Shown piece after piece: positions 1 through 64,000 of a DNA stretch of 64,000 bases. The position numbers and the translations under genes were made by a program. This DNA is from Sporopachydermia quercuum (Eukaryota > Ascomycota > Sporopachydermiomycetes > Sporopachydermiales > Sporopachydermiaceae): NCBI GenBank assembly GCA_001599295.1, contig BCGN01000005.1:1364001-1428000 (forward strand), read 5' to 3'. The notes beneath the pieces were generated by a model that was not told the DNA's origin, did no database searches, and was given only the letters and a program-made list of their open reading frames with translations. How positions within the stretch are numbered: position 1 is the stretch's first letter; each line of letters opens with the position of its first letter.

Positions 1-1
1 A

Positions 2-2008
2 TCCAATACTACTTTGACATATATCTTCCATGCATTGAGCTCTAATATTTCAAGATTGGATAACCCATCTATCATCAAGTACTCTGCTCCATTAATTCTA
101 GCAGCCATAAGAATCCCTTCGTGGTCTAATCGCTCTCCTGCGTTTTCTGCCGGATATGTTTCTTTTGTAAGTGTCTTAACATCAAGCGTTCCCAAATGGT
201 GGCCTGAAGTTGCCAATCATATCATTGCCGAGTTTTCACATTTACCAGTCAGGAGAACATTCAATCATCATGAAATTCTAAGATTTATCATAAAAAACAT
301 ACCCACAGCTGTTTCTGAACTAGTGAACACAGTAATAAGAAACCATTTCCCTCATATCAATAGTGCAGCAAAGGAATTAGTATGCTATGTGGAAAATCTA
401 CTAGCTTTTCTAGAATATGCTGGTGAAATCGGAGGATACAATTCTGTCTGGGGACTGATAATAGAAAGATGTATTGCTCTTGATGTTGAGCTTCAGAATG
501 AGCTGGATGAACTAGATGATGAAGAATTGGATACTGATCTTGACATTGAAATGGGAAATGGCAGTTATAGTGGTAATGATGAGATTGATAGTGATGATGA
601 TAGTGATGATAGTGATGATAGTGATAGCAGCAGTGAAGATGAAAGTGAAGATGAAAGTGAAACTGACCCTGAAGATGAAGATGAAATGAATAGAAGTAAG
701 TTGCTGAACGTGAACACCAAAGCAAATGAATTTTCCAATAGAATAGCAAATAAAACACAGAGTGCAATAGATTTTGACGAAAAGAATGAACAGAATGAAA
801 CAGAGAATGATAGAAACAATGACACTGACGACGATGATGACGAAGACGAAGAAGCTGATGATGATGAAGAGTTTCAAGATGAAGAAGAAATATATCTTAG
901 TAATTCTGTAGCAGATGTGAAGATTTTATCTGAAAAGCTCGATTCTTTAATATTAACACTGTTGAAGTATCTAGATACCAAATTTTCAGATTCACCTGAT
1001 TCTGAATTGTCAGTTACGTTATTCCAATCGTTGCTGTCAATATTCAGTTCCCATATTTTACCTACACATTATACAAGAGCCACACAATACTTAATATTCA
1101 AAATCAGTCAAGCAAAACCTATGTTGATGGATACGTTTCTTGTATCTTTGATTGATGTTGCATTCAGTCCTTCTCAAGCGTTCAACAAGAGAATCAAAGC
1201 CATGCAGTATATTTCCAGTTATATTGCCAGAGCCAAGAAGCTGGACAAAGACCAGATCGTGTTCGTCGTTGAATATTTGGTTAAATGGATGGATAGATAT
1301 ATTACGGAAAGAGAAGGGGAAGTGAATGAAATTCTCCTATTCAATGTACAGAATGCAAACTCTCGCGGTATGGAAAAGTTCAAGATGCTTTATGCTACTT
1401 TCCAGACATTAATGTATATCTTTTGTTTCAGACATGGTATATTAAAACGCGATGAAAACAATGATTCTATGAAAGATTCCAGTGTCTTATTACTTGAAGA
1501 TAAGCAAAGCAAAGGCAGCAATAAGTCCGAATGGTTGGCTAATCTTGATACATTTTTCCAAAGAAGTATTCTTACTAAATTCAATCCTTTGAAATATTGT
1601 AATGAGAATGTTGTTCTGATATTTGCTAAGATAGCTCAGGCAGAAAATCTTGCCTATTGTTTCAGTATTATTGAAAAGAACAAGCGAGAAAGGTTAATGG
1701 GAGCATTGAGTCAGAATCCAATTGGAAGTTCTGGGAATGGTAGTTCTAATGGTTCAAAGGCTGATATTAAGAATATTGGAATGCTGGCTAAGAAGTCTCA
1801 AGCTTCTGATAATGATGTTAGTATTTCAACTGTTGGAACCAATACTGGATCCTATATGTTCTCTCAAAGACAAGAGTTTATTGACATTGAAGCATATTTC
1901 CCTTTTGATCCTTTATACTTGCGTGATTGTAAGAAGTTGATCGATGACTATTACATTGAATGGAGTGATGTTGAAGGCGACATGTCTTCGGATGATGATT
2001 CTGAGTAG
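2..2008 (+). CDS. RRN3: RRN3, RNA polymerase I-specific initiation factor (5' end outside window)
   Basis: Rrn3 (TIF-IA) bridges RNA polymerase I to the core factor at the rDNA promoter and sets the rate of rRNA synthesis in the nucleolus. The frame is open to the left edge with no credible ATG at the start, so the N-terminus lies outside; about 668 codons are visible, while the yeast protein is about 630 residues in total. The helical HEAT-like repeats of the family are visible, with family-typical stretches such as RIPSWSNRSPAFSAGY, a helix ending in NLLAFLEYAGEIGG, and the C-terminal block YFPFDPLYLRDCKKLIDDYY. Two long Asp/Glu/Ser runs (about 520-690 and 820-890) form the acidic loop known in Rrn3; here it looks expanded, which would explain the extra length. 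The protein ends in another acidic tail. Identification is by recalled family motifs. Confidence 0.9.
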   Translation, partial: SNTTLTYIFHALSSNISRLDNPSIIKYSAPLILAAIRIPSWSNRSPAFSAGYVSFVSVLTSSVPKWWPEVANHIIAEFSHLPVRRTFNHHEILRFIIKNIPTAVSELVNTVIRNHFPHINSAAKELVCYVENLLAFLEYAGEIGGYNSVWGLIIERCIALDVELQNELDELDDEELDTDLDIEMGNGSYSGNDEIDSDDDSDDSDDSDSSSEDESEDESETDPEDEDEMNRSKLLNVNTKANEFSNRIANKTQSAIDFDEKNEQNETENDRNNDTDDDDDEDEEADDDEEFQDEEEIYLSNSVADVKILSEKLDSLILTLLKYLDTKFSDSPDSELSVTLFQSLLSIFSSHILPTHYTRATQYLIFKISQAKPMLMDTFLVSLIDVAFSPSQAFNKRIKAMQYISSYIARAKKLDKDQIVFVVEYLVKWMDRYITEREGEVNEILLFNVQNANSRGMEKFKMLYATFQTLMYIFCFRHGILKRDENNDSMKDSSVLLLEDKQSKGSNKSEWLANLDTFFQRSILTKFNPLKYCNENVVLIFAKIAQAENLAYCFSIIEKNKRERLMGALSQNPIGSSGNGSSNGSKADIKNIGMLAKKSQASDNDVSISTVGTNTGSYMFSQRQEFIDIEAYFPFDPLYLRDCKKLIDDYYIEWSDVEGDMSSDDDSE

Positions 2009-2844
2009 AAGCAGTCTGGACTTTGCCAATGAAAACCCTTGGTTGTAAAACTGCAACCTAGCTCAGTAAAAATCACTACGTACTGTCAATTCATAGTTAA
2101 AGTAAGTTATGATTCTGTGATAGCGGATACCTATTAAAAGATTTTAATGAACATATATACAAGCATAAATGATCAAACTGTAGTGTCAATAAGGAGTATT
2201 GTCATTTCCTATAATGTCAAGGATATTGGACCAAATCCAAATTGATTATATTTCATATTCAATTATCTTTCAATGATTTATTGTTTGTTTATCCGGTCCG
2301 TTCCCCTATCCTATCCCCATATGTAAATTTCCATCACTTGACTTCATTTACAGAACCCCTGATATAAGACACATAGCTTATCTTGCGAAACCCCTCTTTC
2401 CCCACAAACATCATAAATTTCCTCAAAAACCAAAAAGGGCAAGAATTAGCTGTTGCGAATGATGATCGATTTCTTTGTGATTTGCAAGATTGCAAACTGA
2501 AGTACAAAACTGTAATTCGTCTTTCGCCAGCAGAAAATCCAAACGACGACTATTTATGTATTGTGATTATTGATATTGCTTTCTCATAGCTACAACCTGG
2601 TATAAGAATAGCATTTGTCAACGTGTTTCATGCTATATGCTATACGGAATACATTAGTTGGAAGCTTGGGTGAATGGAACTGAAGACATTTTTTAGTACA
2701 AAGCCGCATCAAACGAAACGGATATTGTTAAAGACAAAGGAAGAGGATAAAGTGGTCAAAGCAGTAGATATAGTTGTTTGGTTGGAATACAATTTACAGT
2801 GACAGTTCTTGATCCACCCAGAATTTTACACGCAGTGGCGCATA
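2009..2844. other. Intergenic spacer RRN3 / F-box gene
   Basis: It holds the RRN3 3' end and the promoter of the next gene. A 68-codon frame near 2383-2589 has no homology I recognise and no good start. No RNA gene or repeat is seen. Confidence 0.6.
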
Positions 2845-5016
2845 ATGGGCAGAAAACAACGGAGAACAAGAGCACCATATCGTCGTTACACGGGATTAGG
2901 TGTTATCGGTGCCAACGGGCAAACTGAAGACTCGAATTCAGAAGATGAACAAGGTGACGAAAAAGAAATAGATGGAAATGACGCCAGTACCAGCATATGC
3001 AATGAAGACAATGTCATGGTAAATTTAGCCCAGGTTCAAAGAGAAATCAATCAGCTCAAACTTGTTGATCTGATCAGTGAAGGAAATAGTAATAAACTGG
3101 TAAAGTTGGTTGAAATAAATAACCAACATGGGAAAACTAAGGCTGCCATGTCTTTTGTATATGCTGGTACTGGTAAGAAGAACGTACGAAACAGTAATTA
3201 TGATTACTTTGTTAAAAATAAAAATGCTGTATTGAACACAGCAACATTTGGAGTTCCGCAATCAGACTTAGATATTGAGGAAGTAGTGTATAATAATGCA
3301 CTGACTGATCATGACAGCTACTACAAGCCTAAGATAAATGATAAGATATCAGGGAAACAGAAAGACAAGGGAAAATCAAAGGCAAGTAAAGGAAACAACA
3401 AAAATAGCGCAAACCCTTCAATGAGTAAGGCAAAAATAGCTCGACTCGATAGTAAGAACTTTAACAACAATTTGTATGGCGCGTCAAAGTATGATGATGT
3501 TTATTACAAGTATTTGCTCAATCAAAGAACTGAAAACTGGAAAGGTGCCTCTTTTGAGAAGGTGGACGTTCTTTCTGTGGCTTTAGATGGTAAGGAAAAA
3601 GGCGAAGTTGCAAAATCAGAGAGTATATGTTCTGAAACGATGTTTCGAGAAAAGCCTTCCATTACAGATCTGCCGCTGGAACTTATGGAGAAAGTGTTTC
3701 GGTATTTGCCTCAACCGTTTGATACCAATCTGTTGTTTGTTTGTCGAGCTTGGTATCAAGTTGGGGTATCGTTGTTGTACGAGTATCCTACATTGAACTC
3801 AAGAAACTATCTAAAGTTTATTCAAGTGCTTTCACTCACAGGCTCTGAACGACATAGAGCAAACGAAATAGCTGGAATGGTACGTCATTTGGATTTAAGG
3901 TACATAATCCAATCAGGGAAAAATTCATTCAATGCTAAACTTTTGAAGAGGTGCTGCAAAACATTAGAATCCTTCTTTGCACCTCAAACATCGTTTGGAT
4001 ATGCTCCCTTAATTGCATTGAAACATTGTCATAAATTGCGATTACTTGACCTATCATTAGTCTCAGAAACAGTAGAGCTAAAGGAACTTTTTCTTGCTAT
4101 TGAATCACTGAAGAATCTTACTGGGTTGTATTTTCCAAGATCATCTGTTTCTTGTCAGTTTGACTTCTCTACACTTTCTTGGCCCCCTAATTTAACACAT
4201 TTGAAGCTGTCTGGTGGTATCTCAGATAAATTTATCTCGCAAACTAATTTCCCTGCCACAATATCTCACCTCGAATTATGTCATTGTCCATATCTCAATG
4301 CTGATTCTATATATACTTTATTCAAGAAGATAGGTCCATCTTTGACTCATTTGACAGTTATGTTTCCCATGCCATGTTTAGAAGCAGATTCATTGAACGA
4401 AGTTCTACTTTGGTGTCCTAATTTGAGATATTTATGTGTGACAGTCGACTATATTACTCGAAGAATATTTTCGAATATAAGAGTTGCACCTTATTATCAA
4501 GCAATCATTGATGCTGAAGATGCTGCAATTGGTGTTTCAGGAAACGAAGTTGAAAACGACGGTGAAAGTGAAGGTGAACGTGAGAATGGTGATTTAGCTT
4601 CATCTGTTGATTCTTTGTCCATATATTCCGATGACCTATATTCTTCCAATTCGTCGTTAGGAATTGGTAATGAGTTTGACTCCTCTGACGGACGATCAAA
4701 TGGAGAGAACCTAGAATTTTCTAGTTATTCAATGAATAAGCCTCCTGATGCTAACTGTTCTATTTTGAATAATACAGTGTTTGAACATAAAGTGGGACAT
4801 CCGCTTGAAACTTTTCATTTGGAATCATCCGGTATGCTTGGACAATCTTTGAAAATATCACCTGATGATATAACGTTAGCATTATTAGATTATAAGCTAC
4901 CTCATTTGAGAAAAGTAACAATCAGTTATAATCTAGGATGGAGAAAGGACTCTGAGGAAGTTGGTGAATTGGCGGATGTTTTGGAAGAAAAGCAAGGAGG
5001 ATTGTGGATTTTATGA
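2845..5016 (+). CDS. F-box protein with degenerate leucine-rich repeats
   Basis: This is a predicted substrate adaptor of an SCF ubiquitin ligase: the F-box would bind Skp1 and the repeats would hold the target. The first ATG in frame is at 2845 (begins MGRKQRRTRAP), giving 723 residues; the open frame continues upstream without an ATG. The N-terminal 270 residues are basic and low complexity, with a lysine-rich stretch that could be a nuclear signal. The F-box is at about residues 273-320 (ITDLPLELMEKVFRYLP, then CRAWY). Irregular LRR-like segments follow, such as LRLLDLSLVSETVELKELF and LTHLKLSGGI. A Glu/Ser-rich loop lies at about residues 555-640. It belongs to the yeast F-box/LRR type (YDR306C-like), but I cannot assign one orthologue. 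Confidence 0.75.
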   Translation: MGRKQRRTRAPYRRYTGLGVIGANGQTEDSNSEDEQGDEKEIDGNDASTSICNEDNVMVNLAQVQREINQLKLVDLISEGNSNKLVKLVEINNQHGKTKAAMSFVYAGTGKKNVRNSNYDYFVKNKNAVLNTATFGVPQSDLDIEEVVYNNALTDHDSYYKPKINDKISGKQKDKGKSKASKGNNKNSANPSMSKAKIARLDSKNFNNNLYGASKYDDVYYKYLLNQRTENWKGASFEKVDVLSVALDGKEKGEVAKSESICSETMFREKPSITDLPLELMEKVFRYLPQPFDTNLLFVCRAWYQVGVSLLYEYPTLNSRNYLKFIQVLSLTGSERHRANEIAGMVRHLDLRYIIQSGKNSFNAKLLKRCCKTLESFFAPQTSFGYAPLIALKHCHKLRLLDLSLVSETVELKELFLAIESLKNLTGLYFPRSSVSCQFDFSTLSWPPNLTHLKLSGGISDKFISQTNFPATISHLELCHCPYLNADSIYTLFKKIGPSLTHLTVMFPMPCLEADSLNEVLLWCPNLRYLCVTVDYITRRIFSNIRVAPYYQAIIDAEDAAIGVSGNEVENDGESEGERENGDLASSVDSLSIYSDDLYSSNSSLGIGNEFDSSDGRSNGENLEFSSYSMNKPPDANCSILNNTVFEHKVGHPLETFHLESSGMLGQSLKISPDDITLALLDYKLPHLRKVTISYNLGWRKDSEEVGELADVLEEKQGGLWIL

Positions 5017-6700
5017 ACTTTTTTGTTTAGTTTGTTTTGGTATGGTTGTTTTATATTGTTGCTTTAATAGGACTTGGTTAGTTGCGGGTATCTATATCTT
5101 TTTTATTCGATGATTGATACGGATGTTATTTATTGGGGATTTCATGGATATGGTAATGTTTTGGAAAGAAAATATGTGGAGATTGAAATAGTAAAATATA
5201 AGAAGAAAAAAAGTGGAAATTTTACTATTGAAACTTTGGATTTATGGATAATTAGATGTGTTGTTAACACCAAAAGACTTTCAAAGGAGAAACAAGCGTG
5301 GAAAAAAATTGAAAACGAAGAATTGAAAGTACTAAATTATATATCATTGATGAAAATATAGTAATGCAATCGAAATTGCGCGAAGATAATTGTAGATAGT
5401 TGGGAAAAGTGTGTTCAAGACCATTCACATACATTGAATGACAGTCAGAGGTTGGAAGGTAATTCGTTACTTCAATAGTTGATGTAAATAACGCAAGTGC
5501 GAGATAACAGTTAAAGCTTACAGTCTTCTTGCTTACTTTATGAAGTGGTTCTTTCTATCCAGACTCCTCTTCATTGATAATGTTGTTATTGTTCAACAGT
5601 ACATATGATGACCGTTAAAGATGCAGGAACATCGATCATTGAGTAATCTAAAATGATGGTAATGAATGAGAGAAGATAAATTCCAGTAAAAAGAAATTTA
5701 GTTTATTAATAAGAGTAATCTGTCTGAAGTTGAATCGTACTGAATATTTAAGAAATATGAAAAGTTTCAATATCTGTATATTCATGTTTCCAGATATACA
5801 TACAAATATGTATAGAAATAGATGGATGATGCATAATACTGCATTATTATGCATCATTGGTAGATGGGAGTTAGGTAGCATTGTGGTGGTTATCAAAAGC
5901 AATTAAAAGCTAGCTTCAGAGTTTCAAATAAATCATGTAGCATAATTGAGTATGTATAACGCCCCTGGAGATGTCAAGTTTTGTTTAGAAAATTCTCTTT
6001 TTGATTGTACACTTAAAAATCAAATTCAAGTACGTATGTCCATAATTCAGAGCACCTTGAGGCTCCAGGGTTGAAATCAGATTTTTTACTCTCATATGCC
6101 CTAANGTTTTAGTGAGTTCTCTTTATTTTCGCAATGTTTTTTTTGACACTAACACTAACAGATTCTCAACTAGAAATTGTTATCAAATAGCAAATGTAAT
6201 TATTTTTAAACCAGCCATTTACTAATATTTTTTACCCATAGCTCCTTATTCTCCAGAGGTCGTTTTAACCACGTGACTATCATCTTGTAAGCTAGCTGTC
6301 AATGGCTTGCATTATCCCGCATGCTAACTCTTTAAACCTTATTTCATCTACCATATTTTCTTCTCTAGCAGAATTTCCATACATAATAGAATCACTCGAG
6401 TGAAACGAGAACCATCAATACTAAATATTGATTATCTATTGTTTTAACGTTCTGTAAACTAAGCAATCTTCCGTAAGAATCAATGATTCTATTTGAATAA
6501 ACCAGCAGGTTAAATAAGTGCTTAAAATTATAAGGGTTTACTTTTTGATAGCTATCGCTCATTGGCTGAACTGTACTGAACCTGTCTGTATTCAACTGTT
6601 CATTTGATTCCATTTAATCCTCGTTAATAATTTTACTAATGAGAGAATCAGATTTCCCTTTTTAATGATCAATACTTAATACCTCATTTTATAACCAGTA
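5017..6700. other. Intergenic spacer, 1.7 kb
   Basis: AT-rich, with only short frames lacking any recognised family. It contains a strong inverted repeat at 5826-5857 (listed separately) and one ambiguous base. The last few hundred bases must contain the promoter of the RRM gene. Confidence 0.55.
5826..5857. repeat. Perfect 13-bp inverted repeat, 6-base loop
   Basis: The left arm ATGATGCATAATA (5826-5838) and right arm TATTATGCATCAT (5845-5857) are exact reverse complements around the loop CTGCAT. It could extrude as a hairpin or be a dimeric binding site. Function is unknown. Confidence 0.8.
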
Positions 6701-8359
6701 ATGGATCAACATAACAATTCTTCAGGTTACCAAAACCAAAGAAACAGGAACCCCCAGGGCAACAACAGTCCATATAGGCAATCAGCACCCCAGCAATATT
6801 CATCACCTTCATATTCGTATTCAAATTCAAACGCACGATCCACGACTCATTATAGTTCTAATCCTCAATCATATCAGAAATCACCAGCTTCGTATAACAG
6901 GCCATACTCTAGAGAAAGGAACTTTGACAGGCATGATAGGTCATATGATAATAAAGGAACCCTATGGATGGGTGAACTAGATCCACAATTTACTGAAGCA
7001 GACATCAAGAGGATATGGTCATCCTTAGGCTATGATGATATTGCTGTGAAATTGATAAGAGATAAAACGACTAGTTTTGGTACAGGGTATTGTTTTATCG
7101 AGTTTGGCTCAAGTAGTATTGCTCAAAAAGCTATAACGTTGAATGGAAGTGTCATACCTGGTTCATCCAAAATTCTTAAGTTAAACTGGGCTAGTGGGAA
7201 TGCAAACAGCAGTTCAAATCCTCCTCAAGGACCATCAGGAGGCAATTACAATAATGCAGCAGGAGGGTTACCAACAGGTCCATCTAGTTCATCATATAGA
7301 CCTGGAGGAGGATCACGTGAAGGTCCTGAATATTCAATTTTTGTTGGAGACACTGGTTCTGAGGTCACAGAAAACATGCTACTAGATGAATTCAGAAAAA
7401 AGTTCCCGTCTACGAAATCGGTTAAAATAATGACGGATCCAAGTACTGGAGCTTCTAGAGGCTATGGTTTTGTTAGATTCAGTGACGAAGTTGAAATGCA
7501 GCAAGCATTGGTGGAAATGCAAGGTAAATATATCGGCTCAAGACCTATTCGTGTATCTACAGCTGTCCCCAAAGGAAGATCAAGTGCTACAGCTGGTTCC
7601 GCATCCGGATTTCCTCCTCCTAACAATCACCGTACATTCAATCATAACATCAAAGAGAGAGAAGGGGTCCCGACTGGTCCTAAAGGTGCCACGCCAGCAT
7701 ACTCTCAATCTCCAGTATCTTACCAAACAATTGCTACTAATCTTGCTGCACCATTAACGTCATATCCTGCTATCAACCAGTATACTGACCCCAATAACAC
7801 CACTATATTTGTAGGAGGTTTAGCTGTTTCCGTTACTACTAGAGAGCTTGAGGAGTACTTCAGTTCTTTCGGCAGTATCAACTATGTGAAAGTTCCTCCA
7901 GGAAAAGGCTGTGGATTTGTTCAATACTTCACCAGAGAATCAGCCGAGCGAGCAATCAGAGCAATGCAAGGTTATGTTATTGCAAATAACAGAATAAAAC
8001 TTAGTTGGGGTAAAGCTGGTGTTGTCTCTGCTAATGGTTATAGTGCCAATGTAGCAGGTGGTGCTAGCTCTGCCTCTTTAGCATATAAACCCGGGCCTAT
8101 GTTACCGTATGGTGTAATGTATGGGAATATTTCTGTTGACAAAGTCAAAGGAGCAGTTGTTCCCGTGACAGAAAATTTCAAAGGCACTCATGATGATAAT
8201 GCTCTTGGTATTGTTGCTAGTGCACACGAGATATTCACTGGTGACTTATTATCACATTTCGAAGAGTATTCAGAGCCAAGTTTGCCTGGAAGATTCAATG
8301 AGGTGTTGCTACAGGAAAGAGAGAGAAGATATGAGAGATTAGCAATGGAAAATGATTAG
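6701..8359 (+). CDS. Three-RRM RNA-binding protein, NAM8/NGR1 (TIA-1-like) family
   Basis: It binds U-rich RNA. In yeast, Nam8 is a U1 snRNP component that helps 5' splice-site choice and meiotic splicing, while Ngr1 acts in mRNA decay. The 552-residue protein starts at the first ATG and has a Gln/Ser/Tyr-rich head (1-80). RRM1 is at about 86-165 (LWMGEL, GYCFIEF), RRM2 at 211-290 (IFVGDT, GYGFVRF) and RRM3 at 367-438 (IFVGGL, GCGFVQY). The RRM3 block ending in NNRIKLSWGKAG is typical of Nam8. RRM2 carries MTDPSTGASRGYGFVRF, close to both paralogues, so the choice between NAM8 and NGR1 stays open. Glycine/serine linkers separate the domains. If it is the Nam8 orthologue, it is relevant to the several introns in this window. 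Confidence 0.85.
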   Translation: MDQHNNSSGYQNQRNRNPQGNNSPYRQSAPQQYSSPSYSYSNSNARSTTHYSSNPQSYQKSPASYNRPYSRERNFDRHDRSYDNKGTLWMGELDPQFTEADIKRIWSSLGYDDIAVKLIRDKTTSFGTGYCFIEFGSSSIAQKAITLNGSVIPGSSKILKLNWASGNANSSSNPPQGPSGGNYNNAAGGLPTGPSSSSYRPGGGSREGPEYSIFVGDTGSEVTENMLLDEFRKKFPSTKSVKIMTDPSTGASRGYGFVRFSDEVEMQQALVEMQGKYIGSRPIRVSTAVPKGRSSATAGSASGFPPPNNHRTFNHNIKEREGVPTGPKGATPAYSQSPVSYQTIATNLAAPLTSYPAINQYTDPNNTTIFVGGLAVSVTTRELEEYFSSFGSINYVKVPPGKGCGFVQYFTRESAERAIRAMQGYVIANNRIKLSWGKAGVVSANGYSANVAGGASSASLAYKPGPMLPYGVMYGNISVDKVKGAVVPVTENFKGTHDDNALGIVASAHEIFTGDLLSHFEEYSEPSLPGRFNEVLLQERERRYERLAMEND

Positions 8360-8820
8360 GAATTGGAAGCTGAGAGTTAATCAATTATTATTACGGTAGT
8401 AGTCGTATTTGTTTTCAAGTGTAGCATGCTCAGAAGCATCAATAAGGTCAAGAATATGTATAATTATCATGTTTCAGTATCAAGCAATATAGGCAGTGGG
8501 TACTTGATTTGCTTCGCAGCTTAGTATAATGAGTATACACGGAATATAGATGTAAATCATGAGCATGTCAATCACCTTTTGCTATCTTTTCTATGTAGCT
8601 TATTGCTCCACGGTATTAGATCACGGTACCGGTGATGAAAAACCAGTAGGAGTCAAAAGAAAATACAATCTACCAGTCTATAGTATCTATTATGCACTGT
8701 CTTTTCATGCATTTTATACCATTTTTCAATTAATCTAACATCATAAGTATCCTTCTTATAACGCCATAAATTATAAATAATGCTCAATTAATTAACAACA
8801 AAAACTAATCAAAATGCCAT
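8360..8820. other. Convergent 3' spacer
   Basis: Lies between the stop of the RRM gene (+) and the true stop of NDUFB8 (-). It holds the two 3' UTRs; no gene is seen. A near-palindrome around GGTACC lies at about 8620-8637. Confidence 0.6.
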
Positions 8821-9516
8821 TTATTCTTCGTCAACAGAATCAATTCGGGCCTACAGTTCATGTTAGTACACCTAATTATCAATCTTAAAAAAACTATCAC
8901 CAGTATCAACAATTTCTTTTACACTGGACCTTATATCTTGTAAAATAATACTTACTGCTAGGTATTCAGCTTCTTCGGCATCTCTAGCACCCAAAGCCTT
9001 TGATAAACCTCCATAAGGATAATTTCTTCTCAAACCGGGATGTTCAGGATAGAAGAAAAAGTAGACAAAAGTGCTGAATCCTGCAACACATAGGAAGAAA
9101 GTCGAAATGTACCTAAGTGCTGTTTTATCAGGAACAAAATCATACACATCAGGTGCCCATATGTGGAGCAGATCATAATTTTCGTGAACTCGCTCACCGA
9201 AATTTCTTCTTTGTTGACGATTGTCATACTTTCCATATTTATCTTTTAAACCATAGAACTCTTTCTTGCCATTCTTGTAATTACCAGTTAATTCTGGTTC
9301 TGATTCTGGCACATAAGGTAACTTGCCATAATATCTAATGCTTGATAATTGTGGAGTAAGACATAAAGAAGTTGCTCTTCTTGAGCTTCTAAATGTAGAT
9401 GAAATTGTAGATGGTGATGCTGTCAAAGGTTTCAATGATACTTGATAGTTAGAAGAAACCAATGGTTTGATGCTTCCTTGAGCTCTTAAAGCTCTCGTTA
9501 TGCTTCGTGAAATCAT
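8821..9516 (-). CDS. NDUFB8: NADH dehydrogenase (complex I) subunit NDUFB8, two exons
   Basis: Accessory subunit of the membrane arm of mitochondrial complex I. Exon 1 is 9516-8956 (187 codons); exon 2 is 8850-8821 and encodes ARIDSVDEE then TAA, giving 196 residues. The unspliced frame reads on to 8872 with 27 unrelated residues; I prefer splicing because the donor GTAAGT, branch TACTAAC and acceptor TAG are all perfect and phase is kept. The head is Arg/Ser-rich with few acids, a mitochondrial presequence. The conserved core contains QQRRNFGERVHENYDLL at about 101-117, then W120-APD, one membrane helix (about 136-156), and YPEHPGLRRNYPYGGL. This matches the fungal NDUFB8/ASHI family as I remember it. 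The presence of complex I excludes Saccharomyces-like yeasts. Confidence 0.75.
8851..8955 (-). other. Intron of NDUFB8 (105 bases)
   Basis: Read on the minus strand it starts GTAAGT, has TACTAAC at 8868-8862 and ends CTGTAG. It is phase 0. A stop inside it ends the unspliced frame. Confidence 0.85.
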
Positions 9517-11237
9517 TGTTGAATTATGAATCTTCTCCGGTGACAGTACAGTCTGTTTAACTTTATAATGAAATTGACCTTTTCTGCTGAATCTTTGTTG
9601 AAATCCTCAGAGCTAAATCGTCTACTGGGCGGAGAAGTGCTGATGATGTGTATTAATATAATTGATAGCGGACTGCTCTTTGATGGTGATAATATACAAC
9701 TGAATGTGAGCTCCAATGCAACTGAAAGAATGGGCTGTATTATATCTTCACAAGCTTCTTCTCTAGAAATAAATAAAAAAAAGTAATAGGTTCCAAATGC
9801 TCCTATTTGCAGCGTCAAGTACAAACACAATCCTAAGAATTCCACTGTTGTATTTTATTCAGTCTGAAGGAAATATATATTTGTTTGAATGAAGAGTGAG
9901 ATGCGAATTTCGCATTGTGATTAAAACGACTTGAAAATGATATGATTGGTTTATTTAGAATTAATGATTACGTAATAGTAAAGCATTTATGAAACCACAC
10001 CCGTACATCATTAAAACCTGGGGGGAGGGTGAGAGACTAAAAATGGAAAAATATACTAAGGTTTCTCCAACTGCGCTACCAGCTGCACGAAGTACATGAA
10101 GTGGAAAATTTGAAGATTGGTTGATGGGAAGAGAATCAAAGTGAAATATGGATTAATGGTTACTTTGGGGACTTTCATACTTATATAATGTCCCAATAAT
10201 AGTTTTNATTAGAGAGCCTGGTGCTTAGACTGTGCCAAAGAGAATGTGAAAGAGTTGAGGGCAAGAATTGATTGTTGCGAGTGTCATTATTCATGTCACG
10301 AATCCTTGGGTTCTAGCGAGTCCTTTGATGAGGAAGAATGGCATTTATAATTTGTGTTTTTACAGCATATACGATACTTCAATTTAAACTTCTGAACATT
10401 TTAATGCATTGTAGGTATAATTATATCTATCAACATATCCTTCTCGCTTGATAATTTGACAATCTTTGGAATACACCATGTCCTATCCTATAATGAACAT
10501 TTTTCACTCGGGAACGCGTTCGNAGTTAAAGTTTATGCATATCCATGCGTTGTGGGATTTCAATCAAATTAGTTCCATCGTTGGTAATAGCATATCGTCT
10601 CTTACAAACTTTGTAAAGCACAAACTCAAAAATAATTCTTTNCAGTAAAACATTTTGCTTCATTATACCAAATATTATTTTCAACTAAGTATTCAACTTC
10701 AAAATCTCCATATCCTCTTCAACTCCTCTTCAAGTCTTCCCATGCATCAATGATGCACTATCTCAAACATTGCATAATCATGCATCAATCGCCACGAATT
10801 TCATTGCAGAACTTTCTGAACCTTTTGATACTTCACTTGTTTCTTTCTCACTTTTAATCAACCAGGAACCAATCAATGATTTATATACTAACGTTTTATT
10901 ACATCAGAATCTCAATATATCTTTGAAATTTTGGTAATAGAATCAACGTATTGAGAGGATTCTTTTGATACCTAGTTCGAGATAAGTAATATATTTATTC
11001 ACCTTGTTATTTACAAGAATATTACATCTTTCTGTACACTACTTCTAGGAGTCATGACACTATAAATGCCAAATGATCATTTGTTAATGAATTAATGGCT
11101 TACAGTACGATTTTTACAGCGTTAATTGAAAGAAGCTCAGTAAAGTACACTGGCATTAATATCTNCCTATATTTTCTGCTCAATTTCAATAATTTTGTAT
11201 ATATTAATATTGAATCACTTGTGAACTCTTCTCACAG
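9517..11237. other. Divergent promoter region NDUFB8 / SWR1
   Basis: 1.7 kb shared between two divergent genes. It has a perfect 10-base palindrome ATTACGTAAT at 9967-9976 (bZIP/Yap-type core), a G run at about 10020-10027 and several ambiguous bases. Short frames here have no recognised family. Confidence 0.55.
9967..9976. promoter_or_regulatory. Candidate bZIP site ATTACGTAAT
   Basis: A perfect palindrome containing TTACGTAA, a core used by Yap-family factors in yeasts. It lies about 450 bases upstream of the NDUFB8 start. Assigned by motif only. Confidence 0.25.
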
Positions 11238-14200
11238 ATGAGCAGGAGAAGACTCAGGAGTTCTACCTCTGGTATTCCTATAAGTAAAGATGCTGAGTTT
11301 GACAGCCATGAAAGAGAAACCATTCCGACAAAACGGTTGAGATTATCTTTGCCGGATTCACAGGCGGATGNAAGTTCCCCAAAGAAAGCAAGTGGAGTTT
11401 ATTCAGTGTCAGGGACTGAAGCTACACAAGCAGAGACAGCAAAAGAAGAGCCAGATGAAGTAAATTCACCGCAATCAAGATTGAGATCGCGATCATTGAG
11501 AACAACTGCTCGGGTGAAATATAATATCACACAGCCCACCCAATCAGAGTCATGGCGGCGTAGGTCTCAATCACAAAGGAATACAGCACCAGGGAACGTT
11601 AATAAGATTTCTCAGATAGAAAATCTCATTCAGAGTCATGATGAAAAAGTGAGGCTTTTATATTATTTGGAGAATGTTATATCTCTAGTGTATTACGATG
11701 ATGAGGTTATGAAGAAAGAGAAGAGTGATAACTTTGTTGATAACTATGCTGNCCCACATGACCTATGGCATTTATATTCTTCGCATATAAGCGAAGATAG
11801 CAGCACGAGAACTAGTATCACTGATGGAGCTTCTAATGACCACTCAGCTTCTGTTGGAACCAGCAGAAATTCCAGACTAAGGACATCCTCTCGGCGGGCT
11901 ACTGCTGTTACTGTACCTGACCCTATTGTTTCATTACCACCAAAAGTGTTGAAATTGAAACGGGAAATAGAAGCAAAAGGCTCGGAAGCCTCAAAAGCTA
12001 AAACAGGAAACTCCAGTTCAGCATTTTCCTCGTTATCATCGAATACGCATAAAAATAAAAGCGTCGAGCAACGGCAACATCAAACCAAACATAGATATTC
12101 AGATAAATTAGTACCAGCTGCTCCTAGGAAGCCATCGAAGCTCGTTTCTAGCAGTTCGAATAANAAGAAACAAAAACAGCAGACAGGAAATTTGAGGACA
12201 AAACAGGCAGCAAGAAGATCGTCAAGAAGGATCAAAAGTACTGGTAAAAACACATCTGATCAGTCAGACGATGATGCAAACGGCTCACAAGCTGAATCAA
12301 CGTCGTCTGATCTATCTGATTATGATCAACATGGATACATTTCTTCTGTTCATACGTCTGATTACGAAGATATAGATTATGGGGTAAAATCAATCAAATT
12401 CAAGTTCAATGCTCCTTCACCGATATATCCTAATGCNATGTCTGTATTCAAGAAACCGTATCCTTCGTTACCTGCCTATCTTTCCTCGTTTAAATGTCTA
12501 GACGAAGATCTAACCAATGAAGAATTCTCTGCACTTGTAGACAAAAAGATAANGCTTGTTCAGAGATTCCGCGAGGCAGAAAAAAACTCATATTTCTTCC
12601 GTAATTTCAACTCATTAAAACTTTTGTCATCGATCTCGGAAGAAGATCTGAGTCAACTACAATCACAGCAAAATCAGACTCGCAATCCGACTCAAAATCA
12701 AGGCCGAAACCAGAGTGTGCGTCAAACAGCTCAAGCTGTATTTGTAGAAACANCAAACGAAGCATCAACGAGAGCGCTCGTGGCTGATTTGAAGAAACCT
12801 GGTGGTATAATAGCTTATGCTGCACCGACCCATTGGGACCATCTAATTGGCCAAGCAGTGAATTTTTCTAAGCTGCTGGTAGATGAAAGAAAAGTTCATA
12901 TGTCTCAAGCAAGGAAAATTGCAGGTATGATTGAGAATCATTTCAAACGTTTACAAGGTGCCAAAGAACGAGAAATAAAGAATGAGGAAAGAAGAGTGAA
13001 AGCAATTGCTAAAGAGACGGGTAAGCTAGTTAAGAAAAGGTGGACAATGGCAGAAAAAGCATTAAGAATAATGATTCAAATGGGTAAAGAAGAAGACAGA
13101 AAGGTGCAAGGAAAAAAGAAATTAGCTGAAATGTTAGAGAAAAGTAGCAAAATTCTTGAGACTCAATTGGATTATAATAAACGGAAGACACCTGAGGAAG
13201 GAGACGATCATTCTAGCGATGAGGAGTCTGACAAAGGAGGCCTTGCTGTCAAGGAAGCAGATGATGAAGATCTATCAGTTGAACAGTTACGTAAAAAATA
13301 CGCGAAATTGGACTCTGTTGATTTGAATGAAGTATCAGAACATAGTGAATCAAATGATTCAGAGAGTGATAGTGGAATTGATTTTAGAAGTGAAAGCGGA
13401 AATGATATCTTCGAGTCTCACTCTGATCTCGGCGGNGAGTCGGAAGATGACGATGAGCCCGGAACTCTGGCAGCACTATTTAGCAATTCAACCGATTCAA
13501 AACAAAAAATTGAACTTCCAGATATCACAGAATTTGCTAGACAAGAAAATTCAAAATCAAATGTTGAGTCTGATTCTATATTGGATGAATCCGATGAATC
13601 TGATGAATCTGAAAACTCTTCTGATGATTTTTCCGATAGTGAGTCCGGAAGCGATTCCGGAGAAGATAGTGAGAATGAAATCGGTACTTTGGTAGATTTG
13701 GTTAAACCGATCAATGATAAACTGGAAACAATTAATGGGAATGGAGATGTTTCTGAGTTAGAAAGAATGGATGTTGATGACGAGTCTAATGCCGATAAAC
13801 CAGACATTAAAGCAGAAACTAAAGAACCAGATGCTATTAATAATGACTCATTGTCTAATACTGATACCAATAAGATACCTAATGGTAATACTGCAATCAC
13901 CACTGATGACTCCAAGTCTACTAATTCAAATGACACGTCAACTACAAAGCAAAAAGAATCTACTACCAATGCTATTGCTACCTCTCCAAGAGCTTCTCCT
14001 TCTCCCACTCCCGCTTCTGAAACTACTGTCCCTAATGTTCCAACGCCGCATCTCCTAAGGGGAACTCTACGTGAGTACCAGAAACAAGGTCTCAATTGGC
14101 TAGCTAGTTTATACAACTCCAATACCAATGGAATCCTGGCTGATGAAATGGGCCTGGGTAAAACTATACAGACTATATCGTTATTAGCTTATCTAGCATG

Positions 14201-16799
14201 CGAAAAACACGTATGGGGACCTCATTTAATTGTTGTACCAACTTCAGTCATTCTGAATTGGGAAATGGAATTGAAACGTTTTGCCCCTGGGTTCAAAGTT
14301 TTAACTTATTATGGATCTCCAGCTCAACGTAAAGAAAAGCGTAAAGGATGGAATAAGGAGGATACCTGGCATATTTGTATTACATCTTACCAGCTTGTTG
14401 TTCATGATCAAGCGGTTTTTAGAAGAAAAAGATGGAAGTATATGATTTTAGATGAAGCTCACAATATCAAAAACTTCAGATCTCAGCGTTGGCAAGCATT
14501 ACTCAATTTCAACACTGAGAATCGTTTATTGTTAACAGGAACTCCTTTACAAAACAGCATCATGGAATTATGGTCTCTGCTATACTTTCTGATGCCTAGC
14601 AGTAAAGGAACCAATATCATGCCGCAGGGGTTTGCTGATCTAAACGCTTTCCAACAATGGTTTGGAAAACCTGTTGATAAGATCGTTGAAACCGGTAGTA
14701 ATTTAGAGAACGATGATGAAGCTAAGCAAACAGTAAGTAAACTGCACCAAGTTTTACGTCCTTATTTACTACGAAGAATAAAGGCTGATGTTGAAAAGCA
14801 AATGCCTGGGAAATATGAACATATCGTGTATTGCAGATTATCTAAACGTCAGAGATTTTTGTATGATGATTTCATGTCGAGAGCCCAGACAAAGGAAACA
14901 TTGGCTTCTGGTAATTTCCTTAGCATTATTAACTGTTTGATGCAGTTGAGAAAAGTTTGTAATCATCCTGATTTGTTTGAAGTGAGACCTATTGTTACCT
15001 CGCTAGCGATTCAGCAGAGTGTTGCTTGTAAGTATGATCCTACGGAGATATTAGTAAGGAAGAAGCTATTNAAAAGTTTTGATGATAATGTTGTTGATTT
15101 GAAAGCAATGAACCTGATGTCTTTGGTTAATGATAGCAATAAATACACGACGTTTGTAAGTAACTCTATATGCAAACTAGGTGAACCTAAGGATGTTTTG
15201 AAAAAGTGTTTAGAAAGAAGGCGAGAACTGATGGGACTGTCAAATGGNGAGAGTAATTCAAATTCTTTTCCTCCAATTGATCTTTCAACTTATGAAGGAC
15301 ATAAGAAACTACTGGAATATGAACAGGAAATCTCCAACATTGAAAGAATTGAGTCTATAGGGAGAGCAGCTTCAAACGGTAGAAACCAGATTTCTCCTTT
15401 GTACGGTTCAAATGTTATAAACATTGTAACAAGATTAGGCCAAGAGAAGTTCAAATCTAATAAAAGACAGACATTATGGAGAGACTTGAAGCCAATGTAC
15501 AATCTGAAGCTTTCTGTTAAAGATAGAAGCCTAATGATGAAGCCTACTATTGAAACTTTTGGCTGTATTACTCCTAAAGTTATATGTCCTGATCTGGTCC
15601 ATTATGCTATACCTAATTACTATGAGATACTAAGTGAAGTCACAGAATTAGGTTATAGTCTTAATACTAACCATCAGACTAATGAAATGAAGCGCAATGG
15701 AAAACATATCACAACAATTGCTGACTCCATTGCTGGCAATGGTTCTTATCTTCCTTCACCTCCAGACTCACCACCAGAATCCCATGATGATCCTTTCCAT
15801 TTACCACAGGTCAAACTATCAATTGCATTTCCTGATAAACGTCTTCTACAGTATGATTGCGGTAAACTTCAAATGCTGGCAGATCTATTGAGAAAATTAC
15901 AGGAAGGCAATCATAGAACACTTATTTTCACCCAAATGACCAAAGTATTAGACGTTCTTGAACAGTTCCTTAATATTCATGGATATAAGTACCTCCGGTT
16001 GGATGGTGCAACCAAAATTGAAGATAGACAGATAATGACTGAAAGATTCAACCGGGACACGAGGATATTTGCTTTCATCTTATCAACAAGATCAGGAGGC
16101 TTAGGTATTAATTTGACAGGTGCTGATACTGTAATCTTCTATGATTCTGATTGGAATCCAGCCATGGACAAACAATGTCAAGATAGATGCCATCGTATTG
16201 GTCAGACACGAGATGTTCATATTTACAGATTTGTTTCTGAGCATACAATTGAATCTAATATCTTGCGTAAAGCCAATCAGAAGCGAATGTTAGATAATGT
16301 GATTATCCAGGAAGGTGATTTCACTACTGATTATTTCAGCAAGTTCTCAGTGAAGGATTTGATACGTGGCGATGAAGATAATGAAGAAATGCTTGAGAGA
16401 GAAAGAGAAGAAGAAGATCATATCAAAAAGGAGGTGGAAAAAACAGGTGAAGATGTAGATTTAGATTTATCTGTTGTATCAAAAGATATTAAGACCTTAG
16501 AAAAAGTTCTTTTACAAGCAGAAGATGAGGATGACGCAGCAGCTGCAGCTGCAGCAATGAAAGAGGTTGATGTTGATGTCGAAGATTTTGATAGTGGTAG
16601 TAAGACAACGTCTGGAATCGCTGGACCGAAGGAAAACGATAAAAGTAGTAGTGAGAAAGTAGTAAGTAAAGGGGAATTCAATGGTGATTATAAGAATGGC
16701 AATATTAAAGACAAGGAAGATGAGTTTGATGATGATGCATACAATCATGTTGACGAATACATGATTAGATTTATTCGCGATGGTTATTATTATGATTGA
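11238..16799 (+). CDS. SWR1: SWR1, catalytic ATPase of the SWR1 chromatin remodeller
   Basis: Swr1 exchanges H2A for H2A.Z (Htz1) in nucleosomes. The 1853-residue frame starts at the ATG at 11238; it is longer than the roughly 1500 residues of S. cerevisiae. Order: a basic, Ser-rich head; an HSA domain at about 530-600 (THWDHLIGQAV to KKRWTMAEKAL) that would bind actin and Arp4; a long Asp/Glu/Ser acidic stretch (about 655-900) like the Swr1 histone-binding region; then the SNF2 ATPase. Walker A DEMGLGKT is at 969-976, DEAH at 1072-1075, and RKVCNHPD near 1238. About 270 residues of insertion precede the second lobe (KLQMLADLLRKL near 1530; DRCHRIGQTRDVHIYRF from 1649). The split ATPase and the tail DFTTDYFSKFSVKDL are typical of Swr1. 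Nine ambiguous bases fall inside, all frame-neutral. Confidence 0.95.
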   Translation: MSRRRLRSSTSGIPISKDAEFDSHERETIPTKRLRLSLPDSQADXSSPKKASGVYSVSGTEATQAETAKEEPDEVNSPQSRLRSRSLRTTARVKYNITQPTQSESWRRRSQSQRNTAPGNVNKISQIENLIQSHDEKVRLLYYLENVISLVYYDDEVMKKEKSDNFVDNYAXPHDLWHLYSSHISEDSSTRTSITDGASNDHSASVGTSRNSRLRTSSRRATAVTVPDPIVSLPPKVLKLKREIEAKGSEASKAKTGNSSSAFSSLSSNTHKNKSVEQRQHQTKHRYSDKLVPAAPRKPSKLVSSSSNXKKQKQQTGNLRTKQAARRSSRRIKSTGKNTSDQSDDDANGSQAESTSSDLSDYDQHGYISSVHTSDYEDIDYGVKSIKFKFNAPSPIYPNXMSVFKKPYPSLPAYLSSFKCLDEDLTNEEFSALVDKKIXLVQRFREAEKNSYFFRNFNSLKLLSSISEEDLSQLQSQQNQTRNPTQNQGRNQSVRQTAQAVFVETXNEASTRALVADLKKPGGIIAYAAPTHWDHLIGQAVNFSKLLVDERKVHMSQARKIAGMIENHFKRLQGAKEREIKNEERRVKAIAKETGKLVKKRWTMAEKALRIMIQMGKEEDRKVQGKKKLAEMLEKSSKILETQLDYNKRKTPEEGDDHSSDEESDKGGLAVKEADDEDLSVEQLRKKYAKLDSVDLNEVSEHSESNDSESDSGIDFRSESGNDIFESHSDLGXESEDDDEPGTLAALFSNSTDSKQKIELPDITEFARQENSKSNVESDSILDESDESDESENSSDDFSDSESGSDSGEDSENEIGTLVDLVKPINDKLETINGNGDVSELERMDVDDESNADKPDIKAETKEPDAINNDSLSNTDTNKIPNGNTAITTDDSKSTNSNDTSTTKQKESTTNAIATSPRASPSPTPASETTVPNVPTPHLLRGTLREYQKQGLNWLASLYNSNTNGILADEMGLGKTIQTISLLAYLACEKHVWGPHLIVVPTSVILNWEMELKRFAPGFKVLTYYGSPAQRKEKRKGWNKEDTWHICITSYQLVVHDQAVFRRKRWKYMILDEAHNIKNFRSQRWQALLNFNTENRLLLTGTPLQNSIMELWSLLYFLMPSSKGTNIMPQGFADLNAFQQWFGKPVDKIVETGSNLENDDEAKQTVSKLHQVLRPYLLRRIKADVEKQMPGKYEHIVYCRLSKRQRFLYDDFMSRAQTKETLASGNFLSIINCLMQLRKVCNHPDLFEVRPIVTSLAIQQSVACKYDPTEILVRKKLXKSFDDNVVDLKAMNLMSLVNDSNKYTTFVSNSICKLGEPKDVLKKCLERRRELMGLSNXESNSNSFPPIDLSTYEGHKKLLEYEQEISNIERIESIGRAASNGRNQISPLYGSNVINIVTRLGQEKFKSNKRQTLWRDLKPMYNLKLSVKDRSLMMKPTIETFGCITPKVICPDLVHYAIPNYYEILSEVTELGYSLNTNHQTNEMKRNGKHITTIADSIAGNGSYLPSPPDSPPESHDDPFHLPQVKLSIAFPDKRLLQYDCGKLQMLADLLRKLQEGNHRTLIFTQMTKVLDVLEQFLNIHGYKYLRLDGATKIEDRQIMTERFNRDTRIFAFILSTRSGGLGINLTGADTVIFYDSDWNPAMDKQCQDRCHRIGQTRDVHIYRFVSEHTIESNILRKANQKRMLDNVIIQEGDFTTDYFSKFSVKDLIRGDEDNEEMLEREREEEDHIKKEVEKTGEDVDLDLSVVSKDIKTLEKVLLQAEDEDDAAAAAAAMKEVDVDVEDFDSGSKTTSGIAGPKENDKSSSEKVVSKGEFNGDYKNGNIKDKEDEFDDDAYNHVDEYMIRFIRDGYYYD

Positions 16800-18203
16800 T
16801 TGAATGAATACAGTTATTGAACATTTCACAAACTATTGATGCAGCTACACAGCGCTTTTATCGGCGACAGATAATGATTTCTTCAAAAGAACCAATACTA
16901 CTCAATTGATGGGTTAATCTATGAGCTTCAATATTGCCTCTGTATCAAAGCTTTCAGCGAGTTTTTCACACAGGTTTCATTCCTGAATTGAATTCAAAGA
17001 GCTTACATGACTTATTCATTCATGTTTCCTATACGTTATTTGTAAACTAATTTTTGATCACTGTCATAGATTCTTTTTTTATGATAGTCCTCATAATGTA
17101 TTATAAGTTTCACGATCACGTTTATTTGAACTCAAGAACAATCAGTAGGAAGAATTAGTAAAATGTGCCTGACTCTCCTTTGAAGAAAGTTTAGAACTTA
17201 AGCACTCTCATCTTCTAATCTTACCATTTAAAGCATCGGTACCTATTTTGGATCACCGAGAGAATAATCAGCGAAACTTCAGTTAATTGAATATTTCATA
17301 GGATATGGTTCATTTCAAGGACATATTCACCATATTATGTGATGGGAATCAGCTAATACTGAACTTGCTAATAAAGTTGTTAGCTAGTGCTAGTTCAATG
17401 TGAATGATGATTTAAAGTTAAAGTTGTCGATGTAATTAGGTAAGATGTAATTAGTAAGGTTAGAGTGTCAGTTGTGACATCATACTTAGGCAAGATTGGG
17501 CTTTTTGTATTCAAGGCCTAAGCGTAGATCAAACTCTCGCTTTCACAATTTGAACAATTAGATGCTATACAGGTGGTTGATGAGGTTCTAGATATGAGTG
17601 TGTGAAATAACAGCTGTCTCACAGATTTCTCGGAAAACTTGTACTAATAACTATAATCGGATTTTTAATAGTTTAAGCTAGAATTTGTGTCTATTATTAT
17701 CCATAACGGTTTTATTCAGGAATACTATTTTATAATCAGTAAAAGGTGGAGATGAATGGAAAGAGTTAAGGTTAAAGTAGTAAACGTTAGGTAGTGAGGG
17801 ACTGGAGTAAGAATTTATTCTTATTTCATTATTAGAACATCATCGAAATGTTCTAATTCATACTGATGTTTTCGCTTGCATAATTCATTCTGATTTGCCA
17901 TTTTTGCTAACAAGGGGTTTATTTTTTCTTCTTTGGAACGAAGAATGTGGAATTTGAAATAGTATAAATGGTGATCCAATTCCTGCTTCTTCCCAACTGC
18001 TTGCTAATAGGAACTAGTTCAAGTTTTCGATGTGATAATTACTGTCATCAGGATATAAACATAACGTGTGATAAGTAGATTGATTAATTCATTAGAGTAT
18101 CCGTTACAAAGATCTATCATTACTTTTATTATTGTCAACTTTCAAGTTTTATCGTCCAATTCATAGATTGACTAGTCAAACAAATAATCGAGCTATTTAA
18201 ATC
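16800..18203. other. Intergenic spacer, 1.4 kb
   Basis: AT-rich; no gene, RNA or long repeat found. Short runs of TTAAAGTT and GTTAAGGTTA type words occur near 17410 and 17765. Confidence 0.5.
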
Positions 18204-18720
18204 ATGAGTGAACCAGTATGTAATGACTATTCATAGGACTATGACAAATTCGTAGTGTATTACGATATCAAAATGACGGAAGACAGTTTTTTCTAACAAA
18301 TTTATCATCAGGTTCAAGTTTTCTACAAAGGAAAAGATGCCGATTTCATCGTGTTAGGCTCTTCAGCTGAAGCTGTTGAGAAGTTCAGAAAGGATCCTTC
18401 AGTTCCTTTGGTTTCCGCTGTTGCATTATTCAAAATTCTCACCAGTAGAACGGGTGGTTCTGAGGGTATTAAGGAACAAGCTTCTAATTCTGAAGTTGAG
18501 GTAAGTGTGCCTGTTGTGGCAGTCAACTGCCGCTGTGAGTAAATCAACAATTCATCGTGTATCAATGTACTAACATATATTCTAGAATGAATTTGGCGTC
18601 TCTGAAGAAGAAGCTATTAAAATTATTTTAAAAGAAGGTGTCATTAAGGAGAGTGCGAAGGTTGGTGCTAAATCTTTCAATTCAACCAATGATTCTAAGG
18701 GAACTCTAGCTGGGCATTAA
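18204..18720 (+). CDS. RTC3: RTC3-like SBDS-domain protein, three exons
   Basis: Rtc3 is a small protein with the fold of the N-terminal SBDS domain, linked to RNA metabolism and stress in yeast. Exons: 18204-18215 (MSEP), 18312-18500, 18586-18720; the join gives 111 residues, the same length as I recall for S. cerevisiae Rtc3. Visible family features are VFYKGKDADFIVLGSS near the N-terminus, the middle block ending in KILTSRTGGSEGIKEQAS, and NEFGVSEEEAIKIILKEG in exon 3, which matches the NEFG and ILRNG parts of Rtc3. Both introns are phase 0 with good donors (GTATGT, GTAAGT), branch sites (TTCTAAC, TACTAAC) and AG acceptors. The S. cerevisiae gene is, to my knowledge, intronless. Confidence 0.88.
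18216..18311 (+). other. Intron 1 of RTC3 (96 bases)
   Basis: Donor GTATGT, branch TTCTAAC at 18291-18297, acceptor CAG. It splits the gene after only four codons. Confidence 0.85.
18501..18585 (+). other. Intron 2 of RTC3 (85 bases)
   Basis: Donor GTAAGT, branch TACTAAC at 18568-18574, acceptor TAG. It contains in-frame stops, so retention would truncate the protein. Confidence 0.88.
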
Positions 18721-21700
18721 AGAAGACCCAACTGTTGTCAACATATAATGACTAATGAAAGACCAAAAAAAAAAATTAATATTAAAATCCTATATAATCT
18801 ATCATGTTAGCATAAAGCAAAGAAATAAATATTGAGTGAAAACTATTTAATTGTTGCACTATATTTGACTATATAGGGTGTAAGATATGATATTCGTTAA
18901 AGGTGATGAACGGAGTTCTGTCCTTCAAGTGGCGATAACTGTGGTGTGATGCTCAAGCAGAACTTCTACTACTACAAACTACAATTCATTCGGGAAACTA
19001 TCCAAAATTAACAACCCCTTGAAGACTATTATGCCTTGGTTGATCAACTTCCAAATATAATCTTTTATGATCTCTATGTATAAGAAATGGTAGTTCTTTG
19101 AAAACAGATCCAAATAATGGAGAATGATGTATGGCAATAAAGTTCGAGCGGACTAGAAACTTTCACCCTTGTTTTCTATGCTTTTTTGTACATAGGTTGA
19201 ATATGATGAGAATGATAAGGATTTTTAATTTTTCTGAAAACGTTGAGCATCCACTGAAGACTTTTCCTTTTGCAATATCAAAGATCTGATTATTAAGTAG
19301 TCAGTTAGTTTTATATGTGTTGACTTTAGCTTTTTTAGCTGCTTTTACTTGGAGCGTTATGTGTGGTTACGGAGTGAAAGAAACAATGGATTTAACTTAA
19401 ATTTAAGGTTTCTGTCTAGTGATGACTATACACCTCCCGTAATGTTTACTGGCATGTTTCAATACTTGACTTACAATATAAATAGTGGTCTACTGATTAA
19501 AATAATCAATATAGCTTTTATAATCCATTTATCATGAAAATAGAACATACTGTCTACAGTCAAACAGTCGGTGTAATGGATTCCTTTCTGAAAGACTGAT
19601 CTTCGTAAAATTAATATATATGCTAAACTCAATTGCAAGTAAGGTTTAAACTTTATTATCTGAGCAAATGAGAACAAATTCGAGAGTACTATTATTGAAT
19701 TCCAGTAAAAATCGATTTCTACTTCATTGAAACCTTCCTCACAATAAACCAACGAAAAAAAAAGTACATTTTACTAGTTTTCTGACCATGACGGATACAT
19801 TCTAGTTTCTCTGTCAACTATACTCCGTAGTCATGTGCCTGTGGTAGAATTATGAAACCTTCATCTTGCAACAAAATTAATCCACTTGCGGACCTTGTTC
19901 AGTATTTCTTTCTCTGGATTTTCTACTTAATATATATCGCATAGTTATAAATTATAAACTAAATACCAAAAGCTTCTGATCTAGGTAAAGAGAGTCCAAG
20001 TTTGTCTAGCCAGGATATGATTCAATCTGAATATCAGGTTTTAGTATTAAAAATGCTAGATTGACAATTGGTTTCGTGAATTATCATATTTAGCATCTCC
20101 CATTCAACTGAATCCATTTTATCATTACTTATGCTGATAATATAATTAAACAATGATTCTGATAAGCAAAAGATGAAAAAATTCGATGATTTTAAGGGAT
20201 GTTGCATCCTTGTGGCAGCTAACAGATTGACTAAACCTATTACAGCGGAAACTCTGACAACTCCTCGATAAAATAAAAAGCAGTGGAACACCAAACAAAC
20301 ACAATAGTTGTGGTTTATCTTCTATAAACCTTCAGTTGTAGAATCTTTCAATAAAACGTAACCTTCTCCACCAGAGAGAATGTCTGATGTCAAAGTCTCA
20401 TAATCTCTATTTCAAGTGAGTTGAATTCCCTCTGTCATGGAAACCGCTTTTCTTCCATTCTATCTATATGTGAAACTACTCAACTCTCTTAATGTGACCA
20501 CCAGCAACCTATTAAGTGATTCAGTATGTCACTGATACAGCTATTGATTATCTACACCAGTCAGAGCCGAATTAATATTGAACCAATTCAAAAACAAATT
20601 GGACTGAAGTGGTAGATAGAATCCATTTTTGAATTGAGTTGGTGGCCCAATAACAAGTTTAATTATGCACTTCAAGTTATTACGTTTAATTGTTAGTGAT
20701 AAGTTAGAAATAAAGCATCGGATCCACAGGTGATTTCTCAAGTCGGTTGCTGCCCAATGGTATAGTAACCTCTCTAAAGTAACGAGTGGTAGACCTTAAA
20801 TTTCAAAACCAAAGTACTGTTGGATCAAATTGTCGTTTTGGCAGGCTAGTGAAGAAGATCAGCCATTCAATTTTAACAATTAAGATGCAATCTGTGCTAC
20901 TACAATGCGGGTCAAGGTACATTGTTTCCAAGAGCAATTATCATTGCATCTCCTAAGGCTCAAAAATATAAAAATATCATATCACTACTTCTAATTATTT
21001 TTGATCTTAAAGAGTATAGTAAAGTATCTAATTGCCTAATAATGGTCATTCTCCCTACGTTATTTGTATAACTTTCTGAGCCTTAATTATGAAACCCTCT
21101 TTCACATTCCCTTACCCTTAATTACCAGCTGCAGATCAAGTGCAACAGAACCACGAAACCATTTATAATGCGTGCACGATTGTAGATAAAGAAGCTGACA
21201 CAATCAGAAAAGAGCATATTCCTATGATTCGCACTCTGAGAGCAATAGAATGAATATCGACCTTTCTTTCACTCGTTCACACTCTTCAAGTAGATCATTG
21301 TAAACATCTTGTAATCCAATTCCCATTGAGCTTGCTTTATGCAGAAGTAAAGTTCACTACTAGTCTATGTACATCGGAGTTTATTTCCCAATTAGACAGT
21401 TATCTATAAACTTTAAATCTGAACTGTGAAGAAGCTTTTATTTTTGTGACTTGATGAAACATCAATCAAACGGGCCATATCAACAAATTAATAGTTGTTC
21501 TTCTTTATTGATATGATAATAATAGGCTATCGATTAATAGATTTAACAAGTTATCGTACGATTGTTCGCTTTATATCTGTGTAGGATTTGATTATTTTCT
21601 TGTGCCTTCTTTTGTCTCTTTAACTCCTGAAAGTAAGTGTCCTTATCATTCCACCGCCGAAATACGCTGGTTGAAGATAAGGTGGATATCAATAGGAATC

Positions 21701-21988
21701 GAATAACTAGCTATTCAAAGACCTGTTGCCAGTGTTACTTTGAAGAATCCATTTATTGAACTAGATAGATGGATAGACACTTATCATTNAATTGGTTTCT
21801 TGCTTTCATCATTGGAAAATACAGTGACTAACTCACGAGAACTAAACCAAAAAGTCTATCAACTTTCCTTTTGAGTGTTGCCTTGTTTTTTTTTCAAGTC
21901 ATTTATTATCTTTAATCCATGAGAAATACAACCAAGTTTTCAATCATACAAAAAATACTTTCTTATCGCCACTACAGTATATCGGAAA
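18721..21988. other. Intergenic spacer, 3.3 kb
   Basis: Long and gene-free by my reading. Only short frames below about 95 codons occur, none with a recognised family. I found no tRNA with both A and B boxes, no long repeat and no transposon remnant. Confidence 0.5.
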
Positions 21989-23725
21989 ATGGAAGAACCA
22001 AAGCAACCTCATCATGCCGGCAATGGTGAACTAATCACAGCTAAATTATTCAGATGGGTGTCAAGAATATGGAAAACTGATGAGTTTGACAATAGAGCGA
22101 GTAATGAAAAAAAGAGCATAAATGACTCTACAGAAACTGAAGATTCATCTTTTCTTTTAGAAACTGGTGAAAAATCCGATGAAGAGTTTTACGATGCATC
22201 TTCTGACATGATTTTCTCTATTGCTGATCAACAGACTTCTAGTAGTATCATGTCAGATATAAATATGCTGATTGAACATCATGAATCGACCAGTAATTTG
22301 ACCAATGACTATACTGATTTTAATGCTGAAACTAGTAAACATAGAACCGGATATTCAGATAATGAAAGAACTGGTAATAATGAGATCAATGAATTGAGAT
22401 CTGATAGTAAAACTTCGACAGATGGTATTAGAAATACTACACTATCCAACGACACAACGGAAAACAGTGATAATGAAAGGCCGCCGAAGAAACAGAAGCT
22501 GGATGAGAATGCTGAACAGACAACTGAGCAGAAAAAGGATAATGAAAAGAAAGCCAAAAAGAGAAAAATGAAACGCAAGAAGAATCGAAATACAGATACT
22601 GAGTATCGAGTACAAAATTTTGATTATACACATGATAATTGGTTTAATAAATGTCCAGAGAACTGTGAAGTGTATAAAAATCTAATTCTTCAAATATCGA
22701 GTGATGTTGAAACTATACAAGCAACACCAGAAAAAAGATTACCAAAGCCTTGGAGATATATTTCGGAAATTCAAGGAGATACTGAGAAAGCTGAAAGTGT
22801 CGAAGGTAGGAGTAGTAGTGCGAAAAGGAAACGAAAGAGAAAAGAGAAGGAACCTGTCGATGAGACTGAACGTGAGGTCAGTAGTGATGTTGAAGCAGAG
22901 AGTCATGGTATAACTCAGGATTCTGATGGGCTGAAGGAAGCGAAGATTAATATTGATGAGGAACCTGTAATAGATTCCTCAACCAGCGAATCTAAAGGCA
23001 AGGACCCCAAAGGCAAGAAATTTAATAGCAAGAAATCCAAAAGTAAGGACTCCAAAGGCAAAAAATCCAAGAAAGAAGAATCCGCGAGTAACGATACAAA
23101 GAATAATGAAACTGAGATCAATGAGTTCAACAGTGAGTCGAAGAACATGGATTCCAAGACTTGTAGAGAACCTGGGATCGGGGAATCTACAGCCATCAAA
23201 CCCATCCACATTTTGAAAGGATTGGAGGACGTTGATTATCCCTTAACAGAAAACTTTGCTTTCTATGAAAAGCGAAGCAGCAGAAGAAAGAAATTAAAAA
23301 AAAGATCAACACGCTCTCCATCAACAAATCTTCCTTTGACTTTGGATCTGAGTCGTTTCCAAAGAATCCATATTAAAGACGTTCCTATCACGGGCATTAT
23401 TGGATTTACAATCTTGATTTTAGACCCAGAACTTTATCAGCCAAGAATCTCTCAAGTTTTAGCAGCAATTCTGAAAATTGATACTGAAAACTCCGTTGTA
23501 CGAATGAAGATAGACCATAGATGTCTTGGTTTATTGCTACCTAAGGAACAAGAAAATAAAGTACCTTGGGATCTGATAACAGAGGAATCGTATAAATATG
23601 GGGTTAGGGATCTCGATTTCAGTTCAATTCGAACTTGTGTGTTAATATTTAAAGATTCTCATACGAAAGACGATGAATTTCTACCAAAATATCTCAGTCT
23701 TGTTGGAGGAGAACAAACAACATAA
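21989..23725 (+). CDS. Lysine-rich nuclear-type protein with coilin-like C-terminus
   Basis: 578 residues from the ATG at 21989. Most of it is charged and low complexity: an Asp/Ser/Thr-rich first third, several KKRK/KRKRKRK clusters that should act as nuclear or nucleolar signals, and a Lys-Gly-Asp-Ser repeat region at about 330-370. Two parts look folded: about 205-265 (a WFNKCPENCEVYKNLILQI stretch) and about 455-555. The second contains GIIGFTILILDPELYQP, then RISQVLAAILKID and a following V-R-M-K-I strand. In spacing this resembles the atypical Tudor domain at the C-terminus of coilin (pattern: G..I.F.LLEL....Y.P.VS....G.IL). That is my inference; coilin organises Cajal bodies. Otherwise it is an unknown nuclear protein. 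Confidence 0.5.
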   Translation: MEEPKQPHHAGNGELITAKLFRWVSRIWKTDEFDNRASNEKKSINDSTETEDSSFLLETGEKSDEEFYDASSDMIFSIADQQTSSSIMSDINMLIEHHESTSNLTNDYTDFNAETSKHRTGYSDNERTGNNEINELRSDSKTSTDGIRNTTLSNDTTENSDNERPPKKQKLDENAEQTTEQKKDNEKKAKKRKMKRKKNRNTDTEYRVQNFDYTHDNWFNKCPENCEVYKNLILQISSDVETIQATPEKRLPKPWRYISEIQGDTEKAESVEGRSSSAKRKRKRKEKEPVDETEREVSSDVEAESHGITQDSDGLKEAKINIDEEPVIDSSTSESKGKDPKGKKFNSKKSKSKDSKGKKSKKEESASNDTKNNETEINEFNSESKNMDSKTCREPGIGESTAIKPIHILKGLEDVDYPLTENFAFYEKRSSRRKKLKKRSTRSPSTNLPLTLDLSRFQRIHIKDVPITGIIGFTILILDPELYQPRISQVLAAILKIDTENSVVRMKIDHRCLGLLLPKEQENKVPWDLITEESYKYGVRDLDFSSIRTCVLIFKDSHTKDDEFLPKYLSLVGGEQTT

Positions 23726-23821
23726 ATACATGGCGAAAGAATCATAAATATTTATATGTGTGATTGTGATGTACCTATGTGGTGTACGTACGTGTATGTA
23801 TACTTTGCTGATATGTCTAGA

Positions 23822-24838
23822 CTAGAAATCTATAGCAGCAAATGTTAAGTCATCAGCATTTAATATATCTGATCCAATCTCAGTGACTATTTGGTACCAA
23901 ATTTCGTTTCTTGTCTTAACAGGCCAGTTGGGTGTATCCCATATTCTGGTCATAAGACCTAGTTTTTGAGCGGCCTGCACCTTGGATTTTATTATTTCAA
24001 CTTCTGTTGCATTCAAAGGTATTTTCTTATAGTTCTCCTGGGAGGTAGTGCCTAAGCACTGCCATAGAGAACCTGATGCTATAACTGATAATTCTTTATA
24101 TTCAGCATCTATATTTTCGCCTTGAATTAAAGGAGCATCAACGAAAAAGTATCTTTTATCTGTCTTTGACTTGAACTGGCTTTTAATTGTTTCTAGAGGA
24201 TAATCCCCAGTAAATGTTATTGTTAATGGTTTTCGGACAAATGTTTTGCTAGCATAATCATAATAAGACAAATAGTCCTTCTCAATGAAAGGCTCCAACT
24301 CATTGAGGATCCTTTCATAAGTTTCCACAGGTTTGTTCTTGAAATCTATCAAAAGACTTAAATCAACTTCTGGGGAATTATAGAAAACGCCTGCTTTATA
24401 ATCATGGACATTCTCTAAGCAATTCACCTCGTCGAACATTTTTTCTAATGGATCAAGGTATAAACTCCTTAACGTTCGATCTTTTGAAAGAAATACTTCA
24501 TTATGACCAATGAACAAGGTATCTTCAATAAAGTGTTCAGAATCGTTGTTTGTTATTCCTATTAGGTCATCCATAACCCACACGTCCGCTTCTATACTTC
24601 TGATACCTAGCTGGATAGCTGACACCATTGGTTCTTCTCTCCAGTAATCATTATGTGAATGGATATTGAGAATTTCGGTATCTTTAGTCAAAGACGCTGC
24701 TCTTGATTTTTCTGGATTGCATACCTCGTTCTCTTGCTCGTTAGCCATTGAACTTTTCGTTGTGAAGATAGGTGATGAAAAGGTAAGTCCTATTAGCGCT
24801 AAGGCTGGTATAACTTTGAATCCTGTTGATTTAAACAT
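23822..24838 (-). CDS. AIM6: AIM6-like PLC-type phosphodiesterase domain protein
   Basis: Aim6 is a fungal protein of the PLC-like phosphodiesterase (TIM-barrel) superfamily with no established substrate; its yeast name comes from a mitochondrial-inheritance screen. The 338-residue product has a hydrophobic segment at about residues 8-22, a signal peptide or membrane anchor. Superfamily residues are visible: H60-S-H62-N-D-Y-W, the E83-A-D85-V-W pair that would bind a metal, and the second histidine in FIGHNE at about 112. The C-terminus ADDLTFAAIDF is also family-like. It converges on the coilin-like gene with only 96 bases between the two stop codons, so the transcripts probably overlap at their 3' ends. 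Confidence 0.85.
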   Translation of the reverse strand: MFKSTGFKVIPALALIGLTFSSPIFTTKSSMANEQENEVCNPEKSRAASLTKDTEILNIHSHNDYWREEPMVSAIQLGIRSIEADVWVMDDLIGITNNDSEHFIEDTLFIGHNEVFLSKDRTLRSLYLDPLEKMFDEVNCLENVHDYKAGVFYNSPEVDLSLLIDFKNKPVETYERILNELEPFIEKDYLSYYDYASKTFVRKPLTITFTGDYPLETIKSQFKSKTDKRYFFVDAPLIQGENIDAEYKELSVIASGSLWQCLGTTSQENYKKIPLNATEVEIIKSKVQAAQKLGLMTRIWDTPNWPVKTRNEIWYQIVTEIGSDILNADDLTFAAIDF

Positions 24839-26435
24839 TGCTGGAGTTCTAGTAGCAGATACTGTAAAGAGAAGCTTTTGTTGTTACCGTGGGGTAGCAT
24901 AAATATGAATCATTCGAGGTACGTAGATGAATAAACGAGTGCTCGACACTTCACCAGCTAGGTGGTCTACTACTGTTCGTATAACCAGTTTCAATGGTTT
25001 GACAAGAGCAGAAAGAAAACAGCTACAACATATTGTACTTCCACAAAATCTGAAGAACTATAAACGAAGAAACAGTTATTTAAGTAATAGTATTTAAGGA
25101 TAGTATTTGAGGCATTTGAAAATTTGTTTTCGTTTAGATGTACTGGAATCTCCCTACAAGAGAATAGCTAGTTCAGAACGTGGAGAAGTTTTTCAAAATG
25201 TTATGCGATGTCACGTAATACGGACATAAGGTTTGCGAAGTTTAACTCAGGTACGCGTTAATACGAGGAGACTTGAAGTTAAAGGGGTGTTTGTTTCGAT
25301 GCGACGTGATGGAAATAATAGGAATTGAACGATAAAAATTTGGAATTCTAACAATGTTCGAACTGTGGTCATACTGAGACTTTTTTGCTAGTCTGTAGTA
25401 TTTTAGAAGAATAGGTAGGTAGATCTTGATAACTGCTACTTGAAAGATGATGAGAAAATCTTTAAAGTTAAGGTTAGAAGTTTTGTTGAAACCTTGTTAT
25501 ATTAGAGTACTTCATTAAACTCTAATTATTGCTTATGATAGATTGCTAAAACCTCACACAGCAATACAACCATACAATTGTGTTGGATTAATTAGTTATC
25601 GCTAAGATAAAACAACAAGTAGGATGCTTATTAGCCAATTTCTTTCATTGCATTGAAAATAGATAATGATGCATAGACCATTAACCATATTTAGCTATCA
25701 AATGTTCTGATTTCTTAAAACCCTAAATTCCGGAAAAAGTACCCATTTTTTCCCTCGCATTTGTTTCCGGCTTAATACTTGTATCAAAATTGTTCAAGAA
25801 TAAATCAAGTGTCAAAATGGTATGAGCACCAAAATAAAATCAAATGAATACTACAAAATACTGTCATTTGAGCTGCCTAGTGATGAGGAGCAAGATATTT
25901 CTTATCATTTTCTCCCCATCTTTGGCTTCTAATCTACCTTTCAATTGAAGAGCTAATATACCATATACTCAAAAGAGTTAACAGAGCTCAAACATATATT
26001 TCAGACTCATCATCAATGATTAACTATCGTTATCTACCGTAGATATAACAGTAAAAAAATGAGATAGAATAAGGGTGATTAGCGAATTGTACTTCTATGA
26101 TATCTTGAATTTTTTTATTGCTTCGTTTGATTTACAACGTTCGATACTCGCTGGTTTATCTTCTATTGTGCAGCTACCCTTCCTATTCCTTTCTCCTCTG
26201 GTTGCTATTCATTAAGATGAAATCTATAGATGAAAGGCAGTTACGAGAATAAGCAGACTTTCTTACTGATCAGTAGCTTGATATATTTTAGCAATTTTGT
26301 CATTACTGTTCTAAGAAAGAGCTGATTTCAATTTTTTTTCCCTTGATATCTTCCAGATTGTGAGTGACATAAACTACTTGTCTCCTGAGCATTCTCTTGA
26401 AAATCGCCATATCCTGAGTTCAATCATCAATCGAA
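24839..26435. other. Divergent promoter region AIM6 / mannosyltransferase
   Basis: 1.6 kb shared by two divergent genes. AT-rich, no gene or repeat recognised. Confidence 0.5.
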
Positions 26436-27605
26436 ATGAAACCCTTTAGAAGGAGAGCATCTTTGCTTGGTACCGTATTTGCATTTTTGCTATTTGTAAT
26501 AGTATATCATCAAAAAAGATATTTATTCTCTGCAGGGAAATCGCATATAAAACTAAAGATTAAAGAAGAATCTTTAGAGGAATTGCGACAGAAACTGGAG
26601 GTCGAATTCCCTTACGATGATTCTTCACGCTTACCTAATAATTTGTATCAAACACTACCTGATAATTTCAATGTATTAATATCCAAACGACCATACTTGA
26701 CTTGGAAAAAGCTGAATCCTGATACTGATATAATATTATTTTCTGATACTGAAAGTGAGGATTTTGTTTCGAAAACGTTTATGATGTTTCCAGAGATCGT
26801 TCAGGTATATGCATCTTTACCTGAAGGTGTACTGAAAGCTGATTTTTTTCGCTATTTGATCCTCTTCGCATGCGGTGGAATTTATAGCGATATTGATACA
26901 GTTCCTTTAAAACCAATAGGTGAATGGATTATTAGTAACGAAACGGAATTCGATACAATAACTAATGAGTATACAAAAATTGATGATAGCGTCACTGGCA
27001 GTCGACCTTCTGATGTTGGCTTAGTTATAGCTATTGAAGCGGATGACGATTCTTCAAATTGGGCCGAAAAGTACTCTAGACGTATTCAGTTCTGTCAATG
27101 GACTATTATAGCAAAAAAGGGTCATCCTGCTTTATCTCTTATGATTACAAACATTGTAAGTAGAACCTTTGAAATTCTAGCGAATAATGATCAGCATTAC
27201 ATTGAAGGCGATGATTACATTACGAAGGTTATGAACTGGACTGGTCCTGGGATTTGGACTGATAGCATTATAAGCTATTTACAGAGTTCTCTGGAAGAAA
27301 AAATTGACTGGTCGATGTTTACCAATTTAATGAAACCTAAGATGTTTGCTGATATTTTGGTTCTACCTAGAAATGCGTTCAATGCTGGCCTTGATGATTA
27401 TGATACTGAGACACAGGAGTATCCATGTTTCTATGTATCGCATATGTTCAATGGGCTGTGGAAGGTCAGAATTATAAGTAAGAGGAACAGAGANAAATGG
27501 AAACATATAACAATGGTATCTTTGATTGCCAGCCTGTGTTTTGGTGGACTAGTCTTTTGGGTAAAGCGTCAAAGAAAGGTAATCACTTTTGTTAAGGATT
27601 CATGA
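26436..27605 (+). CDS. OCH1/HOC1-type alpha-1,6-mannosyltransferase (GT32)
   Basis: Golgi type II glycosyltransferase that would add mannose from GDP-mannose to N-glycan outer chains. 389 residues. N-terminal anchor at about 8-26 (basic KPFRRR before it), stem, then the GT32 domain starting at LPNNLYQTLPDNF. The catalytic region A135-D-FFRYLILFACGGIYSD-I-D154 holds the DxD motif (D152, D154), which binds Mn and the sugar nucleotide; ADFFRYLIL with GG-Y-D-D is diagnostic for Och1-like enzymes. Unusual: the last 35 residues contain a second hydrophobic stretch (about 358-374) followed by KRQRK, which I do not expect in Och1 or Hoc1. I cannot choose between OCH1, HOC1 or a lineage-specific paralogue. 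One ambiguous base near the 3' end. Confidence 0.83.
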   Translation: MKPFRRRASLLGTVFAFLLFVIVYHQKRYLFSAGKSHIKLKIKEESLEELRQKLEVEFPYDDSSRLPNNLYQTLPDNFNVLISKRPYLTWKKLNPDTDIILFSDTESEDFVSKTFMMFPEIVQVYASLPEGVLKADFFRYLILFACGGIYSDIDTVPLKPIGEWIISNETEFDTITNEYTKIDDSVTGSRPSDVGLVIAIEADDDSSNWAEKYSRRIQFCQWTIIAKKGHPALSLMITNIVSRTFEILANNDQHYIEGDDYITKVMNWTGPGIWTDSIISYLQSSLEEKIDWSMFTNLMKPKMFADILVLPRNAFNAGLDDYDTETQEYPCFYVSHMFNGLWKVRIISKRNRXKWKHITMVSLIASLCFGGLVFWVKRQRKVITFVKDS

Positions 27606-28612
27606 ATTGAGTGGGTTTAGTTAGTTTGTTTGATGGTTTAGAGCAGAGATTTTGAATAGAGTTCATGAACTGTTCTCGGAAGATTACTGAAGTATTAATA
27701 TGGTAATCTGAATGTGATGTGAATTTCTTGTCGAATACTCAACAATAAAGCACTGTTGCCTACTGCGGATTCATGCATGCTTTTCACTTTGGGCAGTTAT
27801 TCAATCAATTTCATTGTGAAATTCCTTTGCTGGTGGATTCAGGAAAACATGAGGTATATTATGGATAATATAGGACGTTTCATAGAGTGCAAATTTAATG
27901 CAATGGTGAATATCTTGGTAACATTTTATTCATTTAAGTGAACTTCATCTCTCTGGTGGAATTCTAAGGGAGAATGATTTCATAGAAATCCACANAACAT
28001 TTAACTTTATATTTAACTTCGTTCACTTGCATAAGCTTTAATATGTCATTCTTATAATGAATATGTAATCAGTTAGCCCATAAGTCTAATGATTAAGAGA
28101 TTATTATAGAAAGAGTTCATTCACAACAGATCTTTCTACACGGCATATATCGCCCGTCCAGTAGTTCAATATGGAACCTATGGAAGACGGAAGACGGCGT
28201 AGCATCGTATGGAAATATTACTATATTAATTAGCCGAAAATGAAGGTCACGTAGCTAAACGACGAAAGCATAGTAGTAGATCTGGAAGAGGGAGTCGTCG
28301 GCATTTCTGCACTGCGACTGCAAGCATATGTACAAATGTAGATTTGTAAAGTAAATACAAGTACATCGCCAGACAGGTGTAAATATGTGGTAATACATGT
28401 ATATATATATGTATATGTTGATGCATCTGTACTTGCAAACGGGACAGAAAAAATAAAACTCAAAACTCAAAAGCGAATGGGAGACTCTAGCAGAAAGAGA
28501 TCCACACATGCATTGGAATTATGAAAATAGAAAGCGAGAGAGATGATGATATAGAGAAAAAGAAAGAAGAAAGAATGTGCTTATGTATAATTTTATGCCT
28601 CCACTAGTATAC
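27606..28612. other. Convergent spacer, 1.0 kb
   Basis: 3' sides of the mannosyltransferase and BDH genes. A (TA)-rich stretch lies near 28397-28420, and the 28480-28575 part is purine-rich on +. No gene recognised. Confidence 0.5.
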
Positions 28613-29740
28613 TTACGGATGGAACAGAATCTTGATGTGATTGGCCTTGTTATGGAGCAATTCCATGAACCCATTCTCAATTCCATCCTTCAGGTCCACC
28701 TTCGACGAGATCATCATCTTCACCTCCTCGATGGGAATTTCTCCGGCCTCAAATGCCGCAACTGTATCCTCAAAGTCAATCATCAGGAAGCAGATAGACC
28801 CAGTCACATACTTCTCCGAGAACGTGACATGCATCGGCGCATAGTCCACTGTCTTGTTCCCCCACATCGCTACGTTCGTGGAGACCCCATGGAATGTAAG
28901 CGCCTTCAGCGCAGTCTCAAACGTTATAGGGAACCCTGAGCAGTCGTATGAACGGTTGAACCCTCCGCCCGTGGGTGAAAGCGCCCTAAGGTCTCGGATA
29001 CACTCATCAACACTCTTCCCAGTGGGGTCGTACGTCTTCACTCCAAGTTTTTCGGCAAGCTCCCGGCGAATTGCTGCAGGCTCGCTAACCACAATATCCT
29101 TGCAACCATGTCCTTTCAACGCAAAGATTGTAGTCAAACCAATTGGTCCACCTCCCAGTATAAGTGCGCTATCGCCCTTGGCATACTCAGAGACCCGAAC
29201 CGCATGCCAGGAAACGGCAATCGGTTGCACGAGGGCTGCAACATCCGGCGGGATTTTGGAATCGTCATATCGGATCAACTTTTTGTAACATGTTACCATG
29301 TATTCTGCCAGCCCACCATTGCTAAACCCCAACCCCGTGAGACAGAGATGCGTGCAGGCGTTGTAGCAACCAGCGGAACATGCGTCACATTTGTCAGTCC
29401 CAAAAAGCTCTGATTCCGGGAATCGGTAGATGTCATTACAGGTGCCAGTCACTTCTACAACAACCTTGTCTCCAGCTTTGAACCCCTTGACGTCGGTCCC
29501 AATCTCAACAACCTCTGCGGAGATCTCATGACCCATTACACAAGGTGCCTTTAAACCTGAGATGATATGGCCATCGGGTCGGAAGAATATAGGGCCATCG
29601 GTATACTCTTTCAGATCGCTACCGCAGACACCGGTGAACAGAATGCGCAGCTTGACGTCGTCAGCATGCTGGATTTCCGGCTCCGGAAATTCGTCTGTAT
29701 ACCGTATATCACCTTTACCGTAGAATGCGATTGCTTTCAT
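28613..29740 (-). CDS. Zinc-dependent 2,3-butanediol dehydrogenase-like (BDH1 family)
   Basis: Medium-chain NAD-dependent dehydrogenase; the family interconverts acetoin and 2,3-butanediol or oxidises related diols. 375 residues, starting MKAIAFYGKGDI. Catalytic zinc site: C39 (GVCGSDLKEY), H71-E72 (MGHE). A structural zinc lobe has cysteines at 118, 121, 125 and 129. Rossmann motif LGGGPIGL at about 195-202. The YDCSG, ALTFHG and C-terminal HIKILF blocks match yeast Bdh1. Odd points: the usual VEP zinc-ligand glutamate is Q172 (LVQPIAVSWHA), and base composition is clearly GC-richer than the neighbours, about 50 percent in four sampled rows against about 35 percent next door. Transfer or introgression is possible. 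Confidence 0.85.
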   Translation of the reverse strand: MKAIAFYGKGDIRYTDEFPEPEIQHADDVKLRILFTGVCGSDLKEYTDGPIFFRPDGHIISGLKAPCVMGHEISAEVVEIGTDVKGFKAGDKVVVEVTGTCNDIYRFPESELFGTDKCDACSAGCYNACTHLCLTGLGFSNGGLAEYMVTCYKKLIRYDDSKIPPDVAALVQPIAVSWHAVRVSEYAKGDSALILGGGPIGLTTIFALKGHGCKDIVVSEPAAIRRELAEKLGVKTYDPTGKSVDECIRDLRALSPTGGGFNRSYDCSGFPITFETALKALTFHGVSTNVAMWGNKTVDYAPMHVTFSEKYVTGSICFLMIDFEDTVAAFEAGEIPIEEVKMMISSKVDLKDGIENGFMELLHNKANHIKILFHP

Positions 29741-31245
29741 TGTCTTTTTCTAAAATAACTTTATCCTATCTTGTCTCTTCGTTCGAGGTGTATGTAATCG
29801 ATATATGTAGCCTCAATCAACACCGTGGAAAGAGTCAGTTCTAGTGTAACAGATATTTAAATGAATGGAAATTGCATAATATTTACTCTCCCACCAGTGC
29901 CCAATATATACATATATATATATTCATCTATCTACATATAAACTGTAAATGTAAATGTGTGTATGTGTGTATCCTCATCATCATTCGTCACTGCTATCCG
30001 ACATGCCTGCCATTCAACTCTAAGCCCAGCCTATATCAAGTTGCATACTTTGTCACGTTTTGCTCCGTTTTGGGGATGGCCGCATTCAAAATGCACTTGA
30101 ATACTGGCTTCTTCGGATAGGGGTTATTAGGTCCGGGGCTTCTATCTTGAGAAAATGATAGTCAATTGTCAAATGTCAACAACACCTACACACCCATACA
30201 CCCTGGATCATCCACATTGAGTTCTTTGTTAATCGGCACGTCTCCCGTGAATCAACTGAAATAGACTAGAGATTTTAAACTCATCGGGCTCAAATATTAG
30301 GGTAAAATGCGGAGGGAAAAGAAAAACAAAACAATCATATTTATAAACATAAATATAAAAAGCCCTGTTGTTTGTGTGTAACAAACATGTATGAATGGAA
30401 CACAGTTCAAAGGTCAGCCAGTATGGTAGAGCTGAAGCAAAGGTCTTGAAACACCAGCAACTGAATTAGTGCAGTAGGTCTTTTATAGACCTCTTAGTGT
30501 CGGTTAGTTTTCTAAGTCTGTTTACATTCGTGCGTATTTTCACAGTTATATATATTCTACTACTACGACTACACTGTCCATTATTTGTGTATTGTGGTTA
30601 TTCTATGTCTTTCTCATCCTGTCGTCAGCAGAATGCCAGCATATACGTCATACTCATTTACAATATGATAATGCTATGCGGATAGGATCAAACGAAAACC
30701 TCAAAAGAGTCAAGAGATCTACTATTGTTAGCTCTTGCATCGTGTATATATGTGTGATGTGTATGTATCATTGAGGTGAGATTGGAGGGGAAAGATCTTC
30801 TCTCTAAACCTAAATCCTATTATACATTCCATTCAAGTCGACAATATGGGAAGACGTAACATAAGAAACTCGGTGATGAACTCTGTAGCGGACTTAGCCA
30901 TTAAATACATATATTTGTTTATTTGTTTGCTTGATCTATTTGCTCAACTGTAAGTAACGAATTTGAGTAGGAATTCCTTCTCGATATGTATGTCCATAGG
31001 TATCATAATGTATGAATTATGTAATGTCAGTTAATGACTTGAAAAATGCCATTACAGTACAAAATAAGGAAGCATGTGGAAGACCGGGGAAGTGAAAAAT
31101 TGATGGTAATACATTATAAGCCGGGATGATGGTAAGGCGTAGGTAGTATGGTTGGTGTTGGTTGTATATAAATGTCAGATATTGTATGAGCAGATAAGGA
31201 ATATTATGATATAAATAAATATCGGTTCATACTTTCTCACGTTAT
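29741..31245. other. Spacer upstream of BDH-like gene, 1.5 kb
   Basis: Contains the BDH promoter. An alternating TA stretch lies near 29905-29925; AGGGG (about 30118) and CCGGGG (about 30133) words could be stress or glucose-repression sites, but this is weak. No gene recognised. Confidence 0.5.
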
Positions 31246-31550
31246 TTACTCGGACGTTGCTCCTACATAAAGAGACTCGATGTGTTGGAGAATAGGAACA
31301 ATCACTGTACCAAGCTCTTGTTCGATTCTGTATAAGCCATATCTACCATGATGTGTAATCAGGTTGATTGCAAGACCAGGGTGTCCAAAACGACTGGACT
31401 GGCCAACTATATGCAAATATGTCTCGGCGGTCTTAGGGAAATCGTGGTTACTAACAACATTAACAGTTTGGATATCAATACTCCTCATTGAAGAATCGAC
31501 GTTTCGTTTCTCCCGCTTGTTATCATAATCAAGGAATATATCTGCAAGGA
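31246..31550 (-). pseudogene. Decayed C-terminal fragment of DHH1 (DEAD-box helicase)
   Basis: Dhh1 (DDX6) is the P-body RNA helicase controlling mRNA decay. This stretch translates as its second RecA lobe from motif V to the lobe end: [20 protein letters not shown], then [20 protein letters not shown], then YRIEQELGT and LYV before a stop. The functional protein has HRIGRSGRFG at motif VI; here it reads [10 protein letters not shown], so the arginine-finger residues are lost. Everything N-terminal to about motif V is missing, and upstream residues (toward 31550) align poorly. The fragment lies antisense and directly upstream of the flavoenzyme gene. It is a host-gene remnant, not a working helicase; no intact DHH1 is in the window. 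Confidence 0.82.
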
Positions 31551-31638
31551 ATATATCTTGTATTCTGAATCTATAATCACGAAATAAGAAAGTATGCTGT
31601 CTCTTAAGTAAATGTAGACACTCCATTTGATTGAAAAA

Positions 31639-33147
31639 ATGTGTTTTGGTAGATTCTTTAGGTTTAGCAGACCTTGTATGGGCTTTCATGATTCTCAATC
31701 AACAATCATAGGTTTACCAAACATTTCAGACGAGTATACACCTAAGTGGATGAACAATAGAGATAAAAAACTAGCCAATTACTCTTCATCTAAAAGTCTT
31801 CCCACAAATGTTGATGTATTGATAATAGGAAGTGGTTTTTCAGGAGCTTCTGTTGCCTACAATCTTATCGAAAGTTCCACCGATTTGGANATATGCATGG
31901 TAGAAGCAAGAGAGACATCATCAGGAGCCTCGGGTAGAAACGGTGGACATCTACATCCTGATTTCTTTTCTTATGCTGATTTTGAAAATTCGAAAGAGAC
32001 AATTAAGCGAAATAAGTATGAGATTAGAAATTTCCAGGCATTGCTGGCATTGATAGAAGAGTTGAACATTGAGTGTATGGTGGATGTTAACAGGAGTAGC
32101 TCTGTACCAACAGGGTTCACTGTGTTCCACCAAATGCAAGAATTTGAAATTGCAAAGCAAAAAGTTAATTATTTATTGAATTTAGACTGCAATTTTGGTT
32201 CGGATATTAGAATCTTAGAGGGTGAATCTGCTCAAAAGGCTACAGGAATTCCTACTATTGTAGGAGCAATTCAATCGCCTGCCTATCCAATTAATCCTTA
32301 TGCTTTAGTAACTGGGATTGTAAAGTATTGCCTGAGTAAAGGCTTAAAACTATATACTTGTACATTGGTTAAAAGTATAGACAAGAACTCAGAGGATACT
32401 TATACTGTTTTGACATCAAAGGGCATCACAACAGCACGAAAAGTAATTATCTGCACCAATGGCTATTCCAATTTAGTGACGTTCAATAGTGCCACAGAAT
32501 CCTTGTTTATACCTGCAAGAGGGCAGGTCTCTGAATATAAAATCAAAGGTGAATTACTCTGGAATTCATCAACAAATATAAGCTCGGAAGACGAGTACTG
32601 TTTGATTATAAAAGATAAGCCAGATGAAAATGAATGTTCAATTATCTTTGGTGGTTGTAGAAGATTTGCCAAAAGTGAACAGCTTGGAATTATTGACGAT
32701 TCAACTGTGAATAAGCACATATCCTCGATGTTAGAACAGTATTTGCATTGGGACTGGGGATTAGAAGGTCATAATGTTACTGTTGAGAAAGTAAGAGAAT
32801 GGACAGGTATAATGGGATTTACAAGAGATGGATTACCTGTAGTAGGAAAAATACCAAAAGAAAAGGGTTTGTATATATTATCAGGGTTCAATGGGCATGG
32901 AATGCCTAGAATATTGGAAGGAGCAAAGATACTTGTAGATTTCTTTGTGGTTGAAGATCTAAATAGAGAAAAGAGAGAACCAGATTGGAAAGATTATGTC
33001 ACTGTTGAATGTGTTGGTGAGAAGATTTCGATTCATGAAAGATCGATTGATCTGAGTTACGAAGGGAATAAATGTTTGCCTGAATGGTTTCCCACATCAT
33101 TTTTGTTGACTGAGGAACGTCTTGAAGCAATGAAAGATAGCATATAG
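31639..33147 (+). CDS. FAD-dependent oxidoreductase, DAO family
   Basis: Flavoprotein of the D-amino-acid oxidase/glycine oxidase superfamily; substrate not predictable (an amine or amino acid is likely). The first in-frame ATG is at 31639 (502 residues); the ATG at 31678 is an alternative, with conserved sequence starting soon after. FAD-binding motif [17 protein letters not shown] lies near residues 60-76, an acidic end of the second strand (MVEARE), then [16 protein letters not shown], typical of fungal DAO proteins related to bacterial PuuB. The C-terminal FAD part is [16 protein letters not shown] followed by [12 protein letters not shown]. No signal peptide or SKL-type peroxisomal end is seen. 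Its upstream region carries the antisense DHH1 remnant. One ambiguous base inside. Confidence 0.8.
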
Positions 33148-33438
33148 TTGTAAGTTTGACGAGAGTCGCAGACGGTAAAAAGATAAAATACAGGATGACA
33201 TACCATGGTATCCTAAAAACGGTTGATAATAATGCATTTTTTAGAATATTGCTATGTGAATTCAATTGCCAATAAGGATTGAGGGGAAGGACTTTCCTTG
33301 AAAGAGATTTGCTTGCCGCTTACCGTCCAATGTGCTCACCATTAGAATAGAAGTATGTTAGGATACAGATAATCTCATTTGTCGGTCGCAATATACGATG
33401 AATCTCAATTGACCTCTCAATTGATGACAGTTTATAGA

Positions 33439-33471
33439 TAGGCGAGAATCTAGTAGAAGAATTCTCGCCTA
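33439..33471. repeat. 11-bp perfect inverted repeat
   Basis: TAGGCGAGAAT (33439-33449) and ATTCTCGCCTA (33461-33471) are exact reverse complements with an 11-base loop. Confidence 0.8.
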
Positions 33472-33506
33472 GAGTTTGGTCAATATAGTAAGTAATTCCG
33501 TGTCCT

Positions 33507-33525
33507 ACGGTTTCCAACGGAAACC
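33507..33525. promoter_or_regulatory. Candidate regulatory site, copy 1 (CGG-N7-CGG)
   Basis: ACGGTTTCCAACGG, continuing to GGAAACC, gives both a CGG-N7-CGG direct pair and a perfect inverted repeat GGTTTCC-aac-GGAAACC. Zn2Cys6 activators bind CGG pairs. Regulator unknown. Confidence 0.4.
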
Positions 33526-33696
33526 CTTAGACAAGAGAACTCCGCCTTTTACCGTCGGCAGAAAAAGGATGCTCAGCTTTCAGATAAGGTCGATTTCCTC
33601 CTTTGGATGATAAGATATGTACGGAAGAATTAAAGTTGGATATCAAGACATGGGGACATAAAATGTTTCTTTTGTGAAGAGAAAATGTCATCACCG

Positions 33697-33715
33697 ACGG
33701 TTTCCAACGGCAACC
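33697..33715. promoter_or_regulatory. Candidate regulatory site, copy 2 (CGG-N7-CGG)
   Basis: The same 14-mer ACGGTTTCCAACGG recurs 190 bases further on; here the inverted repeat has one mismatch (GGCAACC). It is about 750 bases upstream of the URC1 start. Confidence 0.4.
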
Positions 33716-34456
33716 TTTTACTTCTAACTTAATGACAAAATTATGTCCTTTATTCTCTCGAGTTTGCTTACTACAGAGTGTTCTTTGTCTCTTTTTGGTT
33801 CAAATACTGGGGAGTTATAATTGATTTCTTTGTTGAATATAACAAATCTAAATACAAAGAAACTCACAACAACCATAAAGACATAAAGCTCTCTATATCC
33901 GGTTCATTCTGTTGCTTCTTGTTACCTTTCATAAATAAGATCCATCCACGTTTTCCTCTCTGGACATTCTTCCGTATACCCTATGTCACATACTTCCTCT
34001 TAAACCTTGTTCCTTTTGGCGATCAGATGTCTGTAACATCAGTCAGATAACGATCACAAAGGGCCTGATAATAAGATGACTGTCAATGGATAGAGGCAAC
34101 AAGATATGTGTTTTATTCCTATATAAAAGAGGTCTTGTCCTGTTTGTTGGCATCTGTTTCCAAGTATTAATAGTTATTAACAGCTTTCATGTTCTCTATG
34201 TATCGACCACAATCAAACCGTTGAATTCTACTTCCATTCCATAGACATATTGATTGTCATTGAAAAGATCTAATAGCGTTAACTATTGCCTACTGGTTGT
34301 TCTGATATTGTGAAGTCACAGTATGGTACTATAGGNGACCTAAGATATTAATTATATATCAATTATCTAGTTAAATTCGTACTAGCATTTCATCATTAGG
34401 TTCTTATTTTAGAATTTATATTCTAATATCCTGTCAAATAGAAATCTATATCCAAA

Positions 34457-35995
34457 ATGGCTCCAATTCCAACAACACCAAGTTTTGAAAATGCACAGCT
34501 AGCCAGTCACGGGTTTGACTGTAGCTGTGAGAACCACTCAACAAAGCAACTAAAATCTGAGGATAAATCAGACACTTTAAACATGATCCTCATTGCTATC
34601 AAAGGGTTACAAGCTAACCAGCAAATCCTTTCAGACAAAATCGATGCTACCAACTACAGAACCTCGCTGACGTTAGGTGATCTAGAAACGAAAGTGGAGA
34701 AGCTCAAATCGAAGAGTACGGAAACTGAAACTGATGCAGGTGAATCAAAGTGGGGTTCAAATATTAAGCTCACAACATACCCAGACGAAGCAACTCCTAT
34801 TGATCTTAAATGGGGTGCCGAAGATGCTCAAGCAAGAGGTCCTATTGTAGTCAGCAGGAAACCTAACTCGTTCAAGTACAGAAATGCCATTGGAGCACAT
34901 TCTGGTTCATATTCTATTTACCACGCTCTCGCAGTGTCAATGAGTGATCTTGATTCTAATTACAAGCCAGACTTTTCCAATGCTGAACCATCAGTTGATT
35001 TTGGCCCTTTCCCAGAATGGTCTGATCCTGAAAAGATCGTTGCAATGGATCCTTGGGGTCATGTGGCTCCTTGGGCATTCAAAAAATTCTCCGATGAGGC
35101 TTCAATTGATGTCCGTCCCTCAATTGCGATTACCAAAGCACATATGCAGATGCCTGATTTCAAACAGGAAGTAGACGCTGGTCGTTTGAAAGTCGATGGT
35201 AAGATTGTTATCAATTCCAATGGCGATCTAAATGTTACCAAAGTAGCTGTTGAGCCTGTATGGTATCTCCCTGGTGTTGCCAAGAGATTTGGTATCGATG
35301 AAGGCACTTTGAGAAGAGGGTTGTTTGAAGAGACTGGTGGTATGTACCCTGAATTAATCACCCGACCAGATATCAAAGTATTTTTACCTCCTATTGGTGG
35401 AGCTACTGCATATATTTTTGGTGATGTCAAGAAAGTCTCTGATCCCAACTTCAAGCTTGCTTTAAGAGTTCACGACGAGTGTAATGGTTCGGATGTTTTC
35501 GGTTCGGATATTTGCACCTGTAGACCATATCTAATGTTTGGTATCGTTGAAGCAGTGAAAGAAGCTCAAAATGGAGGATCAGGTGTCGTTGTTTACTTCA
35601 GAAAAGAAGGAAGAGCACTGGGTGAAGTCACCAAGTATCTTGTTTATAATGCTAGAAAAAGATGTGGAGATTCAGCTGCTGAATATTTCACAAGAACTGA
35701 AAAGATTGCTGGTGTGCGTGATATGAGATTTCAAGCATTAATGCCTGATATTCTACATTTCTTGGGCATCAAGAAGATTGACAAAATGCTATCAATGTCA
35801 AACATGAAGTATGATGCCATTGTATCTCAAGGAATTCCCATCATTGAAAGAGTACCGATTCCTGACGAAATGATCCCTGATGATTCACAAGTCGAAATTG
35901 ATGCTAAAATTCATGCGGGTTACTTCTCTACAAAGAAAGTCACTGAGGAAGATTTGAAACAAGTTCATGGAAGAGGTTGGAATGATGTNAAATAA
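34457..35995 (+). CDS. URC1: URC1, GTP cyclohydrolase II-like protein of uracil catabolism
   Basis: Urc1 is a GTP cyclohydrolase II homologue required for the URC pathway, by which some yeasts use uracil as nitrogen source; it is distinct from the riboflavin enzyme Rib1. 512 residues. The first 95 residues are a variable head; about 100-330 is the GTP_CH_N-type domain (GAEDAQARGPIVVSRKPNSF, DPWGHVAPWAF). The C-terminal catalytic part has the zinc ligands C342, C353 and C355 in HDECNGSDVFGSDICTC, then VVYFRKEGRALGEVTKYLVY, replacing the riboflavin-type REGRGIGL motif. That altered motif and the extra N-terminal domain are what point to Urc1 rather than Rib1. An ambiguous base three codons before the stop does not change the residue (GTN is Val). 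Confidence 0.88.
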   Translation: MAPIPTTPSFENAQLASHGFDCSCENHSTKQLKSEDKSDTLNMILIAIKGLQANQQILSDKIDATNYRTSLTLGDLETKVEKLKSKSTETETDAGESKWGSNIKLTTYPDEATPIDLKWGAEDAQARGPIVVSRKPNSFKYRNAIGAHSGSYSIYHALAVSMSDLDSNYKPDFSNAEPSVDFGPFPEWSDPEKIVAMDPWGHVAPWAFKKFSDEASIDVRPSIAITKAHMQMPDFKQEVDAGRLKVDGKIVINSNGDLNVTKVAVEPVWYLPGVAKRFGIDEGTLRRGLFEETGGMYPELITRPDIKVFLPPIGGATAYIFGDVKKVSDPNFKLALRVHDECNGSDVFGSDICTCRPYLMFGIVEAVKEAQNGGSGVVVYFRKEGRALGEVTKYLVYNARKRCGDSAAEYFTRTEKIAGVRDMRFQALMPDILHFLGIKKIDKMLSMSNMKYDAIVSQGIPIIERVPIPDEMIPDDSQVEIDAKIHAGYFSTKKVTEEDLKQVHGRGWNDXK

Positions 35996-37282
35996 GAAAC
36001 TGAGATATGAGGGAACAAAAGAAAAAAAAAAATAGGAAAAAGTTAGAATCTGTTTAAAAGAAACCACGAGTTCTGAAATGTGTATAGTTGCATTCGGTAA
36101 ATAAATTGGCATTTGATATTTGAATGTACCATAAGTGCGTAGGCAGTGTGACTAATTANATAGATGATAGATGAAAATTAACAAATAAGTAAACTCCACC
36201 ATTGAATATAAATATGCCCAATAATTCAACGGGCATCATTGATCATAACCAGAAACCACCTTGTGAAGGTTTTCCCGTATGTAAAACATGTCAATCATTC
36301 AGATAGTCTCTATATCATACTGTACCATCTACTATTCACTGTAACATAATTCATGTTTTGTTGTCAACAATTTAGGGCTCTAATCATCTAACTCTCTCAC
36401 ACTAATTTTCTTCAACATCCGTAGACGAAAACCTTTCTCATTTGACTTGAAGTTGAGATCGTACACCGAAACCTCCGTCGGAGACCTTTTTGCAAGGCGA
36501 TCCCTGAATTGTGTGCTAGACAAAGGCGCGTGCATCAAAACCTATATGGGAAACACCTTTCCAGGTCTCATTTCCCTCCCATCCTATCTCCAATGTTTCC
36601 CCTAGAAGCTCCACCAAAGTTTGAGCCCCCGTAGGCCCGTTGTAATATTCCCTTTAAAAATTTACAATCTGTCTCAATTCCCTAATATACCCTTCGGCGT
36701 AAATACCAGTATTAGTTATTTTCCAGCCACGTATATTTCCATCTTCAATAAATCACCAACACAAGAGATGATCAGCCAGTTGTAACTACATCAATATTCA
36801 CATTCGTACCTATCAACTAACGATTTTTCTGATTCATTTCATGATTCATTCCAATCAATTTGACTCCTATTTTTACAGGAAGCTGATTTTTGCTAGCTGC
36901 TATCAATTACCGTAGTAAAATTATTGGTTCCCAATCATTAAAATAGACTCTATGCAGTGTTCCCTTTGCAATTGAAGTGGAATAGCAAACATAGACAACT
37001 GATTTCAACGCGTGTTGTAAACGGTATACAAACAATCATGTATTGTATTTATGAATCCAATCAAACAAATTAGGATAAAAGCAACAATTGGATATAAAAA
37101 TACAGATAGAGGTATTGGTGTTTTTTTTGCAAGTTAAAAAACGCGTCAAGAGCACACTTACTATTGGTGAGTTTGAACTAAGCCTTGCCGCAAGCTCTAT
37201 TCACTGTATATATGTATCATCAATTAGAACGCACGGTTGAGCAACAATATTGAAAGTAAAATAGACCATCTCTGGGTTAAAA
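35996..37282. other. Spacer URC1 / SEC7, 1.3 kb
   Basis: No gene recognised. It holds a CTCCG-t-CGGAG palindrome at 36473-36483 and a CT-rich tract at about 36560-36615, within the likely SEC7 promoter; the last 200 bases are AT-rich with a T run. Confidence 0.5.
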
Positions 37283-40200
37283 ATGAGTGAAAATAACGAC
37301 GGTGAGTCCATGGTGGATATCGACATTTCCTCTAAAGTTTCTGAGGACCCAGCACCTATTGAAAAGGCTCATTCAGAAGTGAATGCTCCTGTAGAGCAAC
37401 AAGAACAAGAACAGGAACAGGAACAAGGAGAAGTCCGTGAAAACAGCTCCCTGAAAGGTGTTACAAAGTCTCATTTTGAACTTCCCACTAAAGAGCAGTC
37501 TAAGGCCCCTGAGAAGCCTGTAGAACATGTGGAAGCTCCTCCGTCTAATGCTGCCGCTTCTGACGCTGTTGATGCTAAAGATCTCTCTCCATCTGATAAG
37601 TCACTGCCAGAAATACCCAGTGTGACAACCACCACGGAAGACTCTACTCCTAAATCTTCTCATAACAAAACTCAATCAATTGACACCATCAGTAGTGCTA
37701 ATGTCTTGCGAGTTCATAGCGGTACCAATAATGCTGCAAGAGAACGTACGTTCTCTACTTCTACCGTTGGATCTATCAACAAAGCCCATGCCTTCTCAAT
37801 TGTGTTCATAAAACAAGCATTAGAATCAATTCGCGACAGCAAAGAAGCAAAGAAACACCTTTCTTTGTCGTCTGCCTGTAAAAGAGCTTTAGACGGTCTG
37901 AATGAAGGAACTTTGCCTCCACCTGCGATTGTATTCGAGCCTTTGAAATTGGCGTGCCAAACTTCCAGCAGCAGCTTGAAAATCACAGCTTTGGACTGCG
38001 TCAGCAAGCTCTTCTCCTTCAGCTATTTCGATGAACCCGACGAGCACTCCAATGATGATTCTACCGTTGCTGATGCTGCAACTGCTAATACAGGTGCTCC
38101 TGACGATGACAGCTCAGCAATTATTACTCCTCCCCCGAAAATCGACATGATCGATCTCATTATCAACACAGTGAGTGACTGTTTCCGAGGAGAATCAACG
38201 GACGAGCAGGTTGAACTTCAAGTAGTGAAAGCATTGACTGCCGCTGTCTTGAACGAAAGGATCATGGCTCATGGAGCTTCACTATTGAAGGCTGTACGAC
38301 AAATCTACAATATCTTTATTCTTTCTTTTTCCCCAAGCAACAGAGCCATTGCCCAGGCTACTTTGATCCAAGTGATCAACGTTGTGTTTGATCGGGTGAA
38401 AACGGTTGCGGCCAAGAAACAGAAGCAACGAAGAAGCACTTCCACTGTAAACATGGTTATCAGTACTTCTGCCTCCTCTCAAGACAATATCAGCTTCCCC
38501 GCAACTGCCCAGCCAGCTACCGAAAGCTCCACCCCTTTAAAGGAAAGCGGTCACGGCGAAAAACTGACCCTGGCCAACTTGGCAGAAGATATGAAAGACC
38601 TGGAGGACGACGATGTCGATGCTGACCAAACAATGCTAACCCAAGATTCGGATGACGAATTTGCTAAAGATGCTTTCCTTCTTTTCAGGGCAATGTGTAA
38701 GCTGTCAGTGAAATCTATTGAAGGCGAAAGTTTTGATCTGAAGTCCCATGCGATGAGATCAAAGCTCCTGTCTCTGCATATAGTCCACACGATTCTGTCC
38801 CAGCATATGTCGGTATTCTTGTCAAAGGACATCATCATCCATACTTCTGGTAGCGAGCAAGACACATTGTTTGTTGATGCCACCAGACAGTATCTTTCGC
38901 TGTGTTTAAGCCGGAACGCTACAAGCATTATCCCTCCAGTGTTTGAAATTTCGGTTGAGATCTTCTGGCTGTTGATCAGTAATCTGAGGAAGCAATTCAA
39001 GCAGGAGATTGAAGTGTTTTTCACGGAAATCTACTTCCCCATTGGAGAAATGAAAACCTCAACCGCACATCAAAAGGAATACCTGTTATTTGTTATCAGA
39101 AGATTATGCAATGATCCCCGAGCTCTGGTAGAAATATATCTGAATTATGACTGTGCTGCGCAGGGAGACAACATATGCGAACGGCTGATTGATTATTTGA
39201 CCAAAGTCGCCTCTACCAATACAAGCATTACTCCTGTTCAATATCAGCATTATTCGGAAAGCAAAAAGAAACCATTGGCAACGTATAACCTATCGACCTT
39301 GCCATCTACTTCTATTGCCAATGCAGCTGCTGTTCAAAGCAACACTGGAATTTTCCATCATTCTGAGAACAATTTGTATCCCATTGACTATTCGCTGAAA
39401 ATCGCGGGCATTGAGTGTCTGGTGGCTGTGTTGAAGTCCTTGCATACGTGGTCTCTACGCGGATTCAATCAATCGAACAGCGGAGGCACAGGCAATGATG
39501 TTTTTAACAGTGTACATCATCCTGCTGACAAAAGCTCTACATCTCTGGACGATAATTCCAGCAACGAGCAATCCATCGACGCGCAGACATTAACGATCCC
39601 TAACCATTCAGGCTTAGGCTCAAATCCCAGCAGTAGGGTGAACTCGGTGACCTCTGTCACTGCTATTAAAACACCCGGNAGCGCCCTGAACCCGAATATC
39701 AACGATCTTCTGGATGATCCCACTCAGTTCGAGTCCCAGAAGCTGAAAAAGACCGCTTTACAGCAGGGCATCCGCTCCTTCAACTTCAAACCAAAGAAAG
39801 GCATAGAATCTCTTATCAAAAACGGGTTTATTAAAAGCAAGAGTCCCAAGAATATTGCTGAATTCCTACTATCAACAGATGGACTGGATAAAACGACAGT
39901 TGGGGAATATTTGGGCGAAGGTGATGCTGATAACATTGCTATTATGCATGCGTTTGTAGACTCTATGAACTTCAATAACCTGAATTTTGTGGACGCCTTG
40001 CGGTTGTTTCTTCAGAGGTTCCGTTTGCCAGGAGAAGCCCAGAAAATCGATCGGTTTGTCCTTAAATTTGCCGAACGATTCATTTCCGATAACCCTGGAA
40101 TGTTTGCTAATGCCGACACAGCTTACGTGCTTGCATATTCCGTCATTCTCCTGAACACTGATCAGCACAGTCCGCAGGTGAAAAACAGAATGACGCTACA

Positions 40201-43200
40201 GGATTTCATCAAAAACAACCGAGGTATCAACGACAGCCATGATTTGCCTGATGAGTTCCTGGAACAGATTTACAACGATATCCAGCACAATGAGATTAAG
40301 TTGCAGTCCGAACAGCACGCTGCTATTCTGGCGGGAGGTATTGCTAATGCCCAGCCAACAGGGTTTTTTGCTGTTAACACTGCACGTGAATTGAAACGAG
40401 AAGCCTATTTGCAGGCCTCTAAGGAAATGTCGTCTAAAACAGAAAAGCTGGTGCGCACTCTTGGCAGAGGAAGAAGCAACAGTACTGCTGTAGATGTTTT
40501 CTACTATGCCTCTCATATAGAACATGTCAAATCCATCTTTGAGACTCTCTGGATGAGTTTTCTTGCTGGTTTAACTGGCACTTTTAAAGGCTATGACGAT
40601 CAAGACATTTGGCAGCCTTCTTTAGAAGGAATGAAATTTGCTATCAAGATTGCATGCAGTTTTGACATTGAATTGGCGAGAATCTCGTTTATTTCTGCTT
40701 TATCTCAGTTCACTAATCTCCAGAACTTGAAAGAAGTGAAAGTGAAGAATCTCGAAGCCAGTAAATTGGTATTGGATTTAGCCGTCACGGAGGGCAACAA
40801 ACTCAGGTCTTCCTGGAAAGATGTGCTGCTGATAATCAGCCAATTGGAACGATTCCAGCTTATTTGCTCTGGAATTGAAGCCGGGGAGATTCCCGATGTT
40901 ATAAACGCTAGAATCACCTCGGGAGGNACCAATAGACAGTCAACAGACTCCTCAAGACCAAATATCCTAATGGCATCTATAGCCACACTAGCCAAGCCTA
41001 TGAAAATAGGTGGTGGGAGCAGCAATGACAGCAGTGCCAACGGCGGTTATGGCAATGGCACAGGCGATCACAGCAACGGGGCATTTTCCGTGGACCCTGC
41101 GATGTCCCAGATCGTCAGAAGCACTGAAATTACGGTAGCTATTGATAAAGTGTTCTCCCAATCAGCAGAACTTTCTGGTGATGCCATTCTTGAGTTTGTG
41201 AAGGCTCTATGCGAAGCTGCTGACGAAGAAGCTGAATCCTCTGGCCAAACTGCCCATGCCAGGACTTTCTCCCTCCAGAAAATGGTAGACGTCTGCTATT
41301 ACAACATGGGCAGAATTAGAGTCCAATGGTCCAACATCTGGGCTATTATGGGTAAGCAATTCAACAAAATCGGCTGCAACAGCAACAATAACGTTGTATT
41401 TTTCGCATTGGACTCTCTACGACAATTATCTATGAGATTTTTCGAAATCGACGAACTGGCAAACTTCCACTTCCAAAAGGAATTCCTAAGGCCTTTCCAA
41501 TACATGATGGTTCATAACAAGGCGAAACCTGTGAAGGAAATGATCCTTGACTGTTTGGACGTGATGGTTCAAGTGAAAAACGCTCAGATCCGGTCTGGTT
41601 GGCGTACTATTATAAGCACTCTTGATGCTGCATCTAAAAGCAATGATGAGGCCATTGTGCAGAAAAGCTATAATCTGGCGGAAAAGCTCAACAAGAACTA
41701 CTTCAATGACATCTACAAACAAGGCTCATTTGAAGACTTGATTGTATGTTTTACGTCGTTAGCTAAGAATCCCAAGTTCCAGAAGATCAGTTTACATTCT
41801 TTAGAGGTTCTCCGGAGGACAATAAGATCGATGGCGGATTCCAGTTTCCGCAAGGGTTTTGATACTCTTGAAGGAGCCATTGTTATTAGTAGTGGTACTG
41901 GACATAGCGGAGAAGATGTTGAAGGTAGTGAAGGTGAAGATAATGATACTGAAGAAGTCCGGATTGGCATTGATACCGGAAATCATTTGGTGAAGTTGTG
42001 GTTCCCAGTGCTTTTTGGATTACATGATATTATAATGAACGGGGAAGATCTAGAAGTTCGCTCCAGAGCTTTAAATTACCTGTTTGATACTTTGGTTCAA
42101 TACGGTGGTAAATTTGAACCTGACTTTTGGGATTTGGTGTGTCGCCAACTGCTTTTCCCTATTTTCACGGTGCTACAGTCTAGATGGGAGATCACCCAGT
42201 TCAATTCTCACGACGATATGTCTGTTTGGCTATCAACTACTTTGATTCAAGCTTTGCGCAACATGATTGCCTTGTTCACGCATTATTTTGATGCCTTGGG
42301 AAGAATGCTGGATGGCTTTTTGGAGTTGCTGTTGACTTGTATATGTCAGGAAAATGATACTATTGCAAGGATTGGTAGGTCGTGCTTGCAACAATTAATT
42401 CTCCAGAATATGAACAAATTCAGTGAAGACCAGTGGAATCGGATAGTGGGTTGCTTTGAAATGTTGTTTGATCTGACTACACCCANAGAGTTGTTTTTAC
42501 TGGATGAAAGCAGTGAAGAAGCTGATTCTGAGACTGACAACGAGACCGAAACTGAAACTGAGTCGAAGGCCAATGACACTGCTGCACCGGATGCTGTAAG
42601 CGAAAATGCTGCCGCAGGGGCTCTCTTACAAGCTTCAGATGTTCTCGGCGATAACACCAGCACCCTGTCTCTAGGTAAAGTATCCCCTGGCGTCCTTGGA
42701 GGTTCTTCTTCTCTGTCAGCTATTAGTATCAACTCCAGTCAACCATCAAGCAAGAAAATGAACCCTGAGTATAAGAAGAAGAAAGAATCTCGTGCTATTG
42801 TTGTTAAATGTGTGCTGCAGTTGCTAATGATTGAAACAGTGTCAGAATTGTTCTCAGACGAAGAGTTCTATTCCTATATTCCAGTTAAAAACCTACTACG
42901 ATTAGCTGAGTTATTGGAGGCCAGCCATAAGTTCTCGAAAGACTTCAATGATAACAAGGAATTACGTATGAGGCTCTGGAAAGAAGGATACATGAACCAA
43001 ATGCCGAATCTGTTGAAACAGGAGTCCAATTCATCAGCTGTATATTTGGGAATTATGTTCAAGCTGTGTGGTGATGTCAACAAGACCTCAGAGCAAGAAA
43101 AGATCAATATATGCGACAAGCTTGTTCCATTATGTGTTACTATCATTGAAAGGTATATTGGGTTTGGTGAAAATAGTCCTCAGGATCAAAAGAATGTTAG

Positions 43201-43414
43201 AACATGGGGTCCTGTAGTTGTTGAGATTTTACAAGGCTATTCATTTTTGCAGCCGAAGGAATTCTCACGACATGGCAAGACGGTGTTTTCTTTGGTTTTG
43301 AATATCTTTGATAAGGCGATCAATGCTGATTTGCGAATGGCAATCAAAGATTTCATGATTCGAATAGAGGAAATCTATGTTGAGAATTCCAGTACCGGAG
43401 CAGAACTGGAGTAG
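37283..43414 (+). CDS. SEC7: SEC7, large Arf guanine-nucleotide exchange factor
   Basis: Sec7 activates Arf1 at the trans-Golgi and drives vesicle budding. 2043 residues, close to the roughly 2000 of yeast Sec7. N-terminus is low complexity with a Gln-Glu repeat (about residues 39-49). DCB and HUS dimerisation domains follow (about 170-640; FSPSNRAIAQATLIQVI-like helices). The catalytic Sec7 domain lies at about 826-1015, with FRLPGEAQKIDR carrying the glutamic finger E918, then AYSVILLNTDQHSPQVK. HDS1-4 helical repeats fill the rest, including SNIWAIMGKQFNKIGC and ALDSLRQLSMRFFE. Acidic Ser/Glu/Thr linkers occur near 1545-1560 and 1740-1770. Three ambiguous bases do not break the frame. The catalytic glutamate being present suggests a working exchange factor. 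Confidence 0.95.
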   Translation: MSENNDGESMVDIDISSKVSEDPAPIEKAHSEVNAPVEQQEQEQEQEQGEVRENSSLKGVTKSHFELPTKEQSKAPEKPVEHVEAPPSNAAASDAVDAKDLSPSDKSLPEIPSVTTTTEDSTPKSSHNKTQSIDTISSANVLRVHSGTNNAARERTFSTSTVGSINKAHAFSIVFIKQALESIRDSKEAKKHLSLSSACKRALDGLNEGTLPPPAIVFEPLKLACQTSSSSLKITALDCVSKLFSFSYFDEPDEHSNDDSTVADAATANTGAPDDDSSAIITPPPKIDMIDLIINTVSDCFRGESTDEQVELQVVKALTAAVLNERIMAHGASLLKAVRQIYNIFILSFSPSNRAIAQATLIQVINVVFDRVKTVAAKKQKQRRSTSTVNMVISTSASSQDNISFPATAQPATESSTPLKESGHGEKLTLANLAEDMKDLEDDDVDADQTMLTQDSDDEFAKDAFLLFRAMCKLSVKSIEGESFDLKSHAMRSKLLSLHIVHTILSQHMSVFLSKDIIIHTSGSEQDTLFVDATRQYLSLCLSRNATSIIPPVFEISVEIFWLLISNLRKQFKQEIEVFFTEIYFPIGEMKTSTAHQKEYLLFVIRRLCNDPRALVEIYLNYDCAAQGDNICERLIDYLTKVASTNTSITPVQYQHYSESKKKPLATYNLSTLPSTSIANAAAVQSNTGIFHHSENNLYPIDYSLKIAGIECLVAVLKSLHTWSLRGFNQSNSGGTGNDVFNSVHHPADKSSTSLDDNSSNEQSIDAQTLTIPNHSGLGSNPSSRVNSVTSVTAIKTPXSALNPNINDLLDDPTQFESQKLKKTALQQGIRSFNFKPKKGIESLIKNGFIKSKSPKNIAEFLLSTDGLDKTTVGEYLGEGDADNIAIMHAFVDSMNFNNLNFVDALRLFLQRFRLPGEAQKIDRFVLKFAERFISDNPGMFANADTAYVLAYSVILLNTDQHSPQVKNRMTLQDFIKNNRGINDSHDLPDEFLEQIYNDIQHNEIKLQSEQHAAILAGGIANAQPTGFFAVNTARELKREAYLQASKEMSSKTEKLVRTLGRGRSNSTAVDVFYYASHIEHVKSIFETLWMSFLAGLTGTFKGYDDQDIWQPSLEGMKFAIKIACSFDIELARISFISALSQFTNLQNLKEVKVKNLEASKLVLDLAVTEGNKLRSSWKDVLLIISQLERFQLICSGIEAGEIPDVINARITSGXTNRQSTDSSRPNILMASIATLAKPMKIGGGSSNDSSANGGYGNGTGDHSNGAFSVDPAMSQIVRSTEITVAIDKVFSQSAELSGDAILEFVKALCEAADEEAESSGQTAHARTFSLQKMVDVCYYNMGRIRVQWSNIWAIMGKQFNKIGCNSNNNVVFFALDSLRQLSMRFFEIDELANFHFQKEFLRPFQYMMVHNKAKPVKEMILDCLDVMVQVKNAQIRSGWRTIISTLDAASKSNDEAIVQKSYNLAEKLNKNYFNDIYKQGSFEDLIVCFTSLAKNPKFQKISLHSLEVLRRTIRSMADSSFRKGFDTLEGAIVISSGTGHSGEDVEGSEGEDNDTEEVRIGIDTGNHLVKLWFPVLFGLHDIIMNGEDLEVRSRALNYLFDTLVQYGGKFEPDFWDLVCRQLLFPIFTVLQSRWEITQFNSHDDMSVWLSTTLIQALRNMIALFTHYFDALGRMLDGFLELLLTCICQENDTIARIGRSCLQQLILQNMNKFSEDQWNRIVGCFEMLFDLTTPXELFLLDESSEEADSETDNETETETESKANDTAAPDAVSENAAAGALLQASDVLGDNTSTLSLGKVSPGVLGGSSSLSAISINSSQPSSKKMNPEYKKKKESRAIVVKCVLQLLMIETVSELFSDEEFYSYIPVKNLLRLAELLEASHKFSKDFNDNKELRMRLWKEGYMNQMPNLLKQESNSSAVYLGIMFKLCGDVNKTSEQEKINICDKLVPLCVTIIERYIGFGENSPQDQKNVRTWGPVVVEILQGYSFLQPKEFSRHGKTVFSLVLNIFDKAINADLRMAIKDFMIRIEEIYVENSSTGAELE

Positions 43415-44808
43415 ATTGGAGATGGGATCAACGCCGTACGTATCTATGTGGTCGAAGTTCTGGTGTTTCCAATAAGCAACATGAACATCTGTCAATTTAT
43501 ATTGAAATTAGTTAAGACATAAATCAGCTTGATACCATAATTTTAATACTGTATCATCTATTCCATTAATAGTTGTTCTACCTCTTGCAATCGCAGGCAC
43601 AACTTGGCCAATGATAGACCCTTTGAAACGGTTCAGTTGCCTGTATGTAATACAAACATTACGCCTTATTATTATTAGTACTTTTATCTTCATTTTATCT
43701 ATGGTTTATACAAATAATACGTTAATTTAGATCTTTAATACTATACGACAGTAACTGTGGAGCCANAATATGGAGGATTTAATATTACATAATCAGATCC
43801 CCTTAGCCATGTGACATTCACTTCTCAATTAGTATATCTTTATTCTGATATTTACCGATACTGAATATCTCATACCAGAGCAATAAAACCCACGCAAATA
43901 AGTGAAAATTAGTGTGGAGATTTATTTCTAAGCAGTGACCATAATGAATGATGGAACTATAGAGCAAAAACGATTCGAATTCCCCAGTTTTTATTTGATT
44001 TGTAGAATGGTGGGAATAGAGTTGTGTTGTCAATAATTAAAGTATACAATAGGAAGTTGAATATTTTGCAAGAGCATACAACACGGAAACCGTACATAAA
44101 ACGATAAACACACCACCCTATATATAACATTAAGGCAAATATACCACTGCGCTCTGACTAGCTATTAAAAATCATCAATTTCTCTGACTGATACACACAG
44201 CAAATCAAAATCCTTTAATTATACTTAATTTATCTCCATGACTCGACTTCTACCTGGCCTTTTCCTTCCTTCCATACCCAATCTGCTTTACTAATCTCCA
44301 TCACCATTCATCTCTCATATACTTTGTCCACCACACACCTTCCCCAGCTCCCACGCTCCCCTCCTCTATTATCAATCAAAACGCTTCATATATAGATAAA
44401 ATCATCCTAAATACTTCTTTTCCTATATAAAATAAACTAATCTCGATACTCTGGCCTTTCAATCCCCATTTAAATCCTAATTCCTTCCCAGAATTTCCTC
44501 TTATATGACCTGTCCGGAAGTGTCCAGTAAATCAATCACCCAAGCAAACTTTCCATGTCCTTTTTTCAGTGTGAAAAAAAAGTTGCGTAAAGTGAAAAAA
44601 GGGAAAACGAAAAACGAAAAACGAAAAACGAAAAACTGGGAAAAAACTTCTGTTTCTTCTTGATGGAAGAGGAAGAGCTTTGATGACTCGATGAATAAAT
44701 GAATAGTGTTGAGAATTATATGAATAATATATCAATAGTATAATTGCAGAAAGATAATATCAAGAAAAGAGTAAGACTACTCTAATATAATCTTAGTTAT
44801 TAATAAAA
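43415..44808. other. Spacer SEC7 / STM1, 1.4 kb
   Basis: Left part: a possible minus-strand exon at 43508-43639 (see findings). Right part: the STM1 promoter, with a long pyrimidine-rich stretch on + (about 44225-44520) and a tandem 7-mer at 44606-44636. Confidence 0.5.
44606..44636. repeat. Tandem 7-mer (ACGAAAA)n
   Basis: Four to five copies of a 7-base unit, about 175 bases upstream of the STM1 start codon. Probably promoter or 5' UTR. Confidence 0.75.
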
Positions 44809-46518
44809 ATGTCTGCTAATAAAGTAAGTAGAGCTGATGAATGAATGGATGGATTGATTGATTGATTGNTTGGATAATTGATGAATAGATAAAGCAATGA
44901 ACTTGGGAAGTTGGAAGCGGGTTGAATATTGGTGTGGAATGCAAAGGAAATGGGGATTTGTAGGGGAGGAAAAAAAAAAAGAAGGAAAACCAAGTAAGAG
45001 GAAAGCTCCAATGTTGTGTTGTTATGGTTTACTGGGTTCATTGCTATTCATCGTTTGTTGTTCTCATTACAATTGGTTGATTGGTTGATTAGTTGATATT
45101 TTCACTATTTGTCATGGCTTTTTATAAAATTGTTTACTAACATAAACTAGAATTTGTTTGACCTTTTAGGTACGTTGGAATTGAATACGGGAGGATGAAT
45201 TGGATACTATTCAGGACGAGGGGTAATGGATGTTGATCAGATTTATGAATGAATGGAACATACAGCAAAAACAGCAGAAACAAGTTTTTGACATCATTTT
45301 TTTGTTTAATTTACGTTGTTTTGGTACTGATTGACAGGTCTTGTTTTTGTTAGGATTCTACAGCAGGATTCAATCTCGTAACTAAGTACTGTAAACGGGA
45401 CTATGAACTATTGATGAGATAATAGGATTATCACCAAACCAGAGACTCGTTGGCGAAGGCTACTTTTCATGCTTATTTATAATACAACGAGCATCAGCAA
45501 CAGTAGTAGTAGCAGTAGCAGTAGCGGTAATTCCAATATTTTTGCTTAAACAATGAAACAACAGCAAACCAATTTCCCATCACCTGTTATCAGCTATCTG
45601 ATCATCAATCAACCCGAGCCATACAATTATGCAGCATCCTGAATTGTCTTGTTTCCCATTTCCCTTTTATTCATTCGGTTTTATATACTAACTTACATCA
45701 CAGGTAACGACGTCGAAGACGAAACTACCCCAGTTGCCCCTAAGGAAATCGTCAAGAAGAATTCTTCTTCCAAGAAGTCTGACGTTCCTCCTCCTTCTGC
45801 TAATAAGGCCAGAGCCAACCCTAACAGAAAGAACCAAACCACTGGTAATGAAGCCGTTTTCAAGGATAAGACCGCTGGCCGCGATAACAACCGTTCCAGA
45901 CCTGTTACAGAAGGTAAACCAAGAAAATCTGGTGCTGGCCGTCTCGACCGCCATTCTGCCACTGGTAAGACTGATTCCGAAAAGCAAATTAAGAAGGGAT
46001 GGGGATCAACCGAAGATGAATTAGACGACGAAGTTGCTGCTGCTGAAGACGCCGTTGCTGAAGCTGAAGCCGATGGTGAGGCTCCTGAACAATTGAAGTC
46101 TCTTTCTGAATACCTTGCTGAACTCAAGCTCAAGAGAGAAGGTTTGAATGCTCAACCCAAAGTTAGTAAGGCTCCTGTTGACACTTCCAGTGACAAGGTC
46201 ATTGTCAAGGAAAACGAAGATTTCGTTGCTCCAGAAAAGGTCAAGTCTGTCAAGGCCAAGGCCAAGAAGGAAAAGGTCTTGGTTGAATTCGAAGCCACTT
46301 ACCACTCAACTGATTCTGGTTCCCGAGGCTCAAGAGGCCCAAGAGGTGGTAGAGGTTCTTCCAGAGGTGGATCCAGAGGTTCCTCCAGAGGTAGCGGTGC
46401 CCCAAGAGGTAATGGTGCCCCAAGAGGTAATGGTGCCCCAAGAGGTAGATCTGGAAGAGCTGCTCCTAGACAAGCTCCAGTTGCCGTTCCATCTGAAAAT
46501 GACTTCCCTGCTCTTTAA
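44809..46518 (+). CDS. STM1: STM1, ribosome-associated preservation factor, three exons with a 19-base micro-exon
   Basis: Stm1 (SERBP1/Habp4 family) inserts into the mRNA channel of idle 80S ribosomes and preserves them during starvation. Exons: 44809-44823 (MSANK), 45151-45169 (19 bases) and 45704-46518; joined they give 282 residues beginning MSANKNLFDLLGNDVEDE. The NLFDLLGNDVED start is the hallmark of Stm1, so the micro-exon is needed. Further matches: KEIVKKNSSSKKSDVPPPSA, GNEAVFKDKTAGRDNNRS, DRHSATGKTDSEKQIKKGWG. The C-terminus is RGG-rich with three tandem copies of GAPRGN/R, an RNA-binding tail. Both introns have TACTAAC close to the acceptor. Skipping the micro-exon would shift the frame. 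The S. cerevisiae gene is, to my knowledge, intronless. Confidence 0.92.
44824..45150 (+). other. Intron 1 of STM1 (327 bases)
   Basis: Donor GTAAGT, branch TACTAAC at 45135-45141, acceptor TAG. It contains low-complexity (GATT)n-like stretches near 44850 and 45075 and one ambiguous base. Confidence 0.88.
45170..45703 (+). other. Intron 2 of STM1 (534 bases)
   Basis: Donor GTACGT, branch TACTAAC at 45686-45692, acceptor CAG; phase 1. It contains an AGT/AGC microsatellite at about 45497-45526. Long for a yeast intron. Confidence 0.88.
46396..46447 (+). repeat. Coding 18-bp tandem repeat in STM1
   Basis: Three nearly identical copies of GGTGCCCCAAGAGGTAAT encode the Gly-Ala-Pro-Arg-Gly-Asn repeats of the tail. 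Copy number may vary between strains. Confidence 0.85.
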
Positions 46519-48709
46519 GTCATGTTGATTTGATGATATGAACCTCAGGTCTTTTTTCTAATGCTTGATTTATGTTTCTGGAATCGTATTGTTTGACTGT
46601 AGAAAAAGCAATGGGAATAGGAATAGGAATAAACAGTGTTATTGATAAGTAGTATGTGGTATATATTGCTTATGTTTCTATGGTGATATTTTTCAGTATT
46701 ACCCATAAAATTAAATTCCAATGTATTAATATGTAAATTGTAGATTATGTTGATGTTTGATTACAATGTGTTCAAGCTGGTAGCTAACAAGCTAATAACT
46801 ATACGAAGATGTTAGATGTTCTTTGACAACTAGCTCTGTCTATCGTCGCTGTTACTGTTATCAGCCCTTCTACCTACTGAGATATTAGTTGTAAAGTGAC
46901 GATGCGTAACCATCTGCTACAAACTGTGGCAATATCTTGAAGGGTCAAGCAATGATAAACCTCAAGGACAATGAATCAATCACTCAGATGTAATTCCCTC
47001 TTGCCTGCCTCTTCTCCCTATCTCTTCTGTCTTTGAGAAGTTGAGAGGTACAAATTTTCATGTTAAGCCTCTCTCTAATGGAGAAAGATCACTATGTTGA
47101 AAAAGGGACAAAAGGTGGATAAAAAAAGGCTAAAGGGTGGACAATGGTCTTACTGGGGACATAGAATGTAGGATCAGGACCCTGCAACTCAGCGATTTGA
47201 AGAAGAACTTGCAATTTATCGTTCAATTCAGTCAATGTCAATCAACTAATTAGTTAAAATCAATCAAGAAATGAAGTACCAAAAAATTCAGCATAAATTT
47301 GAGCAGGGTGAATGTTCCTGTAGTACCGAATAATCAATTGGCTTGATTCTCCAATAATTCATTGCTTGAAACATATTTAATAATATTGTTTCTTATTTTT
47401 TGTTTCTTTATTCTCTCGTTCATCCGTTTTATTTATGTTTTATATTTGAATTTATTTGTTTAGTTATTTGATTTATTTGATTGTTTGCCGTCAGAACTTT
47501 ACTGTTAAATTTATCTCCGACAGTGAATGAACATTCATCCTATTCGCCTGACGAGCGTCTATAGTATTATCTTGCATCTTTCATGATCTTTCAAGTATTT
47601 GATGAGAATTAGCAGTAAATCGGTCCTTAGGTTCTTTATAATGAAAGCCTGGCCCTTTGATTGGATATCTCTTGAGATGTAAGAAGAGTGAGAGATACAG
47701 TTGTAAGTAATCAGTAGAATCAAATTAGGCTGACAAAGCTGAGAAGCTGGAAGAACCTGTGAGACTCAGGCTGAAGATGTGATGGACGTAGAGCAGTAGC
47801 TGATTGATTATCTTCAGCTAATCAAACAATACTTGCAAAGTAGTGGTCTATAATCTATAATTTTCTATACTCATATTTTTATCAAAAGATAAAAGATTGG
47901 AGAGGTTTTCTCTGTTAGTAAGTTGTTTCTTACTGTCGGAGATAATTTAGATAAATCGTCTGCTATTTGTTCTATATAGATAGTGACACCGGATGAACGA
48001 AGTGTGAAGTGAGGAAAAAGATGAAGCTACTAGCAATTGAGTTGCGCTGTTGATATCTGACTTGATTGAGGCTGTTTTAATGCTAGAATGGGTTGTTTTA
48101 AGCAGATTCATGGATAATAGAAGGTTACGCATAAGAATAGGTAAAAGCATTGCGAAAGCTTATATGAAACCCATAGTTGAGGATTGGTTAATCAAATGTA
48201 AATAAATCTTGGTAAACGAATCGAAGTAGCCATCAGCTCTTCTGCAGTTGACCATTGTCATCATTACCCTGTGAAACTTAAACAACCAGCAGTATTGATA
48301 TGCTTTTACGCTATCAAAAGCAGTTAACGATCATAAGTACTCTAACTGGTTGTATAACAGGTTGTAACAGGTTGTATGACAGCAGACTTTGAATATGAAA
48401 GTCATATCGGCCCTTTGACTGAATGGTGAGAATATTATCTAAGTGACAAATGTGATAGTTGAAAGCATTGAAAGATTATCATTGTTATATGATTTATCAG
48501 AACAAGCAGTCCATATTATGCATCCTGTAATATATCCTTGTATTTCTATTTCTATTCCTAGTCGTGTCCTAATTCTACGCTGTAGTCTAAAAATCTAAAC
48601 AACATCTAGTATTATGTCTAACATATACGTATATTAATAATGATAATAATCATAGTATACCCTCCAATTAAATTGTCAAATTAATCTACCCTATTACTGC
48701 TAATATCTC
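46519..48709. other. Convergent spacer STM1 / FAS2, 2.2 kb
   Basis: No gene recognised. It has T-rich runs around 47395-47475 and a triple GGTTGTA repeat at 48348-48376. Confidence 0.5.
48348..48376. repeat. Triple GGTTGTA short repeat
   Basis: GGTTGTA at 48348, 48360 and 48370 with ACAG-type linkers. Likely slippage product. Confidence 0.6.
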
Positions 48710-51700
48710 CTATCTCTCACTGATTGCAACTGCAACAGATTGCTTATCATCATGGCTAATGCTCACTTTCACATTCTTGATTCCAACTGCATCAGCAGCC
48801 TTTTTAGCATCACCGTGCAATAGAACTGATGGTGCTCCCGTAGTATTATCATGAACAATCTCAATAGATACTAATTCGGCTCCTCCTCCTTTACCTTTGA
48901 CATTCAGTGACTTGAACACTGCTTCCTTAGCAGACCAAACACCAGCAAAGCTTGATTGAGGCGACGCTGCTTTGAAACAATATTCCTGTTCCTTTGGTGT
49001 GAAATTTCTGTTCAAGAATGTCTCATTTTCAATATTGATAGCAGAGATTTCTTCAACATCTACACCAATTGACCCAGTGACATCAGTTGATGCTGTCAGT
49101 TGTTTCAAGATAGCTTCAGTCGATTTGGTGGCTTTGGTGGCACTGCTTCCTGCTTTGAAGTAAGAACCGGCGCTTTGAATACCTTTTTCTTCAAATACCA
49201 GCTTCTTGGACTTCTTCTCAAGAGAAACCCTTGCCAAAGGATCGAGATAAACAGGTTGTTCCAAATCATCAGTGTAAGGTGGTTTATCTTTAGCAACAAA
49301 TAAGCTGTTGTTGATGAATGCTTCATGGGCATAGCGATAGGTCTTCTTGTATCTTTCTGCAACCTTGACTGCGTATTTCTCGTATGAATCTTTGTCCAAA
49401 GCAGCAAACAAGTAGTCGGAGTGCACCAAGATAGCTTGAGCACCCTTCTGACCGAAACCAAATGATGTGACTGAAGCTGCCTTGATACCATCAGTCTTGA
49501 TGGTCTTTGAAGGGAAGAGAATGTTGGTAAATTGGGATAAGACAAGATCAACGTTATCTGCGTTTCTGTTACCAGGAACAATGCCAGAATTGAGAATCTG
49601 TAAAGCTCCGTTCATCATCCAAGCACCTGCAGCACCCTTGGGATGACCAGTCAGGTATTTCTGGAAAACACCAAGTAAAGGATTACCCTTGCTTCTGCCA
49701 AGATGGAGAAGCATTTGATTGATAGCTTGAGATTCATTCTTATCGTTAGCCTTCGTAGAAGTACCATGGAAAGAAGCAACTCCAAGGTCATCGATCGTCA
49801 AACCAAAAGTAGCCAAGGCTCCTCTTAAAGGTGCGATTCTGGAGTCATTCTTCCAGAAGTCAAGGCCCCAAGCTCTCAATGCTTCGTTGGTTTGCTTTTC
49901 GACCTCCTTTTCAATGTATTGAGCTCTTTCCTTGACATAAGCATCCAAATCAAACAAATCACCGTGTTCTTCCTTCATAAGCTGAGCTTCTTCCTTGATG
50001 TATAAGTATTCTTCTTCAGCCCATTGTTTGATTTGATTCTTACGCTTGTTCACTTGCCGCTTCCTATACTTAATGTCTAGTGATGGGACAGGGTATTTCA
50101 AATCGCCTTGATGTTCTCTGGCAGTGGTAAGAATACCTTTACCAGGGGCAGGAACTGATCTACCAATCTTGTCACTAGCTGTAGCAGTCAAGGCAACAAT
50201 ACCGTAAATTGGAACACCCATGTCCAAGGCTAGCTTAGCGCTCATGATGATTTGAGATCCAGCACCTTGAGCTTCCATAAAGCCAGCTCTTGATGTAGTT
50301 GTAGGTCTTGACATTTCGCTAGGGGTTCTACCTCTTTTCTCTTCTTCAACACTATTGCTGGTAGCGTTCATATTACCGAATTCATAGGATCCTTCTTCTT
50401 GGAAATCGTCATAACCACCAACAATACAGATCTTAGCCTTCTTACATAGAATGGTCTCTACACCAGTGTCAACGGATTCCACAGCAGTAGCACAGGCAGC
50501 AACAGGTGTCTTGATAGGACCTGAAGATGATAAAAGTAACATATTGACCCAGGCACTCATGGTATTAATGAAAGACTCTTGCAAGATATCGTTTTGAACT
50601 GGCTTGTCTTGATATCTGTCCTTAAACATACCTCTCAAAGCAGACACACCACCCATTCCAGAACCAGCACAGTTGCCGACTTCTGAAACATGGACATATT
50701 TATAGAATTCATAAGGATCAGAGATACCTGAAGAAATCAAAGCTTCAACTACTGACACCAATGCGTATAAAGTGATAGGATCAACTTGAGAAATGGTATC
50801 TTCACCAATGCCGTATCTTCTAGCATCCCAACCGCTAGGGATTTGACCAGCAACCAAACGGTCGAATCGTAAAGCCTTTGGAATGAATAATTTAGCTCCA
50901 GTTAATAATCTAACTGTGTATTCACCGCTCTCGGGAACTTCGAAGATTTCAACCAAATCACCGTGTTGTAATTTGAACTGTTCTGCTGTTTCCTTGGATG
51001 CTTCAAATGGCTCCAGATCGTGGTCAATAACGATTTCTTGAATGAATTCCTTTCTGTTGGGATCATATCCTTCAAACAATTCAGGTTCGATTAATCGAAT
51101 ACCAGAGTGTTCTAGGATCTTACTTTCGTACTTCTTCTTGATATCCTTATCCTCAACAGGAGTATTGGTCTTAGTATCAACCCATCCAACATAAGGAACA
51201 CCCTTCAATTTACCGTTATGATACTTGATCAAACCCATAATCCAGGCCATTTCAATGCATCCTTCCAACGAAAACTCTCCAAATGCTTCCATCTCCCATC
51301 TGGTTCTAGAGTTACCCCAAGGACCAACTTCAGCGAAACCAGTGACAACAACAACGCTTTCCAAGTCAAGCATGCCTTCTAAATCTGGAGCAATTGATTT
51401 CAATTCGTCGTAAGTCTTGAGACTAGGGAACTCCATCTTCATATTAGCCCTTTCGTCGACCTTGGTTACTTGGAAAGGAGAATCGGCCTCTTTACCATTC
51501 ACGACTTTATATTCAATAGCAGTTTCGATAGAAACGGCCTTTCGGATTTCTGATGTTTGGTTCATTTCAGCTCTTAAGTTCTGTAAGATTTCTCTCATAT
51601 TTGGTAAGAATTGGAAGCCACCGTTCAAGTCAGCCATCACTGGTTCCTTCTGGCATAAGTTAACTAAGTCAGGAACCATAAGACCTAAGATGTTGAAAGC

Positions 51701-54379
51701 CATTTCCTTTTGGGAGAAAGTTCTGACCCCGAATTTTTCAATGCCTTCAGCAACAACGTTGTTGGAAGTCATTAAACCAGTACCTCTAGTCCAACCAATT
51801 ATAGCACCGCAGATTGTCAGGTAAGATTGCCAAGATTCAGAGTACCATCTGTCGAAGAGTGTTTCCAGGCCAATCTTCGATTCGGAGTAAAGACCGTCGG
51901 AGCCAAAAGTACCATGGTTTGGTGATAATGGTAAAATGACTTGGGCAGGCCTTGTTTCAATACCTCTAGAAGCCTTCTCCTTCTTGACGTCACCTAGAAG
52001 TCTTAATAGATTGGTCAACATTATTCTGTGGGCTAACTCTGATTTAGAATCAATTTGGTCGATTTCAATACCTTGTTCAGGAATAGCAGCAAAAGGAAGA
52101 ACGAAATCAAGATCCCATCCCAATCCACCTTTCTTTGGTTCTGAATAAATGAAGTCTACTAAAGCATCAACGTCCTGTTTAGAACCTTGGTTAAAAGGAA
52201 CAACGATTAAAGCAGATCCTACTGAACCATATCTTGTATACATAGATTGGTAGTATTTGGTGACATTTTGAGAGAATCTTGAGGTGGTGACGATGACTTT
52301 GGCACCACCAGATATGAGTCCCTGTAGAATATCAGCACCAATGGAACCAGCGCCAGCACCTGTGATCAACACGTACTTATCTTTGAAAGTGACACCGTTG
52401 ATAGCAACGTTTTCAAGGTTATCTAGATAAGCACTAGTTAAAGATTTGTCATAATCCCAAGAAGTAACGTTCTTACGCTTCAAATGTAAGAAAGGAACAA
52501 CATCTGGTTTGATTTTGCTGGAGACTTTTGTTGTTTTTGATGAAGTAGTAGTCAAACCTCTAACTTCTGTAGTTGAGTCTGAGTCTGAGATGTCAGAATC
52601 TTCAGAGGTATCATCGTCGTCGGCAATCACTGCAGTCTTGGTAGCAATTTCACCATTTTCTTCCAGGAACTTGATCAAATCACTGTACATAGATTTGATC
52701 TTCAACTTGGCATCTTTTGTTAATTCGTTCTGTCTGGCTATGGTCTTATATACTTTGGCGAGTTCTTCTTCAATAGAAGGATTCTTGTTGGTCTTTGATA
52801 CTTCACCGCCAGAAGCCATTTCGCAAACGTATTGTTCCAATTTGCGAAGGGAAGGTCGGGGAACTTCTTCATAAGTGATATTACCCTTGGAATCAATAGT
52901 AGTCTTAGGGGCAGTAGGATACGTGATGTCCTTATACACAGGGTCGTGACCAATGACTTGTTTGCAGTTGTCAATTAATTGTTGGCCCAAAGCTTTTGCC
53001 AGTTTGTACGTCTCACCTTTATTGGTTGGACAATGATCTATATAATACTCCATGAATTCAATACAAGTAGGATCAGCTCTGTTCATTATTTGGATGCATC
53101 TGGCAACAATTTCACGGTCAACGTTGGTTAGTTTACCAAAGATGATATCGTAGAACATAGATAGAACGTCTTGCTTAGCCCAGTTCCAGTAGGAGTCATA
53201 AGTTCTTGCCTTTAATGCAGAGAATGATGGCTTGATACCAGAAGCATAGAAGTCACCGTGTTCTTCAATCCATAGGTCTAATTCAGCTTGTAAGCTTTGT
53301 GAAGTGGCTTTTTCTTTTAGAAGTTCCTTATCGCCAGCTCTCAAGTCAATGTTGAGATATTTGGCATATAATTCCAATTGTTTTCGTACAAGAGTCTTCT
53401 GATCTTTGGTGACTGCTTCTAAAGCAGCAGAGTCAACAACGGCACTAGAAGAACCTGCGCCAGCACCTGCACCTGCGCTTGCCACGGCTAAGCTGACACC
53501 AGATATGGAGGAATATTTCTGGGCAACAGCGTCAAGGAAGGCTTTTGCTTCGGCTTCAGAAGCCAATCTTGCGGCAGGTTCCATAGTGACGGCAACAAGA
53601 AAAAGAGAGTCTTGTCTGCCAGGTCCTAAGCCCCATCTTGTTTCCAAGTACTTCTTAGCTGTGGTAAGATTGAATCCACCAGGCATTTTTGATGACATTA
53701 ACCTTGAAATCAAAGATGATGTTTGTTTACCTAGAGCACCGCTGAAAGTGTGTTGGAAGTTCTCTGCTAATTCTTCTAAAGGAGTTTCTTCTGGTTTTTC
53801 TGGTGTGGTACCAAATTCTTTACCTAGATCACCAAGAATTTCATTCTGTAGTGTTGATTTACCACCTACTAAGTCTTTAATAGCTTTGGATAAAGGAACT
53901 TGGTCTAATGTTTTCTTCAGCTTTTGAGCGACCAAAGCGTGTATGATTTCTTTAGCTTGAACTGGTTCATCGGGAACTTGAGCAGCAGCGGCGGCTGGGG
54001 CTGCGGAGGCAACTGGAGCGGCAACTGGAGCAGCTGCTGGGGTAGCGGAGGCTGGAGCACTTGCCGGTTCCTCAGCAGCTGGTGCTGGTGCTTCAACAGG
54101 ATCAGGAGTGTAGTAAATCTCCTTGGCATCTTTGGAGTAACAAAGCACTTGACGTTGTAAAGAAAGAGCAGCGTCATAAGATTCGTACTTGGCTTTGATT
54201 GTACGTGAAGCCATACCAGCAAGAGTTGGAGAAGGACCAATTTCAACTACTCTCTCAGTATTAAAATCTTTGAGGAAGACATCTTGAGTTTCAATCCATC
54301 GAACTGGAGATGCAAACTGGAAAGCCAGGAGTTCTGTCAAAAGAACGTGAGATAATTCTTGTTCGATTTCAGGACGCAT
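48710..54379 (-). CDS. FAS2: FAS2, fatty acid synthase subunit alpha
   Basis: Alpha chain of the cytosolic alpha6-beta6 fungal synthase that makes palmitate and stearate. 1889 residues, essentially the family length, starting [20 protein letters not shown]. Order: the N-terminal part of the malonyl/palmitoyl transferase domain (1-95), an Ala/Pro linker, the acyl carrier domain with the phosphopantetheine serine S175 ([17 protein letters not shown]), the structural and ketoreductase part ([20 protein letters not shown]), and the ketosynthase with active cysteine C1296 ([13 protein letters not shown]) and histidines in [11 protein letters not shown] and [10 protein letters not shown]. The phosphopantetheine transferase is at about 1770-1889 ([22 protein letters not shown]). 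All key residues are present, so it should be active. It is divergent from the WOPR gene across 7 kb. Confidence 0.98.
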
Positions 54380-55687
54380 TTTCAGTTGTGATTAGGTATG
54401 TCTGATTATGATTATAATATGGTAGATAGAAATGTTGTTATTTTCCTTTGTATTAGAGGTGTTCTTGGGTGGTTTGTATCTAGTACCAATTGAATGGTTT
54501 GCAGCGCTGAATACGATAAACGTAGTCAATTCTATAAGGCAAGCAAATCAACCAATACTGCTATCACTATTTAGTTGAATATGATGATCGTATTACAAAC
54601 TGGGTAAATCCTTCGGTTTGCTTGCTTTTGACAACAAGTTATGTTTCTCTTTTGTTTTGTTGGCGATAAGAGAAAACAAAGGAACAATACTAGTAGTAAT
54701 AGTGTACGTGATAGATAGTGTAAATGTAAGCGAGCAATTGCAATTGAAGTAAAAACAAGGCAATACGAGGCAATACGATATGATACACTAAAATCAAGGG
54801 AAAAACGTGTGATTATAAACAGGAACCAAAAGGTTTTTATTCATTTACAACACGGTGATGAGCTGGAAAAGAAAGAAGTTGATAAACATTTAGTGGTTTC
54901 ATTAATTATTATGTTGCAAAACTGTGAAATTTCATTTTTTTATTCGTTTTTTTACGGTTCTTTCAATTGACGGACTTGGATAAAGTTTGGACGGGAAGTA
55001 GAATGGGTTGGATTGTACGGAGTTCGTGGGATGTACTGAGGCTGTGGTAGTCGTTGTGCTTGAGATGAGGTACCGGATGGAAAATGGTTGGAGGATTTGG
55101 GTCGCGAAAGGAGTATGATAGATAATATCTGAATGAAAGTAGAGAAGGGAGAATACAAGAAGGAAATGTATGGAAATGCATGGAAATATGGAAAAAGAAG
55201 GGGGATAAAAAGTGAAAGCAACGGTGTGTCATTTTGATATTTTTCAGATTGTTGATGGTGTTATGCTTAGATTTCAAAAGCTTTGGAGAAATCTTTTAAG
55301 GGTTGTCCCAAAGCTATGTGGATTATGGCTTTATGGACTTATGACCCACACACACTGGCATAATGGCCCCGCGTTGCAGACTCAAAAACATCCTCAACCA
55401 ATTTTCCTTTAAGTACACATAATTAAGATTTACCTAAAAAGTCAACTTAGTTTCGCGTCTCGTCATGTACAACAAATGGATTCTCTCAACAAGATCATTT
55501 CTTATAGTAAAGGCAGTTATCCTATTGTTGGATCATACCTCAGTTATTAAACTACCTTGTAATTGATTGCTTCACGCTATCTTCGATGAAATACAATAAA
55601 CTTTTTGGAGCATCCACGTAGCATACAACATCTTTCATACATTGAGATAGTAGGGCAACAAAGTTGTTGGAAAACTACAGTTTATGC

Positions 55688-55696
55688 AAACTTTAA
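55688..55696 (-). promoter_or_regulatory. Candidate WOPR-binding site TTAAAGTTT
   Basis: Full 9-base match on the minus strand to the motif known for Candida Wor1. Farthest such site from the WOPR gene. Confidence 0.35.
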
Positions 55697-56251
55697 GCAG
55701 CTTTGGCTCACATGTACGTACTAAAGCTCTCAATGATTGTCCCAAAATAGCATGTCTCATTAAACTTTCCTACTAAGAGAATATGTTGGGTCGAGTAATC
55801 TGTACGTAATAGTTATTGGACAAGGGGTGTTCTGGAGACATAAGAGAGTTCAATGGTCGTTTTTATTGTGGATTGTTCTATAGCTACTCTTCTAAAAAGT
55901 AAATTATTGTTGTAAATAATAGTTGTAGGTAATAATCCTTTAAGGCTCAAATTGATGGAAGGCGGACATAGTATGGCTATGAGATTAAGCTGCGTTTAGT
56001 AACTAGCCAACACATTATTCAACATATACTATTAGATTTGTAAAGAGAAGACTAAGACTAGAACAATTAGCAGAATAATTACACACATTCAATATATTAA
56101 GCCAACTAAACAACAATTTTAGTTACTCGAACTTTTACCTACTCATCGCATCGACCCAGCAAATCTCTTTTCGTTTTTTTTTCTAATAAAAGATCCATTT
56201 CCATTTAACATATACAACATTGCATTTCATTTCATTTCATGCGCGAGATAA

Positions 56252-56260
56252 TTAAAGTTT
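56252..56260 (+). promoter_or_regulatory. Candidate WOPR-binding site TTAAAGTTT
   Basis: Full 9-base match. Further 8-base matches TTAAAGTT lie at 56407-56414 (-), 57949-57956 (+), 58800-58807 (-), 59095-59102 (+) and 61103-61110 (+). Confidence 0.35.
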
Positions 56261-59200
56261 GGATATTGTTGTGTCAGATTGAGCTCGCGTCTCATTTTCT
56301 TTGTACATTTTGTGATTATATAATTGATTAATAACAGGTTGTTTGAAGTGAGACTTTATGTTAGGTGGTGAGATGTAGTAAATAAAGTTTATTGTTCTAA
56401 AGTCGTAACTTTAAAGCTAGAGAGAATCGGGATTTTGATAAATTGTGATAACGTGCTTGATCAGAACAAATGTTTGAAATATAGATTTGAAATATATGTA
56501 AAAATAGTTGTCAACTAAGCAAACTGGAACGTAGAATATGGAGTCTCGAGTGACAAATTTATGCTCTATATTCATGAGCAAACTTTGTAGTCTTTTGCTT
56601 TTTGTGCAAATGATTGTGGTAGTTAGATAGTTGTCATTCAAATACATATGCATTGGAAATTCGATGCTTTCTAGATAACATAATGAAAGAGTTAATTATT
56701 TTCATTACTCAATTTGATAAACAATTACAAATAGATAATTTAGGAAGCAATATAGAATTCAATTTGATTCTTCAGAGTGTAAGCTTTGGGTAAATTCGTA
56801 GTATTTGTCTGATGTTTCCGTGGCCAGTTTTGAAAATCTCATTACTATATGCTACATGCTACATGCTACAAGCTAATTTATTTGAGGTTTCTCAATAATA
56901 TTGAAACCTATGAATTTATTTCTATTCGGCACTTATTCCTGTAATTAATTATAAAAATGTATTTGCCAAGTGTTCTGAATCACGCACATTCAAAAGAAAA
57001 TCACAGAAAAAAGGAAAAAAAAAGAAATCAATCCTGTATCCTTCAAAAATCATTTTTCCGTAACAAGTTTCTATCCATTGAACAGGGAAGTGCAAAGGTT
57101 TATTGAAACATTATTCTTTACCATTTATTTGTATTAAATAACCCTATAGGAGTGTTTATCAAGCAACGACTAAGCTTTCTTGGTGATTTCAGGCTCTTTT
57201 TGAAAGATGATATGGTACTTCTTCTCTTTCTACAGATGACTTTCCTCTCGGAGTTTCAAAGAAGAATTTTATTATCATAGCAATGATGAAACAATATCCT
57301 TCTTACTGTTCCTTTTGACGTTTTCACAGTAGGACTCCGACAAATCTCACTATATCCGCTGAAAGCCCGATGGAGAAATTTCTCCAAAGAAGAACTGAAA
57401 TCAACTGATAACACAAGTTTTAATAACACCGATTAATTATGGCTGGCAGATTGATATATATGGTAAAACAGTTTAATCACAAAATATTCCTCTAGACTTG
57501 GATTGATTGAGGTTCGTCAATTAATTCTTCTCATATCCTTAGAACTGTTCTCATACTCTCAATTTTGGCCGGTTATTGCCCACTGTCTATTGCCTACTGC
57601 TTAATTCTTTTTTAAAGCTAATAGCTATGATGGTAATAAAAAATTCATTCACATTACGTTTAAAGATTGCAAACAATTCTCACTCAGTTTACTTGATATG
57701 ATTGCCTACCTTACGCCTGCCATCCTGAATTTCTCCCGAAAGCTTATAAGCCCTTTGTCACTATTGCAAAAAGGTCTCCAGCGGTAAGTAGTACCCTAGT
57801 CCTTCACGGTTAAACACATCCCTATCTGATGAGTAAAGAAATCTTTACCTAAATGTTGATCCGTCATAATTGGCAAACTCCGATAACTCGTCCCATGTGT
57901 CATTCCACTCTTCAATTCTCTACAGATCTACAGAAGAAAGGATAAGCTTTAAAGTTCATTTCTAAGCACGTATTAGCTTACTTTCAAAGGAAACTCTAAT
58001 AAAGTTGAGCTACCTTCAGGCTTCCTTCCAACCTAGCACTTTATTTTAAGGTTTAATTATTATTTTAAGCTTAAATTTTAAAAAATTGATGTCTGAATGT
58101 TTACTTCTACGTAGAACAAGATTAAAATCCGTCAAACATTTCAAAGAGCGAGCAATTTTGCTAGATTAATGAAGTGAACATTTGTAGTCGTAACCGAAGC
58201 TCTATTCTATAATTGATTTTATAATTGATTCTACTGACAATTTAAGGATGAAGATTTTGATTAATGAATGAATTAATACTGAGATACCGGAAGTAGTAAG
58301 TTAGAAATTGAAATGAAAAGGATGATATTATTTGAACGAAAAGAACTAAATATTAAAGACTACTCGGAGTCCCTACTCAGTGCAGCCTCCTAATATTCGT
58401 GAATAATAGTAGTACGATAATTTTAAGTGAAGTAGGTTTTGATCCCTTATTCTATTAAACAAGATGTTGTTTACATCTCTAAGGATTAACCAAATTTCTC
58501 TTCTCTTTCTCGACAGCAGTAATTTTTACTACAGTGCTGAATATATGAAGATATCTTCTGGTGCGATATGATCCCTGACTTTTTTTTTCCAACATTTATC
58601 TTGATTTGGTTCATTAAGTTGATTTGCTCTTGAATCGAGTGATTCAGAAATCCCGTACTCACACTCTTTGATTTAATCGTAAAAGGACCTCTCATAATCT
58701 TAGTAATAATTATTAAGATATTCGAAGTCTGATTAATAAACATATGTCTTAATTGAGGAGAAAGAAACTCACCTTAGCCGAAAGTAAAATATAAGGCATA
58801 ACTTTAAATAAGATTCATATTATGTGAAATATAAAGCTAGTATTTCAGATGAGTAAGTTATAAGACAGTCAATAACGATAATACTTAGGGAATTCAACTT
58901 AAATAATGCCAGTCCTTGCCTTTGAAATCTAATCTCTAATACGCTATTCTGATTTTACTTCACTGAAAATATTTGATTGATATCAGTGATCTCATTTAAC
59001 ATAATCAATACGCTTCTCAGACTATGACTACTATGTATGAAATAAGGTTTGAGATAAACATAAGGTTATGCAGGATCTAACATAGAAAGCATGATTAAAG
59101 TTATAGCTAAGTTTTAACAAGCAATAACTTGCAGGAGAGACTAATTTAAACAATGTTTTGAGCTATTTATATCCCAAAATATAAATAAGGTTAAGGTTAA

Positions 59201-61534
59201 GAATGAGCTAAGAGAAGCATATAAGCTCAAAAAATAGTATCAGACTCTGAGTACTTTTGAGTATAACTTACTATATTTCAAACCCTAATAGGTTTTGCAA
59301 GTTTTGATTTTCCTTCTAAGACGGTTTTTGATCATTTATTAAGGGATAATGTTCCATAGGTACTGGCCGTAAACTGAAGAATGTATACTCGTAAGTGAAA
59401 AATGAATTATTTTAAAGCAGCGAACAGTTTTGTCTCCTTTAGAATCTTAATGACTTCTTCGTTTGAAGAATGTTTGAGGTGTTGAAACCACTTTGCAGAC
59501 TGACTCTAGGTTCAAAGGTATTTCAACAATATGCTAAGCATTTCTTGAGTACTAGTGCCAAGAGCTTGGAGTTTATCTATAGATTTATGCATAAACTATT
59601 AGTAAATCTTTGATGAAGAAATTCTCATCATTTTATCTTCTCCATTGTAAAACGATCACGGAACGACACTCGGACTTTTGTTTTGATGAGAATTTGTGAT
59701 GCAGGAGATAAACAACGTGTAAGCCACCATTTAATGTCCAGAGAAATAACATTACAGATTGAAAACCAAATTCAGGGTCTCTTACTGTTTCTAACTTAAC
59801 GAACCTTCGATATACCTCTTAAGGTTCGATTGAAGATAAAGTAATTTATGCTTATTGTCATTAAACTTAGCATTGAGAAACCACCACCTTAACTCGTACA
59901 TGTATTTGCATAGCCATGATCCTGAGAAAGAATTATGATTCCTGATTCCAGCAGGACTCCGATATACTATGAGTTAACTACGTGAGAATAATTCATATGA
60001 TAATTCAAAACTCTCTTAATTTTTTAGCATTACGACTTTTCAGTCATTTCAGTAAAAGTTCAAAGACCCCTGTCAGATATCAAATACTTTTGTTGCTTTT
60101 GTTTGAATTTTGACAACTAATTTGCCTCTAAGAATTATTGACAATATTGACAATATTATGCCAAGAAATGAGATCAATTTTGGTTTTTTAATTTTTTTTA
60201 TTTGGGTCACTTGGTTTATATGTTGAGACTCCAGTTTCCCCAGAGTTTTTGAATTTTAGTAATTTTAGTTTATCTTTCCCTCCATAGAGTGCAACTAACA
60301 TACTTGCAGAGTGGAGAGGTAATGGCGATTATAAATCAGGAAAGATAAGAGGGTTTAATTGAATGAATCGAAAAAGGCTTCTTATTAGATAAAAGTTTGG
60401 TAGTCGAGAGAAGGGTTCAAAACAGGGATTATTGTGATGTAAGAAGCAAAATACGATAGTACCTAGTAATATTGGCAAATGAGGCAAATCCTAGAGATAG
60501 CAAATGGATGGCAAGGTATGAGAGACACAGTGTTATCTCAACCTTATTGACTAGAATTGATATCACTGGGTTTGACCAATTCCCGCACGCAGATGGGACA
60601 TACTTACTGCTTTAATTTCAATTCTGCAATATTTGAAATTCTTTCGCTAAAAGAACAGACCTGAATCTATCATTTTTTTTTCGTTTTAACAACTAACGAC
60701 ATCCAAGTTTCACGATACTGGTGTGGAAACTCGAACTGAAAGTGTAGACTATTATATGTATGATTTATATACAATCACGATAATCAACGTTACATCAACA
60801 AGATGATAGACCTTGACTGACACCTTGCAAAGAAGGCGAAAACATGTTCGTTGTGAATTTCAATAAGTTAAATTACTCTGAAAACTAATGAACAGCTCTT
60901 TCAAACAGCTACGCTATATATTATCTCTTTTTTTTGCTTAAAGTAATCAACTCTTCTTATTTTAATTCTTAGCTTTCTTAATCGGGAAATATTCAATGAA
61001 ATAGGTTAAATTTCAAGTAGAATATCCATTTTATTGCTCATAAATTGAGAGTGACTGGTCAAACCTTAAAAGGTTAATTTTGTTATAGTTTTTAACGTTT
61101 AATTAAAGTTGTGATAAAGGTTCTTTTCTCTATTATTTCTCTTAAATTTAATTTAATGTTTGTTTTAGATTTAGATTTAGATTTCTTGGCTCTAAGAAAA
61201 ACTTTCTTTCAAAGTTTAGTTCTAGTTTATTTACTGCTACTTAACCTTTGTTAGTTTACAACCAGATGTTTCGCTTTATTCCTTTTAAGCAATTTACCTC
61301 CTCGTTTCCTTCTTTTGTCTTCTTCTTCCTGTTTTTCATCACTTAAAGTCTTGTTCTTATGAATTTTGAAACTTTTGTTGAAATAGGAAACATTGTAATG
61401 AGAGCAGTAAACAACAATACCAATATCTGAAATATCTATATTCGTACTATCAATTGTATGGCTACTTGGTCTTATTTGTTTTAACGCGACAAGTATCAAC
61501 AATAGCATTTCCAAATTTATACTCAGCCACAACC

Positions 61535-63163
61535 ATGGAAACATATCGCGGCCATGTCCGAACAGCAACAGATGCGATAATACTGTTTGAAGCGTGCCGT
61601 CTTGGTATACTCAACAGGATCCAAAGAAGACTTTCAGCAAAAGAAAGGTCAGCTATCAAATCAGGCTCAATTTTCGTTTGGGATGAAAGGGAAGCAGGAA
61701 TGAAAAGATGGACTGATGGTAAGTCTTGGAGTGCATCAAGAGTCAATGGAGCTTTCTTAACCTATCGTGAAATGGAAGGAAGAAAATCTGAACAAGATAA
61801 TGGCAATAGATCTCCAAGCAATAACAGTTCTACCACCTCTAACCCTGCCAGAAGGTCAGAGTCACCAAGAGAATTAGATGATCAAGATTTTAATTCTTCA
61901 GAAGGCTATAGATATAAACCAGACGGATTAATAAAACAATCATTTTCTGTTATAACTAGCGATGGCATGAGACTACATTTGATAGCTTACTTCATGAGAA
62001 GTCAAGTGACTGAAAACCAATTACTGACGCCATCAATGGATCCTCAGTTATACAATATTAGCGTTCCAAAAGGAATTTATCCTGAAGCTGTTTTACTTTC
62101 AGATACTTATCCACAAGTTCCTGTACAGGTTCCTGTATCTATGGGAGTTCAAGGTATGCAGCAAGTTCAACAAGTACAACCACTGCACCAAGTACAACAA
62201 GTTCAAGGAGTTCCTATGCCACACCCTAATCAAGGCTCGGTTTTACCACAACCAAACCATATACAGTTACCCAATCAACATATGCCGGTATCAATGGTTC
62301 GAACACATCATATCAACTCAGCCGATCAAATAGGATCGTATCCTGGACAGACAATTCCTGTACACTCTACCATCCCAATCTCTGGACATTCTAATTATAC
62401 TATTCAACAAGCACAGGGTGATACTAATAGCACAATGACCAGCCCTCAAGCTGGACGCACTAGTAGTCCAAACTCTGCATCTACTGTTTCCTTTGCACAG
62501 ACTGGAGCCCATTTATTAGCTGTCCATAAGCCAGAATACTCTTCCAAGTCCCCTACTAGTCCCATCGCTCAAATTCAATCTCAAATCCTAACCAAAGGCG
62601 TTCCTATGACTTCTACTACTTCTGGAGTCAAATCAGCTGCTCCTAATGCCAATACTGCTTCTATCACACAAGCTTCCAACCATGGGCATGTAACAGCTAT
62701 ACAATATGTTCCTCAGAACTCACAGTCTTTCCTCGTACCAATGGCGCAAGTTTATACAACCGTACCAGGACAGGTAGTTAATCAGCCTTACTACATCCAA
62801 GTTCAACCAATATATCAAAATGCTCCAGCTGCCGCAGTTCCAACGGTGCAAACTGCAGTTGCAGCATCCCCAGCCCCAGTGGTTCAGGGCCATACTCAAT
62901 CTCATCCCTTATCGCAAGCTTCTCATAATACCCAACCAAGACAATTTGTTACATCTAATACTATCAACGTTCTATCTCATAAAGGTAATGCTGAAATCAC
63001 TCCTAAATCATTAGCTCCAAAAGATATGCCATCTTTAGAAGATTTAATGAAGAGAAGTTCAAGCGTATCTTCATCACTACCACCGTTAAGATTAGGAGTT
63101 GGGAACAATCATGCTTCTAATGATGCTAAAACGTTAGATGTACTTAATAGGACATTTGCTTAA
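61535..63163 (+). CDS. WOPR-domain transcription factor (WOR1/MIT1/Gti1-Pac2 family)
   Basis: Fungal master regulator family: Wor1 controls white-opaque switching in Candida, Mit1 filamentation in Saccharomyces, Ryp1 the yeast phase in Histoplasma. I start at METYRGHVRTATDA (61535), the usual beginning of the domain; the frame extends upstream without an ATG. 542 residues. WOPRa is at about 1-75, with ILFEACRLGILNRIQRRL, GSIFVWDEREAGMKRWTDG and WSASRVNGAFLTYRE. After a Ser/Asn linker, WOPRb is at about 130-175, with YKPDGLIKQSFSVI and MRLHLIAYF. The remaining 365 residues are Gln/Pro/Ser/Thr-rich, a prion-like activation region. The very long upstream region with WOPR-type sites suggests autoregulation. 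I cannot decide which paralogue it is. Confidence 0.9.
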   Translation: METYRGHVRTATDAIILFEACRLGILNRIQRRLSAKERSAIKSGSIFVWDEREAGMKRWTDGKSWSASRVNGAFLTYREMEGRKSEQDNGNRSPSNNSSTTSNPARRSESPRELDDQDFNSSEGYRYKPDGLIKQSFSVITSDGMRLHLIAYFMRSQVTENQLLTPSMDPQLYNISVPKGIYPEAVLLSDTYPQVPVQVPVSMGVQGMQQVQQVQPLHQVQQVQGVPMPHPNQGSVLPQPNHIQLPNQHMPVSMVRTHHINSADQIGSYPGQTIPVHSTIPISGHSNYTIQQAQGDTNSTMTSPQAGRTSSPNSASTVSFAQTGAHLLAVHKPEYSSKSPTSPIAQIQSQILTKGVPMTSTTSGVKSAAPNANTASITQASNHGHVTAIQYVPQNSQSFLVPMAQVYTTVPGQVVNQPYYIQVQPIYQNAPAAAVPTVQTAVAASPAPVVQGHTQSHPLSQASHNTQPRQFVTSNTINVLSHKGNAEITPKSLAPKDMPSLEDLMKRSSSVSSSLPPLRLGVGNNHASNDAKTLDVLNRTFA

Positions 63164-63547
63164 TATGAATGAACTAAGGAGAGAGTGTGGATTTTACTTA
63201 AATGCTGTTTATATCTATGTGTATTATAATTATGATGACTTTTATGATAGTAAATCAAAGAACTGTAATGAATCAGAGGGTATTGACTTTCACTATTAGG
63301 CTTTAGGATATATGCACTATTGATGCATCCCAAATGCATATATTAATAAATCCGTAACTTTATTTATATTTGTATCTTTTTTCTTTTTTCTCATTTACTT
63401 AATCAGATTTTTCACCTCGTTTTCAGATAAATGTTACAGCGGCTATAATAGTACGTTTTAGATTCTTTATTGACGGATCTATGCTAACAAATCTAATTAA
63501 AGCTCTCAGTTTCGTATAAAATCTATCACCGATCTACCTCTTGAACC
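63164..63547. other. Spacer WOPR gene / QNG1
   Basis: 384 bases between tandem genes. AT-rich with a T/C run near 63365-63390; promoter of the next gene. Nothing else seen. Confidence 0.55.
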
Positions 63548-64000
63548 ATGAGTAAACTTACAGTAGAGGCATCAGCTCAGTTCATCAGCTCTCGGGCTAA
63601 GAATGTGACTGTCAACCCTGAGAACTGCTCAGCAAGCGCTTGGAAGCTATTAGAAGCTATGAAAGCTAAAACTTCAACTGAAAGTAACACAATAAATGGA
63701 TATATTTACGCTGGAGATTGGACTAGCCATCTCCTAAATTATTTCCCAAAGTTTGATGAGAAAGACCGTGCGAAAGTGAAAGTTTCCACTGGAGATGCAG
63801 ACGATATCAACGCTTGGGTTGTTGATTGGTTGTTTACGGTCGATCTATTGAACTTCAGTTTCTGGTCAGATGTTGATGTAGGTGATAAAGGTATTCCTGA
63901 CGAGCAAACAGAAAGATTTGCATTGGAATACAACGGCGAAATGTATACCGGATATTGGAGTTTATTAGCCGCAATAAAGCGAACAATGCAGAGAGGAGAT
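63548..64000 (+). CDS. QNG1: Queuosine 5'-phosphate N-glycosylase, Qng1/DUF2419 family (3' end outside window)
   Basis: Qng1 (C9orf64 in human) releases queuine from queuosine 5'-monophosphate, so the cell can reuse it for tRNA wobble modification. The gene starts at the ATG at 63548 and runs off the right edge after 151 codons; the family has about 330-350 residues. Visible matches: ESAGKFI-like start (VEASAQFISSRAKNVTVN), then NAWVVDWLFTVDLLNFSFWS, closely like the family block WVFVTDTLNFSFWS, and GEMYTGYWSLLAAIKRTM, like the family YSGYWSLCAAVNRAL. These blocks carry substrate-pocket residues. To my knowledge S. cerevisiae lacks queuosine, so retention here is a lineage marker. Confidence 0.9.
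   Translation, partial: MSKLTVEASAQFISSRAKNVTVNPENCSASAWKLLEAMKAKTSTESNTINGYIYAGDWTSHLLNYFPKFDEKDRAKVKVSTGDADDINAWVVDWLFTVDLLNFSFWSDVDVGDKGIPDEQTERFALEYNGEMYTGYWSLLAAIKRTMQRGD

Follow-up and report, generated by a model that had tools for sequence, protein, structure and literature searches.

A WOPR gene of the Pac2 clade and the fatty acid synthase gene FAS2 lie head to head around the longest spacer of the window (the 64,000-nucleotide stretch analysed here, C5:1364001-1428000 of a 16.39 Mb genome in 12 contigs). The spacer has no detected gene and carries a modest excess of the octamer TTAAAGTT, which a final T extends to the 9-base core TTAAAGTTT. We regard it as an even call that this DNA genuinely serves as a very long cis-regulatory region, a dispersed PAC2 promoter with multiple inputs whose far end is common with the FAS2 promoter (Table 1). 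Through such a promoter many factors would set the level of PAC2, much as long promoters do for other developmental regulators in fungi. Oversized control regions are a tendency of fungal regulators of cell fate.

Table 1 Features of the FAS2/PAC2 spacer, its two flanking genes, the seven octamers and the spacer upstream of the second WOPR gene. Coordinates are those of the window unless a contig (C3) or block (L003) is named.
Feature	Position	Strand	Properties	Distance to WOPR ATG
Divergent FAS2/WOPR spacer	54380..61534	.	7155 bp, GC 32.5%, apparently non-coding	
FAS2, fatty acid synthase subunit alpha	48710..54379	-	ATG 54379; PF18314, PF18325, PF00109, PF01648, PF02801	
Gti1/Pac2-family WOPR gene, Pac2 clade	61535..63163	+	542 aa; PF09729	
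TTAAAGTT site 1	55689..55696	-	continues to TTAAAGTTT	5846 bp
TTAAAGTT site 2	56252..56259	+	continues to TTAAAGTTT	5283 bp
TTAAAGTT site 3	56407..56414	-		5128 bp
TTAAAGTT site 4	57949..57956	+		3586 bp
TTAAAGTT site 5	58800..58807	-		2735 bp
TTAAAGTT site 6	59095..59102	+		2440 bp
TTAAAGTT site 7	61103..61110	+		432 bp
Spacer upstream of Wor1/Ryp1/Mit1-class gene	C3:1438218-1444788 (L003:3319-9889)		6571 bp, GC 32.6%	

The WOPR protein has one PF09729 domain at residues 3-153 (5e-45; 154.1 bits against a cut-off of 23.6), covering positions 1-167 of the 168 in the profile, followed past residue 190 by a tail rich in Q, S, P and V. The domain is related in sequence to the structurally solved WOPR proteins YHR177W and Wor1. 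At the other end of the spacer, FAS2 starts on the minus strand, so the spacer lies upstream of both genes and does not belong to the WOPR gene only. Most of the 120 matches listed for FAS2 are yeast proteins at 67-73% identity, the best of those listed that spans the whole query region reaching 73%, and the host is thus a budding yeast. FAS2 has 11 CTG codons, and CTG stands for a conserved leucine in all ten informative columns; the host is therefore not a CUG-Ser (Candida-clade) yeast, in agreement with the placement far from the Candida clade given in the preliminary description. Beyond PAC2, a gene for a queuosine salvage protein (PF10343, 3e-15) occupies 63548-64000 and is truncated by the window end.

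Length sets the spacer apart. It ranks first of the 16 spacers in the window, ahead of a runner-up of 5189 bp, and compares with a median of 1085 bp and a maximum of 5470 bp in 105 other spacers from the window and from blocks of contigs C1 and C2. These figures come from a sample of about 307 kb in which spacers of at least 100 bp were counted between ORFs of at least 100 aa, a border rule that is blind to small and multi-exon genes, equally for every spacer. The PAC2 spacer is an exceptionally long upstream region, as in WOR1-type promoters, and the earlier remark that no spacer in the window is longer than the one before the WOPR gene extends to all 105 others sampled.

A hidden gene filling the spacer had been named as a possible objection; none was found among ATG ORFs or by Pfam, Rfam or ARAGORN. 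No ATG ORF overlapping the spacer exceeds 97 aa. The spacer's 17 stop-to-stop ORFs of at least 60 aa all stay below the Pfam cut-offs, and the sole match below E 0.05 is to DUF2340 (E 0.00053, 20.8 bits, cut-off 25; ORF 54719-54967). An RNA gene was dropped as spacer content, since ARAGORN, with the bacterial code, found no tRNA in the window and Rfam gave no family at its gathering score. A repeat or transposon remnant was likewise dropped: a DNA search of the genome with simple repeats skipped found no second copy and returned the spacer itself only.

The genome holds one further WOPR gene by our search (a lower bound), on contig C3, and the two proteins fall into different classes. Matches listed for the window protein include Histoplasma pac2; those listed for the C3 protein include Candida orthopsilosis Wor1, Eremothecium Mit1 and a Histoplasma protein required for yeast-phase growth. 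We abandoned classification by database name, 'pac2' and 'gluconate transport' names occurring in both lists. As these names mix both WOPR classes, the assignment rests on a tree built from 26 WOPR domains, namely both from this genome, 10 of the 120 matches listed for the window protein and 14 of the 120 listed for the C3 protein, picked by name and kind. In this 26-row tree the window protein lies inside the Pac2 side, with Histoplasma pac2, at a support of 100/100. The C3 protein groups with Wor1, Mit1, Ryp1 and Sge1 proteins, also at 100/100, and the window protein lies outside that group. By its sequence, the window gene is a Pac2 paralogue and not Wor1. The analogy to the WOR1 gene drawn in the preliminary description consequently crosses a paralogue boundary and is not borne out for this gene; the Wor1-class gene is the one on C3.

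All seven octamers of the spacer are exact on recount, and those at 55689 and 56252 are the two full 9-base words, as first described. The window contains 14 in total: these seven, six in about 22.6 kb of other spacers (in line with the earlier count of about six in roughly 20 kb) and one outside spacers. Three of the six lie in the second-longest spacer (16800-21988), where the words at 17412 and 17418 overlap. Every octamer of the PAC2 spacer is at least 1.3 kb away from the FAS2 ATG. Five of the seven are without the final T of TTAAAGTTT. We sought a longer site common to all seven and discarded the idea, as their flanks have no clear extended consensus.

The octamer is modestly in excess of chance. 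Dinucleotide shuffling, on which the preliminary description had staked its motif, upholds the octamer (7 against a mean of 1.41 in 2000 shuffles of the spacer, p=0.0015) but not the 9-base core, whose two copies against 0.53 expected are not significant (p=0.099). From 20 copies in 120,684 bp (other window spacers plus 200 kb of C1), 1.19 would be expected, giving a Poisson p of 2.3e-4; adding 50 kb of C2 and the DNA upstream of the Wor1-class gene brings this to 27 copies in 152,549 bp, or 1.27 expected. The genome as a whole has 1887 in 16.39 Mb, or 0.82 for a length of 7155 bp. In 200 kb of C1, 50 kb of C2, window positions 1-54379 and L003, the fullest stretch of this length carries no more than four, and when spacer DNA is divided into 23 chunks of 3.6-9.7 kb, the 22 others have 0-4 each. 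For a word named in advance, we estimate the chance probability of the count at roughly 0.02 to 1%.

How much of this excess is biology? We think it quite possible, if short of even, that chance and the local composition of a long, AT-rich spacer account for it and that the words have no function. Among 280 words of the same composition, two reach seven copies in the spacer (TTAAAGTT included), and TTAAAGTT ranks third by enrichment ratio against a genome sample; when the 5535 words of the spacer are ordered by Poisson p, it comes 16th. Its one-mismatch neighbours are jointly raised as well, about 1.9-fold (30 against 16.0 expected), the full 9-base core is near chance, and the octamer's 1887 copies across the genome fall short of the 2624 of its reversed control word. 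Markov models built from the spacer expect 1.2-1.65 copies at orders 1-4, 4.0 at order 5 and 5.6 at order 6, the last two partly counting the TTAAAGTT sites themselves. Against a chance origin, the word was fixed beforehand from the literature, its p values run from 2.3e-4 to 1.5e-3 and no other scanned stretch has more than four copies.

Another word also clusters in the spacer. RGGACTCCGA occurs at 57331-57340, 58364-58373 and 59953-59962, three of its 16 copies genome-wide; its core ACTCCGA occurs five times in the spacer, twice upstream of the Wor1-class gene and 846 times genome-wide. In 9 of the 22 other spacer chunks, the best 8-base word is at least as extreme as the best in the PAC2 spacer, so local word clusters are common in the host genome. 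We do not claim RGGACTCCGA, a post-hoc find, as a true signal.

The Wor1-class gene on C3 offers an internal comparison. Its upstream spacer, with an aspartyl protease gene on the far side, is also long, and the spacers of both WOPR genes found are longer than all others sampled. It contains one TTAAAGTT and no TTAAAGTTT, and the 10 kb of L003 contain one TTAAAGTT against 1.49 in shuffles. Its top over-represented 8-base words include ATATGAAG (7 against 0.49) and AAGCTTAA (6 against 0.45). Both WOPR genes thus lie behind long spacers, and the octamer excess is found upstream of PAC2 only. If the C. albicans arrangement were crudely conserved, the WOR1 analogy would predict the opposite, with the excess at the Wor1-class gene. 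An autoregulatory switch outside the Candida clade, as first proposed, keeps its longest spacer, its roughly fivefold octamer count and a host outside the CUG-Ser yeasts, but meets a Pac2-class gene and a Wor1-class spacer without the excess.

Within a dispersed PAC2 promoter, WOPR proteins would be a plausible input, acting at a subset of the TTAAAGTT words. The likelier reader would be the Wor1-class paralogue encoded on C3, since its class has TTAAAGTTT as an established motif, the Wor1 core bound by Wor1, Ryp1 and Mit1 (PMC4567300); Pac2 itself may bind too. Input from the Wor1-class paralogue appears at least as likely as self-activation by Pac2. In a stricter form, the C3 protein would control PAC2 with no Pac2 self-control at all, which we consider unlikely. 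The match between the core and the known motif of the class argues for it, as does an excess confined to the PAC2 side of the pair, but just two full-length TTAAAGTTT sites are available for such control.

We find it somewhat less probable again that the length of the spacer comes from a transcript that escaped recognition and not from a large promoter; this could be a small gene of several exons, a long non-coding RNA or an extended 5' leader of PAC2. The 5' untranslated region of C. albicans WOR1 is reported at 1,978 bp (PMC2924316), and this genome does contain a small gene split into pieces, the DUF2340 gene on C7 matching its family in three. The weak DUF2340 (PF10209) similarity of the spacer extends over 54692-54967, at 22.1 bits and with one stop. 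Aligned with the C7 pieces, however, it scores 40 against a shuffle mean of 26.5 and maximum of 52 (p=0.012). Barely better than shuffles, DUF2340 was rejected as a hidden gene of the spacer, and we treat the trace as chance or as an undecidable, very old relic. The ORF, Pfam and Rfam results also weigh against a transcript, as does the absence of the branch-site form TACTAAC from the plus strand of the spacer, the one form and strand covered.

Least probable, and in our view doubtful, is autoregulation, in which Pac2 would bind its own upstream TTAAAGTT words in a positive and possibly bistable, WOR1-like switch: the octamer excess upstream of PAC2, the relation of its WOPR domain to YHR177W and Wor1 and the precedent of Ros1, with six bound regions upstream of ros1 (PMC4917244), are in its favour, but it requires Pac2 to bind TTAAAGTT, the protein belongs to the Pac2 clade, the Wor1-class gene has no upstream excess (one octamer and no 9-mer in 6571 bp) and five of the seven words are without the last T of a 9-base core reported as absolutely required for Wor1 binding (PMC3364952). 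Published Pac2 binding to TTAAAGTT was not found in the literature searched, in part as excerpts; the excerpts of PMC12505909 and PMC3364952 contain neither a DNA motif nor autoregulation for a Pac2 protein, and none of the motif terms sought turned up in PMC11855946.

Returning to the dispersed, multi-input promoter, the spacer hints at complex control, and a self-sustaining switch would go beyond what sequence can support. An improbable extension is a circuit centred on Pac2 and fed by the Wor1-class factor, by Pac2 or by both, with the WOPR word placed at the Pac2 gene and not at the Wor1-class gene. Pac2 would then be the hub of a cell-state circuit, a self- or cross-regulated role for a Pac2 WOPR protein that we did not find in the literature searched, in part as excerpts. 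If the predicted binding is real, the locus would offer a simple test of whether the wiring of a circuit can pass from one paralogue to another.

Long WOPR promoters bound by their own product are already known, for Candida Wor1 and for Ustilago Ros1 (PMC4917244), both in and outside Candida, which leaves low novelty in such an arrangement as such. In C. albicans, an '8kb-long WOR1 promoter' is described, with Wor1 feeding back on its own long promoter (PMC5786334), and intergenic regions bound by Wor1 are reported to be about fivefold longer than expected (PMC2924316). Ryp1 binds a Wor1-like motif, and the same motif occurs upstream of RYP1 too (PMC3720256). The PAC2 locus resembles C. albicans WOR1 in the great length of the DNA that precedes its WOPR gene (PMC5786334), but the two genes belong to different WOPR clades, and binding and feedback are experimental for WOR1, whereas here the case is one of sequence. 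Ustilago maydis ros1 is alike in its long upstream intergenic region with several candidate sites, far from Candida (PMC4917244); there, however, self-binding was observed by ChIP-seq, in six regions of that intergenic DNA, and by gel shift. U. maydis also carries a gene called pac2, distinct from ros1, which is the other WOPR gene (PMC4917244). The relatives within the clade are Histoplasma PAC2, which groups with the window protein in the 26-row tree, and Schizosaccharomyces pombe pac2, F. graminearum FGP2 and Metarhizium MaPac2, placed in the same clade by the papers that describe them.
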